Part shown: piece by piece, positions 1 to 64,000 of the stretch
Layout: every line of letters starts with the position of its first letter
Numbering within the stretch: the stretch's first letter is position 1
Source of the DNA: Naasia sp.
GTDB taxonomy: Bacteria; Actinomycetota; Actinomycetes; Actinomycetales; Microbacteriaceae
Direction of reading: 5' to 3'
Length of the DNA stretch: 64,000 nucleotides
NCBI RefSeq assembly: GCF_025465545.1
Contig: NZ_JAODMK010000003.1
Location: 89,999-153,998 of the forward strand
The notes under the pieces: model-generated
What the model was told of the DNA's origin: nothing
The model's input: the letters and a program-made list of their open reading frames with translations, nothing else
Databases searched by the model: none
Position numbers and translations under genes: made by a program

Positions 1-134
1 CGGAGGCCCGCGAGCAGCCGCTGCGCCACCCGCGTGTCCTCCGCCGCCACGACGGTCGCGGTCGAGAGCGCGTCGACGAGCCGGCGAGTGGCATCGCCGA
101 GATTGCCGATCGGAGTGGCGGCGAGGACGAGCAC
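1..134 (-). CDS. rsmI: 16S rRNA (cytidine-2'-O)-methyltransferase RsmI, N-terminal fragment cut by window edge
   Basis: Reverse strand reads VLVLAATPIGNLGDATRRLVDALSTATVVAAEDTRVAQRLLAGLR, matching the RsmI N-terminal ATPIGNL...AAEDTR signature; divergent from the PMT gene. Confidence 0.85.
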   Translation of the reverse strand, partial: MLVLAATPIGNLGDATRRLVDALSTATVVAAEDTRVAQRLLAGL

Positions 135-175
135 GGCTCCAGTCTCCCAGAGCCGCGCCCGCCTATCATGGGGCG

Positions 176-1747
176 GTGCTGAGCCCGACCGCCGTCCTCG
201 CACCTGCGCGGGAGCTCCGGCGGGAGAGCCGGCGCGCTGCATGGCGCTGGTCGGGACCGCTCGGGGTCACCGTGCTCGCCGCGGTGCTGCGACTCTGGGC
301 GCTCGGCCATCCGGCCGTCCTGATGTTCGACGAGACCTACTACGTCAAGGACGCCTGGACTCTGCTGAATCTCGGCTACGAGGGCTCGTGGCCGCCCAAG
401 GCGGACGACGCGTTCAACGCGGGCAGCGTCGACCACTTCACGGAGAACGCCCAGTACATCGCGCATCCGCCGCTCGGCAAGTGGCTGATCGGGCTCGGGA
501 TCGCGGTATTCGGTCCGACGAATCCGTTCGGCTGGCGCATCTCCGTGGCGGTCGCCGGCGTCCTCGCCGTGCTGCTGCTCACCCTGATCGCCACCTCGCT
601 CTTCCGCAGCACCACGATGGGCGTGCTCACCGGCGGGCTCTTCGCGATCGACGGGCAGGCGATCGTGCTGTCCCGGGTGAGCCTGCTCGACAACTTCGTG
701 CTGCTGTTCGCCCTCGCCGGCTTCGGGGCGATGCTGCTCGATCGGCGCGCGCTCGACGCGCGCCTCTCCGCGTGGCGGGAGGACCGGCTGGCGAGCGGCG
801 GATCCTTCGGGTGGGGGCCGCCGCTGGCCTGGCGGCCCTGGCTGCTGGCCGCCGGGCTCGCCTTCGGCCTCACCTGCGCGGTCAAGTGGTCGGGGCTGTA
901 CTACCTGGCGGCGTTCGCGGTCTACGCCGTGGTCGTGGAGGCGCTGGCCCGCCGCCGGGCAGGAGTGCCGCGCTGGCTGCCCGCCACCCTCCTCCGCACG
1001 GCTCCGCTCGCCTTCCTCTGGATGGTCCCGGTCGCGCTGGCCACCTACCTCACCAGCTTCGCCGGCTGGTTCCTCAGCTCGCGGGGCTACGACCGCAATT
1101 GGATCGACCGGGGCGGCGAGCGCTGGACGGGGCTCCTGGCCTGGGTGCCCGATGCGATCCAGAACCTCTGGCACTGGCACGCGACCATCTACGCGTTCCA
1201 CACCGGCCTCAGCGCCACTCATCCGTATGCGACGCCGGCGATCCTCTGGCCGCTGCTCGGCCGGCCCACTCAGATCTACTACCGGGGCAGCGGCACGGGA
1301 GAGAACGGCTGCCAGTACGGCTACTGCTCCGAGATCGTGTGGGAGATCGCGAATCCGCTGCTCTGGTGGGCGGCGGTCGCGGCAACCGGCTACCTCGTCT
1401 ACCGGTTCGCGCGCTACCGGGCAGCCCGCGACGGCCTGATCCTGGTCGCGGTCGCGGCCGGCTACCTGCCGTGGCTGCTCTACCCGACCCGGACGATGTT
1501 CCAGTTCTACTCGATCGTGTTCGAGCCGTACCTGCTGCTCGCTCTGGTCGCCGTGCTCGGGACCCTCACCGGGCACCTCGGGACGTCCCCGTTCCCGGCG
1601 GAGCGACTTCCGGTGGTCCGCCGGTTCGCGCTGGTGTTCCTGGTCCTCGTCGTGCTGCTCAGCGCATTCTTCTATCCGGAGTGGACCGGCATGCAGACGC
1701 CGTTCTGGTTCTGGCAGCTCCACGTGTGGAGCTACTCCTGGGTCTGA
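176..1747 (+). CDS. Dolichyl-phosphate-mannose-protein mannosyltransferase (PMT family, GT39)
   Basis: 523 aa multi-TM protein; FDETYYVKDAW and HPPLGKWLI motifs typical of actinobacterial PMT; next to rsmI. Confidence 0.93.
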   Translation: MLSPTAVLAPARELRRESRRAAWRWSGPLGVTVLAAVLRLWALGHPAVLMFDETYYVKDAWTLLNLGYEGSWPPKADDAFNAGSVDHFTENAQYIAHPPLGKWLIGLGIAVFGPTNPFGWRISVAVAGVLAVLLLTLIATSLFRSTTMGVLTGGLFAIDGQAIVLSRVSLLDNFVLLFALAGFGAMLLDRRALDARLSAWREDRLASGGSFGWGPPLAWRPWLLAAGLAFGLTCAVKWSGLYYLAAFAVYAVVVEALARRRAGVPRWLPATLLRTAPLAFLWMVPVALATYLTSFAGWFLSSRGYDRNWIDRGGERWTGLLAWVPDAIQNLWHWHATIYAFHTGLSATHPYATPAILWPLLGRPTQIYYRGSGTGENGCQYGYCSEIVWEIANPLLWWAAVAATGYLVYRFARYRAARDGLILVAVAAGYLPWLLYPTRTMFQFYSIVFEPYLLLALVAVLGTLTGHLGTSPFPAERLPVVRRFALVFLVLVVLLSAFFYPEWTGMQTPFWFWQLHVWSYSWV

Positions 1748-1804
1748 GACAGCCCGTTCCGGGCGAGAACGTCCTGTCCGAGGGGAGCCAGGGAGAGCCT
1801 CGGG

Positions 1805-2212
1805 TCACTGCGGGGACTGGGCGATGCGGACCGTGTTGCCGGACGGGTCGCGGAATGCGCAGTCGCGCGGCCCCCAGCCCTGGTCGGCGGGCTCCTGCAG
1901 GACCTCGGCGCCGGATGCGGCCACCCGCTCGAAGGCCGCGTCCACGTCGTCGGAGCTGAACACGATGTTGGGCAGCACGCCCTTCGTCAGCAGCTCCTGC
2001 AGCGCGTCGCCGTCGGCCTCGGACCGACCGGCGTGCGGATCGCTCAGCACGATGCCGAGGCCCGGCTGGGCGTCCGTGCCGAGGGTGAGCCAGCGGTGAC
2101 CGCCGGAGCTCACGTCCTGCAGCACCTCCAGGCCGAGGGCGTCCCGGTAGAAGGGCACGGCGGCGTCCACGTCGTTGACGGTGATGTGGGTGTACTGAAG
2201 TGAGATCGTCAT
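1805..2212 (-). CDS. VOC (glyoxalase/bleomycin-resistance) family protein
   Basis: YTHITVNDVDAAVPFYRDALGLEVLQD and FRDPSGNTVRI motifs. Confidence 0.9.
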   Translation of the reverse strand: MTISLQYTHITVNDVDAAVPFYRDALGLEVLQDVSSGGHRWLTLGTDAQPGLGIVLSDPHAGRSEADGDALQELLTKGVLPNIVFSSDDVDAAFERVAASGAEVLQEPADQGWGPRDCAFRDPSGNTVRIAQSPQ

Positions 2213-2221
2213 GGCTTCACG

Positions 2222-2683
2222 CTAGAGAGCGGACGCCGAGACGGCTTCTCCGATCCTGCTCGGCTGGGCACGGGACGGCTGCCCGCGCAGCGGCCGCGGC
2301 CGGCCCAGGACCTTCGCGATGCACGCGGGCATGGCCTCCGCGGCGGCGTGCTGCCGGGCGCGGTAGGCGCTCGGGGTCTCCCCCACGAGCTCGCGGAATC
2401 TGGAGCTGAACGAGCCGAGGGAGGTACAGCCGACGGTCATGCAGGCGTCCGTCACGCTCGTGCCGTTCCGCATCAGGGTCATCGCGCGCTCGATCCGCCG
2501 GGTCATGAGGTAGCCGTAGGGCGTCTCCGCATAGGCGGCGGTGAACTGCCGCGAGAAGTGCGCAGGCGACATGCAGGCCGCGGCCGCCATGGTGGGCACG
2601 TCGAGCGGTCGGGCGTAGTCGCGGTCCATCAGGTCCCGGGCACGCCGGAGCTGCTCGAGCAGGGCGATCCTCTCCGGCGTCAC
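2222..2683 (-). CDS. AraC-family helix-turn-helix transcriptional regulator
   Basis: ARDLMDRDYARPLDVPTMAAAACMSPAHFSRQF...SFSSRFRELVGETPSAYR; GTG start chosen; adjacent to the VOC gene on the same strand. Confidence 0.88.
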   Translation of the reverse strand: MTPERIALLEQLRRARDLMDRDYARPLDVPTMAAAACMSPAHFSRQFTAAYAETPYGYLMTRRIERAMTLMRNGTSVTDACMTVGCTSLGSFSSRFRELVGETPSAYRARQHAAAEAMPACIAKVLGRPRPLRGQPSRAQPSRIGEAVSASAL

Positions 2684-2778
2684 AGGGCGAGCGTAGCCGC
2701 GGCTGCCGCCGGTCGGTCCGGTTCGTCGCCGCTGTCCGCCGGCACTCGGTTCGGACGTGAGTGCCCGGACTCGTGCCG

Positions 2779-4632
2779 TCAGTCCCCGCCGGCGAGGAGC
2801 GCCGCGAGCGCAGCGGCCCCGGTCACCGGCAGCCGGCACACGAAGTCCTCGCAGAGGTACGCCGTCGCCGCGCCGTTCCGCGATGCGCGGCCCTCGAACA
2901 GCGCGAACCCCGCCTCCGCGAAGGCGGCGGCCTGGGCGTCCGACAGCACGGCCGTCAGCTCAAGGCGTCCGGAGCGCGCGACCTGGGCGAGCTCCGCCTC
3001 CGGGGCACCCACCACGAGCAGTGCCCTCCCGCGACCGATCAGCTCGGCGAGCACCTCGAGGGTCCCTCCCAGCGAGATCGGCCGCTGGGCGGCGAGCGCC
3101 GCGATCGGGGCGAGGGCGTCGGCCGCCGCCCGTCGGTAGCGCTCCTCGCCGGTCAGCTCGAAGAGCAGCAGCGCCGCGGAGGCCGCCTGGCTCAGCCCGG
3201 ACGGATAGGCGCCCTCGCCCGGATCGGAGGGCAGCGCGAGCCCGCGTCGCGCGAGCGTGGCGTCAGGGCCGCCCGGCACGGCGAAGACGGTTCCGCTGGA
3301 CTCCCCCTCGGCGAGCAGAGTGTCGAGGAGCTCGCGACCGGTGACCGCGAAGCGCACCTCCCCGCCGGCGAGGGCGAGGTCGAGCAGCCCGCGCGCCAGC
3401 ATCCCGTAGTCCTCGAGCGTCGCCGCGGCGGCAGACGGGCGGTCGTCCAGGACGGCGCGGATCAGGGTGCCGTCGGATCGCCGGGTGGCGAGCACGGCGT
3501 CCGCGGCCACCGCGGCGAGCGAGACCCAGTCGGCCCTGCCCAGCAGCGCTCCCGCTCGAGCGAGCGCCCCGATCGCCAGGCCGTTCCAGCCGGTGAGCAC
3601 CTTGCCGTCGACGGCGGGGGCGTGCTGGTGGCGGCGCTCGGCGGCGTCCAGGACGTAGTAGCCGCCCTCGTTGCGCTGCCCGTCCAGGATGCTCTCCGAG
3701 TCCTGGGCCGAGCCGAAGGCGCCGGAGGCGCGGCGGAGGACGTTCGCCAGGAACGCGACGATGCCTGCGGCGATCTCCTCGTTCCCCACCTCCGCATATG
3801 CCCTCAGCAGCTGCGCGTTGTCGTAGAGCATCCGCTCGTAGTGCGGCTCCGTCCAGTCGCGGCGGGTGGCGTAGCGGAAGAAGCCGCCCTCCACCGGGTC
3901 GCGCAGCCCGGACGCCGCCATGGCGTCGAGAGTGCGGCGGACCAGGGCGTCCACCGCTTCGGCGACGGGAGGCTCGAGGACGCCCGCCCGGCTCGCGCGC
4001 AGCGCGAACAGGAGCACGGGAGTGACAGGGAACTTCGGTGCGCCACCGAAGCCGCCGAACTGCCGGTCCTCGTGGCCGAGGAGCTCGGCGACCACCGCGG
4101 AGAAGTCGATGTCGGTCCGCTCGGGCGGCGGCGACGGGGGCGTCACGAGCAACCCGGCGAGATCGGCGGCGCTCTTCTCCACGTCGTCGCGCCGCTGGCT
4201 CCAGGCGTCCTCCACCGCGTCGAGGACCTGCCGGAAGGATGCCTGTCCCATCATCGCCACCGGCGGGGAATAGGTGCCCGCGAAGAACGCCCTGCCCTCG
4301 GGCGTCGTGAAGACGTTGAGCGGCCAGCCCAGGTTGGCGGTGAACACGCCTGCCGCGGCCAGGTAGGTCGCGTCGACGTCCGGATGCTCCTCGCGATCCA
4401 CCTTGATCGCCACGAACCGCTCGTTCAGCGACGCGGCGAGCTCCGGATCGCTGAAGCTCTCCCGGGCCATCACATGGCACCAGTGGCAGGTGGCGTAGCC
4501 GATGGAGACGAGCACCGGCACGTCGCGGCGCCGGGCCTCCTCGAACGCCTCCTCGCCCCACGGGAACCAGTCGACGGGGTTGTCCGCGTGACTGCGCAGG
4601 TACGGGCTCACGGCGTCGGCGAGTCGGTTCAT
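2779..4632 (-). CDS. Thioredoxin domain-containing protein (DUF255/YyaL family)
   Basis: [60 protein letters not shown]. Confidence 0.93.
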
Positions 4633-4641
4633 CCTTGAACG

Positions 4642-5848
4642 CTACGCCGCGTGCTCGACCAGCTGAACGGGGTTGCGGGGATAGGCGAGCAGGATCGCGC
4701 CCGACCCGATCCACACGACGGCCATCAGCACCGTGAGGGTCGTGCCGCCGAGTCCGGCGAGCAGGCCGGCGCCGGCCGCCCCGATCGCGGCGGCGGATCC
4801 GCGCAGGCCGGCGCCCACGGTGAAGACCTGTGATCGCAGCGCCGCAGGGCTCTCCCTCTGCCGGATGAGGAGCATCGCCGCCACTCCTGGCGCGACGAAC
4901 AGACCTGCTGCGCCCATGGCGAGAAGGGTCGCGGGGTAGCCGGGCAGCAGTGCGGCGAACAGCGTGCCGACGCCCGTCCCGACGAAGCTGCCGAGCATCA
5001 GGGTGGGCGCGTCGAAGCGGCGGAGAGGCCGCCACGCGGTGAGGAGCGCGCCAGCCAGACCGCCGACGGAGAATGCGGTCACGATCCAGCCGGCCGCGTC
5101 GAGGGAGCCGGCGCGCTCCACGCCGAGGGCCAACGCGACGACGGCGAGACCCCCTGCCCCGATCTGGGTGAGGGTGCCGGACAGCGTCGCGACGGCGAGG
5201 GGACGGTGGGCGACCAGGTAGCGCATGCCGCTGCCGATGTCGCCCAGCACCGAACCGGGATCCTTCCGAGTCGGCCGGGCCGGGAGGCGCAGCAGCAGAA
5301 GTGCGGCGGCGCCGAGGAGCGCCAGACCGGCGAGGACCTCGACGGCGACCCGCGCGTCCGCGAGGGTCACGAGCAGCGCCGCGATCGCCGGTCCGCCCAC
5401 CCCGGCGATGTTGTAGGAGAGCGCGTCGGTGGCGAAGGCACGCTCCTCGCCCGGGATCACATCCGCGACGAAGCCGCTGAGCCCGCCCATGAAGACCGGG
5501 CTGCACGAGCCGACGACGAGCAGCGCTCCCACCACGACGGCGGTCGGCAGGATGCCGAGCAGCCCGGAGACCCCCAGCAGGACGCCCGAGACGGCGGCAC
5601 CGCCCGCGACGAGCAGGCGCGGCGCACGCGAGCGGTCGAGCAGCACCCCGACGAGCGGCGCGACCAGCACGCTCGGCGCGAGCAGCGCGGCCATCAGCAG
5701 GCCGCTGAGCGCGACACTGTCCGCCTGCTGCACCGCGAGCACGGCGAGCGCCACCCGCCCGCCGTCCAGAGCGAGCCGCAGCGGAACGGAGGCACCGAGG
5801 TACAGTGCCTCCGCCGCGCCCCGCCGCGCCGTCCGGCTCGTGTTCAGG
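4642..5848 (-). CDS. MFS transporter (start uncertain)
   Basis: C-terminal ~400 codons of ORF 4642..6711 are hydrophobic and MFS-like (PLVGVLLDRSRAPRLLVAGG). The upstream part of the ORF is antisense-frame noise within the AKR gene, and there is no obvious ATG. Confidence 0.75.
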
Positions 5849-5855
5849 CTCGGGA

Positions 5856-6695
5856 TCAGCGGAAGTCGGCCGTGGCCGGGTCCGCGCCGATGCGCTTGCC
5901 CTGGTCCAGCGCGTCGAAGACCGCGAGCTCCTCCGCCGTCAGGGAGAAGTCGAGGATCTCGAAGTTCTCCTTCTGCCGGCCCGGGTTGTTGGACTTGGGG
6001 AAGACGATGCGCCCCTCGTCCAGATGCCAGCGCAGGGTCACCTGCGCGGGCGTCTTGCCGTACTTCTCGGCGATCTCGGCCACATCCTCGCGGTCGACGA
6101 TGTTGCCGGAGGCGAGCGGGGACCAGGCCTCGATCGCGATGTCGTGGGCGCGGCAGAACTCGACGAGCTCGCGCTGCTGGAACTCGGGGTGCAGCTCGAT
6201 CTGGTTGACGGAGGGCACCACGTCGCTCTCCGCGAAGACCCGCTCGAGGTGCTCGGGCAGGAAGTTGGAGACCCCGATCGACTTGGCCTTGCCGCTCGCG
6301 GCGATCTCCTCGAGCGTCTTCCACGCCTCGACGTACTCGTCGAACATCGGCAGCGGCCAGTGGATCAGGTAGAGGTCTACGTAGTCGAGGCCGAGCAGCT
6401 CGAGGCTGCGGTCGATCGCGGCGAGCGCCTTGTCGCGCTGGTGGGCCGCGTTCCACAGCTTCGTGGTGATCCAGAGGTCGGCCCGCGGGATGCCGGACGC
6501 GGCGATCGCCTCCCCCACCCCCTTCTCGTTGCGGTAGGCGGCGGCGGTGTCGAGGTGGCGGTAGCCGATCTCGAGCGCGGCCTCCACGACGCTCTGGGTC
6601 TGCTCCGGCTCGACCTGGAAGACGCCGAAGCCGAGCTGCGGGATCTGGGTCCCGTCGTTGAGGCGGACGGTGGGCATGGTCGATGCACTGGTCAT
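5856..6695 (-). CDS. Aldo/keto reductase
   Basis: MPTVRLNDGTQIPQLGFGVFQV...LLGLDYVDLYLIHWP...SIGVSNF. Confidence 0.95.
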   Translation of the reverse strand: MTSASTMPTVRLNDGTQIPQLGFGVFQVEPEQTQSVVEAALEIGYRHLDTAAAYRNEKGVGEAIAASGIPRADLWITTKLWNAAHQRDKALAAIDRSLELLGLDYVDLYLIHWPLPMFDEYVEAWKTLEEIAASGKAKSIGVSNFLPEHLERVFAESDVVPSVNQIELHPEFQQRELVEFCRAHDIAIEAWSPLASGNIVDREDVAEIAEKYGKTPAQVTLRWHLDEGRIVFPKSNNPGRQKENFEILDFSLTAEELAVFDALDQGKRIGADPATADFR

Positions 6696-6844
6696 GTGTC
6701 CACTCTTCCACCTGGTGCCCCGGGCGTCCGGGGAGCGTGCGCAGGGTTGACAGCCCACGGAGGCGGCGATTATCGGCCGGCCGGATGCGCTGCGGCCCAG
6801 CTCACGAACCCGACGCCCGGCCGCCGCGAGAGAATGGAGGACCC

Positions 6845-9800
6845 ATGACCGTGCTCCCCCGCATCACCTACCCCGCCGAGCTGCCGGTCAGCGCGATGCG
6901 GGACGAGATCGCGGCGGTTCTCGCGCGCTCGCAGGTGGTGATCGTCGCGGGAGCGACCGGCTCGGGCAAGACGACCCAGCTGCCGAAGATCTGCCTCGAG
7001 CTGGGGCGCGAGTCGATCGCGCACACACAGCCGCGCCGGATCGCCGCCCGCACCATCGCCGAGCGGATCGCCGACGAGCTCGAAGTCGAGCTCGGCACCC
7101 TCGTCGGCTACCAGGTGCGCTTCACCGACAAGGCGAGCGCGTCCACCCGGGTCAAGCTGATGACCGACGGAATCCTGCTCAACGAGCTCGGCCGGGACCG
7201 GATGCCGCGCCGGTACGACACGATCATCCTCGACGAGGCGCACGAGCGGAGTCTCAACATCGACTTCCTCCTCGGCTACCTCAAGCGCCTGCTCCCGCAG
7301 CGCCCCGACCTCAAGGTGATCGTCACCTCGGCAACGATCGACCCGGAGAGCTTCGCGCGGCACTTCGCATCGGCCGACGGCACGCCGGCGCCCATCGTCG
7401 AGGTCTCGGGGCGCACCTACCCGGTCGAGATCCGCTACCGCCCGCTCGTCTCGGACGGCTCCGACGAGGACGCCCACCGTCCCGAGGACCGGGACCTCTT
7501 CGAGGGGATCACCGACGCTCTGGACGAGCTGGCCCGCGAGGCGCCGGGCGACGTGCTCGTCTTCCTCTCCGGCGAGAACGAGATCCGCGACGCCGAAGAG
7601 GCGGTGCGGAGCCGGGCCCCCTCGGGAACCGAGGTGCTCCCCCTCTACGGCCGGCTGTCCGCGGCCGATCAGCACCGGGTCTTCGACACCTCCCGCGCTC
7701 CGGGCGTGCGCAGGCGGGTCGTGCTCGCCACCAACGTGGCCGAGACCAGCATCACGGTGCCCGGCATCAAGTACGTGATCGACGGCGGGACCGCGCGGAT
7801 CTCGCGCTACGGGGCGCGCTCCAAGGTGCAGCGCCTCCCCATCGAGCCGGTGTCGCAGGCCTCCGCGAATCAGCGGGCCGGCCGCGCAGGCCGCACCAGC
7901 GACGGCATCGCCATCCGGCTGTACTCGGAGGACGACTACACCCGCCGCTCCGAGTTCACCGACCCGGAGATCCTCCGCACCGGCCTGGCCGCCGTGATCC
8001 TGCAGATGCTCAGCCTCGACCTCGGCGACATGGCCGAGTTCCCCTTCCTGCAGCCGCCGGACTCCCGGGGCATCCGCGACGGCCGGGAGCTGCTGCGGGA
8101 GCTCGGCGCGGTGCGCGACGACGGTGGGCTCACGAAGACCGGACGCGACCTCGCGCGCCTGCCCATCGACCCCCGCTTCGGGCGGATGGTGCTCGAGTCG
8201 AAGCGGAACGGCGTCGCCCGCGAGGTCCTCGCCATCGTCGCCGGCCTCTCCATCCAGGACCCGCGGGAGCGTCCGCTGGAGGCCAGGGACAAGGCCGACC
8301 TGGCGCACGCCCGGTTCGCCGAACCCACCAGCGACTTCCTCTCCCTGCTGAACCTGTGGCACCACATCGAGGACCGCCAGCGCGAGCTGTCCTCCAGCGC
8401 CTTCCGCCGACTGTGCCGCACCGAGTACCTCAACTACCTCCGCATCCGTGAGTGGCAGGACGTGTACCGGCAGCTGGACCGGCTGGCAGGCCAGATCGGG
8501 ATCCGCGCCGGCGAGCGGAAGGTGGATCCGGACGGCATCCACCGGTCGCTGCTGTCCGGCCTGCTCTCCCAGATCGGCGTGCTCGACGAGCGCTCCGCGG
8601 CGCCGGCGGGCAAGGAGAAGGAGAAGGACAAGCGCCGCAGGAGCACCGAGTACCTGGGCGCACGGCAGGTGAAGTTCGCGATCTTCCCCGGCTCCGCGCT
8701 GGCGAAGAAGGCGCCGACCGCGGTGATGGCGGGCGAGCTGGTGGAGACCTCCCGCCTCTTCGCCCGCACGGTTGCCGCCATCGATCCCGCGTGGGCCGAG
8801 CGCCTCGCCGAGGATCTGGTGAAGCGCTCCTACAGCGAGCCGCACTGGGAGGCGAAGCAGGGGGCCGCCGTCGGCTTCGAGAAGGTCACGCTCTACGGGG
8901 TTCCGCTCGTCGCCCGCCGCCGGGTGCAGTGGTCCCGGGTGAATCCGGGGGTCGCCCGCGAGCTCTTCCTGCAGCACGCACTGCTCGACGGCGAGTGGCC
9001 GCCGCACCTCGAGCGGTCCCGCGACCATGACTTCGACTTCGAGCGCGCCAACGCGCGGCTCCTCCGCGAGCTCGGTGATCTGGAGGAGCGCACGCGGCGC
9101 CGCGACATCGTCACCGGAGGCGACGCACTCCTCGACTTCTACGAGTCGCGCATCCCGCCCGAGATCGTGACGGTGCGCGCGTTCCAGGCCTGGTGGAGCG
9201 AGACGAGGAAGTCGACGCCGGAGCTGCTGACGCTGACGCGGGACGCGCTGCTGGAGGAGCCGGAGAGCGCCGAGGTCGATCCGCTCGCGTTCCCCACCGC
9301 GTGGCGCCAGGGCGATCAGCGGCTGACCCTCCGGTACCGCTTCGAGCCGGGCGCCGAGGACGACGGCGTCACCGTGCAGCTGCCCCTCGCCCTGCTGCCA
9401 CGGATCTCGCCGGACGGCTTCGACTGGCTGGTGCCGGGCCTGCGCGAGGACCTCGTGACTGCCCTGCTCCGCTCGCTGCCGAAGGCGATCCGGCGCACGG
9501 TCGTCCCCGCCGGCGACTGGGCGACCCGCCTGCTGGCCGACCTGCCTGCCGACCCTGAAGGGTCGATCACTGCGGCGCTCGCGCGAGCGATCCGGGCGGC
9601 GAACGGCACCGCGGTCACCGCCGAGGACTTCGACCTCGCCCGCCTGCCCCCGCACCTGCGGATGACCTTCGCCGTCGTCGACGAGCGCGGCACCCGGATC
9701 GGCTTCGGCAAGGACCTCGGCGAGCTGCAGGAGCGGTTCGCGGACCAGGCGCGCGAGTCGGTGTCCCGGCTCTTCGCGGGACCGCGACCGCCCGCGCGGA

Positions 9801-10738
9801 AGGCGGGCCCGCCGCCTCCCGCGAGCACCGGAGGCGCCCGCTTCACGGAGCGCTCCGGCATCACGTCCTGGGACTTCGCGGAGGTCGCCCAGCAGCTCGA
9901 CGTCCGCGGCGCCGGCGGCCTCGTCCGCGCCTACCCGGCCCTCGTGGACGAGGGAGAGAGCGTCGCGCTGCGCCTCTTCGGCACCCCCGCCGAGCAGGCG
10001 GCGGCTCAGCGCGCCGGGGTGCGCCGGCTCCTGCACCTCGCCACGCCATCGCCGGTCGCCTACCTCAACGAGCACCTGACCGCCCGGGAGAAGCTGGCCC
10101 TGGCGACGAGCCCGTACCGGAGCGTGCGGGCGCTCTTCGACGACGCGCTGCAGGCGGGGATCGAGGCGCGGGTTCGCGGCCTCTTCCCCGACGGCCTGCT
10201 CTGGACCCGGGAGGACTTCGATCGGGCGCGGGACGAGGTGTCCGCGCACGTGCTCGAGGACCTCTTCGGCACGGTCGCGCTGCTCGCCCGGATCCTTCCG
10301 GCCGCGCGCGAGGCCGAGGCGGCGGTCAAGGCGGCCACGAGCATGGCCCTGCTGCCCGCCCTCACCGACGCGCGCGCCCAGCTGGCCGCGCTCGTGCACC
10401 CGGGCTTCGTGTCCGCCACCGGCCTGCCGCAGCTGGGCCGGCTCCCGGTCTACCTGGCCGGCGTGACCCACCGGATCGCGAAGCTGCGGGAGAACCCGAA
10501 TCGGGACCGGGTCTGGATGAACGAGGTGCAGACCGCGACCGAGCGCTACCTCGCCGCAGGGGGCACCCTCCCCCTGCAGCCGGATGCCGACCCGCGGCTG
10601 GCGGCCGTCCGGTGGATGCTCGAGGAGCTGCGGATCAGCCTGTTCGCGCAGCCGCTCGGCGCCCAGGGCCCGATCTCGGCGCAGCGCATCACCCGCGCCC
10701 TCGCCGAACTGCCCACTTCTGCCGCAACTCCGCGCTGA
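6845..10738 (+). CDS. hrpA: ATP-dependent RNA helicase HrpA
   Basis: DEAH helicase: GATGSGKTTQLPKICLELG, DEAH, ATNVAETSITVPGIKYVIDGG, QRAGRAGR; about 1300 aa with the HrpA C-terminal extension. Confidence 0.95.
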   Translation: MTVLPRITYPAELPVSAMRDEIAAVLARSQVVIVAGATGSGKTTQLPKICLELGRESIAHTQPRRIAARTIAERIADELEVELGTLVGYQVRFTDKASASTRVKLMTDGILLNELGRDRMPRRYDTIILDEAHERSLNIDFLLGYLKRLLPQRPDLKVIVTSATIDPESFARHFASADGTPAPIVEVSGRTYPVEIRYRPLVSDGSDEDAHRPEDRDLFEGITDALDELAREAPGDVLVFLSGENEIRDAEEAVRSRAPSGTEVLPLYGRLSAADQHRVFDTSRAPGVRRRVVLATNVAETSITVPGIKYVIDGGTARISRYGARSKVQRLPIEPVSQASANQRAGRAGRTSDGIAIRLYSEDDYTRRSEFTDPEILRTGLAAVILQMLSLDLGDMAEFPFLQPPDSRGIRDGRELLRELGAVRDDGGLTKTGRDLARLPIDPRFGRMVLESKRNGVAREVLAIVAGLSIQDPRERPLEARDKADLAHARFAEPTSDFLSLLNLWHHIEDRQRELSSSAFRRLCRTEYLNYLRIREWQDVYRQLDRLAGQIGIRAGERKVDPDGIHRSLLSGLLSQIGVLDERSAAPAGKEKEKDKRRRSTEYLGARQVKFAIFPGSALAKKAPTAVMAGELVETSRLFARTVAAIDPAWAERLAEDLVKRSYSEPHWEAKQGAAVGFEKVTLYGVPLVARRRVQWSRVNPGVARELFLQHALLDGEWPPHLERSRDHDFDFERANARLLRELGDLEERTRRRDIVTGGDALLDFYESRIPPEIVTVRAFQAWWSETRKSTPELLTLTRDALLEEPESAEVDPLAFPTAWRQGDQRLTLRYRFEPGAEDDGVTVQLPLALLPRISPDGFDWLVPGLREDLVTALLRSLPKAIRRTVVPAGDWATRLLADLPADPEGSITAALARAIRAANGTAVTAEDFDLARLPPHLRMTFAVVDERGTRIGFGKDLGELQERFADQARESVSRLFAGPRPPARKAGPPPPASTGGARFTERSGITSWDFAEVAQQLDVRGAGGLVRAYPALVDEGESVALRLFGTPAEQAAAQRAGVRRLLHLATPSPVAYLNEHLTAREKLALATSPYRSVRALFDDALQAGIEARVRGLFPDGLLWTREDFDRARDEVSAHVLEDLFGTVALLARILPAAREAEAAVKAATSMALLPALTDARAQLAALVHPGFVSATGLPQLGRLPVYLAGVTHRIAKLRENPNRDRVWMNEVQTATERYLAAGGTLPLQPDADPRLAAVRWMLEELRISLFAQPLGAQGPISAQRITRALAELPTSAATPR

Positions 10739-10771
10739 GATGCGACAGAACTGGGCAGGTCACCGCAGAAG

Positions 10772-11290
10772 TCAGGCGGCGGCGAGGATCTTCTCGAGGG
10801 TCCGGAGGTTGCGGGTGGTGGTGAAGACGGCCTTGCGGCGGGCGAGGAGCTTGCCGAACGGGCTGCCGAGGGTGCTGCCGACCGCGACGCGCCAGTAGAT
10901 CAGGCGGCCGCTCGCCTGCACCTGATCGCCCTCGGGCAGCTCGGCTGCCGCAGCACCCAGGTCGGATGCGACCGCCTCCTGTTCGGTGAAGACGACGTAG
11001 GCGTGAGTGTCGTCGCTGCCCTCGAACGGATAGGAGCGGACGGCCGCTGCCACCTCGTCGATCGTCACGACGAGGATCCGCGCGGCGTAGCCGAAGCGCT
11101 CGCCCACGACCGTCTCCAGCCGCCGCGCGAGCCCGTCGGGGGGCAGATCCGCGTCGAAGACCGCGTTGCCGCTCGCGAGCAGGGTCCGCACCTCGCGGAG
11201 CCCCTGCTCGGCGAGCAGCTCGCGCAGCTCCGCCATCGGCACCCGCACGCCGCCCACGTTGACCCCGCGGAAGAGTGCGACGAGCCGCAT
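10772..11290 (-). CDS. DUF1697 family protein
   Basis: MRLVALFRGVNVGGVRVPMAELRELLAEQGLREVRTLLASGNAVF, the DUF1697 signature. Confidence 0.93.
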   Translation of the reverse strand: MRLVALFRGVNVGGVRVPMAELRELLAEQGLREVRTLLASGNAVFDADLPPDGLARRLETVVGERFGYAARILVVTIDEVAAAVRSYPFEGSDDTHAYVVFTEQEAVASDLGAAAAELPEGDQVQASGRLIYWRVAVGSTLGSPFGKLLARRKAVFTTTRNLRTLEKILAAA

Positions 11291-11292
11291 GC

Positions 11293-12840
11293 TCAGTGCC
11301 CGCTGAACCCACCCGGCGCGTTCGCCGGCTTGCGCACGAAGAACACCGAGGCGACGAGGGCGAGGGAGAGGAACGCGCCGACCAGGAACGCCAGTCGCGT
11401 GCCCGCGACCGTTCCCGCCACCCCGCTCACGTCCGCCCCGGCCCCGGCCGCACCGACGGCCAGCACCGTGACGAAGAGCGCGGTGCCCGCGGCTGCGGCC
11501 ACCTGCTGGAACGTGCCCACCACGGCGCTGCCGTGCGAATAGAGGTGCGGCTTGACCGAGCCGAGACCCGAGGTCATGAGCGGCGTGAACGTCGCGGCCA
11601 GACCGAGACTCAGCGTGATGTTGGTGACGATCAGGAGCCACATCGGCGTCTCCGCGCTCACCGTGGTGAGCACCCACATGGAGCCGCTGATCAGCAGTGC
11701 GCCCGGCAGCAGCAGCAGAAGCGGGCCACGAGCGTCGTAGATGCGGCCGATGAACGGGCTGGCGATGCCCATCAGAAGCCCACCCGGCAAGGTGAGCAGC
11801 CCGGTCTCCAACGGGTTGAGGCCGAGGGCCCGCTGCGCGAAGAACGGGATGAGGATGAACGTGCCGAACATCGTGGCGGTCGCGAGCACCATGGCGCCCA
11901 TGGCGATGGAGAAGATCGGCGAGCTGAACACGCGCAGGTCGAGCAGTGCGCGGTCCGAGCGCTGCAGCAGGAGCTGCCGCACGAGGAACAGGAGCAGCGA
12001 GACCCCGCCCAGCGTGAACAGCACCCAGATGGGGACGCCGCCGCCGCCCTCGGCCGACTGGCCGATGCTCGCCAGGCCGTAGACCAGTCCGCCGAATCCG
12101 AGCGCGGCGAGGGGGATCGAGATGAGGTCGATCTTGGCGCGGGACGTCTCGGAGACGGAGACCATCCACTTCGCGCCGAGCCCCAGCGTGAGGAGTGCGA
12201 TCGGGAGCACGAAGCCGAAGATCCAGCGCCAGCCGAAGTTGTCGATGATGAAGCCGGACACCGTGGGGCCGAGCGCGGGTGCCACCGAGATGACGATGGA
12301 GATGTTGCCCATCATCTGGCCGCGGCGCGCGACCGGGACGAGCGTCATCACGGTCGTCATGAGCAGGGGCATCATGATCGCCGTGCCGGAGGCCTGGATG
12401 ACCCGCGCCAGCAGGAGCACGCCGAACCCGGGAGAGAGCGCGGCCAGCAGCGTGCCGGCGCTGAACAGCGACATGGCGAGCACGAACAGGGTGCGCGTGC
12501 GGATGCGCTGGATGAGGAAGCCGGTGATCGGGATGACGACCGCCATGGTGAGCATGAAGGCGGTGGTGAGCCATTGTCCGATGCTCGGGCCGATGCCCAG
12601 GTCCTCCTGCAGGACCGGCAGGGCGACGCTCATGACCGTCTCGTTGAGGATCACCGTGAACGCCGCGATCATGAGGACCGCGATCACGTTGCGGTGGTGC
12701 CGCGGCAGGCGTTCGCCGCCATGGTGCCCGGCTTCGGCCGAGGACGCCACGTCCGCCGACCGGACCGCGGGAGACTCGCCGAGCTGGGCGGGAGAGGGCC
12801 CCGTGGCCCCTTTCTCGCTGATGTCTGTGCTGTTCGTCAT
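11293..12840 (-). CDS. DHA2-family MFS multidrug transporter
   Basis: MIAAFTVILNETVMSVALPVLQEDLGIGPSIGQWLTTAFMLTMAVVIP; multi-TM, EmrB/QacA-like. Confidence 0.92.
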   Translation of the reverse strand: MTNSTDISEKGATGPSPAQLGESPAVRSADVASSAEAGHHGGERLPRHHRNVIAVLMIAAFTVILNETVMSVALPVLQEDLGIGPSIGQWLTTAFMLTMAVVIPITGFLIQRIRTRTLFVLAMSLFSAGTLLAALSPGFGVLLLARVIQASGTAIMMPLLMTTVMTLVPVARRGQMMGNISIVISVAPALGPTVSGFIIDNFGWRWIFGFVLPIALLTLGLGAKWMVSVSETSRAKIDLISIPLAALGFGGLVYGLASIGQSAEGGGGVPIWVLFTLGGVSLLLFLVRQLLLQRSDRALLDLRVFSSPIFSIAMGAMVLATATMFGTFILIPFFAQRALGLNPLETGLLTLPGGLLMGIASPFIGRIYDARGPLLLLLPGALLISGSMWVLTTVSAETPMWLLIVTNITLSLGLAATFTPLMTSGLGSVKPHLYSHGSAVVGTFQQVAAAAGTALFVTVLAVGAAGAGADVSGVAGTVAGTRLAFLVGAFLSLALVASVFFVRKPANAPGGFSGH

Positions 12841-13073
12841 GCGGGACCTCCCGGTCGTGGTGCGCTCAGTCCCCGTGCGCGTTGGACTCGGGAAGCGTAT
12901 GTGAACACCGTCCACTTGCCGGCTCACTGTACAAGGCAGCGCCGACACCGCGCCCCGTATTCCCCCCTCCCGGAAAACCCGGCGGAACCACGGTGGGCCA
13001 CCCCTTGGCGCGCCGAGGAGGTTCCCCTGCCGACCCGGGCGAAGCTCATTTCGAGCCCGGGTCGGCGGGATCT

Positions 13074-14063
13074 TCAGGACCGGGCGGTCGCCTGCGCGTT
13101 GACCTCGTATGAGGTGTTCGTCGACTCGAAGAAGTTGACCAGCTGCAAGGTGTCGTTCGCGGTCGCCATCCACTTGGCCGGGTTCGTCACGTTGTACTCC
13201 GGCTCGAACCCGAGCTCCTCGAGGCGCCGGTCAGCCAGGTACTTCACGTACTGGTTGATGTAGTTCGCGTTCAGTCCGAGGATGCCGTTCGGGAGCAGGT
13301 CGTGGTTGTACTGCTCCTCCATCTCGACCGCGTCCGTGATCATCTTCTTGATCTCCGCCGCGAACTCCTCGGTCTGCAGGTCCGGGTTCTCCTCCAGCAC
13401 GGTGAGGATCAGATTGATGCCGAACTTCAGGTGCAGGCTCTCGTCGCGGACGATCCAGTCCACGAGCGAGCCGAAGTTGCGCAGCAGGTTCCGCTGACGG
13501 AACGACAGCGCCACCATGAAGCCCGAATAGAACCAGATGCCCTCGAGGATGATGTTGTAGGCGACCAGGTTGCGGACGAAGTCCTTCTTGCCCGCCGTGG
13601 TGGTGATGTCCAGCTGCTGCTCCGTCATGCGGCGGATGAAGCTGACCTCGAACTCCTCCTTGCGGCGCATCGACGGCACGTCGACATGCGAGTTGTAGGC
13701 CTCGTCGCGGTCGATCGGGAAGGTCTCGAGCACGTACTCGAACGACATGCAGTGGTTCGCCTCCTCCCACATCTGCTTCGCGAGGTAGAGGTGCGCCTCG
13801 GGAGCGTTGATGTAGGGGTAGACGCCGAACGCCAGCGCCTTGTTCACCAGCAGCTCGCTCGGGTTGAAGTAGGACATGAGGAACGTGATCGCGTGCTGCT
13901 CCTCCTCCGTCATCCGCTTGAAGTCGGCGATGTCCTCGCCCAGCTGGATCTCGTTCGGGAACCACGTGTTCGCCACGGCCTGCTCGTAGAGGTCCATCGC
14001 CCACTTGTACCGGACCGGCTTCAGAAGGAGGCCTTCTTGAATTCCTGTGCCGAGGATTCCCAT
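13074..14063 (-). CDS. nrdB: Ribonucleoside-diphosphate reductase beta subunit (class Ic-like active-site residues)
   Basis: NrdB fold (YFNPSELLVNKAL...WEEANHCMSF); SD AAGGAGA before ATG; downstream of nrdA. Confidence 0.95.
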   Translation of the reverse strand: MGILGTGIQEGLLLKPVRYKWAMDLYEQAVANTWFPNEIQLGEDIADFKRMTEEEQHAITFLMSYFNPSELLVNKALAFGVYPYINAPEAHLYLAKQMWEEANHCMSFEYVLETFPIDRDEAYNSHVDVPSMRRKEEFEVSFIRRMTEQQLDITTTAGKKDFVRNLVAYNIILEGIWFYSGFMVALSFRQRNLLRNFGSLVDWIVRDESLHLKFGINLILTVLEENPDLQTEEFAAEIKKMITDAVEMEEQYNHDLLPNGILGLNANYINQYVKYLADRRLEELGFEPEYNVTNPAKWMATANDTLQLVNFFESTNTSYEVNAQATARS

Positions 14064-14084
14064 GTTCTCTCCTTGTCTTGGGGC

Positions 14085-14195
14085 GGAATCGGGCGGGACC
14101 CTCGCCTGGTGCTCAGACATTGGCTTGGGTTGGTGGCCTGTAGGGCCACCAACCCAACCCAAAACTCGCCTGCGGCGAGCATCCCGCCCGATTCC
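14085..14195 (-). repeat. Nested inverted-repeat element in the nrdA-nrdB intergenic region
   Basis: Outer 14-bp arms GGAATCGGGCGGGA (14085-14098) / TCCCGCCCGATTCC (14182-14195); inner 14-bp hairpin TTGGGTTGGTGGCC (14125-14138) / GGCCACCAACCCAA (14144-14157); small hairpin CTCGCC-TGC-GGCGAG (14165-14179). Confidence 0.85.
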
Positions 14196-14307
14196 TCAGC
14201 CGACTGGGAGCCGAACTGAGTCACCGAGGTACTTCTACTGCTGCTGTATATAACCGCGGTGGTGCTGCGGCTATTCGGAATGGAAGTGAAGAAACGGAAG
14301 GAAAGCG

Positions 14308-14415
14308 CTACTGGCAGGAGTCGCACATGAGGAGGTCCATGGGGTCCATCGGGACGATGTAGAGGGAACCCGTGGCGGTGGAGACGTCGCCCATGCCGAG
14401 CTCGCGCCCGCTCAT
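14308..14415 (-). CDS. 35-codon ORF overlapping the nrdA stop (ATGA); encodes a CxxC-ending peptide resembling an RNR alpha-subunit C-terminal tail
   Basis: MSGRELGMGDVSTATGSLYIVPMDPMDLLMCDSCQ*; its ATG overlaps the nrdA TGA. Confidence 0.6.
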   Translation of the reverse strand: MSGRELGMGDVSTATGSLYIVPMDPMDLLMCDSCQ

Positions 14416-16943
14416 GAGTCGGCCTTCGAGGAGGCGCCGCCGAAGCCGAAGCCCCGCCGTGCGGGAGCCGGCACAGACGGCTCTGCGTCCGGAAGGGCGG
14501 ACACCGAGTGCGCCTTCTCCGGAGTGACCGGCGAGGCCCCGCCGAAGCCGAAGCCGCGCTTCTGCTGCGCGCCGGCGGCCGCACCCTCGTTGATCGTCTC
14601 GGACTTGTTGACGCGGACCGTCGACTGCTCGGCGGTGTGCCGCGGCTTCATGTGCAGGTAGTAGGTCGTCTTCACGCCCCGCTCCCATGCCGCGAAGTAG
14701 ATGTCCATCATCTCGCCGAGATCGCGCGTCTCGAGGTACATGTTGCGGCTGATGGCCTGGTCGATCCACTTCTGGGCGCGCGCCGCGACCTCCAGGAAGG
14801 CGTACGGCGACAGCTGGAAGCTCGTCTTGTACGTGGCCTTGAGGTGGTCAGGGATCTCCGCGATGTTCTGGATGTCGCCCTGGCTGCGCAGGATCGCCTC
14901 CCGCACCTTCTCCCAGAGGCCCAGCTGCTGGAGGTCGGTCACCAGGTTGCGGTTCACCTCGAGGAACTTGCCCGAGGAGGTCGCCCGGCTGAAGATCTGC
15001 GAGAACTGGGGATCCAGGCCCGGCGTGGTTCCGGCGACGAGGCCGATCGACGCGGTCGGCGCGATCGCCATCAGGGTGGCGTTGCGCATGCCGCCCTTGA
15101 CCTTCTCGCGCAGTGCGTCCCAGTCGAGCCGCGTGCCGCGGTTCACCTTGATGGGCATGCCGCGGTCGGCTTCGGTGAGCGCGATCGAGTCGAGCGGAAC
15201 CATGCCCTGCGACCAGCGCGAGCCGGCGAAGTTGGCGTAGGCGCCGCGGCTCTGGGCGAGGTCGGCCGACTCGTCGATGGCGGCGTAGGAGACGTGCTCC
15301 ATGATCTCGTCGATCAGGTCGTACGCCGCCTCGCTCTCGTAGGAGATGCCGAGCTTCTCGACCACATCGGTGAAGCCCATCACGCCGAGGCCGATGGCAC
15401 GGTTCTGCTGGTTGGAGAAGTCCGCCTCGTCGACGCTCGAGAGCGTGATGTCGATCAGGTTGTCCAGCTGGCGGACCGCAAGGCGAGCACTCGTCTCGAT
15501 CTGCTTCCAGTCGAAGCCGAGCTTGCCGCCGCCCACATCGGTGAGGTGACGAGCAAGGTTGATCGAGGCCAGGTTGCAGACGGAGACGTTGTCGCGGTCC
15601 TGCGGGAGGCAGATCTCGGTGCAGAGGTTGGAGAGGTGGATCGTCCCCGTGTTGTTGTTGAGGGCACGGTTGTTGATCGTGTCCTTCCAGGTCAGCCACG
15701 GGTGGCTGGTGCTCTGCAGTGAGATGAGGATCGACTTGAACTGCTCCCGCGCCTTGATGCGCTTGAACATCCGCATGTTGCCGGCGTCGGCCTCCGCCAC
15801 GTAGTGCGCGTAGCGGGCCGAGAACTCCTTGCCGTAGAGCTCGCCGAGATCGGACACCTCGAGCGGGTCGAAAAGGTACCAGTCCTCGTCGTTCTGGACG
15901 CGCTTCATGAACTCGTCCGAGATCCACACGGCCGTGTTGGCGGTGCGGGTGCGGCGGTACGGGTCACCCGAGTTGGCGCGCAGGTCGAGGAACTCGGGGA
16001 AGTCGAGGTGCCAGTTCTCCATGTAGAAGCAGAGGGCGCCGAACTTCTTGCCGCCGCGGCTGACCGCGCGGAGGATCGAGTCGATCGTGTGCATGAACGG
16101 GATCGGCCCGGTCGAGGTGGTGTTGTTCGAGCGGATGGGCGAGCCCTGGGCGCGCAGCTTGCTGACCGAGAGGCCGATGCCGCCGGTGCCCTTGGTGAGC
16201 CACATGACGTCGCGCGTGGTCTTCGCGATGTGCTCGATGTCGTCCTGCATCTCCATGACGAAGCAGTTGGAGAGCTGCGGGTACTTGGTGCCCGCGTTCA
16301 CCAGCGTGGAGCCGGCGGCGAGGTAGTCGAGGCGGCTCATCTTCTCGTAGAAGGCGATGGCGGCGCTCGTGGCGTCGGCCTCGTTGAGCGAGAGGCCCAT
16401 GGCGATGCGCATCCAGAAGTACTGGGGCACCTCGAGCGGGTCGTTGTTGCGGGCCTTGATGCCGTAGCGGTTGTTCAGCGTGACGACGCCGATGTACTTG
16501 AGCAGCTCGTCATGCGCCGGGTCCAGGGCGGCGGCGAGGCGGTCAAGGTCGAAGAGGGTGCCGAGGCGGTCATCGAGGAGGTCCTCGGCCACGCCGCGGT
16601 GGATGTAGGGGGCGAAGAGCGTCGCATGCAGGCTCTTCAACTCGGCGTGCGTCTCGTAGTCGCCGAGCACGCGCTTGTAGATGGTCTTGAGCAGGAGCCG
16701 GGCCGCGACGGTGTCGAATGCCGGGTCGTCCTTGACGTTCTGCAGCGCCACCTGGATGACGGCCTCGTCGAGCTGCTGGGTGCTGATCCCATCGAAGAGC
16801 GTCAACTCGAGTTCCGACGCGATCTGCGTGACCCAGGTGATGTTCTCGTCGAGTCCCGCGCTGGCATTCTCGATCGCCAGGTTGATCTTGTTCGCGTCAT
16901 AGGGCTCGCGGGCCCCGTTCCGCTTCACGACGGTTATTGACAC
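14412..16943 (-). CDS. nrdA: Ribonucleoside-diphosphate reductase alpha subunit
   Basis: ATP-cone N-terminus SITVVKRNGAREPYDANKINLAI; NLCTEICLP; NALMAIAPTASI-like NATLMAIAPTASIGLVAGTTPGLDP. GTG start chosen because GGGAGG lies 4 nt upstream. Confidence 0.93.
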   Translation of the reverse strand: MSITVVKRNGAREPYDANKINLAIENASAGLDENITWVTQIASELELTLFDGISTQQLDEAVIQVALQNVKDDPAFDTVAARLLLKTIYKRVLGDYETHAELKSLHATLFAPYIHRGVAEDLLDDRLGTLFDLDRLAAALDPAHDELLKYIGVVTLNNRYGIKARNNDPLEVPQYFWMRIAMGLSLNEADATSAAIAFYEKMSRLDYLAAGSTLVNAGTKYPQLSNCFVMEMQDDIEHIAKTTRDVMWLTKGTGGIGLSVSKLRAQGSPIRSNNTTSTGPIPFMHTIDSILRAVSRGGKKFGALCFYMENWHLDFPEFLDLRANSGDPYRRTRTANTAVWISDEFMKRVQNDEDWYLFDPLEVSDLGELYGKEFSARYAHYVAEADAGNMRMFKRIKAREQFKSILISLQSTSHPWLTWKDTINNRALNNNTGTIHLSNLCTEICLPQDRDNVSVCNLASINLARHLTDVGGGKLGFDWKQIETSARLAVRQLDNLIDITLSSVDEADFSNQQNRAIGLGVMGFTDVVEKLGISYESEAAYDLIDEIMEHVSYAAIDESADLAQSRGAYANFAGSRWSQGMVPLDSIALTEADRGMPIKVNRGTRLDWDALREKVKGGMRNATLMAIAPTASIGLVAGTTPGLDPQFSQIFSRATSSGKFLEVNRNLVTDLQQLGLWEKVREAILRSQGDIQNIAEIPDHLKATYKTSFQLSPYAFLEVAARAQKWIDQAISRNMYLETRDLGEMMDIYFAAWERGVKTTYYLHMKPRHTAEQSTVRVNKSETINEGAAAGAQQKRGFGFGGASPVTPEKAHSVSALPDAEPSVPAPARRGFGFGGASSKADS

Positions 16944-17049
16944 GTTGCCTCCCACAGTTCGGCCGACCAGCGGCCTTGAACGACTCCCCCTTGAAGCCGT
17001 GTCCCCTGGGGAGCACCGCCGACTGGCGGATTCCCCTGAACGGGCTCGT

Positions 17050-17087
17050 CTCCGGACCCCGAGCCACCCGAAGGCCGGGGTCCGGAG
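17050..17087 (-). ncRNA. nrdA leader hairpin 2 (candidate cis-regulatory RNA)
   Basis: Perfect 12-bp stem CUCCGGACCCCG/CGGGGUCCGGAG with loop GCCUUCGGGUGGCU on the nrdA-sense strand. Confidence 0.6.
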
Positions 17088-17113
17088 AACGATTCCGTTC
17101 GATCGACCGCCTG

Positions 17114-17145
17114 GGATTTCCGAGCCACCCGAAGACCGGGAATCC
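17114..17145 (-). ncRNA. nrdA leader hairpin 1 (candidate cis-regulatory RNA)
   Basis: Stem GGAUUCCCG/CGGAAAUCC (one C-A mismatch) with loop GUCUUCGGGUGGCU, 13 of 14 positions identical to hairpin 2. Confidence 0.55.
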
Positions 17146-17166
17146 GTGCGGCAAGCCGACCGAGAA

Positions 17167-17182
17167 TCACTATATATGGGGT
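17167..17182. promoter_or_regulatory. Candidate NrdR box upstream of nrdA
   Basis: tCACTATATATgGgGT resembles the NrdR consensus acaCwAtATaTwGtgt. Confidence 0.5.
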
Positions 17183-17249
17183 CTCTGGCATCCCTACAAC
17201 CCTAAATGTTGCGGCGTGTCGTACACACGGTGTGCATAACCAGGCCGAC

Positions 17250-17258
17250 TTATCCACA
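17250..17258 (+). promoter_or_regulatory. Consensus DnaA box TTATCCACA in the nrdA/MFS divergent intergenic region
   Basis: Exact 9-mer TTATCCACA. Confidence 0.6.
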
Positions 17259-17306
17259 CGCTAGAGCAGACCCCTGACACTTGGCGGCCTCTAGGATGAA
17301 GGCCCT

Positions 17307-18515
17307 GTGAGTAGTTATGTCGGCCTCGTCCGCACGCCGGGCGTCGCGCGCATCATGGGGGCCCAGCTCCTGGCCAGATTCCCGAGCGGCATGCTCTCGC
17401 TCGGGTTCCTGCTGCACATCGAGCGCACGACCGGCTCGTACGCGGCGGCCGGTCTCGTGCTCGCCGCGCTCAGTGCCGGCCAAGCCATCTCCGGGCCGCT
17501 CACCAGCCGGCTGATGGGCATCTTCGGCATGCGGCCGGTGATCCTCGCCACCGTCATCGCGTGCAGCCTCACCATCCTCGAGCTCGCCCTCGTGGAGCAG
17601 TCCGTGCCGGCATCGATGGCCGTCGCGCTTCTGGCCGGGCTGACCTACCCGCCGATCCAGCCGGCGGTGCGCACGATCTATCCGAAGATGGTGAACTCCC
17701 GTCAGCTGACCCCGCTCTTCTCCCTGGACGCCTCCGCGCAGGAGCTCATCTGGGTCGGCGGCCCGGTGCTCGTCACCTTCGTCTCGACCCAGATCGGCAC
17801 TGTCCAGGGCATCCTGCTGTCGGTGGTGCTGATGGCGGGCGGCGGGGCGTGGTTCCTGTCCTCGCCGGAACTCGGCCGGGTGCGCATCCCGCGCAGCAGG
17901 CGCCGCTTCGGGCAGGTGCTCACGCGTCCGACGGTGCTGCTCGCCACCGTGGTCGGGTTCCTCCTGATCGGCTCCTGCGCGGCCATCGAGACCGGGATCG
18001 TCGCGGTCTTCGGCGACGACGGCCCCGAGGCGGGCATCGTGCTCGCGATCTGGTCGATCGGCTCACTCGCGGGCGGGCTCCTGCTCGGCCACATCCCCAT
18101 CGGCCCCTGGGCCCTCGCCCGTCGCGTCCTGATCGTGACAGTGGGGCTCGCGCTGGCGGCGTTCGCCCTCAACTTCTGGTGGCTGGCGCTCACGCTCGTC
18201 ATCTCGGGGCTGGGGCTCGCGCCCGCCCTCGCCGTGATCTTCGCGATCACCTCGTCCAGCGTGAAGTTCAGCGACACCGCCGAGGCCTACGGCTGGGTCG
18301 GCACGGGCCAGCTCATCGGCGCAGCCCTCGGCTCCGCCGCCGCCGGCTTCCTCATCGACCAGAACGGCGCGATCGGCGCCTTCTGGGTCGCCATCACGCT
18401 CGCCTCCGCGGGCCTCCTCGCCGCCGTCATCGGCAAGCGCTGGCACCCGGATCTGCGGCACCGCGACGCGAGCCCTCTTCCGGACACCGACGCCGTGCCG
18501 GTGCAGCCGAGCTGA
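17307..18515 (+). CDS. MFS transporter
   Basis: 402 aa, 12-TM-like hydrophobic pattern; GTG start. Confidence 0.9.
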   Translation: MSSYVGLVRTPGVARIMGAQLLARFPSGMLSLGFLLHIERTTGSYAAAGLVLAALSAGQAISGPLTSRLMGIFGMRPVILATVIACSLTILELALVEQSVPASMAVALLAGLTYPPIQPAVRTIYPKMVNSRQLTPLFSLDASAQELIWVGGPVLVTFVSTQIGTVQGILLSVVLMAGGGAWFLSSPELGRVRIPRSRRRFGQVLTRPTVLLATVVGFLLIGSCAAIETGIVAVFGDDGPEAGIVLAIWSIGSLAGGLLLGHIPIGPWALARRVLIVTVGLALAAFALNFWWLALTLVISGLGLAPALAVIFAITSSSVKFSDTAEAYGWVGTGQLIGAALGSAAAGFLIDQNGAIGAFWVAITLASAGLLAAVIGKRWHPDLRHRDASPLPDTDAVPVQPS

Positions 18516-18555
18516 GGCGTTCGCCCCCTGTCGGCCGGGGCCGACCGGCCTCGGA

Positions 18556-19134
18556 TCAGCGCGCGGGCGCCAGCTCTCGCAGCGGACGCAGGGCTTCAGC
18601 GAGCGCGACGAGCTCGGCCAAGGCCAGCTGCAGCCGGCTGCGGTGGGTGTCGCTGGCCTGGAACTCCCCGTCGTCCGAGAGGAAGCTGCCCGGGAAGTTG
18701 ATCTCGACGTTCGTCAGCGTCGGCACGAGGCCGAGCGCCACGACAGCCGGCTTGAGCGCGATGACGCCGCGGGTCCCGGCGGACGCCCCGCCATAGCTGA
18801 CGAAAGTGACCGGCTTGCGGCGCCACTCGTGGCTGAGGAAGTCGAGGGCGTTCTTGAGCGCCGGCGAGAAGCTGTGGTTGTACTCGGGCGTCACGAACAC
18901 GAACGCGTCTGCCGCCTCCACACGCTCGCTCCAGGCGAGCGTGTGCGGCTTGGTGTACTGCCGCAGCAGTGGGTGGTTCGGCTCGTCCATGAAGGGAAGG
19001 GCGAGCTCCGCCAGGTCCACGAAGTCGACGTCACGTCCATCGACCCCGAGCAGGTCGCTCGTCACCCAGTCGGCGATGGGCCGCCCGATCCGTCCCGGTC
19101 GAACACTGCCCACGATGACCATGACTCGCGTCAT
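18556..19134 (-). CDS. NADPH-dependent FMN reductase family protein
   Basis: MVIVGSVRPGRIGRPIADWV...FVTPEYNHSFSPALKNALDFLSHEW. Confidence 0.93.
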   Translation of the reverse strand: MTRVMVIVGSVRPGRIGRPIADWVTSDLLGVDGRDVDFVDLAELALPFMDEPNHPLLRQYTKPHTLAWSERVEAADAFVFVTPEYNHSFSPALKNALDFLSHEWRRKPVTFVSYGGASAGTRGVIALKPAVVALGLVPTLTNVEINFPGSFLSDDGEFQASDTHRSRLQLALAELVALAEALRPLRELAPAR

Positions 19135-19238
19135 TCCTGCCTCTTCTCCTCGGTACCCACCGACCTCTATGCAAACGAATGGGGCAGCGAGGTATTCCGG
19201 TGTGACGGAGGAGGCGCGGAGGTCGCGCGGATAATGGC

Positions 19239-20072
19239 GTGGTGACCGGCACCACGATGTCCCCCACTCTCCCGCTCAACGACGGCCGCGCCATCCCGCA
19301 GGTGGGACTGGGCGTGTACAAGATCGCCGAGGAGGACATCGGTGGCGTGATCGCCGAGGCCCTCCGGATCGGCTACCGGCACATCGACACGGCCGCGCTC
19401 TACCACAACGAGCGCGGGGTCGGCAGGGCGGTGGCGGAGGCCGCGCTGCCGCGCGAGGAGCTGTTCGTCACGACGAAGCTCTGGAACGACGAGCACGGCT
19501 TCGACCGAGCGCTCCGGGCGTTCGACGAGAGCCTCGGCAAGCTCGGGCTCGACTATGTCGACCTCTACCTCATCCACTGGCCGGTGCCGAGCAAGGACCT
19601 CTACGTGGAGACCTGGCGGGCCCTCGAGCGGATCCGGGACGAGGGACGCGCGCGCTCGATCGGTGTCTCCAACTTCACCGAGGCGCACCTCGCCCGGCTG
19701 CTCACCGAGACCGAGACGGCCCCCGCCGTCAACCAGGTCGAGCTGCACCCCTGGCTGCCGCAGGACACGGTGCGTGAGTACGACCAGGCGCACGGCATCC
19801 TCACCGAGGCGTGGTCTCCGCTGGCCCGCGGCCGCTTCCTCGGCAACGAGGTGCTGGAGCGGATCGCCGCGAAGCACGGCAGGAGCGTCGCGCAGGTCGT
19901 GCTCCGGTGGCATCTCGATCACGGGAACGTGGTGATCCCCAAGTCGGTGACCCCGGCTCGGCTTCGCGAGAACTTCGACCTGTTCGACTTCTCCCTCGAC
20001 CTGGACGACCTGTCGGAGATCGCGTCGCTGGACTCCGGCGAGCGCACCGGCCGGCATCCGGACGAGGACTGA
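19239..20072 (+). CDS. Aldo/keto reductase
   Basis: LNDGRAIPQVGLGVYKIAEED...LGLDYVDLYLIHWPVP...SIGVSNF. Confidence 0.94.
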   Translation: MVTGTTMSPTLPLNDGRAIPQVGLGVYKIAEEDIGGVIAEALRIGYRHIDTAALYHNERGVGRAVAEAALPREELFVTTKLWNDEHGFDRALRAFDESLGKLGLDYVDLYLIHWPVPSKDLYVETWRALERIRDEGRARSIGVSNFTEAHLARLLTETETAPAVNQVELHPWLPQDTVREYDQAHGILTEAWSPLARGRFLGNEVLERIAAKHGRSVAQVVLRWHLDHGNVVIPKSVTPARLRENFDLFDFSLDLDDLSEIASLDSGERTGRHPDED

Positions 20073-20073
20073 C

Positions 20074-20817
20074 ATGGTCGCGCTGCCCCGCTACGCGAGC
20101 GGGCCGGGGGCGGGACGACCCGCGCTGCTCGTGCACGGGCTGTCGAGTGACGCCGCCGGCTGGTGGCGTGTGCAGGAGCACCTGGTCGGCGCGGGGTGGC
20201 GGGTGACGGCGGTCGATCTGCGCGGGCACGGCCGCGCGCCGCGTGCCGACTCGTACGGGATGGGCGACTACGCCGCGGATCTCGCCGAGGTGCGCGACGA
20301 GGGCGGGCCATGGGACGTGGTCCTCGGTCACTCGCTCGGGGCGTCCTCAAGCCTCCTCGCCGCCGTCGACCGACCGGGCTGGTCCCGGCGCCTCGTGCTC
20401 ATCGATCCCGTCGTGTCGATCGACGCGTCCGGCCTCGCCTCGATCGGCGCCGACGCCCTCGCCGAGAAGAGCGCGGCGACGCTCGAGTCGATCGCGGCAG
20501 CGCATCCGCGCTGGCATCGCCGGGACATCGAGGCGAAGGTCGCCGCGCTGGAGCGGGTCGATGCGGCTGCGATCGCCCTCACCGTCGCGGACCCCTCGGG
20601 GTGGCAGCTGCGCGATGCGCTCGCGTCGGTTCCGGTGCCCACGCTGCTGATCGCCGCCGACCCGGACCTCGGTGGCCTCCTCGACCCCGGGCACGCCGGC
20701 GAGGCGGCGGCCGCCAACTCCCGGATCACCGCGGCGAGCGTCGCGGGAGCCGGGCACAGCGTCCATCGCGAGGACGCCGACGCACTGCTCTCGCTCGTCG
20801 ATCGCTTCCTGGGCTGA
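20074..20817 (+). CDS. Alpha/beta hydrolase
   Basis: LLVHGLSSDAAGWWRVQEHL...VTAVDLRGHGRAP...VLGHSLGAS. Confidence 0.93.
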   Translation: MVALPRYASGPGAGRPALLVHGLSSDAAGWWRVQEHLVGAGWRVTAVDLRGHGRAPRADSYGMGDYAADLAEVRDEGGPWDVVLGHSLGASSSLLAAVDRPGWSRRLVLIDPVVSIDASGLASIGADALAEKSAATLESIAAAHPRWHRRDIEAKVAALERVDAAAIALTVADPSGWQLRDALASVPVPTLLIAADPDLGGLLDPGHAGEAAAANSRITAASVAGAGHSVHREDADALLSLVDRFLG

Positions 20818-20821
20818 CCGC

Positions 20822-21805
20822 CTACCAGCGTCCGTGCACGGCGGCGCGGAAGTGCCGATCGTAGATGTCGGCGACCGCGATGCGGAAGTCCTCACCCAGG
20901 TCGGGGACGGATCCCGCCGCCGCGTTCGCCCGCGCCTGCTCGGCGTTGCGCGCGCCCGGGATGACGGTGCTCACGCCCTCCAGCTGAGCGATCCAGGCCA
21001 GCGCCGCCTGCGCGGCCGTGAGCCCCTCCGGCGCGAGGGCGGCGAACGCCCGAGCGGCGCTGATCCCTGTCGCGAAGTCGACGCCGGCGAAGGTCTCCCC
21101 CACGTCGAAGGCTTCGCCGCTCCGGTTGTAGGTGCGGTGGTCGTTCTCCGCGAACGTCGTGCGCTCCGTGTACTTGGCGCTGAGCAGGCCGGAGGCGAGC
21201 GGGACACGGGCGATGATGCCCACCCCGGCCGCGGCGGCCGCGGGCAGCACCTCGTCGAGCGGCTTCAGCCGGAACGCGTTGAGGATGATCTGCACGGTCG
21301 CGGTGCCCGGCCGAGCGATCGCGGTGAGCGCTTGGCTCGTCTCCTCGACGCTCACGCCGTACGCGGCGATGGCGCCGTCCGCGACCAGGGTGTCGAGGGC
21401 GTCGAAGACCTCGTCCGAGAGGTACACCGCGGTGGGCGGGCAGTGCAGCTGCACGAGGTCGAGGGTGTCGACGCCGAGGTTCTTGCGGGAGCGATCGGTC
21501 CAGGCGCGGAAGTTCTCGAGGACGTAGTTCTCGGGCAGCTGGTCGACGCGACGCCCCATCTTGGTGCCCACCGTGAGGCCTGCTTCCGGGTTCGCGGCCA
21601 CGAACTCGCCGACGAACCGCTCACTGCGGCCGTCGCCGTAGACGTCCGCGGTGTCGTAGAAGGTGACGCCCGACTCGAGCGACGCGTCGAGGACCTTCCG
21701 GGCATCCGCCGGGGTCACATCTCCCCAGTCGGCACCGAGCTGCCAAGTGCCGAGCCCGATCACCGAGACGGTGCGGCCGGTCCTGCCGAGGATGCGGGTG
21801 TCCAT
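20822..21805 (-). CDS. Aldo/keto reductase
   Basis: MDTRILGRTGRTVSVIGLGTWQLGADWG...TLDLVQLHCPP. Confidence 0.94.
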   Translation of the reverse strand: MDTRILGRTGRTVSVIGLGTWQLGADWGDVTPADARKVLDASLESGVTFYDTADVYGDGRSERFVGEFVAANPEAGLTVGTKMGRRVDQLPENYVLENFRAWTDRSRKNLGVDTLDLVQLHCPPTAVYLSDEVFDALDTLVADGAIAAYGVSVEETSQALTAIARPGTATVQIILNAFRLKPLDEVLPAAAAAGVGIIARVPLASGLLSAKYTERTTFAENDHRTYNRSGEAFDVGETFAGVDFATGISAARAFAALAPEGLTAAQAALAWIAQLEGVSTVIPGARNAEQARANAAAGSVPDLGEDFRIAVADIYDRHFRAAVHGRW

Positions 21806-21965
21806 GGTTCTCCTTGTCCTCGACCGGCGGCGCGGTCGGTGTCCGGCGCCGAGCGCGCCTTCCTCCTTTCTACCCGCTCCGCCGGACCTCGGATCGCGGG
21901 AGCGAATCGGTAACGATCACCGGCAACCGAACACGAGGGATGCTCGCAGTTCTACTGTCGGCCAC

Positions 21966-22868
21966 ATGACTCGTCGACTCCGCTGCATCGCCGCGGCTGC
22001 GCTCGTGCTCGGCCTCGCCGGCTGCTCCTCGGTGGGTGCCGGAGGCAGCAGCTCAGGGGCGGACGGCGGCGGGGCCGGCGAGCCGGGCGTGGCCCAGCCC
22101 GGGGTCGTGCAGCCGGGCGCCGCGGGCGGCGAGGACAGCGGCCGACGCGACGTCATCGTCACGGGCGAGCTCAGCGTCATCTCGCCGGATCCGCTGAAGG
22201 CGGCCGACGACGCCCGGAAGATCGTGCAGGCGGCGGGCGGCCGGCTGGACGGCGTGACGAAGCAGCCGGCGAACGACTTCCAGGACGCGAGCGCTCAGCT
22301 CATCACGCGCATTCCCACCGATCGCCTCGACGCGACCCTCTCGCAGCTGCAGGATCTCGGTGAGGTGGGCTCCCTGACGACCTCGTCGTCCGACGTGACG
22401 CAGGTCACGACCGACCTCGATGCGCGGATCTCGAGCCTTCAGGCGTCCGTCGGACGTCTCCGTGACCTGATCGGCAGCGCCGCGGACACCGCGGACCTGA
22501 TCGCGATCGAGAAGGCGCTGAGCGACAGGGAGGCCGAGCTGGAGAGCCTCACCGCTCAGCGGAACCGGCTGGGCGACCAGGTGGACTACGCGACCATCAC
22601 GGTCTCGTTCACGACACCCGCCGCCGCTCCCGATTCGGCGCCCACCGACTTCTGGGGGGCGGTCGCCGCGGGGTTCGGAGCGCTGATGGCGGCCCTGACC
22701 GCGGCAGGCCTCGCGTTCGGCGCGGCCCTTCCCTGGCTGATCTTCCTCGGTCTGCTGGCGCTGCTGGTGCTTCTGGCCGTCCGCCTGCTCCGCGGCGCTT
22801 CCCGGCGTGCGCGGTCCGTCCCTCCCGGCGCCGACCTGCCAGAAAATCCCGTTGTCCGGTCCCGATAG
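21966..22868 (+). CDS. DUF4349 domain lipoprotein
   Basis: Lipobox VLGLAGCSS; DVIVTGELSVISPDPLKAADDARKIVQAAGGRLDG; C-terminal TM. Confidence 0.88.
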   Translation: MTRRLRCIAAAALVLGLAGCSSVGAGGSSSGADGGGAGEPGVAQPGVVQPGAAGGEDSGRRDVIVTGELSVISPDPLKAADDARKIVQAAGGRLDGVTKQPANDFQDASAQLITRIPTDRLDATLSQLQDLGEVGSLTTSSSDVTQVTTDLDARISSLQASVGRLRDLIGSAADTADLIAIEKALSDREAELESLTAQRNRLGDQVDYATITVSFTTPAAAPDSAPTDFWGAVAAGFGALMAALTAAGLAFGAALPWLIFLGLLALLVLLAVRLLRGASRRARSVPPGADLPENPVVRSR

Positions 22869-22934
22869 ACGGGATTCTGTGGCGCGTCGCGCCCACCCGC
22901 GGACCGCCGCCGGGGCCGATCGGAGGGCAGGGGG

Positions 22935-23801
22935 CTAGAGCAGGTGGCGGGGAACCCGGCGGCGGCGCACGATGACCGCGGCCACGCCGCAGCCGGCACT
23001 GGCGGCCGTCATCGCCACGATGAGCGCCAGCAGACCCGAGTCGCTCGGGGAGGGAAGAGGGGCGCCCTCTGCGCTCGTCTCGGTCGCCAGAAGTCGCGTG
23101 TTCGGCTCGACGACGGCGGGGACCGCGGACTTGGCTTCCTCGATCGCCTGGGTGGCCGCCGTCGCCTGCAGGCTGGTCAGCGCCGGCCCCTTCGGAGCCA
23201 CGGCCACCTTCGGTGCCGCCGTCACGACGGGCGCGGACGAGGAGGCGTCGGTCGCACTCGACGGCGCATCACGGGACCCGGAACTGGTCGCCGATGCGGA
23301 ACCCGAGGGGTCCGACTTCGTGGCGGGCTTCGAGGTCTCGGGCTGGCTGGCGCTCGGCTGCGACCCGCTCGGCTTCGCCGGCGCGGTCGCCGGCTTCGGC
23401 GCGGTCGCCGGCTTCGGCGCGGTCGGGGTGGTGGCGGGAGGCTCGGACGTCTCGGACGGGGGCGCGGGGTCGGTCGCCGCCGGGGGCGGCCCCTGCGCAG
23501 GAGGAGGAGGGTCCCCGGCGGGGGGCGTCGTGTCGGCGGGTGCGGGAGTCGTCGGCACCGGGTCGGGGTCCGGGATGGCGGGCGGGTCCACAGGGGGGCA
23601 GGAGGGATCCAGCGGCAGCGCAGCGCAGTCGACCGGGAGGTCGACGACGCTGGTCACATGCATGCCCAGTGCGACGGCGCTCCCGGCGCCGGCTCCCACA
23701 AGCCCCCCGGCGAGGGCGACGCTCACGGCGACGCGCGCGAACACAGATCCCCCGCGCACTCGACCCCCAGCCTGTCGTCCTCGTCCCCCCGGCACGATCA
23801 C
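22935..23801 (-). CDS. Secreted, C-terminally anchored Pro/Ala/Thr-rich surface protein
   Basis: Signal peptide, PPAGDPPPPAQGPPP / KPATAPKPATAPAKPS low-complexity region, C-terminal TM plus RRRR. Confidence 0.7.
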   Translation of the reverse strand: MIVPGGRGRQAGGRVRGGSVFARVAVSVALAGGLVGAGAGSAVALGMHVTSVVDLPVDCAALPLDPSCPPVDPPAIPDPDPVPTTPAPADTTPPAGDPPPPAQGPPPAATDPAPPSETSEPPATTPTAPKPATAPKPATAPAKPSGSQPSASQPETSKPATKSDPSGSASATSSGSRDAPSSATDASSSAPVVTAAPKVAVAPKGPALTSLQATAATQAIEEAKSAVPAVVEPNTRLLATETSAEGAPLPSPSDSGLLALIVAMTAASAGCGVAAVIVRRRRVPRHLL

Positions 23802-23852
23802 CTATCCTGCGCGAACTCCTCGCGACTCGCCAGACCGAAGCCCGAATGTCCC

Positions 23853-24296
23853 TCACTCGAAGGCAGACCCGGCCACGAGGGTCAGCAGCGCTTCGGCGTA
23901 CGCATCGTCCGCGCTCTCGGCCGAGAACGTCAGCGCCTCGCCGCGGAGCACGATGTCGACCTCGAACACCTCCGCCTCATCCGTGCCCGCGCGCCGCAGC
24001 GCCCGGAATGTGGCACGCAGCAGCTCGCGCAGCTGGTCCTCGCGCGGCAGCCAGAGGGCGTCGTCCATGGCGACCGAGTCGAGTGCCCACTCCGTGGTGC
24101 CGTTGAAGCCGAGGATGGTGCCGGTCGGGTAGCTGTGCGCTTCCACGGTCATCTCGCTGATCGTGAACACGTCGCCGAGCGTCTCCGCCAGATCGAGGCT
24201 GAACCGGTCGCCCGATGCAGGCTTCCAGCGCAGGCCTGCCGTTCGGAGGGCACGGGCGAGCGGCACGGAGATCACCGGGTCATTATCGGCGCTCAT
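23853..24296 (-). CDS. Conserved hypothetical protein
   Basis: 147 aa ORF with consistent coding-type composition, MSADNDPVISVPLARALRTAGLRWKPASGDRFSLD. Confidence 0.75.
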   Translation of the reverse strand: MSADNDPVISVPLARALRTAGLRWKPASGDRFSLDLAETLGDVFTISEMTVEAHSYPTGTILGFNGTTEWALDSVAMDDALWLPREDQLRELLRATFRALRRAGTDEAEVFEVDIVLRGEALTFSAESADDAYAEALLTLVAGSAFE

Positions 24297-24340
24297 CCTG
24301 TCCGGTGCAGAGGCGAGGCGTTCAGGGAGAGAATTCCAGG

Positions 24341-25246
24341 GTGACCCCTCTCTCCGGCATCCAGTCCAGCATCGAGTCCGGCGACTACACCGCCGACATC
24401 GCCAGCATCGGCTCCACCCTGCGCACCCTTCGGCACAAGGGGCGCGACCTCGTGCGGGCGTTCGACGAGAACGAGGTGCGGCCCCGCTACCTGGGTGCCA
24501 CGCTCGTCCCCTGGCCGAACCGGGTGGTCGATGGCCGGTACAGCTTCGCGGGCGAGAACCAGCAGCTGGCCATCACCGAGCCCGAGCGCGGGCACGCCCT
24601 GCACGGTCTCGCGGTCTGGCTCGACTGGGCGGTGGTCGAGCAGACCGGCGATTCGGTCACGCTCGCCGTCACCGTGCCACCCCAGAGCGGCTACCCGCAC
24701 CGGGTGCAGGTGAGCGTGCGCTACCGGCTCGACGAGCAGGGCCTGGAGTGCGCCATGACCGCGACCAACACCGGTGAATCCCCTGCGCCCTTCGGCACGG
24801 CGGCCCACCCCTACCTGGTGGCAGGCGACGGCCTCATCGACGACTGGACGCTGCTCCTGCCGGCGGCCGAGGTCCTCGAGGTGGATGAGCGGCTCTCGCC
24901 GGTCGCGCTCGTGCCGGTCCCGGAGAAGCTGGACTTCCGGACGGAACGGCCGATCGGCGACACCCGGATGGACCACGCCTTCACTGCGCTCGAACGCGGA
25001 GCGGACGGCCGCGCTGTCGTCCACGCGACCGCTCCCTCGGGCACCGGCGTCGCACTGAGCTGGGGCCCCGAATACTCCTGGGTCCAGGTCTTCACGTCCG
25101 ACCTTCCTGACCCGGGGCTGAACCGCCGGGCCATCGCGGTGGAGGCGATGACCTGCCCGCCCGACGCGTTCAACTCGGGCACGGATCTCCTGATCCTCCA
25201 GCCGGGGGCGAGCTTCACGGGATCCTGGCGGATCAGCGCGCTCTGA
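24341..25246 (+). CDS. Aldose 1-epimerase family protein
   Basis: RPRYLGATLVPWPNRVVDGRYSFAGENQQL...HGLAVWLDW...GTAAHPYL. Confidence 0.92.
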   Translation: MTPLSGIQSSIESGDYTADIASIGSTLRTLRHKGRDLVRAFDENEVRPRYLGATLVPWPNRVVDGRYSFAGENQQLAITEPERGHALHGLAVWLDWAVVEQTGDSVTLAVTVPPQSGYPHRVQVSVRYRLDEQGLECAMTATNTGESPAPFGTAAHPYLVAGDGLIDDWTLLLPAAEVLEVDERLSPVALVPVPEKLDFRTERPIGDTRMDHAFTALERGADGRAVVHATAPSGTGVALSWGPEYSWVQVFTSDLPDPGLNRRAIAVEAMTCPPDAFNSGTDLLILQPGASFTGSWRISAL

Positions 25247-25449
25247 GTCCGGCCGCCGTCCCACGGCAGGATGCCGTCGCGCGAGAAGAGGAGCCGTCAT
25301 GGCAGTCACCGACGTCAGCGAGGCGCTCGCCGGCTCCTGACCGCGAGCCTCCGCTCGGCGCTGCTCTCAGCCTGCCCGGATCCAGTGCCCACTCTCGTGC
25401 GCGGGTCAACTCCCTTCCGCGGACCCCCGGTGCGGCCTAGCGTCCGAGC

Positions 25450-26880
25450 ATGGAGTGGTTCTCGGCCACGGACTACGACTTCGCCCGGCAGGTCCTGCAG
25501 CGAGGCGTCGCGGCCGTCTTCCTGATCGCCTTCCTCTCCACGGCGGCGCAGTTCCCTGCGCTCCTCGGCGAGCACGGCCTGCTGCCGGTGCCCCGCCTCC
25601 TGGCCAGGGCCGGCACGACCCTCGGGCCGACGCTGTTCCGGTGGCGCTACTCCGACCGCCTGCTCCGGATCGTCGCGTGCACGGGAGCCGGCATCGCGGT
25701 CCTGCTGGTCGCCGGACTGCCGCAGCTCGGCCCTCCGTGGGTGCCGCTCCTCGCGTTCCTCGCCCTCTGGGGCCTGTACCTGTCGATCGTCGACGTCGGC
25801 CAGACGTTCTACGGCTTCGGCTGGGAGACGCTCCTGCTCGAGGCGGGATTCACGGTCGCCTTCCTCGGCTCCGACCAGGTGCCGCCCCCGACGACGATCC
25901 TGCTTCTCCTCGCCTGGCTGGTCTTCCGCCTCGAGTTCGGTGCCGGGCTCATCAAGGTGCGCGGCGACGAGGCCTGGCGCGACCTGACCGCGCTCTACTA
26001 CCACCACGAGACCCAGCCGATGCCGAACATGATGAGCAGGTCCGCCCACCTGCTGCCGGCGCCCGTGCACCGCCTCGAGGTGCTCGGCAATCACATCACC
26101 CAGCTGATCGTGCCGTTCTTCCTGTTCGCACCCCAGCCGATCGCCAGCGTCGCCGGCCTGATCGTGGTCCTGACCCAGCTGTGGCTCGTGGTCAGCGGCA
26201 ACTTCGCCTGGCTGAACGCGCTCACGATGATCCTCGCCTTCTCGGTCGTCAGCGACAGCGTGATCGAGGCCCTGCTCCCGATCGGCCGCATCGGCTTCGC
26301 CGAGCCGGTTCCGCTGCCCCTGTACTGGCTCGTCGTCACCCTTCTCGTCACCGGTCTGCTCGTGCTGCTGAGCTGGTGGCCCGCGCGCAACCTGCTGTCC
26401 CGCAACCAGCTGATGAACGCGAGCTTCAACCGCTGGCACCTCGTCAACGCCTACGGCGCGTTCGGCAGCGTCACCCGGCGCCGCTACGAGGTGATCGTGG
26501 AGGGCGCGGACGCCGCGCGTCCCCGCGAGGACGACTGGCAGGAGTACGAGTTCAAGGGCAAGCCGGGCGATCCGCACCGCATGCCCCGCCAGTTCGCGCC
26601 CTACCACCTGCGCCTCGACTGGCTGATGTGGTTCCTGCCGCTCGGCGGCGACAGCCGCTGGTTCACCGTCTTCCTGCGCAAGCTGCTCGAAGCGGACCCG
26701 GCCGTGCTGCGCCTGCTGCGCAGGGATCCGTTCGCCGGCGCCCCCCCGCGCTGGATCCGTGCGCGCCTGTTCAGCTACCGGTTCACGACCCGGGCCGAGA
26801 AGCGCGACACCGGGGACTGGTGGGTGCGGGAACCGGTGCAGACGGTCGTCCGGCCGATCCGCCTGCAGGACGTGGCCTGA
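25450..26880 (+). CDS. Lipase maturation factor family protein
   Basis: FSATDYDFARQVLQRGVAAVFLIAFLSTAAQFPALLGEHGLLPVPRLL; RLEFGAGLIKVRGDEAWRDLTAL. Confidence 0.9.
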   Translation: MEWFSATDYDFARQVLQRGVAAVFLIAFLSTAAQFPALLGEHGLLPVPRLLARAGTTLGPTLFRWRYSDRLLRIVACTGAGIAVLLVAGLPQLGPPWVPLLAFLALWGLYLSIVDVGQTFYGFGWETLLLEAGFTVAFLGSDQVPPPTTILLLLAWLVFRLEFGAGLIKVRGDEAWRDLTALYYHHETQPMPNMMSRSAHLLPAPVHRLEVLGNHITQLIVPFFLFAPQPIASVAGLIVVLTQLWLVVSGNFAWLNALTMILAFSVVSDSVIEALLPIGRIGFAEPVPLPLYWLVVTLLVTGLLVLLSWWPARNLLSRNQLMNASFNRWHLVNAYGAFGSVTRRRYEVIVEGADAARPREDDWQEYEFKGKPGDPHRMPRQFAPYHLRLDWLMWFLPLGGDSRWFTVFLRKLLEADPAVLRLLRRDPFAGAPPRWIRARLFSYRFTTRAEKRDTGDWWVREPVQTVVRPIRLQDVA

Positions 26881-27017
26881 TCCGCAGCAGCGGCTGGCCC
26901 TACCGGAGCCCTAGAGCGTCGGGCACGGTCGGCGCAACGAGTGGTGGACATCCATCTTCGCGGCCTAGCGTCGGACACCGGTGATGCCCCGGAAGGCCGC
27001 CCGCGAGAGGATCTGCG

Positions 27018-28868
27018 ATGCCCGCCCCCACGACTCCGATCGAGGACTACGCCATCATCGGCGACTGCCACACCGCTGCGCTCATCTCCCGCGGCGGCTC
27101 CATGGACTGGCTCTGCATGCCCCGGTTCGACGCCCCATCCCTGTTCGGCGCTCTTCTCGACAGCGCCGAGGCGGGGCACTGGAGCCTCGCCCCCACCGAC
27201 GAGGCGGCGACGGTGCAGCGCGCCTACCTCCCCGGCACCTTCGTGCTGCGATCGGTGTGGCGAACGGCCGGCGGCGAGGCGGAGGTCCTCGAGTTCATGC
27301 CGATGCTGGACCGTCGCGCCAACATCGTCCGCCGTGTCAGGGGACTGTCGGGCACGGTCGAGTTCAGGGAGCGGATCCGGATCCGCTTCGCCTACGGCGA
27401 GGCGGTCCCCTGGGTGCGCCAGATCCCGTACCACGGCGGCAACGCACTGGTCGCCACCGCGGGTCCGGACGCGGTGGTCGTGCGCGGGCCCCGCCTCACG
27501 GCCTCGGGCCTCGCGCACTCGGCCACCTTCGCCGTCGGCGAGGGCGACACGGTGGACCTGGTCCTCACCTGGTATCCGTCGCATCGGGAGCCGCCCGCTC
27601 CCGTCGACGTCGACAAGGGGCTCGAGCGCACCACCCGCTGGTGGACGGACTGGGCGGCGCGCAGCGAGCCGCCGTCGCCGTTCGACGAGGCGGTGCAGCG
27701 GTCACTGCTCGTGCTGCGGGCGCTCACCCACGAGGACACGGGCGGGATCGTCGCCGCGGCGACCACGAGCCTCCCCGAGTCGGCGGGCGGCGAGCGCAAC
27801 TGGGACTACCGCTACGTGTGGCTGCGGGACGCAGCTCTCACCATCGAGGTCCTGATGACCCACGGGTACCGCGAGGAGGCCGAGAAGTGGCGCACCTGGC
27901 TGCTGCGCGCCATCGCCGGGGACCCGGCCGACGTGCAGATCATGTACGGCATCGGCGGCGAGCGCCGGCTGGCGGAGTACGAGCTGCCCCACCTGAGCGG
28001 GCACGGCGGAGCGGTCCCCGTCAGGGTCGGCAACGCCGCCTACCTGCAGCGCCAGTGGGACATCTTCGGCGAGGTGATGATCGCCCTGCACTCCGCCCGC
28101 AAGGCCGGCATGGACGAGTCCCGGTTCTCCTGGCCGCTGCAGCGAGCGCTGCTCGGCTTCCTGGAGCAGAACTGGGAGCAGCCGGACCGCGGCATCTGGG
28201 AGATCCGCGGCCAGGAGCAGCACTTCACGCACTCCCGGGCCATGGTGTGGGCCGCCTTCGATCGGGCGGTGCGCGGCGTTCGCGAGTTCGGACTCGACGG
28301 GCCGGTCGAGCGCTGGGAGACACTCCGCGACCGGGTGCGCGACGAGATCTACGAACGGGGCTTCGACACCGAGCGGAACACCTTCGTGCAGCACTACGGG
28401 GCGCCGGGAGTGGACGCCGCCCTCCTGCAGCTGCCGCAGATCGGCTTTCTCGCGGCCGACGACCCGAAGATGCTCGGCACGGTGAAGGCGATGGAGGAGG
28501 AGCTGATGACCGACGGCCTGCTGCTCCGCTACCGCACCGAGTCAGGAGTGGACGGGCTCTCCGGCACCGAGCATCCGTTCCTCGCCTGCTCGTTCTGGCT
28601 GGTGGAGCAGTACGCCGCATCCGGCAGGGTCGACGACGCCCGCCGCCTGATGGAGCGGCTCGTGTCCTTCCGCAACGACGTGGGACTGCTCAGCGAGGAG
28701 TACGACACCGGCAACCGCACGCAGATGGGCAACACCCCGCAGGCGCTGTCGCACCTCACGCTGGTGCGCGCGGCCGATGCGATCGCGGCGGCGGAGCGGG
28801 GCAACGAGGACCGGCTGCCGTTCGTGCGCGGCAAGGACGAGGACCGTCAGCAGGACGACCGGTCCTGA
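27018..28868 (+). CDS. Glycoside hydrolase family 15 protein (glucoamylase/trehalase-like)
   Basis: IEDYAIIGDCHTAALISRGGSMDWLCMPRFDAPSLFGALLD; NWDYRYVWLRDAALT. Confidence 0.93.
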   Translation: MPAPTTPIEDYAIIGDCHTAALISRGGSMDWLCMPRFDAPSLFGALLDSAEAGHWSLAPTDEAATVQRAYLPGTFVLRSVWRTAGGEAEVLEFMPMLDRRANIVRRVRGLSGTVEFRERIRIRFAYGEAVPWVRQIPYHGGNALVATAGPDAVVVRGPRLTASGLAHSATFAVGEGDTVDLVLTWYPSHREPPAPVDVDKGLERTTRWWTDWAARSEPPSPFDEAVQRSLLVLRALTHEDTGGIVAAATTSLPESAGGERNWDYRYVWLRDAALTIEVLMTHGYREEAEKWRTWLLRAIAGDPADVQIMYGIGGERRLAEYELPHLSGHGGAVPVRVGNAAYLQRQWDIFGEVMIALHSARKAGMDESRFSWPLQRALLGFLEQNWEQPDRGIWEIRGQEQHFTHSRAMVWAAFDRAVRGVREFGLDGPVERWETLRDRVRDEIYERGFDTERNTFVQHYGAPGVDAALLQLPQIGFLAADDPKMLGTVKAMEEELMTDGLLLRYRTESGVDGLSGTEHPFLACSFWLVEQYAASGRVDDARRLMERLVSFRNDVGLLSEEYDTGNRTQMGNTPQALSHLTLVRAADAIAAAERGNEDRLPFVRGKDEDRQQDDRS

Positions 28869-28872
28869 CGCC

Positions 28873-30228
28873 TCACCAGCCTTCGGGCCCGGCGGAGCCG
28901 GCCGGATACTCCTCGAGCGGCACCCTGTTCGCGCGCCAGGCGTCGAGCACCGGGGTGACGATGCGCCAGCACTCCTCGGCGATGTCGCCGCGGACCGACA
29001 GCAGGGGGTCGCCGTCGAGGATCCCGCGCAGGACCTGCCCATAGGGCAGCAGCTCCCCCTTGGGCTCCTGGGCCTCCAGCCGCGCCTGCTCGAGGCGGAA
29101 GGGATCCCCGGTCCCGTTGGTGGTGAGCTCGAGCAGCACGCTGCCCGCGAGCAGGTCCAGCACGATGCGATCGGGGTCCGGCGAGCCGGCCAGACCGGGG
29201 ATCGGCGGGACCGGCTTGAAGACGATGCGGATCTCAGTGGAGTATTCGGCGATCGCCTTGCCGGAGCGCAGCACGAAGGGCACTCCCCGCCAGCGCTGCG
29301 TGTTCACCTCGAAGGTGACCTGGGCGAGGGTCTCGGTCTCCCTGCTGCGATCGACGCCCTCCTCGTCGGCGTAGGACGGAAGCTTCCGCCCCTTCACCGT
29401 CCCCGCGCTGTAGCGGGCCCGGTGGCTCGCGGCCACCGGGTCGTCCTTCCAGACCCGGGTGTTGCGCAGCACCTGCGCCGCATTGGAGCGGAGCTCGCGC
29501 TCGTCCACGCGGGGAGGAGCCTCCATGGCGACGAGGGCGAGAACCTCGAGCAGATGGCTCTGCAGCATGTCGACCAGGGCGCCCGCCGAGTCGTAGTAGC
29601 CGCCACGCCCCTCCAGGCCGAGCGTCTCATCGAACACGATCTCCACCCGGTCGATCGTGCCGGCGTTCCAGACCGGTTCCAGCAGCTGGTTGGTGAAGCG
29701 CAGCCCGAGGATGTTGAGCACGGTGGACATGCCGAGGAAGTGGTCGATCCGGTAGACGTCCTCCTCGGGAAGGACCCGGGAGATGAGGCGGTTGAGCTTG
29801 CGGGCGCTCGCCAGGTCGACGCCGAACGGCTTCTCCAGGGCGAGCCGGGTGCCCTCCGGCAGGTCGAGGTGCGCGAGCGCCGCGCACACCTTGGCGGTGA
29901 CGGCGGGCGGCAGGGCGAAGTAGATCACCGGGGCGCCGTCGCACGCGTTCAGCAGCTCCTGCAGCTGGTCCGCGTCGGTGGCGTCGGCGGTGATCCAGCG
30001 CGACGGCGGCAGCGGCTGGTCCCCATCCGCGTGCTCCTGCCCCTCCGCGAAGGAGTCGCGGATCACCTGGGCCCACTCCTCGTCGCTGCGCTCGCCGATT
30101 CCCGAGCCGATCACCTGCACGTCGTAGTCGTATCGGGCGAGCAGGCTGGCGAGCCCCGGAAGCAGCAGTCGTTTGGTCAGGTCGCCTCCCGCCCCGAGGA
30201 TGAGCACCGTCACCTTGTCCGCAGTCAT
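28873..30228 (-). CDS. Glucose-6-phosphate dehydrogenase
   Basis: LILGAGGDLTKRLLLPGLASL; LALEKPFGVDLASARKLNRLI; YRIDHFLGMSTV. Confidence 0.93.
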   Translation of the reverse strand: MTADKVTVLILGAGGDLTKRLLLPGLASLLARYDYDVQVIGSGIGERSDEEWAQVIRDSFAEGQEHADGDQPLPPSRWITADATDADQLQELLNACDGAPVIYFALPPAVTAKVCAALAHLDLPEGTRLALEKPFGVDLASARKLNRLISRVLPEEDVYRIDHFLGMSTVLNILGLRFTNQLLEPVWNAGTIDRVEIVFDETLGLEGRGGYYDSAGALVDMLQSHLLEVLALVAMEAPPRVDERELRSNAAQVLRNTRVWKDDPVAASHRARYSAGTVKGRKLPSYADEEGVDRSRETETLAQVTFEVNTQRWRGVPFVLRSGKAIAEYSTEIRIVFKPVPPIPGLAGSPDPDRIVLDLLAGSVLLELTTNGTGDPFRLEQARLEAQEPKGELLPYGQVLRGILDGDPLLSVRGDIAEECWRIVTPVLDAWRANRVPLEEYPAGSAGPEGW

Positions 30229-30383
30229 GCCTCGAAGCGTACGAACCCGGACGCTGCCGGGGCGAGGCGTTGACTTCTCCCGCCGACCCGGGCATCGGCG
30301 CGCTCAGCGCAGCGCTGTCAAGGCCTGCGGCCGCCGGTCCGCCCGGTGCGAGGGTGGGAGGGCGAGCAGGAAGCGAGGTCCCG

Positions 30384-32165
30384 ATGACCGACAGGACGGT
30401 GTCCGACCAGATGGTCGAGAGGCTCCGCGAGTGGGGCGTGCGGCGCATCTTCGGCTACAGCGGGGACGGCATCAACGGCTTCCTGAAGGCGCTGCAGGAC
30501 GCCGACGGCGCGATCGAGTTCGTGCAGGCCCGGCACGAGGAGAACGCCGCCTTCATGGCGGTCGGCCATGCCAAGTACACCGGAACGGTGGGAGTGGTCA
30601 CCTCCACCCAGGGGCCGGGTGCCATCCATCTCCTCAACGGGCTCTACGACGCGAAGCTGGACGGGGTGCCGGTGGTCGCGATCGTGGGCCAGCAGAGCCG
30701 CAGCGCGCTCGGCGCGGGGTACATGCAGGAGGTCAACCTGCTCCAGCTGTTCTCCGATGTGGCCGCTCAGTATGCGCAGCTCGTGTCGACTCCGGAGCAG
30801 CTGCCCTCGGTGCTCGATCGGGCGATCCGCACCGCCCTCGCCACCCGCTCCCCCACCGTGGTGATCGTGCCGCACGACATCCAGAAGGCCGCTGCGGTCG
30901 AGCTGGAGGCGTCGCACGGCATCGTGGCGACCGCCGCGGAGTACACCGCCCCGGTGGTCGTGCCCCAGGCGGCGGACCTCCGTGCCGCCGCCGCCGTGCT
31001 GACGAGCGGCTCCAAGGTGGCCTTCCTCGTCGGCCAGGGCGCCCGCTCGGCCTCCGCCGAGGTCCTCGCGCTGGCCGAGAAGCTCGGCGCGGGCGTTGCG
31101 ACGAGCCTCCTCGGCAAGCCGTGGCTCGACGAGACCCTCCCCTTCGTGGTCGGCACCATGGGTCACCTGGGCACCACCGCGAGCGCGTTCCTGCTGGGCG
31201 AGTGCGACACGCTCCTCCTCGTCGGGACGAACGACCCGTGGACCGAGTTCTATCCCCCGCTCGGCCAGGCGAGGGCAGTGCAGATCGATCTCGACGGTCG
31301 CTCCCTCGGCAACCGCTTCCCGATCGAGGTGGGCCTCGTCGGCGACGCGGCCCGCACCCTGAGCGCACTGCTCGACCTCGTCGAGGAGCAGCAGGATCGG
31401 GGCTGGCGGAAGCAGGTGGAGGCCCAGGTCCGCCGGTGGGAGGAGATAGCGCAGCGGCGGGCGAAGGTTCCGGGCGAGCCGCTCAACCCCGAGCTCGTGC
31501 TGCGCGAGCTGACCGGCCGGCTGCCCGACAGCGCGCAGGTCGCCGTCGACGTGGGCAGCGTCGTGTACTGGTACGCCCGGCAGCTCCGGCTTCCGCTCGG
31601 CGTGCCCGCGCATCTGTCCGGCACGCTCGCCTCGATGGGCTGCGGCGTGCCGTACGGGATCGCGGCCAAGCTCGCCGCTGCGGACCGACCGGTCGTCGTG
31701 CTCGCCGGGGACGGCGCGATGCAGATGACCGGCGTCGCGGAGCTGATCACGGTCGCCCGCCTCTGGCCCGGATGGGCCGACCCGCGCTTCGTCGTCTGTG
31801 TGCTCAACAACGGTGATCTGGCGGAGGTCAGCTGGGAGCAGCGCGAGATGGAGGGCGCTCCCCGGTTCCCTCCCAGCCAGGCCCTTCCGGACTTCCCCTT
31901 CGCCCGGTACGCGGACCTGCTGGGAATGACCGGCATCCGGGTGCAGCGATCGGAGGACATCGGCCCCGCGTGGGATGCGGCGCTCACCGCCGACCGTCCG
32001 GTCGTGCTCGAGTTCCTCACCGACCCTTCGATCCCGCTGCTGCCGCCGTTCCCCGCCGGAAAGGAGAAGCTCGAGCAGATGCGCTCGAGCCTCGCCCAGG
32101 AGGGCGCCGACGGCGAGCGCGCGCGGCGTCTCCTCGACGAGTACGCGAGGCACGAGGAGAGCTGA
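30384..32165 (+). CDS. Thiamine pyrophosphate-requiring enzyme (pyruvate oxidase/PoxB-like)
   Basis: VERLREWGVRRIFGYSGDGINGFLKAL...GDGAMQMTGVAELITVAR; ThDP-binding GDG...NN-like motif. Confidence 0.88.
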   Translation: MTDRTVSDQMVERLREWGVRRIFGYSGDGINGFLKALQDADGAIEFVQARHEENAAFMAVGHAKYTGTVGVVTSTQGPGAIHLLNGLYDAKLDGVPVVAIVGQQSRSALGAGYMQEVNLLQLFSDVAAQYAQLVSTPEQLPSVLDRAIRTALATRSPTVVIVPHDIQKAAAVELEASHGIVATAAEYTAPVVVPQAADLRAAAAVLTSGSKVAFLVGQGARSASAEVLALAEKLGAGVATSLLGKPWLDETLPFVVGTMGHLGTTASAFLLGECDTLLLVGTNDPWTEFYPPLGQARAVQIDLDGRSLGNRFPIEVGLVGDAARTLSALLDLVEEQQDRGWRKQVEAQVRRWEEIAQRRAKVPGEPLNPELVLRELTGRLPDSAQVAVDVGSVVYWYARQLRLPLGVPAHLSGTLASMGCGVPYGIAAKLAAADRPVVVLAGDGAMQMTGVAELITVARLWPGWADPRFVVCVLNNGDLAEVSWEQREMEGAPRFPPSQALPDFPFARYADLLGMTGIRVQRSEDIGPAWDAALTADRPVVLEFLTDPSIPLLPPFPAGKEKLEQMRSSLAQEGADGERARRLLDEYARHEES

Positions 32166-32175
32166 GCGAGCCGCC

Positions 32176-32751
32176 TCAGTCCGTCGGCGGGAGGAGGCCG
32201 GCCGCGCGAGCGGGAGCCGCATAGGCTGCGGCGAGCGAGGTCACCGTGTCGTGCGCGTTGAGGCCGCTCGGGTTCGGCACCACCCAGAGAGCCGCACCTT
32301 CGAGGTTCTCGGGCTGGCGTCCCGCCCGCGCCTTCGGCAGCCCGAAGGCGACGCGGTAGGCCGTGACTCCCGCCACCGCCACGACCTCCGGCGACCACCT
32401 GGACACGGTCCCGTGCAGCCGCTCCGCTCCCTCCCGCAGCTCGGCGGCGGAGAGCTCGTCGGCGCGCACGGTCGCTCGGCGCACCAGGTTGGTGATGCCG
32501 ATGCCCCGACCGACCAGCTCCGCCCGATCCTCCTGGGTCAGTCCGGCGGCCGGCCGCAGCTCCCGCGAGGTGATGCCCGCCGCGGCAAGGGCCGGATAGA
32601 AGCGGTTGCCGGGGCGGGAGAACGGCGCGCCCGTCGCCGCCGTCCACAGGCTCGGGTTGATGCCGACGAAGAGCAGCCGCACACCTGGCGCGACCAGATC
32701 CGGCACGACGGCGTCGCGGTATGCCTCGAGTTCTGCCGCGGTGAAGCCCAC
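32176..32751 (-). CDS. mug: G/U mismatch-specific uracil-DNA glycosylase
   Basis: LLFVGINPSLWTAATGAPFSRPGNRFYPAL...WVVPNPSGLNAHDT. Confidence 0.92.
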   Translation of the reverse strand: MGFTAAELEAYRDAVVPDLVAPGVRLLFVGINPSLWTAATGAPFSRPGNRFYPALAAAGITSRELRPAAGLTQEDRAELVGRGIGITNLVRRATVRADELSAAELREGAERLHGTVSRWSPEVVAVAGVTAYRVAFGLPKARAGRQPENLEGAALWVVPNPSGLNAHDTVTSLAAAYAAPARAAGLLPPTD

Positions 32752-32770
32752 GTCGCGCCTCCCTCCTGCC

Positions 32771-33805
32771 CTATGGGGTGGACGTGCCGCCGCGCGCCAG
32801 CGGCGGCGACTGGTCGATCGAGTCATGGCGGGAGACCGCCTCGAGCATCTCGGCGAGGGCAGCACGGGCGTCCACACGAGGCGACCACCCGAGCACGCGC
32901 CGGGCGCGCTCGGTCGACAGGACCGGGATGTTCGTGGCCAGGTCGATCCACCCCGGATCCATGGCCACGAGCCGAAGCTTCCAGGCCGCCCAGAGCAGGC
33001 GACGCGTGGCACCGGCCCGGAACGGCACATGCCGGCCGCCGAGGAGCGACGCGACGAGTTCAGGGGTGACCACCGGCTCCGCCGCGATGTTGAACGCCCC
33101 GCCCGCCCGCCGCTCGAGGGAGCGCCAGAAGGCGTCGGCGAGGTCCGAGGCGTGCACCACCTGCGCGATCGTGGTGCTGGGCAGGGGCACGATGGGCACC
33201 CGTACCCGGGTGATCCAGCCGGTGGGGAACCAGCGGCCGAGGAACAGCCGGCGGATGCCCTCTGCGGCGGGGGCCTGCATCACGAGGCCGGGCCGAAGCC
33301 GCGTCAGGATGACGCCGGGATGCCGCACCTCGAAGGCGTCGAGCACCCGCTCCATCGCCGCCTTCTCCCGCGCATAGTGCGAGGTGTGCACGCCGCCCGT
33401 CGGCCAGGTCTCGTCCACCCTGATGCTCTTGGGCGCCGCACTGTAGGCGCCGACGGAGGACGCGCAGGCCACCTGAGTCACTCCCGCCGCGGCGGCGGCG
33501 TCCAGCACATGGCGGGTTCCCGTGACGTTGGTGCGCCACATGGTGGCCTCGTCCCGGTTGGGCTGCAGCAGCCAGGCGAGCAGGATCACGGCGTCCGCTC
33601 CCGCGAAGGCGGGCGTCAGGCGTTCGACGGCCTCCGGCGCACCGACGTCGACGGCATGCCAGCGGAGTCCCGCATAGGGGCCGCCACCGGTGTTCGGCGG
33701 GCGGCGTGAGACGCCGACGATCTCAGTGACCTCCGGCGCCTGGCGCAGCCGCTCGATCACCGCCGTGCCCACATTGCCGCTGCCGCCGACCACCACGACT
33801 CTCAT
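32771..33805 (-). CDS. NAD-dependent epimerase/dehydratase
   Basis: MRVVVVGGSGNVGTAVIERL; SSVGAYSAAP; Y-x3-K-like YAREKAAME. Confidence 0.92.
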   Translation of the reverse strand: MRVVVVGGSGNVGTAVIERLRQAPEVTEIVGVSRRPPNTGGGPYAGLRWHAVDVGAPEAVERLTPAFAGADAVILLAWLLQPNRDEATMWRTNVTGTRHVLDAAAAAGVTQVACASSVGAYSAAPKSIRVDETWPTGGVHTSHYAREKAAMERVLDAFEVRHPGVILTRLRPGLVMQAPAAEGIRRLFLGRWFPTGWITRVRVPIVPLPSTTIAQVVHASDLADAFWRSLERRAGGAFNIAAEPVVTPELVASLLGGRHVPFRAGATRRLLWAAWKLRLVAMDPGWIDLATNIPVLSTERARRVLGWSPRVDARAALAEMLEAVSRHDSIDQSPPLARGGTSTP

Positions 33806-33917
33806 CCGCCGCCCTCCGTCGAATCCACCGTACCGACGCCCCCGTCGGCAGCCACGGCGCTCCCGGCGCATGCCCAGCCCGGCGCGCGCGGCTGCCAGTG
33901 CGTGGCACGCTGAACGG

Positions 33918-34214
33918 GTGTGGATCGGCTGGATGGAATTCGACCTCCTGCTCGGCGACGTGCACTCCCTCAAGGAGAAGCGGGCTGTCGTGCGCCCGAT
34001 CGTCGCAGAGCTGCGGCGCACCTTCGCCCTCTCCGCCGCCGAGGTGGGCGACCAGGACCTGCACCGGCGGTCGTCCGTCGGGGTCGCGGCGGTGGCGGCA
34101 GACGCGGCGCACCTGATCGAGGTGCTCGACACGGTGGAGCGCTTCGTCGCCGACCGGCCCGAGATCGAGCTGCTGTCTGCTCGGCGCCGGATGCGAAGCT
34201 CCGACGATGACTGA
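33918..34214 (+). CDS. DUF503 family protein
   Basis: VWIGWMEFDLLLGDVHSLKEKRAVVRPIVAELRRTF...LSARRRM; GTG start. Confidence 0.9.
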   Translation: MWIGWMEFDLLLGDVHSLKEKRAVVRPIVAELRRTFALSAAEVGDQDLHRRSSVGVAAVAADAAHLIEVLDTVERFVADRPEIELLSARRRMRSSDDD

Positions 34215-34480
34215 GGTCAGCGGCACGCTCCTTCTCGGGTACGACGTGGAGTTCGTCTCCCCGGCCGGCGGTCCGCTGGTGTCGATCGGACCGCACACCT
34301 ATTCCCACAAGCTGTTCCGCCCTCTGCGCGTCGCGACCGGGAGCTGACGCACCTCGACAGGATCCTCGGAGCGGCGCGTGAGCGAGGGATGTCGATCCGC
34401 TCCTGTCCGGAGATGCACGCGGAGCTCGCTGCCGTTCGCAGCGCACGCTCCTGCGCCGGCGAGGCGGAATGCCGTCGCGG
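34207..34480 (+). pseudogene. Possible decayed remnant of a polysaccharide-deacetylase-like gene
   Basis: MTEVSGTLLLGYDVEFVSPAGG... stops at 34347; another frame continues RDRELTHLDRILGAARERGMSIRSCPEMHAEL. ATG overlaps the DUF503 stop. Confidence 0.35.
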
Positions 34481-34501
34481 CGCGTGGATGGGTGCCGCGG
34501 C

Positions 34502-34759
34502 TCAGGCGGTCGTGCGCCGCTGGGCGGCATAGGCGGCCCCGTTCCGCGCCTGCTCCTCGGTGAGAGCGGTCGTCGCCGCACAGTTGGAGCACTCCACGAA
34601 GTGGCGCGTCGAGAGGCGGAACAGGGGAAGAAAGAAGATCGTGAAGCGATTGACCCGGCGATACACCTCCTGCGGGGCGGCCACCCCGCAGTAGTGGCAG
34701 ACGAAGGAGACGATCGCCAGGGTCTCCACCGTGGCCCGGGTTCCGAAGAGGAGGATCAT
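34502..34759 (-). CDS. Small zinc-ribbon domain protein
   Basis: FVCHYCGVAAPQEVYRRVNRFTIFFLPLFRLSTRHFVECSNCA: two CxxC pairs. Confidence 0.85.
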   Translation of the reverse strand: MILLFGTRATVETLAIVSFVCHYCGVAAPQEVYRRVNRFTIFFLPLFRLSTRHFVECSNCAATTALTEEQARNGAAYAAQRRTTA

Positions 34760-34935
34760 CCTTCGACGCTAGACGGCTCCACTTCTCGGGTCACGGGGGT
34801 TGCGGCGGGCGCCTCGTCCCGGGCAACCGCAGCGGTCGCGGGCTGGTGACCTCCTCAACGGTGGAGCCGGCGAAGCCGTGCTCTGCGGCGATCCGGCCTG
34901 CGAGTGCCGAACGGGCCCCGCCCGGCACGGAGAGA

Positions 34936-34963
34936 AGGGGCGCCACCGGAAGGTGACGCCCCT
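34936..34963 (-). terminator. Rho-independent terminator-like hairpin
   Basis: AGGGGCGTCACC-TTCC-GGTGGCGCCCCT, downstream of the 34978-35163 gene. Confidence 0.6.
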
Positions 34964-34977
34964 GCGAATCCGCCGGA

Positions 34978-35163
34978 TCAGCGGCCGAACATGCCGCCGA
35001 GCTTGCCGAGCAGGTCCTGCGGGTTCACGCCGAACTTCTGCAGCAGGTCGCCGTGGTTGTCCGAATCCACCTTGTCGGGGAGCTCGGATTCCGCCTTGGA
35101 CGCCTCGTCGTGCTTGCCGAGGCTCTTCAGGTGCTCGATGATCGTGCTCTTGTCGATCTCCAT
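34978..35163 (-). CDS. Small hypothetical protein
   Basis: MEIDKSTIIEHLKSLGKHDEASKAESELPDKVDSDNHGDLLQKFGVNPQDLLGKLGGMFGR, with GGGAGAAC upstream and a downstream hairpin. Confidence 0.8.
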   Translation of the reverse strand: MEIDKSTIIEHLKSLGKHDEASKAESELPDKVDSDNHGDLLQKFGVNPQDLLGKLGGMFGR

Positions 35164-35319
35164 CGTGTTCTCCCGTCTCTCGTCCTCCTCCCACCGAAGC
35201 ACCGCACCGGGGCGAGCGTCAGGGGTTGAACTCTCAGGCGGGATCGGCCGGCCGCGGCGGAACGCGCCCGTGGAGGGGCGCCGACTGACGGCCGGGGGGC
35301 GCCCGCTGAACGCGTTCGG

Positions 35320-36519
35320 TCAGTTCAACGAGCGCAACCGAGCGGTGGGGCTGCTGAGCAGCAGCGCGGCGCCCAGGAGGAGCAGCACCATCGCGATGCC
35401 GAGCGGGAGCCCTGCGTCGAATCCCGTCGACGCCAGCGTCGGGCCCGTCGCGAAGGCCACCGACTGGACAGCACCGGACGACTGACCGACGGCGACCAGC
35501 GTGTGCACGCCGACTTCGATCTCGCTGAGGAGGTCGGAGGACAGGCCCACGGTGAGGGTGCCGTCGGTCACGGCGAAAGTCCCGACGAACACGGGTGCGG
35601 AGAAGGCGTAGACGTCCACGAAGGAGTCCGGCGACTGCCACGCGATCGCGGCGCTGTAGTCCTCCGCCGGGTCGAGCCCGCCTGCGGGAAGACCAGCGGA
35701 CTCGCTTGTTCCTCGCGTCGCCCCCGCCAGGGTGAGGAACTCGTCCAGCTCTGCGGAGTCCGCAACGGGCGCACCGATCGGATCCCGTTGCGGGTCTACC
35801 GTCCGCACCGCCGAGAAGTAGGACTCCGAGGTCGGGGTGTAGCCCTCGAGGAACGCCGTGACCGTCAGAGCCAGGAAATAGCCTGCGACACTCCTGGGGA
35901 CCACGAGGGTCGGGTCGTTGACATCTTCGAGGGTGTCGCCGCTCTGCCCTGTCGAGAAGCCCCACTGGTACTCCACGCGGGTGCCCGCCGGGAATCCGCT
36001 CACTTCCCCCTGCACGGTGTGGCCGACGATCTGGTCGCCGGTGACCTGCACCTCGCCGCCGGGAAGGTCCGGCAGCGGAGCCAGGTCCACGTTCGCGAGC
36101 TCGAACTCGGCCGGATCCTGGGGCGTGATCGAGACCGGAACGGTCGCAGTCGCTGTGGGCGCATAGGCGTCTTGGGAGACGAACTCGAGGGTGTAGTCGC
36201 CGTCCGGCACGTCCTCGAAGCTGTACCCGCCCCCGTCGCCCGGGTCGCCGGTCGTCTCGGTCTCGAGCCCCAGTTCCACGATCTGCACACGGATCGTGGC
36301 GAAGTAGCTGACCTGCTCTTCACCGTCTCGGATCCCGACGCGGCCGGAGACCGAGTGAACAGCGGGAACGGCAGCGACGGTGACACCGGCCTCCGCGTGG
36401 GCGGGCACAGCGTCGGCGAGAGAGGTGCCGGTCATGAGCACAGCACCCAGCCCCAGGGCGAGGACTCGCCTGAGTCCCCTGAGACATTTCGAGTGCGCCC
36501 ACATGTGCACGTTCCCCAA
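35320..36519 (-). CDS. Secreted LAxTG-type cell-wall-anchored surface protein (paralog A)
   Basis: Signal peptide; carboxypeptidase-regulatory/Ig-like repeats; C-terminal LASTGFD + TM + RLR. Confidence 0.85.
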   Translation of the reverse strand: MGNVHMWAHSKCLRGLRRVLALGLGAVLMTGTSLADAVPAHAEAGVTVAAVPAVHSVSGRVGIRDGEEQVSYFATIRVQIVELGLETETTGDPGDGGGYSFEDVPDGDYTLEFVSQDAYAPTATATVPVSITPQDPAEFELANVDLAPLPDLPGGEVQVTGDQIVGHTVQGEVSGFPAGTRVEYQWGFSTGQSGDTLEDVNDPTLVVPRSVAGYFLALTVTAFLEGYTPTSESYFSAVRTVDPQRDPIGAPVADSAELDEFLTLAGATRGTSESAGLPAGGLDPAEDYSAAIAWQSPDSFVDVYAFSAPVFVGTFAVTDGTLTVGLSSDLLSEIEVGVHTLVAVGQSSGAVQSVAFATGPTLASTGFDAGLPLGIAMVLLLLGAALLLSSPTARLRSLN

Positions 36520-36720
36520 TCACGCTGCCTGGATCTCGACGGGTGGAGAAGCCGATGACGGGAATGTGATCCTCTGAGGAGCCGTGCGCAGCCCCGTCGC
36601 CTGCCCTGGCCGAAAGCTATCCGCAGCGTCAGGGGCCCCGGGGCGACACGCAGCGAACCGGACCGCCCCAATGCGGGGTCTTGAGCGGAATCCTCGTCGG
36701 CCGTGATCCTCCAGCATGCG

Positions 36721-36750
36721 GAACGGCGCCGCCCGAAGGCGACGCCGTCC
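36721..36750 (-). terminator. Terminator-like hairpin downstream of paralog B
   Basis: GGACGGCGTCGCC-TTCG-GGCGGCGCCGTTC. Confidence 0.6.
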
Positions 36751-36764
36751 CTGATTCCGCGCCG

Positions 36765-37976
36765 TCAGCGGGAGATGCCGACCTGCGCCGTGCGGCGGCG
36801 CAGGAGCAGCAGTGCCGCCCCCAGCAGGAGCAGCACCGCGGCGATTCCGAGCGGCAGGACCGGGTCGAAGCCGGTGGAGGCCAGCATCGGCGTCAGCGTC
36901 AGCGCGACACTCTGCACGCCACCGGAGGTCTGGCCGACGGCGACCAGCGTGTGCGAGCCACCCTCGAGGGCGGCGAGCACCGAGGCGCTCAGATCGATCT
37001 GGACCACTCCGCCGATCACCGGGAAGGTGCCGAGGAACGTCGGGGTGGAGTAGAGGTAGACGTCCACGTAGGAGTCGGCCGCCTCGGCCCAGGGCACGCT
37101 GGCCGTGTAGTCCTTCTCGGGGTTCAGGCCGCCGGAGGGCAGGCCGACCGTGTCGGCCGCCGTCGGGGTGGACCCCTTCGAGGAGAGGAAGGTCACGAGG
37201 TCGCCGGAGTTCGCGGCGGGCGCGTCTGCCGCGGGCTTCTTGACCTGCGTGACCCACTTGTCCATGAACGTCGAGACGGTGGTGTCGCTGTACCCGTCCA
37301 GGGTGCCGGTCACGAAGAAGGAGAGCTGGTAGCCGTTGAGGTCGTCGGTCAGGGCGAGCGTCGACGATGTGGCGCCGTCGATGGCGCCGCCGGACTGGCC
37401 GGCGGAGTAGCCCCACTGGTAGGTCAGCGTCGTGCCGGCGGGCCAGCCGGTGCTGCTGCCCGTGAGGGTGTTGCCGACGAGAGGAACGCCGGCGACCGTG
37501 ACGGACGCGCCGTCGATGCTCGGCAGGGGCGGGACCGGCGCGAGGAAGACGACCTCATCCACGTACGCGTTGTCGCCCTGGACCGTGACGTCGACCGTCG
37601 CGATATCTGTGGAGACACTGTCGTCGACGGCATACAGCTCGAGCGTGTAGTCGCCGTCGGCGAGGCCCGCGAGCTCGAACTCGCCGAAGTCCTGGCCGTC
37701 GCCGCTCGTGGTCGTGCTCGGAACCGGGTCGCCGACGAGGTCGGAGGACGACTGGACGCCGACATAGATCTCCGAGTCGTAGGAGACGTCGTCATAGTCC
37801 GTGCCGATCCCCACATAGCCGAACACCGAGTGGGTCGCCGGGTCGAGGACCAGGTCCTCTGCCTGGGCGGGGGAGGCGATCGCCGCGCCCGCCGCCAGTG
37901 CCACTCCGAGACCGAGACCGAGGGCCCGCGTGAGCCGGTACTTCTTTTCGTGCGTGGACACGTGTGTGTTCCCCAT
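36765..37976 (-). CDS. Secreted LAxTG-type cell-wall-anchored surface protein (paralog B)
   Basis: Signal peptide; same domain order as 35320..36519; C-terminal LASTGFD + TM + RRR. Confidence 0.87.
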   Translation of the reverse strand: MGNTHVSTHEKKYRLTRALGLGLGVALAAGAAIASPAQAEDLVLDPATHSVFGYVGIGTDYDDVSYDSEIYVGVQSSSDLVGDPVPSTTTSGDGQDFGEFELAGLADGDYTLELYAVDDSVSTDIATVDVTVQGDNAYVDEVVFLAPVPPLPSIDGASVTVAGVPLVGNTLTGSSTGWPAGTTLTYQWGYSAGQSGGAIDGATSSTLALTDDLNGYQLSFFVTGTLDGYSDTTVSTFMDKWVTQVKKPAADAPAANSGDLVTFLSSKGSTPTAADTVGLPSGGLNPEKDYTASVPWAEAADSYVDVYLYSTPTFLGTFPVIGGVVQIDLSASVLAALEGGSHTLVAVGQTSGGVQSVALTLTPMLASTGFDPVLPLGIAAVLLLLGAALLLLRRRTAQVGISR

Positions 37977-38272
37977 TCAATTCGAGTGGATTCGATAGAG
38001 CAGATCGGGATCGCCGCGATCGGGGCGGAGAATCCGCGGAACGACACGGTTCGAGGCCCCAGTGCGTCCCCTCGCCGAACGCTATCGGCGGGTCAGTCAA
38101 CGGGGGCGCGACACGCACGCCGTCGCATCGCCCCTTTCGGGGGCCAGGATGGATTCCTCGGTCACGAGGAGCTGCCGAGTGGCGACCGTGGGCCTGAGGG
38201 GATTCCATCCCCGCGCAGGCGTGCGCGCCGGGCCACCCTGCGACCGGCTTCTGCATCCCTGAGGGCCGCAAC

Positions 38273-38310
38273 GAGAAAGAGCGCCGCCCGAAGGCGACGC
38301 TCTTTCTCGT
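38273..38310 (-). terminator. Terminator hairpin downstream of tRNA-Ala
   Basis: GAGAAAGAGCGTCGCC-TTCG-GGCGGCGCTCTTTCTC. Confidence 0.65.
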
Positions 38311-38312
38311 TG

Positions 38313-38385
38313 TGGACCTGAGGGGAATCGAACCCCTGACCTCTTCATTGCGAACGAAGCGCGCTACCAACTGCGCCACAGGCCC
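38313..38385 (-). tRNA. tRNA-Ala(CGC)
   Basis: Cloverleaf GGGCCTG...GCGCAGTTGGTAGCGC, anticodon loop TTCGCAA, TTCGATT T-loop, CAGGTCCA. Confidence 0.95.
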
Positions 38386-38557
38386 AAGTGCCCGTCAACA
38401 GTACCAGTTTCAGGGTGCCTCTCGATCCGCGGGGTGCGGTACGAGGGGCTCCGCGCGGTGCTGAGCGTCGAACGCGGCGTGTCTCCGCAGCACGCGTGAC
38501 GTCACCCACCGCGCGACCCGGGTGGGCACCGCGCGACGTGCCCTACTGGGCGGGCGA

Positions 38558-39511
38558 TCAGACCGCGCGGCGGCGGCGGAGCACGTCGTTGAGGTCCGTG
38601 ATGCCCGGCGACGTGTCCTCCAGGACACCCATCGCCGCATAGCCGGAGGCGGCGGGACGCTCCCGGGGGATGCGATCGGCGAGGCGCGTTACTCCGGAGT
38701 CGTCCTCCACCGCCCGCAGCGCCTCCTCCGCCTTCACCGCGGCGGCCCGGAGCGCCTCCTCGGCACGGGCGGCAGCGGCACGGATGGACTCCTGCGCCGG
38801 CGTGGGGCCGACCGCGGCCTGCGCCTGCTCCCGCCGGGACAGATACAGCGGCTTGGGCAGCGGAGTCGGAGTCCAGGTGGGGCGCTCCGGCTCGCTGCGC
38901 TCCCAGTCGACGAAGCTCTGCACCGGCTGCGCCACGGACACGGTCTTGTCCACGGCAGAGCTGGCACGCCGTGCTGCGACGACCGTGGCGATGCGCTGAA
39001 GCACCGCGAGGGAGCCGAGCGCCGCGACGCTGGAGCCCGCCACGACGATCCACGCGCCTGCGGTGAGCACCTGCGCCACGCCGAGAACCACGCCCACGCC
39101 GGACACCGCGAGAACCAGCGAGGCGAGCAGTCGGGAGCGGCGAAGCTGCGACGTGGCGAGCGCGGACACGGCGGCGGCCTTCTGCTTCGGCTCGCGGGGC
39201 GCCCGCGCGCTCCGCGAGAGGGCTCGCGACGCGGCCGCCTCTTGAGCTCGGGCGACGGCCTCCGCCTGCCGGGCGGCCTGCTGCAGGGCACGGTGCTGCT
39301 CGGCGACACTGCGTGCGTTCGTCTCGGCGCGCACCTCGGCGGGAACCTCGGCCGTCTCAGCCAGGATCCGCAGAGTCTGCTGCAGCCGCACCGCGTTGCG
39401 CTCGGTCGCCAGGTACTGGCGACGGCGCATCCACGTGGGCATCAGATACACGAGCCACAGCACCGCCGCGAGGGCGATGACGATCCCGCCACCTGCACTC
39501 TCTCCACCCAT
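38558..39511 (-). CDS. Conserved hypothetical membrane protein
   Basis: N-terminal TM VIALAAVLWLVYLMPTWMRRRQY, Ala/Arg-rich coils, two further TMs. Confidence 0.8.
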   Translation of the reverse strand: MGGESAGGGIVIALAAVLWLVYLMPTWMRRRQYLATERNAVRLQQTLRILAETAEVPAEVRAETNARSVAEQHRALQQAARQAEAVARAQEAAASRALSRSARAPREPKQKAAAVSALATSQLRRSRLLASLVLAVSGVGVVLGVAQVLTAGAWIVVAGSSVAALGSLAVLQRIATVVAARRASSAVDKTVSVAQPVQSFVDWERSEPERPTWTPTPLPKPLYLSRREQAQAAVGPTPAQESIRAAAARAEEALRAAAVKAEEALRAVEDDSGVTRLADRIPRERPAASGYAAMGVLEDTSPGITDLNDVLRRRRAV

Positions 39512-39585
39512 GCGCTCACGGTAGGGCTGGACGACCCGCGAACGGGGGATTGGACAGGGCGTGTCCCCGGCGATTCAGCGTGTCA

Positions 39586-40233
39586 TCAGGCCGGGAAGGG
39601 ACGCTCGGCCGCGTCCCGATCGCCGTCCGGGATGAGGGCGGCGTCCGTCGGCACCTTGCCGTCGAGCCAGCGGCGCAGCACACCGGTCGGGATCTCCTCC
39701 GCGACGAGCGCGAAGCAGAAGTGGTCGCGCCAGTCCCCGTTGATGTGGATGAAGCGGCGCCGCAGTCCCTCGTAGCGGAAGCCGAGCTTGGCGACCACCC
39801 TCAGCGACTTGTCGTTCTCCGGACGGATGCAGATCTCCATCCGATGCAGGCCCAGCTGCTGGAAGCAGTAGTCGGTCGCGAGCGCGACCGCAGTGGGCGT
39901 CGCGCCGACGCCCGCGAAGCGCTCGCCGACCCAGTACCCGGTCGACGCCGACGAGGTGGAGCCGTAGGCGATTCCGGACACGTTGAGCTGCCCGGCGAGC
40001 TCGCCGTCGACCTCGATGATGAACGGCAGCCCCTGGCCGGTGCGGGCATTCGACTGCAGGGCACGGATGCTCGCGCGGGTGTCGAAGCTCATCGGCCCGC
40101 GCGGATTGGTGGCCTCCCACTGGCGCAGCCAGCCGCGGTTGTCGAGCAGTTCCCGCTCGAGCGGGCGCGCGTCGCGAAGGCGGATCGGGCGAATGGTGAT
40201 CCGCCCCTCCCGCAGGGTCGGGATGATGGCCAC
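39586..40233 (-). CDS. GNAT N-acetyltransferase (RimJ-like)
   Basis: ITIRPIRLRDARPLERELLDNRGWLRQWEATNP...YWVGERFAGVGATPTAVALATDYCF. Confidence 0.92.
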   Translation of the reverse strand: MAIIPTLREGRITIRPIRLRDARPLERELLDNRGWLRQWEATNPRGPMSFDTRASIRALQSNARTGQGLPFIIEVDGELAGQLNVSGIAYGSTSSASTGYWVGERFAGVGATPTAVALATDYCFQQLGLHRMEICIRPENDKSLRVVAKLGFRYEGLRRRFIHINGDWRDHFCFALVAEEIPTGVLRRWLDGKVPTDAALIPDGDRDAAERPFPA

Positions 40234-40240
40234 GTCGGGG

Positions 40241-41137
40241 CTAATCCTGGAGCGTTCCGACGAACTGCTTCAGCCAGGGCCGGAGCTCGGGGCCGAGGTC
40301 CTCTCGCTCGCTCGCGAGCTGCACGATCGCCTTGATGTAGTCGATCTTGTCGCCGGTGTCGTAGCGCCGGCCACGGAAGACCACGCCGTAGACGCCACCC
40401 GTCCAGTCGGGCGCCACCGCCATCCGCTGCAGCGCGTCGGTCAGCTGGATCTCGCCGCCCTTGCCGGGCTCCGTCTTCTCGAGCACGTCGAACACCTCAG
40501 GGCGCAGCACGTAGCGGCCGATGATGGCGAAGTTCGAGGGCGCGGATTCGGCCGACGGCTTCTCCACTAGCCCGGTGATGCGCACGACGTCCTCGTCGTC
40601 GGTCGCCTCGACCGCCGCGGCGCCATAGAGGTGGATCTGCGACGGGTCGACCTCGAGCAGCGCGACCACGCTCGCGTTGCGCTTCTCCTGCTCCAGGATC
40701 ATCCGCTGCAGGAGCGGGTCCCGGGCGTCGATGAGGTCGTCGCCGAGGAGCACCGCGAACGGCTCGCGCCCGACGTGCATGCGCGCCTGGAGGACCGCGT
40801 GACCGAGGCCCTTCGGGTCGCCCTGGCGGAAGTAGTGGATGTTGGCCATGCCGGTGGACTCGTTGACGCTGCGCAGCTTCGCGAGGTCGCCCTTGGCCTC
40901 GAGGGTCGCCTCGAGTTCGGCCACCCGGTCGAAGTGGTTCTCGAGCGCGTACTTGTTGCGTCCGGTGACCATCAGCAGGTCGGTGAGGCCGGCAGCGACG
41001 GCCTCCTCCACGACGTACTGGATCGCCGGCTTGTCGACGACGGGCAGCATCTCCTTCGGCATGGCCTTGGTGGCCGGAAGGAACCGGGTGCCGAGGCCGG
41101 CCGCAGGAATGACCGCCTTGGTGATGTGGGGAGCCAT
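40241..41137 (-). CDS. galU: UTP-glucose-1-phosphate uridylyltransferase
   Basis: KAVIPAAGLGTRFLPATKAMPKEMLPVVDKPAIQYVVEEAV. Confidence 0.97.
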   Translation of the reverse strand: MAPHITKAVIPAAGLGTRFLPATKAMPKEMLPVVDKPAIQYVVEEAVAAGLTDLLMVTGRNKYALENHFDRVAELEATLEAKGDLAKLRSVNESTGMANIHYFRQGDPKGLGHAVLQARMHVGREPFAVLLGDDLIDARDPLLQRMILEQEKRNASVVALLEVDPSQIHLYGAAAVEATDDEDVVRITGLVEKPSAESAPSNFAIIGRYVLRPEVFDVLEKTEPGKGGEIQLTDALQRMAVAPDWTGGVYGVVFRGRRYDTGDKIDYIKAIVQLASEREDLGPELRPWLKQFVGTLQD

Positions 41138-41176
41138 ATCGCAAGGCTATCGGGCGCTGCGGCCTATGATCGGTGC

Positions 41177-41773
41177 ATGCCGGCCGACCTGGGGCACCAA
41201 AAGAGGGCACTTCGGGCCGAATTGCGGGAGCGCCGGCGCAACCTGACCTCGTCGGAGCGCACCGCCGCCGTCGACGGTCTCACTCGGAACCTGATCGCGC
41301 TCACGGAGTCGCTCGGGGCACGATCCGTCTCCTGCTACCTCTCGGCCACGGATGAGCCCAACACCCGGCCTTTCCTGCGCTGGGCCGACGAGCATTCCGT
41401 GCGCGTTCTGCTGCCGATCTCGAGGCGGGATGGCCTGCTCGACTGGACGGTCGCGACCGGCGACGACGAGGAGGTCGGCGTGTCCGGCATGCCGGAGCCG
41501 GTGGGCGAGCTGCTGGCGCCGACCGCCATCAACGATGTGGACCTGATCCTCGTGCCCGCCGCCTGCGTCGACCAGAGCGGCATGCGGCTCGGCTGGGGCC
41601 GCGGCTACTTCGACAAGACGCTGGGGTCGATGGAGCGGTGCCCTCCGGTGTACGCGGTAGTGTTCGACAGCGAGGTGGTCGACGAGGTGCCGCGAGAGCG
41701 CCACGATCAGCCCGTTAACGGGGCGGTGACGCCGGCGCGGACTCTGCGATTCGCCTCCTCAACCCGGTCCTGA
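41177..41773 (+). CDS. 5-formyltetrahydrofolate cyclo-ligase
   Basis: C-terminal LGWGRGYFDKTL motif; divergent from galU. Confidence 0.93.
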   Translation: MPADLGHQKRALRAELRERRRNLTSSERTAAVDGLTRNLIALTESLGARSVSCYLSATDEPNTRPFLRWADEHSVRVLLPISRRDGLLDWTVATGDDEEVGVSGMPEPVGELLAPTAINDVDLILVPAACVDQSGMRLGWGRGYFDKTLGSMERCPPVYAVVFDSEVVDEVPRERHDQPVNGAVTPARTLRFASSTRS

Positions 41774-41792
41774 CCGCTCGGAGAGCATCGCC

Positions 41793-42263
41793 ATGCCCAC
41801 CTATTCGTACAAGTGCACGAACTGCGGACACGCGTTCGACATCGTCCAGTCCTTCAGCGACTCGACCCTCACCGAGTGCGGAGTGTGCGGGCATTCCACG
41901 CTGCGCAAGATCTTCAGCCCGGTCGGCGTGACCTTCAACGGCTCGGGCTTCTACCGCACCGATTCCCGCGGCAAGGCCGCGTCCGGCGCGTCGGGATCCT
42001 CCGATTCCGGCTCGTCCGGCTCGTCCGACTCGTCGTCATCCGGCTCCAGCGGCTCGTCCGACTCGGGCGGATCGTCGGGTGCGAAGTCGGGCGGCTCTGC
42101 CGAGTCCGGCGGCAAGTCAGGCGGCTCCTCCGACTCCGGCGGCAAGTCCGGCGGCACCGGCGGCAAGTCGGGCGGTACCGGCGGCTCCGGCGGCAAGTCG
42201 GGCGGCAGCTCCCCCGCGTCGGCCGGCGGGGGCTCCTCCGCGGGATCCACGTCCGCCTCGTGA
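41793..42263 (+). CDS. FmdB-family zinc-ribbon protein with long Ser/Gly/Lys-rich tail
   Basis: MPTYSYKCTNCGHAFDIVQSFSDSTLTECGVCGHSTLRKIFSPVGVTFNGSGFYRTD. Confidence 0.94.
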   Translation: MPTYSYKCTNCGHAFDIVQSFSDSTLTECGVCGHSTLRKIFSPVGVTFNGSGFYRTDSRGKAASGASGSSDSGSSGSSDSSSSGSSGSSDSGGSSGAKSGGSAESGGKSGGSSDSGGKSGGTGGKSGGTGGSGGKSGGSSPASAGGGSSAGSTSAS

Positions 42264-42772
42264 CCGACTTCGGCACGGGCGGCGCCCTCAAGGGGTTCAA
42301 GGAGTTCGTCCTCCGCGGCAACGTCATCGACCTCGCGATCGCCGTCGTCATCGGTGCCGCGTTCACCGCGATCGTGAACGCGATCGTGACCGGGATCTTC
42401 AATCCGGCGATCGGTGCGCTGTTCAACGCCGCGACCCTCAACGACGCCCTGGACCTGCGCATCCCCACCACGGGCGGTGGAGTGTCGGTCATCAAGTTCG
42501 GTGTGGCCGTCGCCGCGCTCCTGCAGTTCGTGATCGTGGCCGCGGTCGTCTACTTCGCGCTCGTGCTGCCGATCAACCACCTCAAGAAGGTCGCGTTCGC
42601 GCGCCAGCAGGAGGAGGCTGCGGCGACGCCCGCACACCTCCCGCCGACCGAGGCGGAGCTGCTCGGCGAGATCCGTGACCTGCTCGCCGCCCAGGCCGAC
42701 GCCGGCACTCTCCCGACGACCACGGGCAAGCACGCGGTGATCACTGCGCCGGCGGGGAAGCCCGCGTCCTGA
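42260..42772 (+). CDS. mscL: Large-conductance mechanosensitive channel
   Basis: GFKEFVLRGNVIDLAIAVVIGAAFTAIVNAIVTGI; GTG start overlaps the fmdB stop. Confidence 0.95.
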   Translation: MTDFGTGGALKGFKEFVLRGNVIDLAIAVVIGAAFTAIVNAIVTGIFNPAIGALFNAATLNDALDLRIPTTGGGVSVIKFGVAVAALLQFVIVAAVVYFALVLPINHLKKVAFARQQEEAAATPAHLPPTEAELLGEIRDLLAAQADAGTLPTTTGKHAVITAPAGKPAS

Positions 42773-42833
42773 GCGTCACGGCGCTGGGCCGGTCACTTGC
42801 GCCTCCGGAGAGCTGCCTGAGCAGGCGGCCGGC

Positions 42834-43055
42834 TCAGTAGTGGGGCGGCTTGTCCTGGATCAGCCGCGACTCGCTGTCGTCCTGCCGGTCGCCCCAGGTC
42901 GTCGCGGCGTCCTCGCTGGACAGCTGAACGGGGCCGGCCGCTTGCGGCGTCGGGTCCGATCCCGGGGCGGGAGCGGTGCTCACGCGGCGATGCCTGCGGC
43001 GCGCTCCGGCGCCGCGCTCGGCGCGCCCCGAGTCGGAGCGGAAGGGGTCGGCCAC
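42834..43055 (-). CDS. Small hypothetical protein
   Basis: 73 aa ORF immediately upstream of the end of the large helicase-like gene, same strand. Confidence 0.5.
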   Translation of the reverse strand: MADPFRSDSGRAERGAGARRRHRRVSTAPAPGSDPTPQAAGPVQLSSEDAATTWGDRQDDSESRLIQDKPPHY

Positions 43056-43064
43056 GCCGGAACC

Positions 43065-46000
43065 CTATCCCGCGATGATGGGAATGGCCTCGGTCTGCGG
43101 CGCCAGGTGCCGGGCGCCCAGCGCGACGGCGACGCGGATCGCCACCGCACCCGGGTCCGCGAAGAGCTCGAAGCTGTGCACGCGGAGGTAGTGCCAGCCC
43201 AGACGCTTGAGCACCTCGGGCCGCAGCCGCAGCGCCTCACGCAGGGTGAGCCCGGTCACGGTCGCGTCGGTCTCGATGGCGATCGCGCGCCCCTCGTACG
43301 ACGCGACGAGGCCCAGCTTCCCGCGGTAGCCGAGGGCCGTCTTCAGGCCGAGGGCCTCCAGGCGACGCGACAGGTCGACGAGCATCGCGTCGCTGTCGTC
43401 GGGCAGCGGCACCTCGCTGGTACGGGCCTCCGCCTCGGCGAGCACCTCGCCGAGCGCGACGACGCCGTGCGACATGCGATCGGAGGCGATGTCCTCGGGC
43501 CGGAAGCAGGAGATCACCACGAGTGAGCGGCGCGCCCGCGTGACCGCCGAGGCGAGCAGGCGATCCCCGCCGGGCCGGCCGAGCGGACCGAAGTTGGAGA
43601 GCATCCGGCCGTGCGGGGTTCGGCCGTAGCCGATGGAGAGGATGACGCGGTCGCGGCTGTGGGCGAGCGCCTGCTCGAGCGTGACGACCATGAAGGGCTC
43701 CGCCTGCTCGCGGAGGAAGAAGTCGGTGACCTCGACCCGCTTGGCGACCGCCCGCAGCACGGCAGCCTGCACCCGCACGGCGTGCTTGTGGCTTGCCGTG
43801 ATGACGAGGAGGGACTCCTTGGGCCGGGTGATGGCGTGTTCGAGCACCAGCTCGACGACGCGGGCGACTTCGGCGTCGACGCTCTCCACGCTGCCGCTGT
43901 CCGCGTCGGGCATCCCGTGGCCGTCCTCGACGTAGTCGAGCACCAGGCTGGGACTGCCGAGGAAGGTGCCCGCCCACGGGGTCGAGTCGATCTTGCCGCC
44001 GTAGAAGCGCCGGTTCACCAGCTCGGCGAGGTCCTGTCCGCCGGCGCGGTAGCTGCGGGTGAGCTCGAGGGTGGGCAGCAGCTCGCCCAGCTTGGAGAGG
44101 GCGGAGTCGCCGTGCCGCTCGTCGAGCTCGGCCTGGGTGTGCTCGGGCGCGTAGTCCTCGCTCGTCAGGTCCTGCACCGAGATGCGGAACTCGGACGGGG
44201 TCTGCGTGACGGGGTCGCCGAAGAGGACGGTCTGGCCGGCCCGGCGGATCGAGCCGAGGCTCTCCGCGACGCTCACGGCCCCGGCGTCGAGCAGGAAGAC
44301 GGCGTCGAAGGGGATTCCGTCGGAGATCGCCCAGACGTCGTAGGGCGAAGCGAGCCACACGGGTGCCACGAGGCGGGACAGGTGCGGGGCGTCGCGGTGC
44401 AGGGCGGCCGCGTCCGTCCTGTCGCCGCGGAGCAGCTGCTTGAGCGCCTCGGCCTCCTGCGGCCAGTCGGCGACGCCGATCTTCCACGCCTCGGCCAGGT
44501 TCCACGCCAGCTGCGGCGCGTTGCCGGCGGCGTGGGCCTCGTCGACGAGTCGGAAGTCCGCCTCGAGCCGGTCGAGCACGCGGGTGTTCGCGCCGAGCAG
44601 GGCCTTGTCGCTGGCGAGCATGCGCTCGAGCACCGACGTCCACCAGGTGAGCTCGAGCTCGATCGCGACGCGGTCCTCGGGGACGTGCCGGCGGGCGAGG
44701 TCGTCGAGCAGCGGATCGAGGTCAAGGGAGCGGAGGCTCGTGACGAGCGCGGTGCGCTCCTGCAGGTTCTGCAGCACCTCGGAGTCCGCGGCGAGGCCCG
44801 CCAGGGTCCGCTGCAGCTCCGCGATCGGCAGGTTGCTCAGCGCGCCAGGTGACGCCGTGAGGCCGAGCGGCTCGTCGAGGGTCGCGAGGTCGGCGGAGAT
44901 GCGCTGGTACGCGACCTGCACGTCGCCGATTCCGACGGGCACGTCGGGGGTGATGCCGGAGGTGACGAAGCGCTGGTACATCACGCGCTGCTGCTGGATC
45001 CGGATGAGCGCGTCGTGCAGGTCGGCCACGTGCACGCCGGGTCGCACGTACTCCTTGGCGAGCTTGCGCAGGCGCCGCCGATTGCCGCCGCTCATCGCCT
45101 CGGCCTCACGACGCGGGCCGGTCGCCGCGATGAGCTCGCCGAGGGAGCGGTCGAACACCACCGGCAGGAACCGGTCGAGCGTCTCCCGGATGTCGAGCAG
45201 GAGGCGGAGGTAGATGCCCAGCTCGGCGATGCTCTCGAAGGGCCGGAGGCGGGTCTTGCCGACCAGCTCGTTCGCGCGCTGGAGCAGGCGCGGCACCTCG
45301 GTGCTCGACAGGCGCCGGGCCAGGGCGTGCGCGTTGACCGCCGCGGACGACGTGGCGAAGGACGCCCCGTACCAGGGCGAGTCGCCGGGACCGTAGCGGA
45401 ACTCCCCCAGCGCCGCGGCCCGCACCAGCGTCTGCGCCGCCGAGGCCCGATCATTGGCGAGCGCCTCGATGGCGCGGTCGGTGAGCCGGGACGTGGTCTG
45501 CGGCGGGTCGGGCAGCAGCGACAGCCGGGCGAGCTCGCCGAGCGCGTCGAGGGCGGAGACGCCGAGCACGGGGTCCCGGCGGGCCAGCGCCTCCCGGTAG
45601 TCGAGCAGCACCGAGCGGAGCCGCACGAGCGCATCGTCGACGTCGGCGGTGTTCTTCTGCGCCGCCTTCTCGTTGCGGCTGATCGCCTGGATCACGTCTC
45701 GCCGGGCGCTCCGGGGTGAGATCGCGATGCCGGGCAGGCCGGTCTCCACGAGCCGCGCGGCGACCGCGGCGAGCGTGGCGTGACGCGGGCTGACGACGAG
45801 CACCCGCTTGTGCTGGGCGACGAGGGCGCCGAGCGCGTTGACGATGGTCTGGGTTCCGCCGGTGCCGGGCAGGGTCTTGACCACGACCGAGTTGCCGGCG
45901 GCGATCTGCGAGACGACGAACTCCTGCTCGGGGTCGGCGTCGAGGAGGAGGGTGTCGCTGGAGGGCGGCCGCTCGTCCTGCGAGACCGGCTCTGCCGGCG

Positions 46001-46865
46001 TGTAGCGCTCCCCGATGGTCCAGCGGGCGTTGGGGTTGCCGGCCAGAGCGTCGATCACCGGGTGGTCGAGCTTCTCGATGTCGGTGAGCATCCGCGGCGC
46101 CACATCGGCGAAGGAGCTGGCGACGAGCCGCGGGTGCACGGAGAACCAGGCGAGGTGCGAGGTGAGCCCGCGGAGGCGGTCGATCGCGGCCTGCGGCTTG
46201 AAGGTGTTGCCGGTGCCGGCGAGCGCGACGAACGCGTCGGGGTCGAGGGTCACCTGGTACTGCTCGTGCAGTGCCCGTGCGAGTGCCGGGTTGAGGAAGG
46301 GCGCGCCCTTGAGCCGCAGCTCGAAGTCGCGGCCGTAGCGGCGCAGCGCGAGCGGGCGCAGCAGCAGCGGCGCCCGGTACTCCTTCTTCTCGAACTTCCA
46401 CTCGGCGATGCCGATGGCGAGATGAATGGAGTCGATTCCGCGGGTGGAGCTGAGCTCGACACCCTTGGCCGTCATGTTGGAGGCCGCGATGCTGGCGCTG
46501 CGGAAGGCGAGATCATCGCGGATCAGGCTGGACAGCAGCGTGGTCTTGCCGGTGATGAACTGCGCGAGCCCGCCCGGATGGGTGGTGCCGAGTTCGATGC
46601 GCGTGCGGGGCGAGTCGACGAAGTGCAGCAGCGGCGACGGGCCGCCGAGCTCCGCGAGCTCGTCGCGCCACTTCTGCCACTGCGGCTCCGCGACGTTGAC
46701 GGGCGTGACGCGAGGATCCCCCACGCTGATCGCGTCGGGACTGATCGCCGCCGAGGTCGCAACCTGCACCGCGGATTCGGAGTAGAGCTCCTCGTCCTCA
46801 TGCCTTCTGCCCAGCCGCGCCACGCTCGCAACTGTAGGTGGCACGCCCTCGGAAACGCCGGACAT
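43065..46865 (-). CDS. DNA2/NAM7-like SF1 helicase plus C-terminal nuclease-like domain (DUF4011-type architecture), catalytic motifs apparently degenerate
   Basis: 1266 aa; VVVKTLPGTGGTQT (degenerate Walker A), LLDAGAVS (degenerate Walker B), GDPVTQTP, SIGYGRTPHGRMLSNFGPLGRPGGDRLLASAVTRARRSLVVIS. Confidence 0.8.
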   Translation of the reverse strand: MSGVSEGVPPTVASVARLGRRHEDEELYSESAVQVATSAAISPDAISVGDPRVTPVNVAEPQWQKWRDELAELGGPSPLLHFVDSPRTRIELGTTHPGGLAQFITGKTTLLSSLIRDDLAFRSASIAASNMTAKGVELSSTRGIDSIHLAIGIAEWKFEKKEYRAPLLLRPLALRRYGRDFELRLKGAPFLNPALARALHEQYQVTLDPDAFVALAGTGNTFKPQAAIDRLRGLTSHLAWFSVHPRLVASSFADVAPRMLTDIEKLDHPVIDALAGNPNARWTIGERYTPAEPVSQDERPPSSDTLLLDADPEQEFVVSQIAAGNSVVVKTLPGTGGTQTIVNALGALVAQHKRVLVVSPRHATLAAVAARLVETGLPGIAISPRSARRDVIQAISRNEKAAQKNTADVDDALVRLRSVLLDYREALARRDPVLGVSALDALGELARLSLLPDPPQTTSRLTDRAIEALANDRASAAQTLVRAAALGEFRYGPGDSPWYGASFATSSAAVNAHALARRLSSTEVPRLLQRANELVGKTRLRPFESIAELGIYLRLLLDIRETLDRFLPVVFDRSLGELIAATGPRREAEAMSGGNRRRLRKLAKEYVRPGVHVADLHDALIRIQQQRVMYQRFVTSGITPDVPVGIGDVQVAYQRISADLATLDEPLGLTASPGALSNLPIAELQRTLAGLAADSEVLQNLQERTALVTSLRSLDLDPLLDDLARRHVPEDRVAIELELTWWTSVLERMLASDKALLGANTRVLDRLEADFRLVDEAHAAGNAPQLAWNLAEAWKIGVADWPQEAEALKQLLRGDRTDAAALHRDAPHLSRLVAPVWLASPYDVWAISDGIPFDAVFLLDAGAVSVAESLGSIRRAGQTVLFGDPVTQTPSEFRISVQDLTSEDYAPEHTQAELDERHGDSALSKLGELLPTLELTRSYRAGGQDLAELVNRRFYGGKIDSTPWAGTFLGSPSLVLDYVEDGHGMPDADSGSVESVDAEVARVVELVLEHAITRPKESLLVITASHKHAVRVQAAVLRAVAKRVEVTDFFLREQAEPFMVVTLEQALAHSRDRVILSIGYGRTPHGRMLSNFGPLGRPGGDRLLASAVTRARRSLVVISCFRPEDIASDRMSHGVVALGEVLAEAEARTSEVPLPDDSDAMLVDLSRRLEALGLKTALGYRGKLGLVASYEGRAIAIETDATVTGLTLREALRLRPEVLKRLGWHYLRVHSFELFADPGAVAIRVAVALGARHLAPQTEAIPIIAG

Positions 46866-47007
46866 TCGGCGAGTTTCACCAACCCCGGATTGGGGGTGTG
46901 TCGCCTTCTGGTTCGCGAGGGACGTCTCCTATCAAACGAGCACTCCGGCCAGCCACTCCCCCGCAGCGATCCGGCTCTTCGACCCCCACGTTACGATGGG
47001 CTCGCCA

Positions 47008-47079
47008 GCCTCTGTAGCTCAATGGAAGAGCAGTTCCGTCCTAAGGAAACGGTTGGGGGTTCGAGTCCCTCCAGGGGCA
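47008..47079 (+). tRNA. tRNA-Arg(CCT)
   Basis: GCCTCTG/CAGGGGC acceptor stem, anticodon loop GTCCTAA, T-loop TTCGAGT; one G-A mismatch at 27-43. Confidence 0.92.
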
Positions 47080-47157
47080 CATAGTCGGGATGGCCGCCCT
47101 TGGGCGGGCGGCCCGGCTATCTGCATGTGGAGGATCCAGCAGCCTCTCGCGGGGTGG

Positions 47158-47203
47158 GCCCCTGGCGCACGCTTGCGCCAGGGATCGAGTCCCTCCAGGG
47201 GCA
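47158..47203 (+). ncRNA. tRNA-minihelix-like unit 1
   Basis: GCCCCTG | GCGCA-CGCT-TGCGC | CAGGG-ATCGAGT-CCCTC | CAGGGGC | A. Confidence 0.5.
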
Positions 47204-47281
47204 CATCGCTTGATCGGCCGCCTCCTGGCGGGTGATCAAGCGATCTGTCGTTGGAGGATCGAGAAGCCTCTCGCGGGGTGG

Positions 47282-47327
47282 GCCCCTGGCGCATGCTTGC
47301 GCCAGGGTTCGAGTCCCTCCAGGGGCA
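47282..47327 (+). ncRNA. tRNA-minihelix-like unit 2
   Basis: GCCCCTG | GCGCA-TGCT-TGCGC | CAGGG-TTCGAGT-CCCTC | CAGGGGC | A. Confidence 0.5.
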
Positions 47328-47503
47328 CATAGTCGGGATGGCCGCCCTTGGGCGGGCGGCCCGGCTATCTGCAGGTGGAGGATCCAGCAGCCGCTCGCGG
47401 TCATCCTCGCGACGCTCCCCGATCGCCGGCGTGCTCCTCGGAGAGCCGCCTGCCATCGATGCCGCTTCCCCTCGATGCATCGAGACCGATGGCATTGACG
47501 CTT

Positions 47504-47522
47504 CACTTGTTTTTTGCAAGTG
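47504..47522. promoter_or_regulatory. Palindrome CACTTG-N7-CAAGTG, candidate HxlR-family operator
   Basis: CACTTGTTTTTTGCAAGTG just upstream of the VOC-HxlR pair, abutting TTGACG. Confidence 0.5.
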
Positions 47523-47562
47523 TTGACGCTGTCCACATGAGGACCCCACGAAGGAGACCACG

Positions 47563-47997
47563 ATGACCGCGATGTTCGTCAACCTGCCGGTGACCGACCT
47601 GGAGCGCGCGAAGGCGTTCTACACGGCCATCGGGTTCGCCATCAATCCGCTCTTCACCGATCACAACGCCGCCTGCGTCGTCGTCGAGGAGGACCACAGC
47701 TACTTCATGCTCCTGGTGCGCGACTTCTTCCAGACCTTCACCGACCTGCCCATCGGCGACCCGGCGGTGAACCCGTCGGTGTCGACGGCGATCTTCCTCG
47801 ACAGCCGCGAGGCGGTCGACAAGGCTGTCGCCGACGGCATCGCCGCGGGCGGTGGCGAGCCGCGCCCCGCCTCGGACTACGGCTTCATGTACCAGCGCCA
47901 GGTCACCGACCCCGACGGAAATCTCCTCGAGTTCGGCTGGATGGACCCGGCCGCGGCCGCTCAGGGCCCCGAGGCCTTCGCGAGTCAGCAGGCCTGA
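47563..47997 (+). CDS. VOC family protein
   Basis: FVNLPVTDLERAKAFYTAIGF...VTDPDGNLLEFGWMDPAAA. Confidence 0.93.
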   Translation: MTAMFVNLPVTDLERAKAFYTAIGFAINPLFTDHNAACVVVEEDHSYFMLLVRDFFQTFTDLPIGDPAVNPSVSTAIFLDSREAVDKAVADGIAAGGGEPRPASDYGFMYQRQVTDPDGNLLEFGWMDPAAAAQGPEAFASQQA

Positions 47998-48002
47998 GGG
48001 CC

Positions 48003-48644
48003 ATGGCCGCGCGCGACTACGGGCAGTACGGCGGGGTTCCGCGGGCACTCGAGCTCATCGGCGAACGGTGGGCGCTGCTCATCGTGCGGGACCTGCTGGT
48101 CGGGCCGCGCCGATACGGCGAGCTGGCCGCGGGGCTGCCCCGGATCCCGAGCAACATCCTGGCGGCGCGGCTCAAGGAGCTGCAGGCGGCAGGTGTCCTC
48201 CGGCGGGTGCCGCACTCGCGCGTCATCGTCTACGAGCTGACGTCCTACGGCCGGGAGCTCGAGCCCGTCGTGCTCGCGCTCGGCGCCTGGGGCTTCAAGG
48301 CGATGGAGGATCCGCGGGAGGAGCAGATCATCACCCCCGACTCGATGACGATGGACCTCCGCACCGCCTTCCGGCCGGAGGTGGCGGCGATCCTGCCGGC
48401 CACCGCCTACGCGGCGCGGCTGGGGGCCGTCCAGCTGCTCATCCGCGTCGACGGATCAAGCCTGGATGTGACGCGCGGAGACGGACCCGTGGACCTCGCC
48501 TTTGCCGCGGGTTCGGCCATCCACCGGCTCATCTCCGGCGGACTCGCACCGGATCGGGCGATCGCGACCGGCGCGGTCGAGGTGCTGCACGGGCCGGGCA
48601 GACTCCTCGACCGCTTTGCGAGCACCTTCCACGTTGCGGCCTGA
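48003..48644 (+). CDS. HxlR-family winged-helix transcriptional regulator
   Basis: ALELIGERWALLIVRDLLVGPRRYGELAAGLPRIPSNILAARLKELQAAGVLRR. Confidence 0.93.
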   Translation: MAARDYGQYGGVPRALELIGERWALLIVRDLLVGPRRYGELAAGLPRIPSNILAARLKELQAAGVLRRVPHSRVIVYELTSYGRELEPVVLALGAWGFKAMEDPREEQIITPDSMTMDLRTAFRPEVAAILPATAYAARLGAVQLLIRVDGSSLDVTRGDGPVDLAFAAGSAIHRLISGGLAPDRAIATGAVEVLHGPGRLLDRFASTFHVAA

Positions 48645-48693
48645 GTCCGGCGCGGAGCCCTTACGTCGCGAGCAGGCTATCGGGCCCGCCAGC

Positions 48694-48745
48694 TGGCAGG
48701 ACCGCCGCGCCCCTCGCGGCGCGATCGGGCCGTTCCCTCCTGCCA
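48694..48745. terminator. Bidirectional terminator-like hairpin between convergent genes
   Basis: Arms TGGCAGGA (48694-48701) / TCCTGCCA (48738-48745) around a GC-rich inner hairpin. Confidence 0.4.
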
Positions 48746-48768
48746 CAAGCGCGCGCGCATGTCGAGCC

Positions 48769-48969
48769 TCAGCCTCGAGAGCGCCCCAGCCCGGAGCCGG
48801 TGTCGAGGTCGTCGCCCGCGACCAGGTCGGGGCCCTCGCTCTCGGTGATGTCGACCCCTTCGAATGCCGGGTCGAGCCCGAGCTCCTTGTCGTGCTCCTT
48901 GCGCAGCTTCTCCTGCGCGCCGTCGTTGTCGGCGAGGTTCCGCTCGTCGCGGGTGGTGTCGTCGGTCAT
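48769..48969 (-). CDS. Small acidic hypothetical protein
   Basis: MTDDTTRDERNLADNDGAQEKLRKEHDKELGLDPAFEGVDITESEGPDLVAGDDLDTG; AAAGGACGAGCC upstream. Confidence 0.7.
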   Translation of the reverse strand: MTDDTTRDERNLADNDGAQEKLRKEHDKELGLDPAFEGVDITESEGPDLVAGDDLDTGSGLGRSRG

Positions 48970-49166
48970 GGCTCGTCCTTTCGGCTGGACCGCCAGCGTA
49001 CGCCGCGGGTTCGGGGGGATTCGAAGCGGCCGATGCCCTCCACGGCGCCGTCGGGAAGGAATAGATTTACGGCGGCACCCCGACCTTCGCGGAGGAAGGA
49101 CGGGCGGCGCACCCGAGCAGGCGCGCACGCCCGGCGGGCCGCCGAGATCCACTCGCAGGAGAACCG

Positions 49167-50762
49167 ATGGCCGTGAACGAGCTCCACTCCAACCTGATCC
49201 ACCGCGTGAACGTGGGCGACAGCCTCACCCGCAGCGCCGCCCGGTCCTCCTCCTCGCTCGCCCTCGTGCAAGGTGATCGACGGCTGACCTACGCGGAGCT
49301 CAACGAACAGGTCAACCGGGTCGCCAACTCCCTCACCGAGCGTGGGATCAGCGGCGGCGACGCCATCGCGCTGGCCTCCGGCAACAGCATCGAGTTCCTC
49401 GTGACCTACTACGCCTGCGCGAAGATCGGCGCGGTCTGCGTGCCCATCAACCTGGGCTGGCGTGAGGAGGAGGTCACCTACGTGCTGGCCGACGCGGACG
49501 CGCGGCTGCTCGTCGTCGCCGCCCCGCTGGCCGAGCGGATGGCCCCGAGCGTCGCGGCCAGCGACGGCATCGTGGCCGTCGTGCTGATCGGCGAATCGGA
49601 CGCCGACTTCGGCCCCCGGCACGTCCACCCGTTCACCGATCTCACCGGCCACGCGGACGCCCGGGAGCCCGAGCACCTCATCGACGACCGCGCCCCGCTC
49701 ACCTACCTGTACACGAGTGGCACCACCTCGTTCCCCAAGGGCGTGGTGGGCAACCACACCGCCATCTACCTCGAGTCGATGACGATGGCGCTCGAGGGAC
49801 AGTTCCGGGCCGACGACAGGTTCGCGGCAATGCTGCCGATGTTCCACACCGCGCAGCTCAACTGCCACTGCACGACCGCGATCATGGTCGGCGCGACCAT
49901 GCACATCCTCCCCGGCTTCGACGCGGAGACGCTGCTCACGCTCATCGAGACGGAGAGCATCACCCAGATCTTCGGACTGCCGATGATGTACCGGGCGATG
50001 CTCGAGCACGAGTCGATCGGCCGGCGGAAGCTGTCCAGCCTGCGCCGAGCGCTGTACGCGATGGCGCCGATGCCGCAGGACATGCTCGAGAAGTGCATCG
50101 AGGTGTTCGACTGCGGCTTCTACCTGCTGTTCGGACAGACCGAGATGAGCCCGACCGCGACCATCTTCCGCCCCGAGAACCAGCTCTCTCATCCCGGCGC
50201 GGCCGGCACGGCGGTCGTCAACGTGCAGGTCGCGATCATGGCCGAGGACGGCACGCTGCTGCCACAGGGCGACACGGGAGAGATCGTCTACCGTGGGCCG
50301 CACACCATGACCGAGTACCTCGGCAACCCGGACGCCACCGAGGAGGCCTTCCGGCACGGCTGGTTCCACTCCGGCGACATCGGGCACCTCGGCGAGGACG
50401 GGATCCTCTGGTTCACCGACCGGCGCAAGGACGTGATCAAGACCGGCGGTGAGAACGTCGCCTCCATCGAGGTGGAGAAGGCACTGTATGCGGCCGAGCC
50501 GGGGGCTGCCGAGGTCGTGGTGGTCGGCCTGCCGCACGAGGACTGGTCCGAGGCGATCACCGCGTTCGTCGTGCCGAAGCCGGGTCACCAGCTCGATCCC
50601 GAGGCGATCCGCACCGCGATGCGGGAACGGATCGACGCGTACAAGATCCCCAAGTCGATCGTGTTCCTGGAGTCCCTGCCGAAGACGTCGACCGGCAAGA
50701 TCCAGAAGAACGTGATCCGGGACCGCCACGCCGATCACTACGGCGCCGCCGCCGCGCGCTGA
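49167..50762 (+). CDS. AMP-dependent acyl-CoA synthetase/ligase
   Basis: YLYTSGTTSFPKGVVGNH; FGQTEMSPTATIFRPE; WFHSGDIGHLGEDGILWFTDRRKDVIKTGGENVASIEVE; PKTSTGKIQKNVIR. Confidence 0.95.
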   Translation: MAVNELHSNLIHRVNVGDSLTRSAARSSSSLALVQGDRRLTYAELNEQVNRVANSLTERGISGGDAIALASGNSIEFLVTYYACAKIGAVCVPINLGWREEEVTYVLADADARLLVVAAPLAERMAPSVAASDGIVAVVLIGESDADFGPRHVHPFTDLTGHADAREPEHLIDDRAPLTYLYTSGTTSFPKGVVGNHTAIYLESMTMALEGQFRADDRFAAMLPMFHTAQLNCHCTTAIMVGATMHILPGFDAETLLTLIETESITQIFGLPMMYRAMLEHESIGRRKLSSLRRALYAMAPMPQDMLEKCIEVFDCGFYLLFGQTEMSPTATIFRPENQLSHPGAAGTAVVNVQVAIMAEDGTLLPQGDTGEIVYRGPHTMTEYLGNPDATEEAFRHGWFHSGDIGHLGEDGILWFTDRRKDVIKTGGENVASIEVEKALYAAEPGAAEVVVVGLPHEDWSEAITAFVVPKPGHQLDPEAIRTAMRERIDAYKIPKSIVFLESLPKTSTGKIQKNVIRDRHADHYGAAAAR

Positions 50763-50777
50763 GCGGCCAGGCCCAAA

Positions 50778-50851
50778 CGCCGAGTGCGCCTCGAGACGCC
50801 GAGCGCACCCTGGGGACGCATAGCGCTCGGCGACTCGAGGCGCACTCGGCG
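50778..50851. repeat. Long intergenic palindrome (18 + 10 bp arms)
   Basis: CGCCGAGTGCGCCTCGAG-A-CGCCGAGCGC-[16 nt]-GCGCTCGGCG-A-CTCGAGGCGCACTCGGCG. Confidence 0.95.
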
Positions 50852-50963
50852 CTCGCGACGCGCTTGCCGCTTCGTTGCGCACCGGTCGGCGAAGTGCAAC
50901 CCCTTCGGCGCAGCCAGGGGCGCGCCTAGCGTGGGAAGCGAACCCGATCGAGAAGGAGCCGAC

Positions 50964-51302
50964 GTGACCGAGTCACTCAAGCACGACGAACTTCCCCTCC
51001 CCGAGTACGACCACATCCCGCTCGGCATGCTCGGGGGCCGCATCGCGCCGCTCGACGCCGAGGGAGTGGGCCAGCTGCTCGACTACGAGCGGGAGCACGG
51101 CAACCGGCTGCCCATCGTGCAGATCCTCGAGCACCGCATCGAGGCGCTGCAGAACGGGGCGGAGTCGAGCGGAACGATCACCGACGCCTTCCCCGAGATG
51201 TCCCAGGGCCAGGCGGGCTCTCAGGTGACTCCAGCCACGTCCGGGCCGGTCATCAACCCGCCCTCGCACGGCGACCCGACCAACCCCGCACAGCCTCGCT
51301 GA
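50964..51302 (+). CDS. Hypothetical protein
   Basis: 112 aa; AGAAGGAGCC SD 5' of GTG; VTESLKHDELPLPEYDHIPLGMLGGRIAPLD. Confidence 0.75.
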   Translation: MTESLKHDELPLPEYDHIPLGMLGGRIAPLDAEGVGQLLDYEREHGNRLPIVQILEHRIEALQNGAESSGTITDAFPEMSQGQAGSQVTPATSGPVINPPSHGDPTNPAQPR

Positions 51303-51355
51303 CGGTACCCGACTCGTGGCGGCGTCGCCCCACACTGATGCGATAGGCAGGACTC

Positions 51356-51577
51356 ATGCGCTTCGGCGGCTACCTCAAGATGGCCCAGCAGGCCTTGAAG
51401 ACCGAGCAGGGCCGTGCCGCGGGCCGGAAGGCCGCGGACGGGCTCGCAGCGGCAGGCAACCGGATCACCGGCAACAAGCACGCCGACCTGGTCGAGAAGG
51501 CGCGCCTGGCCGCCCACAAGCGGCTCGGCGGACCCGACCCGAGCACCGGCACGAACCCGAGCACCGGCAGGCGCTGA
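51356..51577 (+). CDS. Small antitoxin-like (MT0933-like) protein
   Basis: AAGRKAADGLAAAGNRITGNKHADLVEKARLAAHKRLGG; similarity judged by eye. Confidence 0.55.
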   Translation: MRFGGYLKMAQQALKTEQGRAAGRKAADGLAAAGNRITGNKHADLVEKARLAAHKRLGGPDPSTGTNPSTGRR

Positions 51578-51728
51578 CCCGGCGGGCGGCCGCCGGACAG
51601 TTCTGAGGGCCGGCGGCCCGTTCTGGGGCAAGAAGTCCTGAGCGGTCCCGCGTACTACTGGTATCTGACACATTCAGTCGGCTGGATTCCGCGCGGGGGC
51701 GCGGCGGCCACAATCGGACGGGGAACCG

Positions 51729-52679
51729 ATGTCCGCCACGACGCACTCCGGAGCGCGCACGCGCGTTCCCTCGATGCGCCGTCCCTCCCCTGCACTGCTC
51801 CTGCTCGGCGCCGGACTCGTGCTGTGGGGCTATCTCGGCCTCGTCACCCTCTGGTCACCGAGCACTGTCGGGATCGCGGTGTGGGCAGTCCTCGGCGCCT
51901 TCCTCGTTCCCACCGCCCTGGTGCTCGCGCTCGCCCGGCGAGCCTCGTCGCCCGTCCTTCCGCGAGCCGTGCTGCTGCGGGCGATGCTTCTGGGCGGCGT
52001 GCTGGCGGCGGCTCTCGGCGGGCCGGTCCTCGACGCGCTTCAGACAGCCGTTCCCTCTCCGTTCCTGGGGTTCCTGCTGGCCTCCGCCTCGCAGCAGGCG
52101 ATCCTCGCGGTCCTCATGGTCGCGATCGCCTGGCGGCTTCCCCGCACAGGACGGGTCGGCCGCTATGTCGGCGCGGCGGTGGGCGCCGGATATGCCGGCT
52201 TCGCCGCCCTGGGGGCGATCCTCGAGGCGCATACGGCCTTCGGCTCCCGCCCGCTTCCTGCGGCGGTCGGCAACCCGATGCTCATCGAGGCGGGAGTGAC
52301 ACTGCAGTCCGCGGTCCTCGCGCCCGTCGGCTATCCGGTGTGGACGGCGCTGCTCGGGTCGGCGCTGCTCGCGGCCCTGAACCGGGCGAGCGGCGCGCGT
52401 CCGCCGCTGAAGGTCGCGGCGGCGCTCGCCTTCGTCGTCCTCACCGACACGGTCGTGCACGCGGGGTTCGTGGTCACCGGCGGAGTGCTCGGCACCTCGA
52501 GCACCGCTCTGATCGTGCAGACCTTCGCCGCGCTGGCCTTGTCCCTGCCCGCCGCCCTCGTGCTGCGCTCGCTGGGACGACGCGAGTCAGGACGGATCGC
52601 CGTCCTCGCGATCACGGAACCTGCCACCCTGGAGCCGGCTGTCGCTCGGCTGGTCGCGGCTCAGGCCGGCGGCGCGTAG
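51729..52679 (+). CDS. Multi-TM membrane protein
   Basis: 316 aa with about 8 hydrophobic segments. Confidence 0.8.
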   Translation: MSATTHSGARTRVPSMRRPSPALLLLGAGLVLWGYLGLVTLWSPSTVGIAVWAVLGAFLVPTALVLALARRASSPVLPRAVLLRAMLLGGVLAAALGGPVLDALQTAVPSPFLGFLLASASQQAILAVLMVAIAWRLPRTGRVGRYVGAAVGAGYAGFAALGAILEAHTAFGSRPLPAAVGNPMLIEAGVTLQSAVLAPVGYPVWTALLGSALLAALNRASGARPPLKVAAALAFVVLTDTVVHAGFVVTGGVLGTSSTALIVQTFAALALSLPAALVLRSLGRRESGRIAVLAITEPATLEPAVARLVAAQAGGA

Positions 52680-53644
52680 AGGAACAGGGCCACCTGATAC
52701 GCCGGGATCGTGCGCACGCCGTACTGGTGCGTCATCCCGTGGTTGTACTCCTCGATCACGACGTTCCCGTCGGAGAGCACGTCCTTCACGTAGGCGACAT
52801 GGTTGCCGTTGAACCAGGCCACCGAGCCCACCTTCGGCTCGCTGCCCGTCGCCCAGCCGTGCGACTGCCAGGCATGCGCCCACTGGGATGCGTCGCCGCC
52901 GCCGGGGGTGAGTCTCGACCACGTCCACGTGAAGGGCGCCGACGTGGAGCCGGCGTCGCGGTTGAGGCGCCACGCGACGAAGTCGACGCACTCGCGGTAG
53001 TAGTAGCCGAGGGGCGATAGTCCGCCGCCCTCCACGTCGGCAGCGTCGTACGGCCAGGGGTAGTCGTCTCCGAGCTCCCGGGCGCCGGACGCGTCGTAGT
53101 CCGCGGCGCGCTGGGCGCGGCCGGGGTCAGCGATGCGGCGCGCCATCTCCGCGTCCGAGGTGGCCGAGATGCCGCCCCGGTCGATGGATGCCGAAGCCGC
53201 CGAGGCGGAGACGACGAAGGCGGGCCCGGCCTGGAGCGATGACCCCGCGGACGGGTCGTCGGAGAAGGTCGAGGCGTAGGCGGGGAGGGCGGCGGTCGCG
53301 AAGAGACAGGGGACGACGAGAACGGCGACCGCCGCGCTCAGACCGCGCCGCTTCATCCCGGTGGGCGCCACCACGACCAGCCGACCGCGCTCATGCCGGG
53401 GACGAGCAGACGGCGCAGGCTCGGCGAGAACGCCGCGCCGGTGCCCGCGCGCGACCTTGGCCGGGGCAGCGTCCGGGGCGGGGCGCAGGTCCCTCCGGCG
53501 AGGCAGGGCGGCGGAGCCGCTCCCGATATCGAGGGGCCGAGGACCCGCGGACACGCCTGACTCGACCAAACCCACCCCACCCGGAAGACGTCTCATGTGT
53601 GCCATCCGGAGCCGGACGACCTTCCGAGAGTACGTGACGAGCAC
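52661..53644 (-). CDS. Secreted CHAP-domain amidase-like protein (start uncertain; MKRRGLSAAV at 53356 is an alternative)
   Basis: YYRECVDFVAWRLNRDAG...AHAWQSHGWATGSEPKVGSVAWFNGNHVAYVKDVLSDGNVVIEEYN. Confidence 0.85.
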   Translation of the reverse strand: MLVTYSRKVVRLRMAHMRRLPGGVGLVESGVSAGPRPLDIGSGSAALPRRRDLRPAPDAAPAKVARGHRRGVLAEPAPSARPRHERGRLVVVAPTGMKRRGLSAAVAVLVVPCLFATAALPAYASTFSDDPSAGSSLQAGPAFVVSASAASASIDRGGISATSDAEMARRIADPGRAQRAADYDASGARELGDDYPWPYDAADVEGGGLSPLGYYYRECVDFVAWRLNRDAGSTSAPFTWTWSRLTPGGGDASQWAHAWQSHGWATGSEPKVGSVAWFNGNHVAYVKDVLSDGNVVIEEYNHGMTHQYGVRTIPAYQVALFLYAPPA

Positions 53645-53688
53645 CCCACTGTCACGGAAGGGTAACGGCGAGTGTCGCTAATCGAAGA

Positions 53689-54186
53689 TCACGCAGCAGG
53701 GGCGAGGTACTCCGACCAGTCCGGTTGGGGCCGCTCGACACCCCGGACCAGCCACGCCGTGCCGTGCGGCATGCGGGGAATGATCCGCAGCTGCCAGCCC
53801 ATCTCGGTCGGCGTCCTGTCACCCTTGATGTTGTTGCAGCGGAGGCAGCACGCGACGAGGTTCTCCCACGAGTCGGCACCCCCACGCGACCGCGGCAGCA
53901 CGTGATCGACGGTGCTCGCCGAGTGGCCGCAGTAGGCGCAGCGCTGGCCATCGCGCCGCAGGACACCCCGTCGCGAGACCGGGATGCGGCGTCCGCCCGG
54001 GATCCGCACGTAGCGGGTCAGCACGATGACACTCGGCCGCTCCCACGATCCGGACGAGCAGACGACCGGATGACCCCGATCGGAGGCCACCACGGTGGCC
54101 TTTCCGCCCATCACGAGTACGAGTGCTCGCTTGAAGGAGATGACGGCGAGCGGCTCGAAGCCCGCGTTCAAGACCAGAGTGCGCAT
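53689..54186 (-). CDS. HNH endonuclease
   Basis: MRTLVLNAGFEPLAVISFKRALVLV...CAYCGHSASTVDHVLPRSRGGADSWENLVACCLRCNNIKGDRTP. Confidence 0.93.
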   Translation of the reverse strand: MRTLVLNAGFEPLAVISFKRALVLVMGGKATVVASDRGHPVVCSSGSWERPSVIVLTRYVRIPGGRRIPVSRRGVLRRDGQRCAYCGHSASTVDHVLPRSRGGADSWENLVACCLRCNNIKGDRTPTEMGWQLRIIPRMPHGTAWLVRGVERPQPDWSEYLAPAA

Positions 54187-54252
54187 CCGGATCCTCTCGA
54201 GACGGCCTGCACGGCTTGCAGGCACCCGAATCGCCGTGGAGGGGCGCAGGAT

Positions 54253-54286
54253 GCAGAAAAGGGCACCGTCTAGTGACGGCGCCCTT
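54253..54286. terminator. Terminator-like hairpin
   Basis: AAAGGGCaCCGTC-TAGT-GACGGcGCCCTTT followed by CTCTT. Confidence 0.55.
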
Positions 54287-54481
54287 TCTCTTCGACCACG
54301 AACAGGCCGCGGTCGAGTATCCGGCAGGCGTGCCAGCGGCTCGCAAGCGCGCAGACACCCACGGTTTGGGCGCTGGAACTCGGATTCACTGGCTGCCGTC
54401 CTCTCGGTGACGTGAGGTCAGGGTAATACACGCGGCGGACGGGACGACGCAGCGGATCGGCCGCAGCGCACCTCGTTGCCC

Positions 54482-55426
54482 TCAGATGCCGAGGCGGACG
54501 AAGAAGACGTTGCTGTCCCAGATGGGCTGCACCCGCACCGAGGCGCCCTCGTACGGCGCGTGCAGGATGTTGCCGTTGCCGGCGTAGATGCCGTCGTGGC
54601 TCAGGTCCCCGAAGATCACCAGGTCGCCGGGCTGGGCATCTGCCTGCGAGATGACCGTTCCCAGCTGGGACTGGCTCGTCACGGAGTGGGGCAGCGAGAT
54701 GCCGAACTGGGCATAGACGAACATCACGAGCCCCGAGCAGTCGAAGCCGGACGGGTCGGCGCCGCCGTAGACGTACGGCACTCCCAGGTACTGCTGGCCG
54801 ACCTGGTAGACCTGGTCGAGGCTGAAGTTCGGATAGGGCGGGTTCGACGTGTAGTCGGAGGCCGTGGGACCGCTGTACGAGGAGTACGACGCCTCGAGCT
54901 GCGCGCGGAGAGCCTTCGCCTCCGCGGCGGCCTGGGCGGCAGCTTCCTTCGCAACCTTCGCGGCCTTGGCGGCGGCCAGCTCCTCCAGCGTCGTGGCGGT
55001 GAAGACGTCGCGTGATGCGTCCGCCGCCACGACACCCGCGGGGACCTGGACGGTCTGTGCGCCGGAGAGCTTGAGGGCGCTCACATCACTCGAGGCGAAT
55101 TCGGGCTGCGCGTTGGCGATCGGATCGAAGGCGTACGACGGGATCGCGATGGTGGCGAAGAGCCCCATCGCGAGCGTCATCACGACGATGTTGAGGGCGC
55201 CGCGGCCTCGCGCCGAGCGCGGGGGACGCGACGGCGCCGCCGCACGCACTCCTGCTCCGGAGGTCCGGGCGGGGCGGCGGGACGGGGTCTCGGCTGCACG
55301 CGTCGAGCGGCGGGTGGCGTGCAGGGGGGTCGACACGGACCCCCTCGGCATCACTGCGTTGGAGGAATCGGGTGTCGGGTCGGACGACTCCCGGGGGGAG
55401 CCGTCGCGGTCACTCGATCGGGCCAA
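54482..55426 (-). CDS. NlpC/P60 (C40) family peptidoglycan peptidase, probable TTG start
   Basis: YLGVPYVYGGADPSGFDCSGLVMFVYAQFGISLPHSVTSQ...QPGDLVIFGDLSHDGIYAGNG; GCAGGAGG SD before TTG. Confidence 0.92.
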   Translation of the reverse strand: MARSSDRDGSPRESSDPTPDSSNAVMPRGSVSTPLHATRRSTRAAETPSRRPARTSGAGVRAAAPSRPPRSARGRGALNIVVMTLAMGLFATIAIPSYAFDPIANAQPEFASSDVSALKLSGAQTVQVPAGVVAADASRDVFTATTLEELAAAKAAKVAKEAAAQAAAEAKALRAQLEASYSSYSGPTASDYTSNPPYPNFSLDQVYQVGQQYLGVPYVYGGADPSGFDCSGLVMFVYAQFGISLPHSVTSQSQLGTVISQADAQPGDLVIFGDLSHDGIYAGNGNILHAPYEGASVRVQPIWDSNVFFVRLGI

Positions 55427-55635
55427 TGGAACCTCCTGCGCCCCGTATCCGCTGGCGCGGATACCCGTCCTCACGTTGCTAGGCGTCTCAGGGAATATCG
55501 CGTGACGGTGGCTTGGAAGCGTCGCGATTCCCGGCCCAAAGGCCGGCCTTCTGGCCTCCGGGCAGCCATCAGGCTACGGCAGGAGGGGCCGTATGTCACT
55601 TTCCGACGCGCGGAAGGCAACGAATGGATAACTCT

Positions 55636-56328
55636 TCAGACCGCCACGAAGATGTGCACGGCCACTTCGACCGGCAATTCGATGCCGCCCTCGACGCCGT
55701 CGCCCTGAACCGCGACATAGCCTCCCGCCGCCCGCAGCTGCACGCTCGCGCCCGGCATCACACCGGCCTGCTTGAGCTGCAGCAGGAGCTCCGGGTCGAA
55801 CTGCACGGGCTCACTGAGGCGGCGCACGGTCGCGCGAACGGGCCCCGAGCTGGCCCGCGCGCAGTCGACGATGTTGATCACACCGGCAAGGAAGGCGACC
55901 GCCGGGGACTTGTCGACGTCCTCGATGCGCGGGATCGGGTTGCCGTAGGGCGACTCGGTGGGATTGCCGAGGATGTGGATGAGCTTCTGCTCCACCTGCT
56001 CGCTCATCACGTGCTCCCAGCGGCACGCCTCCTCATGCACGAACTCCCACTCCAGCCCGATCACGTCGCTGAGCAGCCGTTCCGCCAGGCGGTGCTTGCG
56101 CATCACGTGCATCGCCTTGAGCCGACCGCCGGAGGTGAGCTCGAGGTGCCGGTCCCCGGAGACGACGACGAGGCCATCCCGCTCCATGCGGGCCACGGTC
56201 TGCGACACGGTGGGGCCGGAGTGACCGAGGCGCTCGGAGATGCGCGCCCGCAGCGGGACGATGTCCTCCTCCTCGAGATCGAGGATCGTGCGCAGGTACA
56301 TCTCCGTGGTGTCCACGAGATCGGTCAC
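55636..56328 (-). CDS. DtxR/MntR-family metal-dependent transcriptional regulator
   Basis: VDTTEMYLRTILDLEEEDIVPLRARISERLGHSGPTVSQTVARMERDGLV...CRWEHVMSEQVEQKL. Confidence 0.94.
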   Translation of the reverse strand: MTDLVDTTEMYLRTILDLEEEDIVPLRARISERLGHSGPTVSQTVARMERDGLVVVSGDRHLELTSGGRLKAMHVMRKHRLAERLLSDVIGLEWEFVHEEACRWEHVMSEQVEQKLIHILGNPTESPYGNPIPRIEDVDKSPAVAFLAGVINIVDCARASSGPVRATVRRLSEPVQFDPELLLQLKQAGVMPGASVQLRAAGGYVAVQGDGVEGGIELPVEVAVHIFVAV

Positions 56329-56419
56329 GAAGGCCTCCTGTACGCACGCGCTCAGCAGGGAGTTTACCGGGCGGGCGCACCGGGCCGGCGCCGTGCCCGG
56401 CGCGGCCCGAATAGGCTGA

Positions 56420-57786
<1,367 letters not shown>

Positions 57787-57799
57787 CGCAGCCGAGGCG

Positions 57800-58390
57800 T
57801 CAGCGGACCCGCTCGATCGCGTCCGCCCCGGTCTCGGCCCCGGTGTCCTCTGCGGACACGGCCATGTCGCCGTCGTCAGCGTGAGGGGCCGCGCGCTGGT
57901 CGAGCGCGTCGTCCTCATCGTCCTCGTCGACGAGTTCCAGCTCCGCCTCGGCGTCCTCGAACTCCACTCCGTCGAGCACATCGTCCTCGTCGTCGAGCAG
58001 GTCGTCCTCGTCCGGGCCTTCGTCGTCGTCATCGTCGATGACGAGGCTGCCCTCGCCGTCCTTGGCGTCCTGCGCGATCTGATAGTCGACCAGCCGATCG
58101 GACCAGGGCACCCACTCGGGCGCGACCAGGGCGTCCTCGCCGGGAAGCAGGGTCAGCTCGAGCACCGACGGCTCGTCGGCGCCGTCGAGGACGGACACGT
58201 AGACCGCCCAGCTCCACCCGGGGTAGCCGGGCATGGCCGTGCCGAACCGGACATCGAGAACGCCCTCGCTCACCTCATCAAGGCCGATCAGCTCCCCGAC
58301 GGTGTCGTCCGGCGTGGTCTCCAGCAGCGCCGCGCGGGCCGCCGCCACGACGGCCGCGTCGCCCGCCCCGGCGTCACGCATCGAGGTCAT
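57800..58390 (-). CDS. DUF3027 family protein
   Basis: GTAMPGYPGWSWAVYVSVLDGADEPSVLELTLLPGEDALVAPEWVPWSDRL with acidic tail. Confidence 0.88.
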   Translation of the reverse strand: MTSMRDAGAGDAAVVAAARAALLETTPDDTVGELIGLDEVSEGVLDVRFGTAMPGYPGWSWAVYVSVLDGADEPSVLELTLLPGEDALVAPEWVPWSDRLVDYQIAQDAKDGEGSLVIDDDDDEGPDEDDLLDDEDDVLDGVEFEDAEAELELVDEDDEDDALDQRAAPHADDGDMAVSAEDTGAETGADAIERVR

Positions 58391-58757
58391 CCGCCACCCT
58401 GCGCAGCACCGCGGCGATCTTGGCCGTGTGGCTGCTGTCGGGGTAGCGTCCGCGCTTGAGGCTGGCGCCGACTCCGTCCAGGAGCTTCACGAGGTCCTCG
58501 ACGATGATCGCCATGTCGTCAGCGGGCTTCCGTGCCGCCTTGGCGAGGCTGGGCGGGGCCTCGAGGATCCGGGCGGACAGCGCCTGCATGCCGCGCTTGC
58601 CGTCGACGACTCCGAATTCGAGCTTCGTCCCCGGCTTGACCGCGGTGACTCCGGCGGGCAGCGCCGACGCGTGCAGGAAGACCTCCTGACCGTCGTCGGA
58701 GCTGATGAATCCGAAACCCTTCGCTTCGTCGAAGAATTTCACCTTGCCGGTGGGCAT
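58374..58757 (-). CDS. Cold-shock domain protein with C-terminal extension
   Basis: MPTGKVKFFDEAKGFGFISSDDGQEVFLHASAL. Confidence 0.95.
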   Translation of the reverse strand: MPTGKVKFFDEAKGFGFISSDDGQEVFLHASALPAGVTAVKPGTKLEFGVVDGKRGMQALSARILEAPPSLAKAARKPADDMAIIVEDLVKLLDGVGASLKRGRYPDSSHTAKIAAVLRRVADDLDA

Positions 58758-58847
58758 GTCACTCGCCTTCTCTGCATACGTGGGAATGCCCGACGATTCT
58801 ACGGCCCCGACCGTCCCCGGCGAGCGGCCGCCCCTATCCTGGACGGC

Positions 58848-59129
58848 ATGGCCCGCACCTCCCGCCCTGCGGAACCCAACCCTCTCGAGGTCTCGCGGAT
58901 CGAGCGGAGCCTCGCGTTCATGTCGCTGGCGATCATCGCCCTGTCGGCCCTCGCGCTGTTCGCGGTGCTGCTGGCGCCGGCGTTCGGCCGTCAGGACTAC
59001 ACGCAGGGCCCGTGGCCGGCGATCCTGGTGCTCCCCTATGTGGGGCTGCCCACCGGACTGCTGCTCCTGCTCGCGCTGCTCGTGGTCAATGGGGTGCGGC
59101 GAGCGCGACACGCGCGCTCCTCGTCCTGA
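58848..59129 (+). CDS. Small membrane protein
   Basis: 93 aa with two TMs; ATG at 58848. Confidence 0.75.
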   Translation: MARTSRPAEPNPLEVSRIERSLAFMSLAIIALSALALFAVLLAPAFGRQDYTQGPWPAILVLPYVGLPTGLLLLLALLVVNGVRRARHARSSS

Positions 59130-59216
59130 CCGGGGCCGGCCCAGGAGCGTCCGTGGCTGCAGTGCGCCCCGGAGACTCCCAGCCGCCACCCAGCCCACGC
59201 GCAGATAATGAGCGAC

Positions 59217-59909
59217 ATGGCTGATGGCCCCCGCATCCTCATCGTCGACGACGAACCGAACATCCGCGACCTGCTGACGACCAGCCTCCGGTTCGCCGGC
59301 TTCGCCGTGCGCGCGGTCGGCAACGGCGCCGCTGCCATCTCGGCGGTCCTCGAGGAGGAGCCAGATCTGATCATCCTCGATGTGATGCTCCCCGACATGA
59401 ACGGCTTCGGCGTCACCAAGCGGCTCCGCTCCTCCGGCTACACCTCCCCCATCCTGTTCCTCACGGCGAAGGACGACACCGAGGACAAGATCACCGGCCT
59501 CACGGTCGGCGGCGACGACTACGTCACCAAGCCGTTCAGCCTCGACGAGATCGTCGCGCGCATCAAGGCGATCCTCCGCCGCACCATGCACGCGGAGGAG
59601 GACGCCATCATCCGCGCGGGCGAGCTGACCATGGACCAGGACACGCACGAGGTCACGATCGGCTCCCAGGCGGTGGAGCTGAGCCCCACCGAGTTCAAGC
59701 TGCTGCGCTACCTGATGCTCAACCCGAACCGGGTGCTGTCGAAGGCGCAGATCCTCGACCACGTGTGGGAGTACGACTTCAATGGTGACGCGGGGATCGT
59801 GGAGTCCTACATCTCCTACCTCCGCCGCAAGCTCGACCAGTACTCGGCGGAGCCGATCATCCAGACCAAGCGCGGGTTCGGCTACATGCTGAAGGCCGCC
59901 AAGGTCTGA
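59217..59909 (+). CDS. OmpR-family response regulator
   Basis: RILIVDDEPNIRDLLTTSLRFAGF...DLIILDVMLPDMNGFGVTKRL; winged-helix C-terminus. Confidence 0.95.
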   Translation: MADGPRILIVDDEPNIRDLLTTSLRFAGFAVRAVGNGAAAISAVLEEEPDLIILDVMLPDMNGFGVTKRLRSSGYTSPILFLTAKDDTEDKITGLTVGGDDYVTKPFSLDEIVARIKAILRRTMHAEEDAIIRAGELTMDQDTHEVTIGSQAVELSPTEFKLLRYLMLNPNRVLSKAQILDHVWEYDFNGDAGIVESYISYLRRKLDQYSAEPIIQTKRGFGYMLKAAKV

Positions 59910-59958
59910 GCCGTCCGCTGAGGCGTCCCCCCAGCGGCGGTACCTACACTGAGGTCCC

Positions 59959-61698
59959 GTGCACAAGACGCTGGTGGAATGGTGGAGCAGCATCTCGCTG
60001 CGCACCAAGATCACCGGTGTCACGGTTCTCCTGCTGACGTTCGGCCTGCTCGTCACCGGCCTCGGCACGATGACGGTGATGCGCAACTTCCTCTACGCCG
60101 AGGTCGACAGCCAGGTGATGCAGGCCGCGCAGGACCTGAAGGACTACGCGGACGACTCCGAGCTCGGCTCCTCGACGTTCCCCACCGACTACGCCATCGG
60201 CCTGCTCGACGCGAACGGTCAGCTCGCGCGCGCCAACAAGACCTGGCTGCAGTCGGGCGCTCGCCCCGAGGCCGGGCATGTGGACCTGGACTTCACGCTG
60301 GCCCAGAAGGGGCAGCCCTTCACCCTGCGCAGCGCGGATCAGACCAAGGAGTGGCGGGCGGTGTCGCTGCTGGCCACCGACTATCGCTCGTTCGTGATCG
60401 GGCTGCCGCTCGACACCACCAACAAGGCCGTCGCGCGCATGTTCACCCTCTTCCTGCTCTTCAGCATCGTGGTGGTCGTGCTCGGCGCCGTGCTGACCCG
60501 TCTGCTGGTGACCTCCGCCTTCGGCCCGCTGCGGCAGGTTGAGCGGACGGCGGCCGAGATCGCCGACGGGGACTTCAGCCAGCGGCTGGCGGGCGCCACT
60601 CCCAACACCGAGGTGGGCCGCCTCAACCGCTCCCTCAACACCATGCTGAGCCGCATCGACAAGGCGTTCAGCGATCGGGCCCGCACGATCGAGCAGATGC
60701 GTCGGTTCGTCGGGGACGCGAGCCACGAGCTGCGCACGCCGCTCGTGTCCGTCCGCGGCTACGCCGAGCTGTACCGGATGGGCGCCCTGCAGTCGCCGGA
60801 GGACGTGGCGCAGGCGATGGATCGCATCGAGCGCGAGGCGATCCGCATGGGCGGCCTCGTGCAGGACCTCCTCGAACTGGCGCGCCTCGACGAGACGAAG
60901 CCGCTGCAGCTCGCGCCGGTGGCGCTCCTCCCCCTCGCCAAGGACGCCGCGCTCGACGCGATGGCGTCGTCGCAGGGCCGGGTCGTGAGCGTCGTGACGG
61001 ACCAGACCGTCCCGGGCGACGAGTTCGAGCTCGTCGAGGACGACACGGTGGAGGGCCTGCTCGAGGACGAGACGGTGGACGGCGACGACCCGGGCGAGGA
61101 CCCCGAGGCGGCCGTCGCGGGTGCGCCCGCCAAGGGGCGTGCGGCCCGGGCGGCACGGAGGTCCCGGACCGGGCCGGCGACCGGTCCTCTCGCCTTCTCC
61201 CGCGCGCGGCTCGCCCGACTGCGCCGGCGTGCTCCCGGCACGGGCCTTCCCGTGGTCGTGATGGCGGACGCCCCGCGCACGGACCTGCCCGCTCAGGCGG
61301 CGATCGTGCTGGGCGAGGAGAACAAGATCCGGCAGGTCCTGACGAATCTGCTCGGCAACGCCACCCGCTTCACGCCCCGGGACACCCCCATCGAGATCGT
61401 CGTGCGCACCGACCCGGAGACCTCCACGGCGATCGTCGAGATCGTCGACCACGGTGAGGGCATCCCGCCGCAGGTGCGGGAGAAGATCTTCCAGCGATTC
61501 TGGCGTGCGGACAGCTCTCGCACCCGCGACACGGGCGGCAGCGGTCTGGGCCTCGCGATCGTGTCCGCGATCGTCGCCGCCCACAAGGGAACCGTGGAGG
61601 TGGACGAAACGCCGGGCGGCGGGGCCACCTTCCGGGTGCGGCTGCCGCTCCTCCCCAGGGAGCCCGAAGAGGACGGCGACGACGCTTCCGAGGACTGA
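59959..61698 (+). CDS. HAMP-containing sensor histidine kinase
   Basis: Two TMs, HAMP, FVGDASHELRTPLVSVRGYAEL, NKIRQVLTNLLGNATRFTP, GGSGLGLAIV. Confidence 0.95.
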   Translation: MHKTLVEWWSSISLRTKITGVTVLLLTFGLLVTGLGTMTVMRNFLYAEVDSQVMQAAQDLKDYADDSELGSSTFPTDYAIGLLDANGQLARANKTWLQSGARPEAGHVDLDFTLAQKGQPFTLRSADQTKEWRAVSLLATDYRSFVIGLPLDTTNKAVARMFTLFLLFSIVVVVLGAVLTRLLVTSAFGPLRQVERTAAEIADGDFSQRLAGATPNTEVGRLNRSLNTMLSRIDKAFSDRARTIEQMRRFVGDASHELRTPLVSVRGYAELYRMGALQSPEDVAQAMDRIEREAIRMGGLVQDLLELARLDETKPLQLAPVALLPLAKDAALDAMASSQGRVVSVVTDQTVPGDEFELVEDDTVEGLLEDETVDGDDPGEDPEAAVAGAPAKGRAARAARRSRTGPATGPLAFSRARLARLRRRAPGTGLPVVVMADAPRTDLPAQAAIVLGEENKIRQVLTNLLGNATRFTPRDTPIEIVVRTDPETSTAIVEIVDHGEGIPPQVREKIFQRFWRADSSRTRDTGGSGLGLAIVSAIVAAHKGTVEVDETPGGGATFRVRLPLLPREPEEDGDDASED

Positions 61699-61765
61699 CG
61701 GGAAGGGCCGCCGAGCCGCTTCTAGGCTCTGCTCGCCCGGCCCAGCCTGTCCGAAGGAGCAGTCC

Positions 61766-62059
61766 ATGACCCGATTCAGCGTCGACGGTGAAGCGGTCCT
61801 CGCCGCGTCCTCCGCGGTGGCCTCCACCATTCCGCGCGTGCAGAGCGACGTCGCGGCACTCCTCGCGCAGTTGACTTCGCTGCAGGAGAGCTGGGGCGGC
61901 AGCGCGGCGCTCGCGTTCCAGTCCGTCGTGAACGACTGGCGGACCACCCAGCAGCGCGTCGACGAGGCACTCGTGGCCATCAACCAGGCCCTCGCCGCCG
62001 CGGGCCGGCAGTACCTCGACGTGGAGGAGGCGAACGCGCGGATGTTCCGGGCTGGCTAG
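61766..62059 (+). CDS. WXG100-family protein (ESAT-6-like)
   Basis: 97 aa helical protein with central LQESWGGSAALAFQ (WxG). Confidence 0.85.
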   Translation: MTRFSVDGEAVLAASSAVASTIPRVQSDVAALLAQLTSLQESWGGSAALAFQSVVNDWRTTQQRVDEALVAINQALAAAGRQYLDVEEANARMFRAG

Positions 62060-62189
62060 CGTCGACCCGCCCCGCGGCGGGCAGGGGACGGCGTCGCTGC
62101 CCAGGCAGTTGCGCGCTAAGCGTCGCGCGCAAAACTCGCCTCGACGGGTCCCCTCCTCAAGGACCTGCCCGTCGCACCGCGCCGGGGGA

Positions 62190-62226
62190 AAAGAGGAAGG
62201 GCGGCCCCTTTCGGGGCCGCCCTTCT
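62190..62226 (-). terminator. groEL terminator hairpin
   Basis: GAAGGGCGGCCCC-GAAA-GGGGCCGCCCTTC. Confidence 0.75.
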
Positions 62227-62244
62227 GCGTTCACTCTGATCAGA

Positions 62245-63937
<1,693 letters not shown>

Positions 63938-64000
63938 TCAATCTTGGCAGTCGACCCCTGAGAGTGCAAGACGACCGGATCAGGGCGTCAGGGTGAGCAG

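Follow-up and report, generated by a model that had tools for sequence, protein, structure and literature searches.

RtT-like elements behind tRNA-Arg(CCT) and other tRNA genes of Naasia and related Microbacteriaceae

The tandem array behind tRNA-Arg(CCT) in Naasia sp. is on balance best read as a tRNA-linked, RtT-like, transcribed interspersed element that is present in two tandem copies and a stub. The array lies in the 64,000-nucleotide stretch of DNA that was analysed (the window) and has the layout tRNA(R) - T - [R' - C - R - T] - [R' - C - R - T] - R' stub. Here R stands for the 3' end of the tRNA, comprising the T-arm and the 3' strand of the acceptor stem, R' is an inverted, diverged copy of R, T is a terminator-like hairpin, and C is a conserved, REP-like core hairpin in the T-loop of the R copy. 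Sequence comparison establishes the layout, the fit to the local tRNA at 14 tRNA species, R'-R and core pairing with compensatory changes, and the plan shared with the E. coli rtT repeats; the layout and the RtT-like architecture are almost certain.

The initial annotation described a 124-bp tandem repeat of the tRNA-Arg(CCT) 3' end in which only the first copy belongs to an intact tRNA. Both points were confirmed: the tail TCGAGTCCCTCCAGGGGCAC ends at 47080, 47204 and 47328, and apart from tRNA-Arg(CCT) at 47008-47080 ARAGORN calls no tRNA at the array. The three 124-nt copies form one repeat family, start at 47057, 47181 and 47305 (spacing 124 and 124), and the other two are 80% and 82% identical to the first. 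Copy 3 has 98% identity to copy 1 over 96 bp, and the middle copy differs mainly in its 40-nt T hairpin, where both arms changed and pairing was retained. The very divergent internal sequence reported earlier is, in the middle unit, a hairpin that changed in both arms at once. Every unit is a single module of set length, with 82 nt of element and about 42 nt of T hairpin and joint, and this accounts for the constant period. The array contains two full 124-bp units and a stub; its third copy, which consists of no more than tail, hairpin and inverted stub, departs from the repeat around 47400.

After T, each unit runs 5' to 3' through R', a junction, a short hairpin (P2), the core C, the direct tail and the next T (Table 1). 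The junction is GAGAAG in element 2 and CAGCAG in element 1, and the 3' strand of P2 matches the tRNA T-arm 5' strand. The core follows the plan TGGGCCC-stem-GGGA and is placed at the T-loop, after which the direct tail copy begins TCGAGT. The fold z-score of T2 together with element 2 (47205-47328) is -6.35. A pattern search found no U-tailed terminator among the T hairpins of the tRNA-Arg(CCT) locus.

Table 1. Positions in the window of the tRNA-Arg(CCT) array and of the tRNA-Ala(CGC) element
Feature	Position	Strand	Basis
tRNA-Arg(CCT); last ~20-24 nt are the repeated tail R	47008..47080	+	ARAGORN; Rfam tRNA 59.3 bits
T1 hairpin, directly 3' of the tRNA, no U-run	47081..47120	+	fold -27.0 kcal/mol (+), -21.6 (-)
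Element 1: R', junction CAGCAG, P2, core, direct R	47123..47204	+	CM R3 86.5 bits, E 9e-19 (its sequence included in the model)
Element 1 core hairpin C (GTGGGCCC...GGGA), inside the T-loop of the R copy	47154..47184	+	
Direct tail copy R of element 1, TCGAGTCCCTCCAGGGGCAC	47185..47204	+	repeat search
T2 hairpin, arms largely different from T1, equal length	47205..47244	+	fold -31.5 (+) vs -26.6 (-)
Element 2	47247..47328	+	CM R3 95.2 bits, E 7e-21 (its sequence included in the model)
Core hairpin C of element 2	47278..47308	+	
Direct tail copy R of element 2	47309..47328	+	repeat search
T3 hairpin, sequence equal to T1	47329..47368	+	
Third R' (stub), end of the repeat	47371..47400	+	
tRNA-Ala(CGC), host of the second element	38312..38385	-	ARAGORN
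T hairpin 3' of tRNA-Ala(CGC)	38268..38311	-	
Single element with tRNA-Ala(CGC) tail	38188..38267	-	CM R1, R3

The single element behind tRNA-Ala(CGC) scored 53.0 bits with covariance model (CM) R1 in the genus search, before it entered any model, and 58.9 bits with R3. Its tail copies are likewise 124 bp apart and its core is a variant, GTGGCCC. The initial annotation, correct on the direct copies, had lacked the inverted tail copies, the conserved core, this minus-strand element and the spread over tRNAs and genera.

Altogether 42 elements were tabulated, from 20 genomes, 10 Microbacteriaceae genera and 14 tRNA species, so that absence from all relatives, considered in the initial annotation, is false. 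At each of the 14 tRNA species R and R' fit the local tRNA. Tail copies are present beyond chance, since a direct copy of the tRNA's own 3' end was found downstream in 31 of 33 core-bearing tRNA contexts against 1 of 37 core-less ones, a contrast internal to the set, all 70 contexts being from loci fetched by element, core or tRNA searches. The lone core-less exception is the variant element at tRNA-Ala(CGC) in the window. A plain inverted copy of R occurs only at some loci (mainly in genome G006), and elsewhere R' was recognised mostly by pairing. At the tRNA-Lys of G006, CTTGTGGGCCCCGTG and CACGGGGCCCACAAG are complementary without a mismatch, including three bases past the tRNA.

Covariance models built from the copies found elements behind many further tRNAs in the genus and in other genera of the family. 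All seven out-of-genus matches of the family search lie at tRNA tails, six directly behind a called tRNA and one behind a tRNA-Met-like tail without an ARAGORN call. A GTDB-wide scan with the short core, which may omit records very near the window's genome, returned 17 stretches; apart from one stray, the 16 others come from Naasia aerilata, Naasia lichenicola and Amnibacterium flavum. The wide searches scored few candidates per genome (15 in the order-level search), and absences, including absence outside the family, are weak evidence. Two out-of-family matches (L210, L213) have no tRNA nearby and lie in coding-like DNA, and the sequence at L227 resembles a segment of an ABC-type ATPase; the three were put down to chance. 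Matches to GGATCGAGAAGC with two mismatches were mostly background.

The core also occurs in a long form with an apical GCGAAGC-type hairpin (L172, L174, L179, L183, L189, L191, L194 and L219-L229, not L227), with the internal-loop variants CCGGUUCC, GCAGUCC and GAGGGGCC. Outside the genus this is the commoner form among the elements found. Genome G240 (L223, ~1330-1600) has an element with a tRNA-Arg(CCT) tail in a 3-kb locus where ARAGORN calls no tRNA.

The folded R'-C-R forms a three-way junction. Its 28 pairs were scored in alignment A1, which has 11 copies from six tRNA species: 91.2% of cells are paired and 43 cells carry double changes, where shuffles gave 13.8+-3.0 and slid partners 5-10. 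In A3 (35 copies) 87.4% of cells are paired and 168 cells are double changes (59+-7 in shuffles, 26-43 slid). Of the alignments, A1 tests this more fairly than A2 and A3, which had been fitted to the model, yet the structure used for A1 was obtained by folding the sequences that it contains. P1 pairs at 8.8 of 10 positions with its own tail versus 6.0 of 10 with the tails of other tRNAs. The P1 and P2 covariation is in part a legacy of the tRNA, whose arms, the source of both strands, were already paired; the core covariation is not inherited in this way. Template-switch correction from arm to arm could also maintain hairpin pairing without selection. A mini-tRNA or mascRNA reading was rejected: the Rfam match is sub-threshold (26.8 vs 42.5 bits), and the acceptor pairing is specific to tRNA-Arg(CCT), other copies pairing R' with the tail. 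HDV-type or other known ribozymes gave no Rfam match at E<=10 in 46900-47600.

G-U pairs count only for the RNA of one strand. The tRNA strand is the more stable in 18 of 18 T hairpins, and among the elements it is favoured in 27 against 6. The mean strand difference of the elements is -6.5 kcal/mol compared with -3.8 in shuffles, that is, beyond composition. G-U outnumbers A-C in P1 (23:12) and P3 (10:5); P1b shows no strand bias (8:9), and the excess in P2 (19:5) is confounded by composition. The copies are related, the covariation and strand counts are not independent tests, and the strand bias is therefore moderate evidence for constraint at the RNA level. Together with the T hairpin retained behind most units it favours such a constraint, which is likely to act on the tRNA strand.

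The rtT repeats belong to the E. coli tyrT operon. They have been known since 1991 and have no settled role, a part in the stringent response having been suggested. The initial annotation drew the parallel to rtT, and it goes deeper than claimed, K-12 rtT sharing the inverted tail copy, the GAGAA junction and the T-loop hairpins. The 178-bp repeats of K-12 contain an inverted 22-nt copy that is 86% complementary to the tRNA-Tyr T-arm region; read in tRNA orientation, the inverted copy GCGGGGAAGGATGAGAAGC is followed by TTCGACCAAGGTTCGA, hairpins and the tail ATCCTTCCCCCACCACC. In NC_000913.3 (L231 1311-1798, -) the rtT repeats show the inverted tRNA-Tyr tail copy and GGATGAGAAGC. The Rfam RtT consensus has P1 between the inverted copy and the tail, plus GGAUGAGAA. 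Likewise, each Microbacteriaceae unit ends with a copy of the upstream tRNA 3' end, and its inverted tail copy pairs with that tail, with GAGAA behind. The exact GGATGAGAAGC occurs in 3 of 35 Microbacteriaceae copies and GGAT(N)GAGAAGC in ten, a match noticed post hoc whose chance level is put by a rough guess at about 1 in 16,000 (seven further bases at a fixed place). GAGAA itself is found in 19 of the 35, among them element 2 of the window; element 1 has CAGCA.

The likeness to RtT (RF00391) thus covers tandem units that follow a tRNA at a constant period and each end in its 3' end; an inverted tail copy pairing as P1, with the GGAUGAGAA junction; a second hairpin with a 3' strand like the tRNA T-arm 5' strand, and more hairpins in the T-loop; and a copy number that varies among strains. 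The differences are also clear. The insertion site is before TCGA of the T-loop in Microbacteriaceae but after TTCGA in rtT, the period is 122-124 rather than 178, and the core sequences are unrelated as far as seen. Unlike rtT, the Microbacteriaceae elements occur at many tRNA species and have a terminator-like hairpin in each unit. The Rfam RtT model, which matches K-12 rtT at 134-138 bits, had no match in 46900-47600 at E<=10, none in nine long-form loci at E<=1 and none above the cut-off in the genus search; model R3 in turn does not find E. coli rtT. Because the Rfam model does not match, the elements are called an RtT-like variant and membership of RtT is not claimed. The two groups have the same plan, and common descent is not claimed.

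Within one genome, cores at different tRNAs have an identity of 0.80; permuting the genome labels gives 0.68+-0.03 (p 0.0005). This similarity within genomes favours spread. The short-core copies found in REP-like palindromes at a distance from tRNAs come mostly from G006. This genome (L074-L096) has about 25-30 short-core copies, most of them in REP-like doublets CTCGACCC-core-GGGGACTCGATACG away from tRNAs, and REPs of a similar type without the core occur nearby. Compared with a GTRG-type tag at the 5' foot, GTGG precedes the tRNA-linked cores and many non-tRNA core copies carry another base. The elements resemble REP/BIME palindromes in being short, dispersed, extragenic palindromes with related copies in many places, and in G006 the core is also found inside the REP-like doublets. 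They differ in being branched, tied to tRNA tails and equipped with a tail copied from the local tRNA. Y1_Tnp (PF01797) was absent from all nine genus genomes (5 of 14 controls were positive), on which ground a RAYT-mobilised REP was rejected, and this sets the elements apart from REP/RAYT systems. BIME cluster members have been likened to rtT in a passage of PMC2965389. CGTC-tagged REPs (PMC3733652) are likewise dispersed palindromes without an assigned transposase; the abstract does not describe them as tRNA-tail elements.

From these comparisons the element appears more probably to be a spreading one, in the main, than a host regulator. Transcripts that read through T would carry R'-C-R, folded as the three-way junction. 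Ending at the T hairpin that follows, they would be RNAs whose tail resembles that of a tRNA, as has been described for rtT. According to sections of PMC4986893, RtT RNA is released from tRNA transcripts and linked to amino-acid limitation. Pairing of R' with its own R copy should spare the tRNA from invasion by R'. The core would spread within a genome, and each newly founded element would take its R, R' and T from the tRNA locus where it arises; the observed order would, speculatively, result if copying had switched to and fro from one hairpin to another. Tandem arrays would then expand and contract through unequal crossover. Unequal crossover, proposed in the initial annotation, is a fair account of copy number but is insufficient for the element itself, because elements are found singly behind many other tRNAs. 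Against the preferred reading stand the Y1_Tnp search, which gave no transposase candidate in the nine genomes, and the T hairpins of the tRNA-Arg(CCT) locus, which have no U-run.

A small RNA that benefits the host is unlikely, though several observations fit it; on this view, RNA processed from the read-through transcript would use its tRNA-like tail, or R', to act on the tRNA itself or on enzymes that handle tRNA. The unpaired motifs GAGAA, GUGGGCCC and GGGAUC are conserved across genera and tRNAs, the strand bias and the retained T hairpins agree with it, and RtT RNAs are visible on Northern blots in Actinobacillus (PMC4986893). The distribution is patchy, however. The genome G001 (taken as Naasia aerilata NBRC 108725; complete, one contig of 3,391,135 bp) has a two-unit array at the syntenic tRNA-Arg(CCT) with the same neighbour genes, and in the genus search 7 of 9 genomes had none at this tRNA. 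No single tRNA consistently carries the element across the genomes looked at, and degenerate copies are common.

A neutral by-product of hairpin-primed template switching at tRNA terminators with palindrome correction, without selection or a mobile element, is improbable. It would account for R-T-R' being one continuous palindrome at some loci (at L183 with 28-nt arms, 93% complementary), and R-T-R'-C-R alternation is expected from copying to and fro between two hairpins. It leaves unexplained why unrelated tRNAs have the core and GAGAA in common, why E. coli has GAGAA too, and why the RNA strand is favoured. Scars of an integrase or phage using the tRNA 3' end as attachment site are very improbable. 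Integration at tRNA genes typically leaves direct copies of the tRNA 3' end, as seen here, but the spacing is fixed, there is no cargo, and an inverted copy and a core are unexpected of att sites. Searches of phage and plasmid collections gave no match and viral contigs only chance matches, on which ground a phage or plasmid origin was rejected. An assembly artefact of the repeat, a concern raised by the initial annotation for what is a 53-contig draft (G000), is scarcely credible because the complete Naasia aerilata chromosome has a two-unit array of the same layout at the syntenic tRNA, and the units differ from one another.

The rtT-like build of the elements, found behind at least 14 tRNAs across the family, suggests that rtT, little understood in E. 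coli, is one member of a far broader class. With another, distant group that follows the rtT plan at 14 tRNA species, comparative evidence for the structure of rtT becomes available, and the comparison brings out the conserved parts: R' with its own R copy, GAGAA and the hairpin in the T-loop. Many natural pairs of presence and absence are now usable for tests of function. If they do spread, the elements exemplify repeats that re-create a part of their own sequence out of the host tRNA. It is possible, if doubtful, that rtT and the Microbacteriaceae elements form one ancient or widely moved class of structured RNA behind bacterial tRNA genes, building its own tail from the host tRNA, spreading from tRNA to tRNA and copying the local tail in both directions. 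As for novelty, the initial annotation knew of no such array in an actinobacterium, and no earlier description was found in the open-licence literature.

Cores were also seen in relation to tRNA sequences of other kinds. At L025 (~1440-1550) and L017 (~1760-1850), extra 5' parts of tRNA-Val(TAC) and tRNA-Arg(TCT), respectively, are interrupted by the core at the T-arm, and these interrupted parts adjoin an intact copy of the tRNA. In L047 (1607-1694, -) the GGCCTATGGCGCACGCTTG of tRNA-Ser(GGA) resembles the short core GGCCCATGGCGCACGCTTG at 18 of 19 positions.
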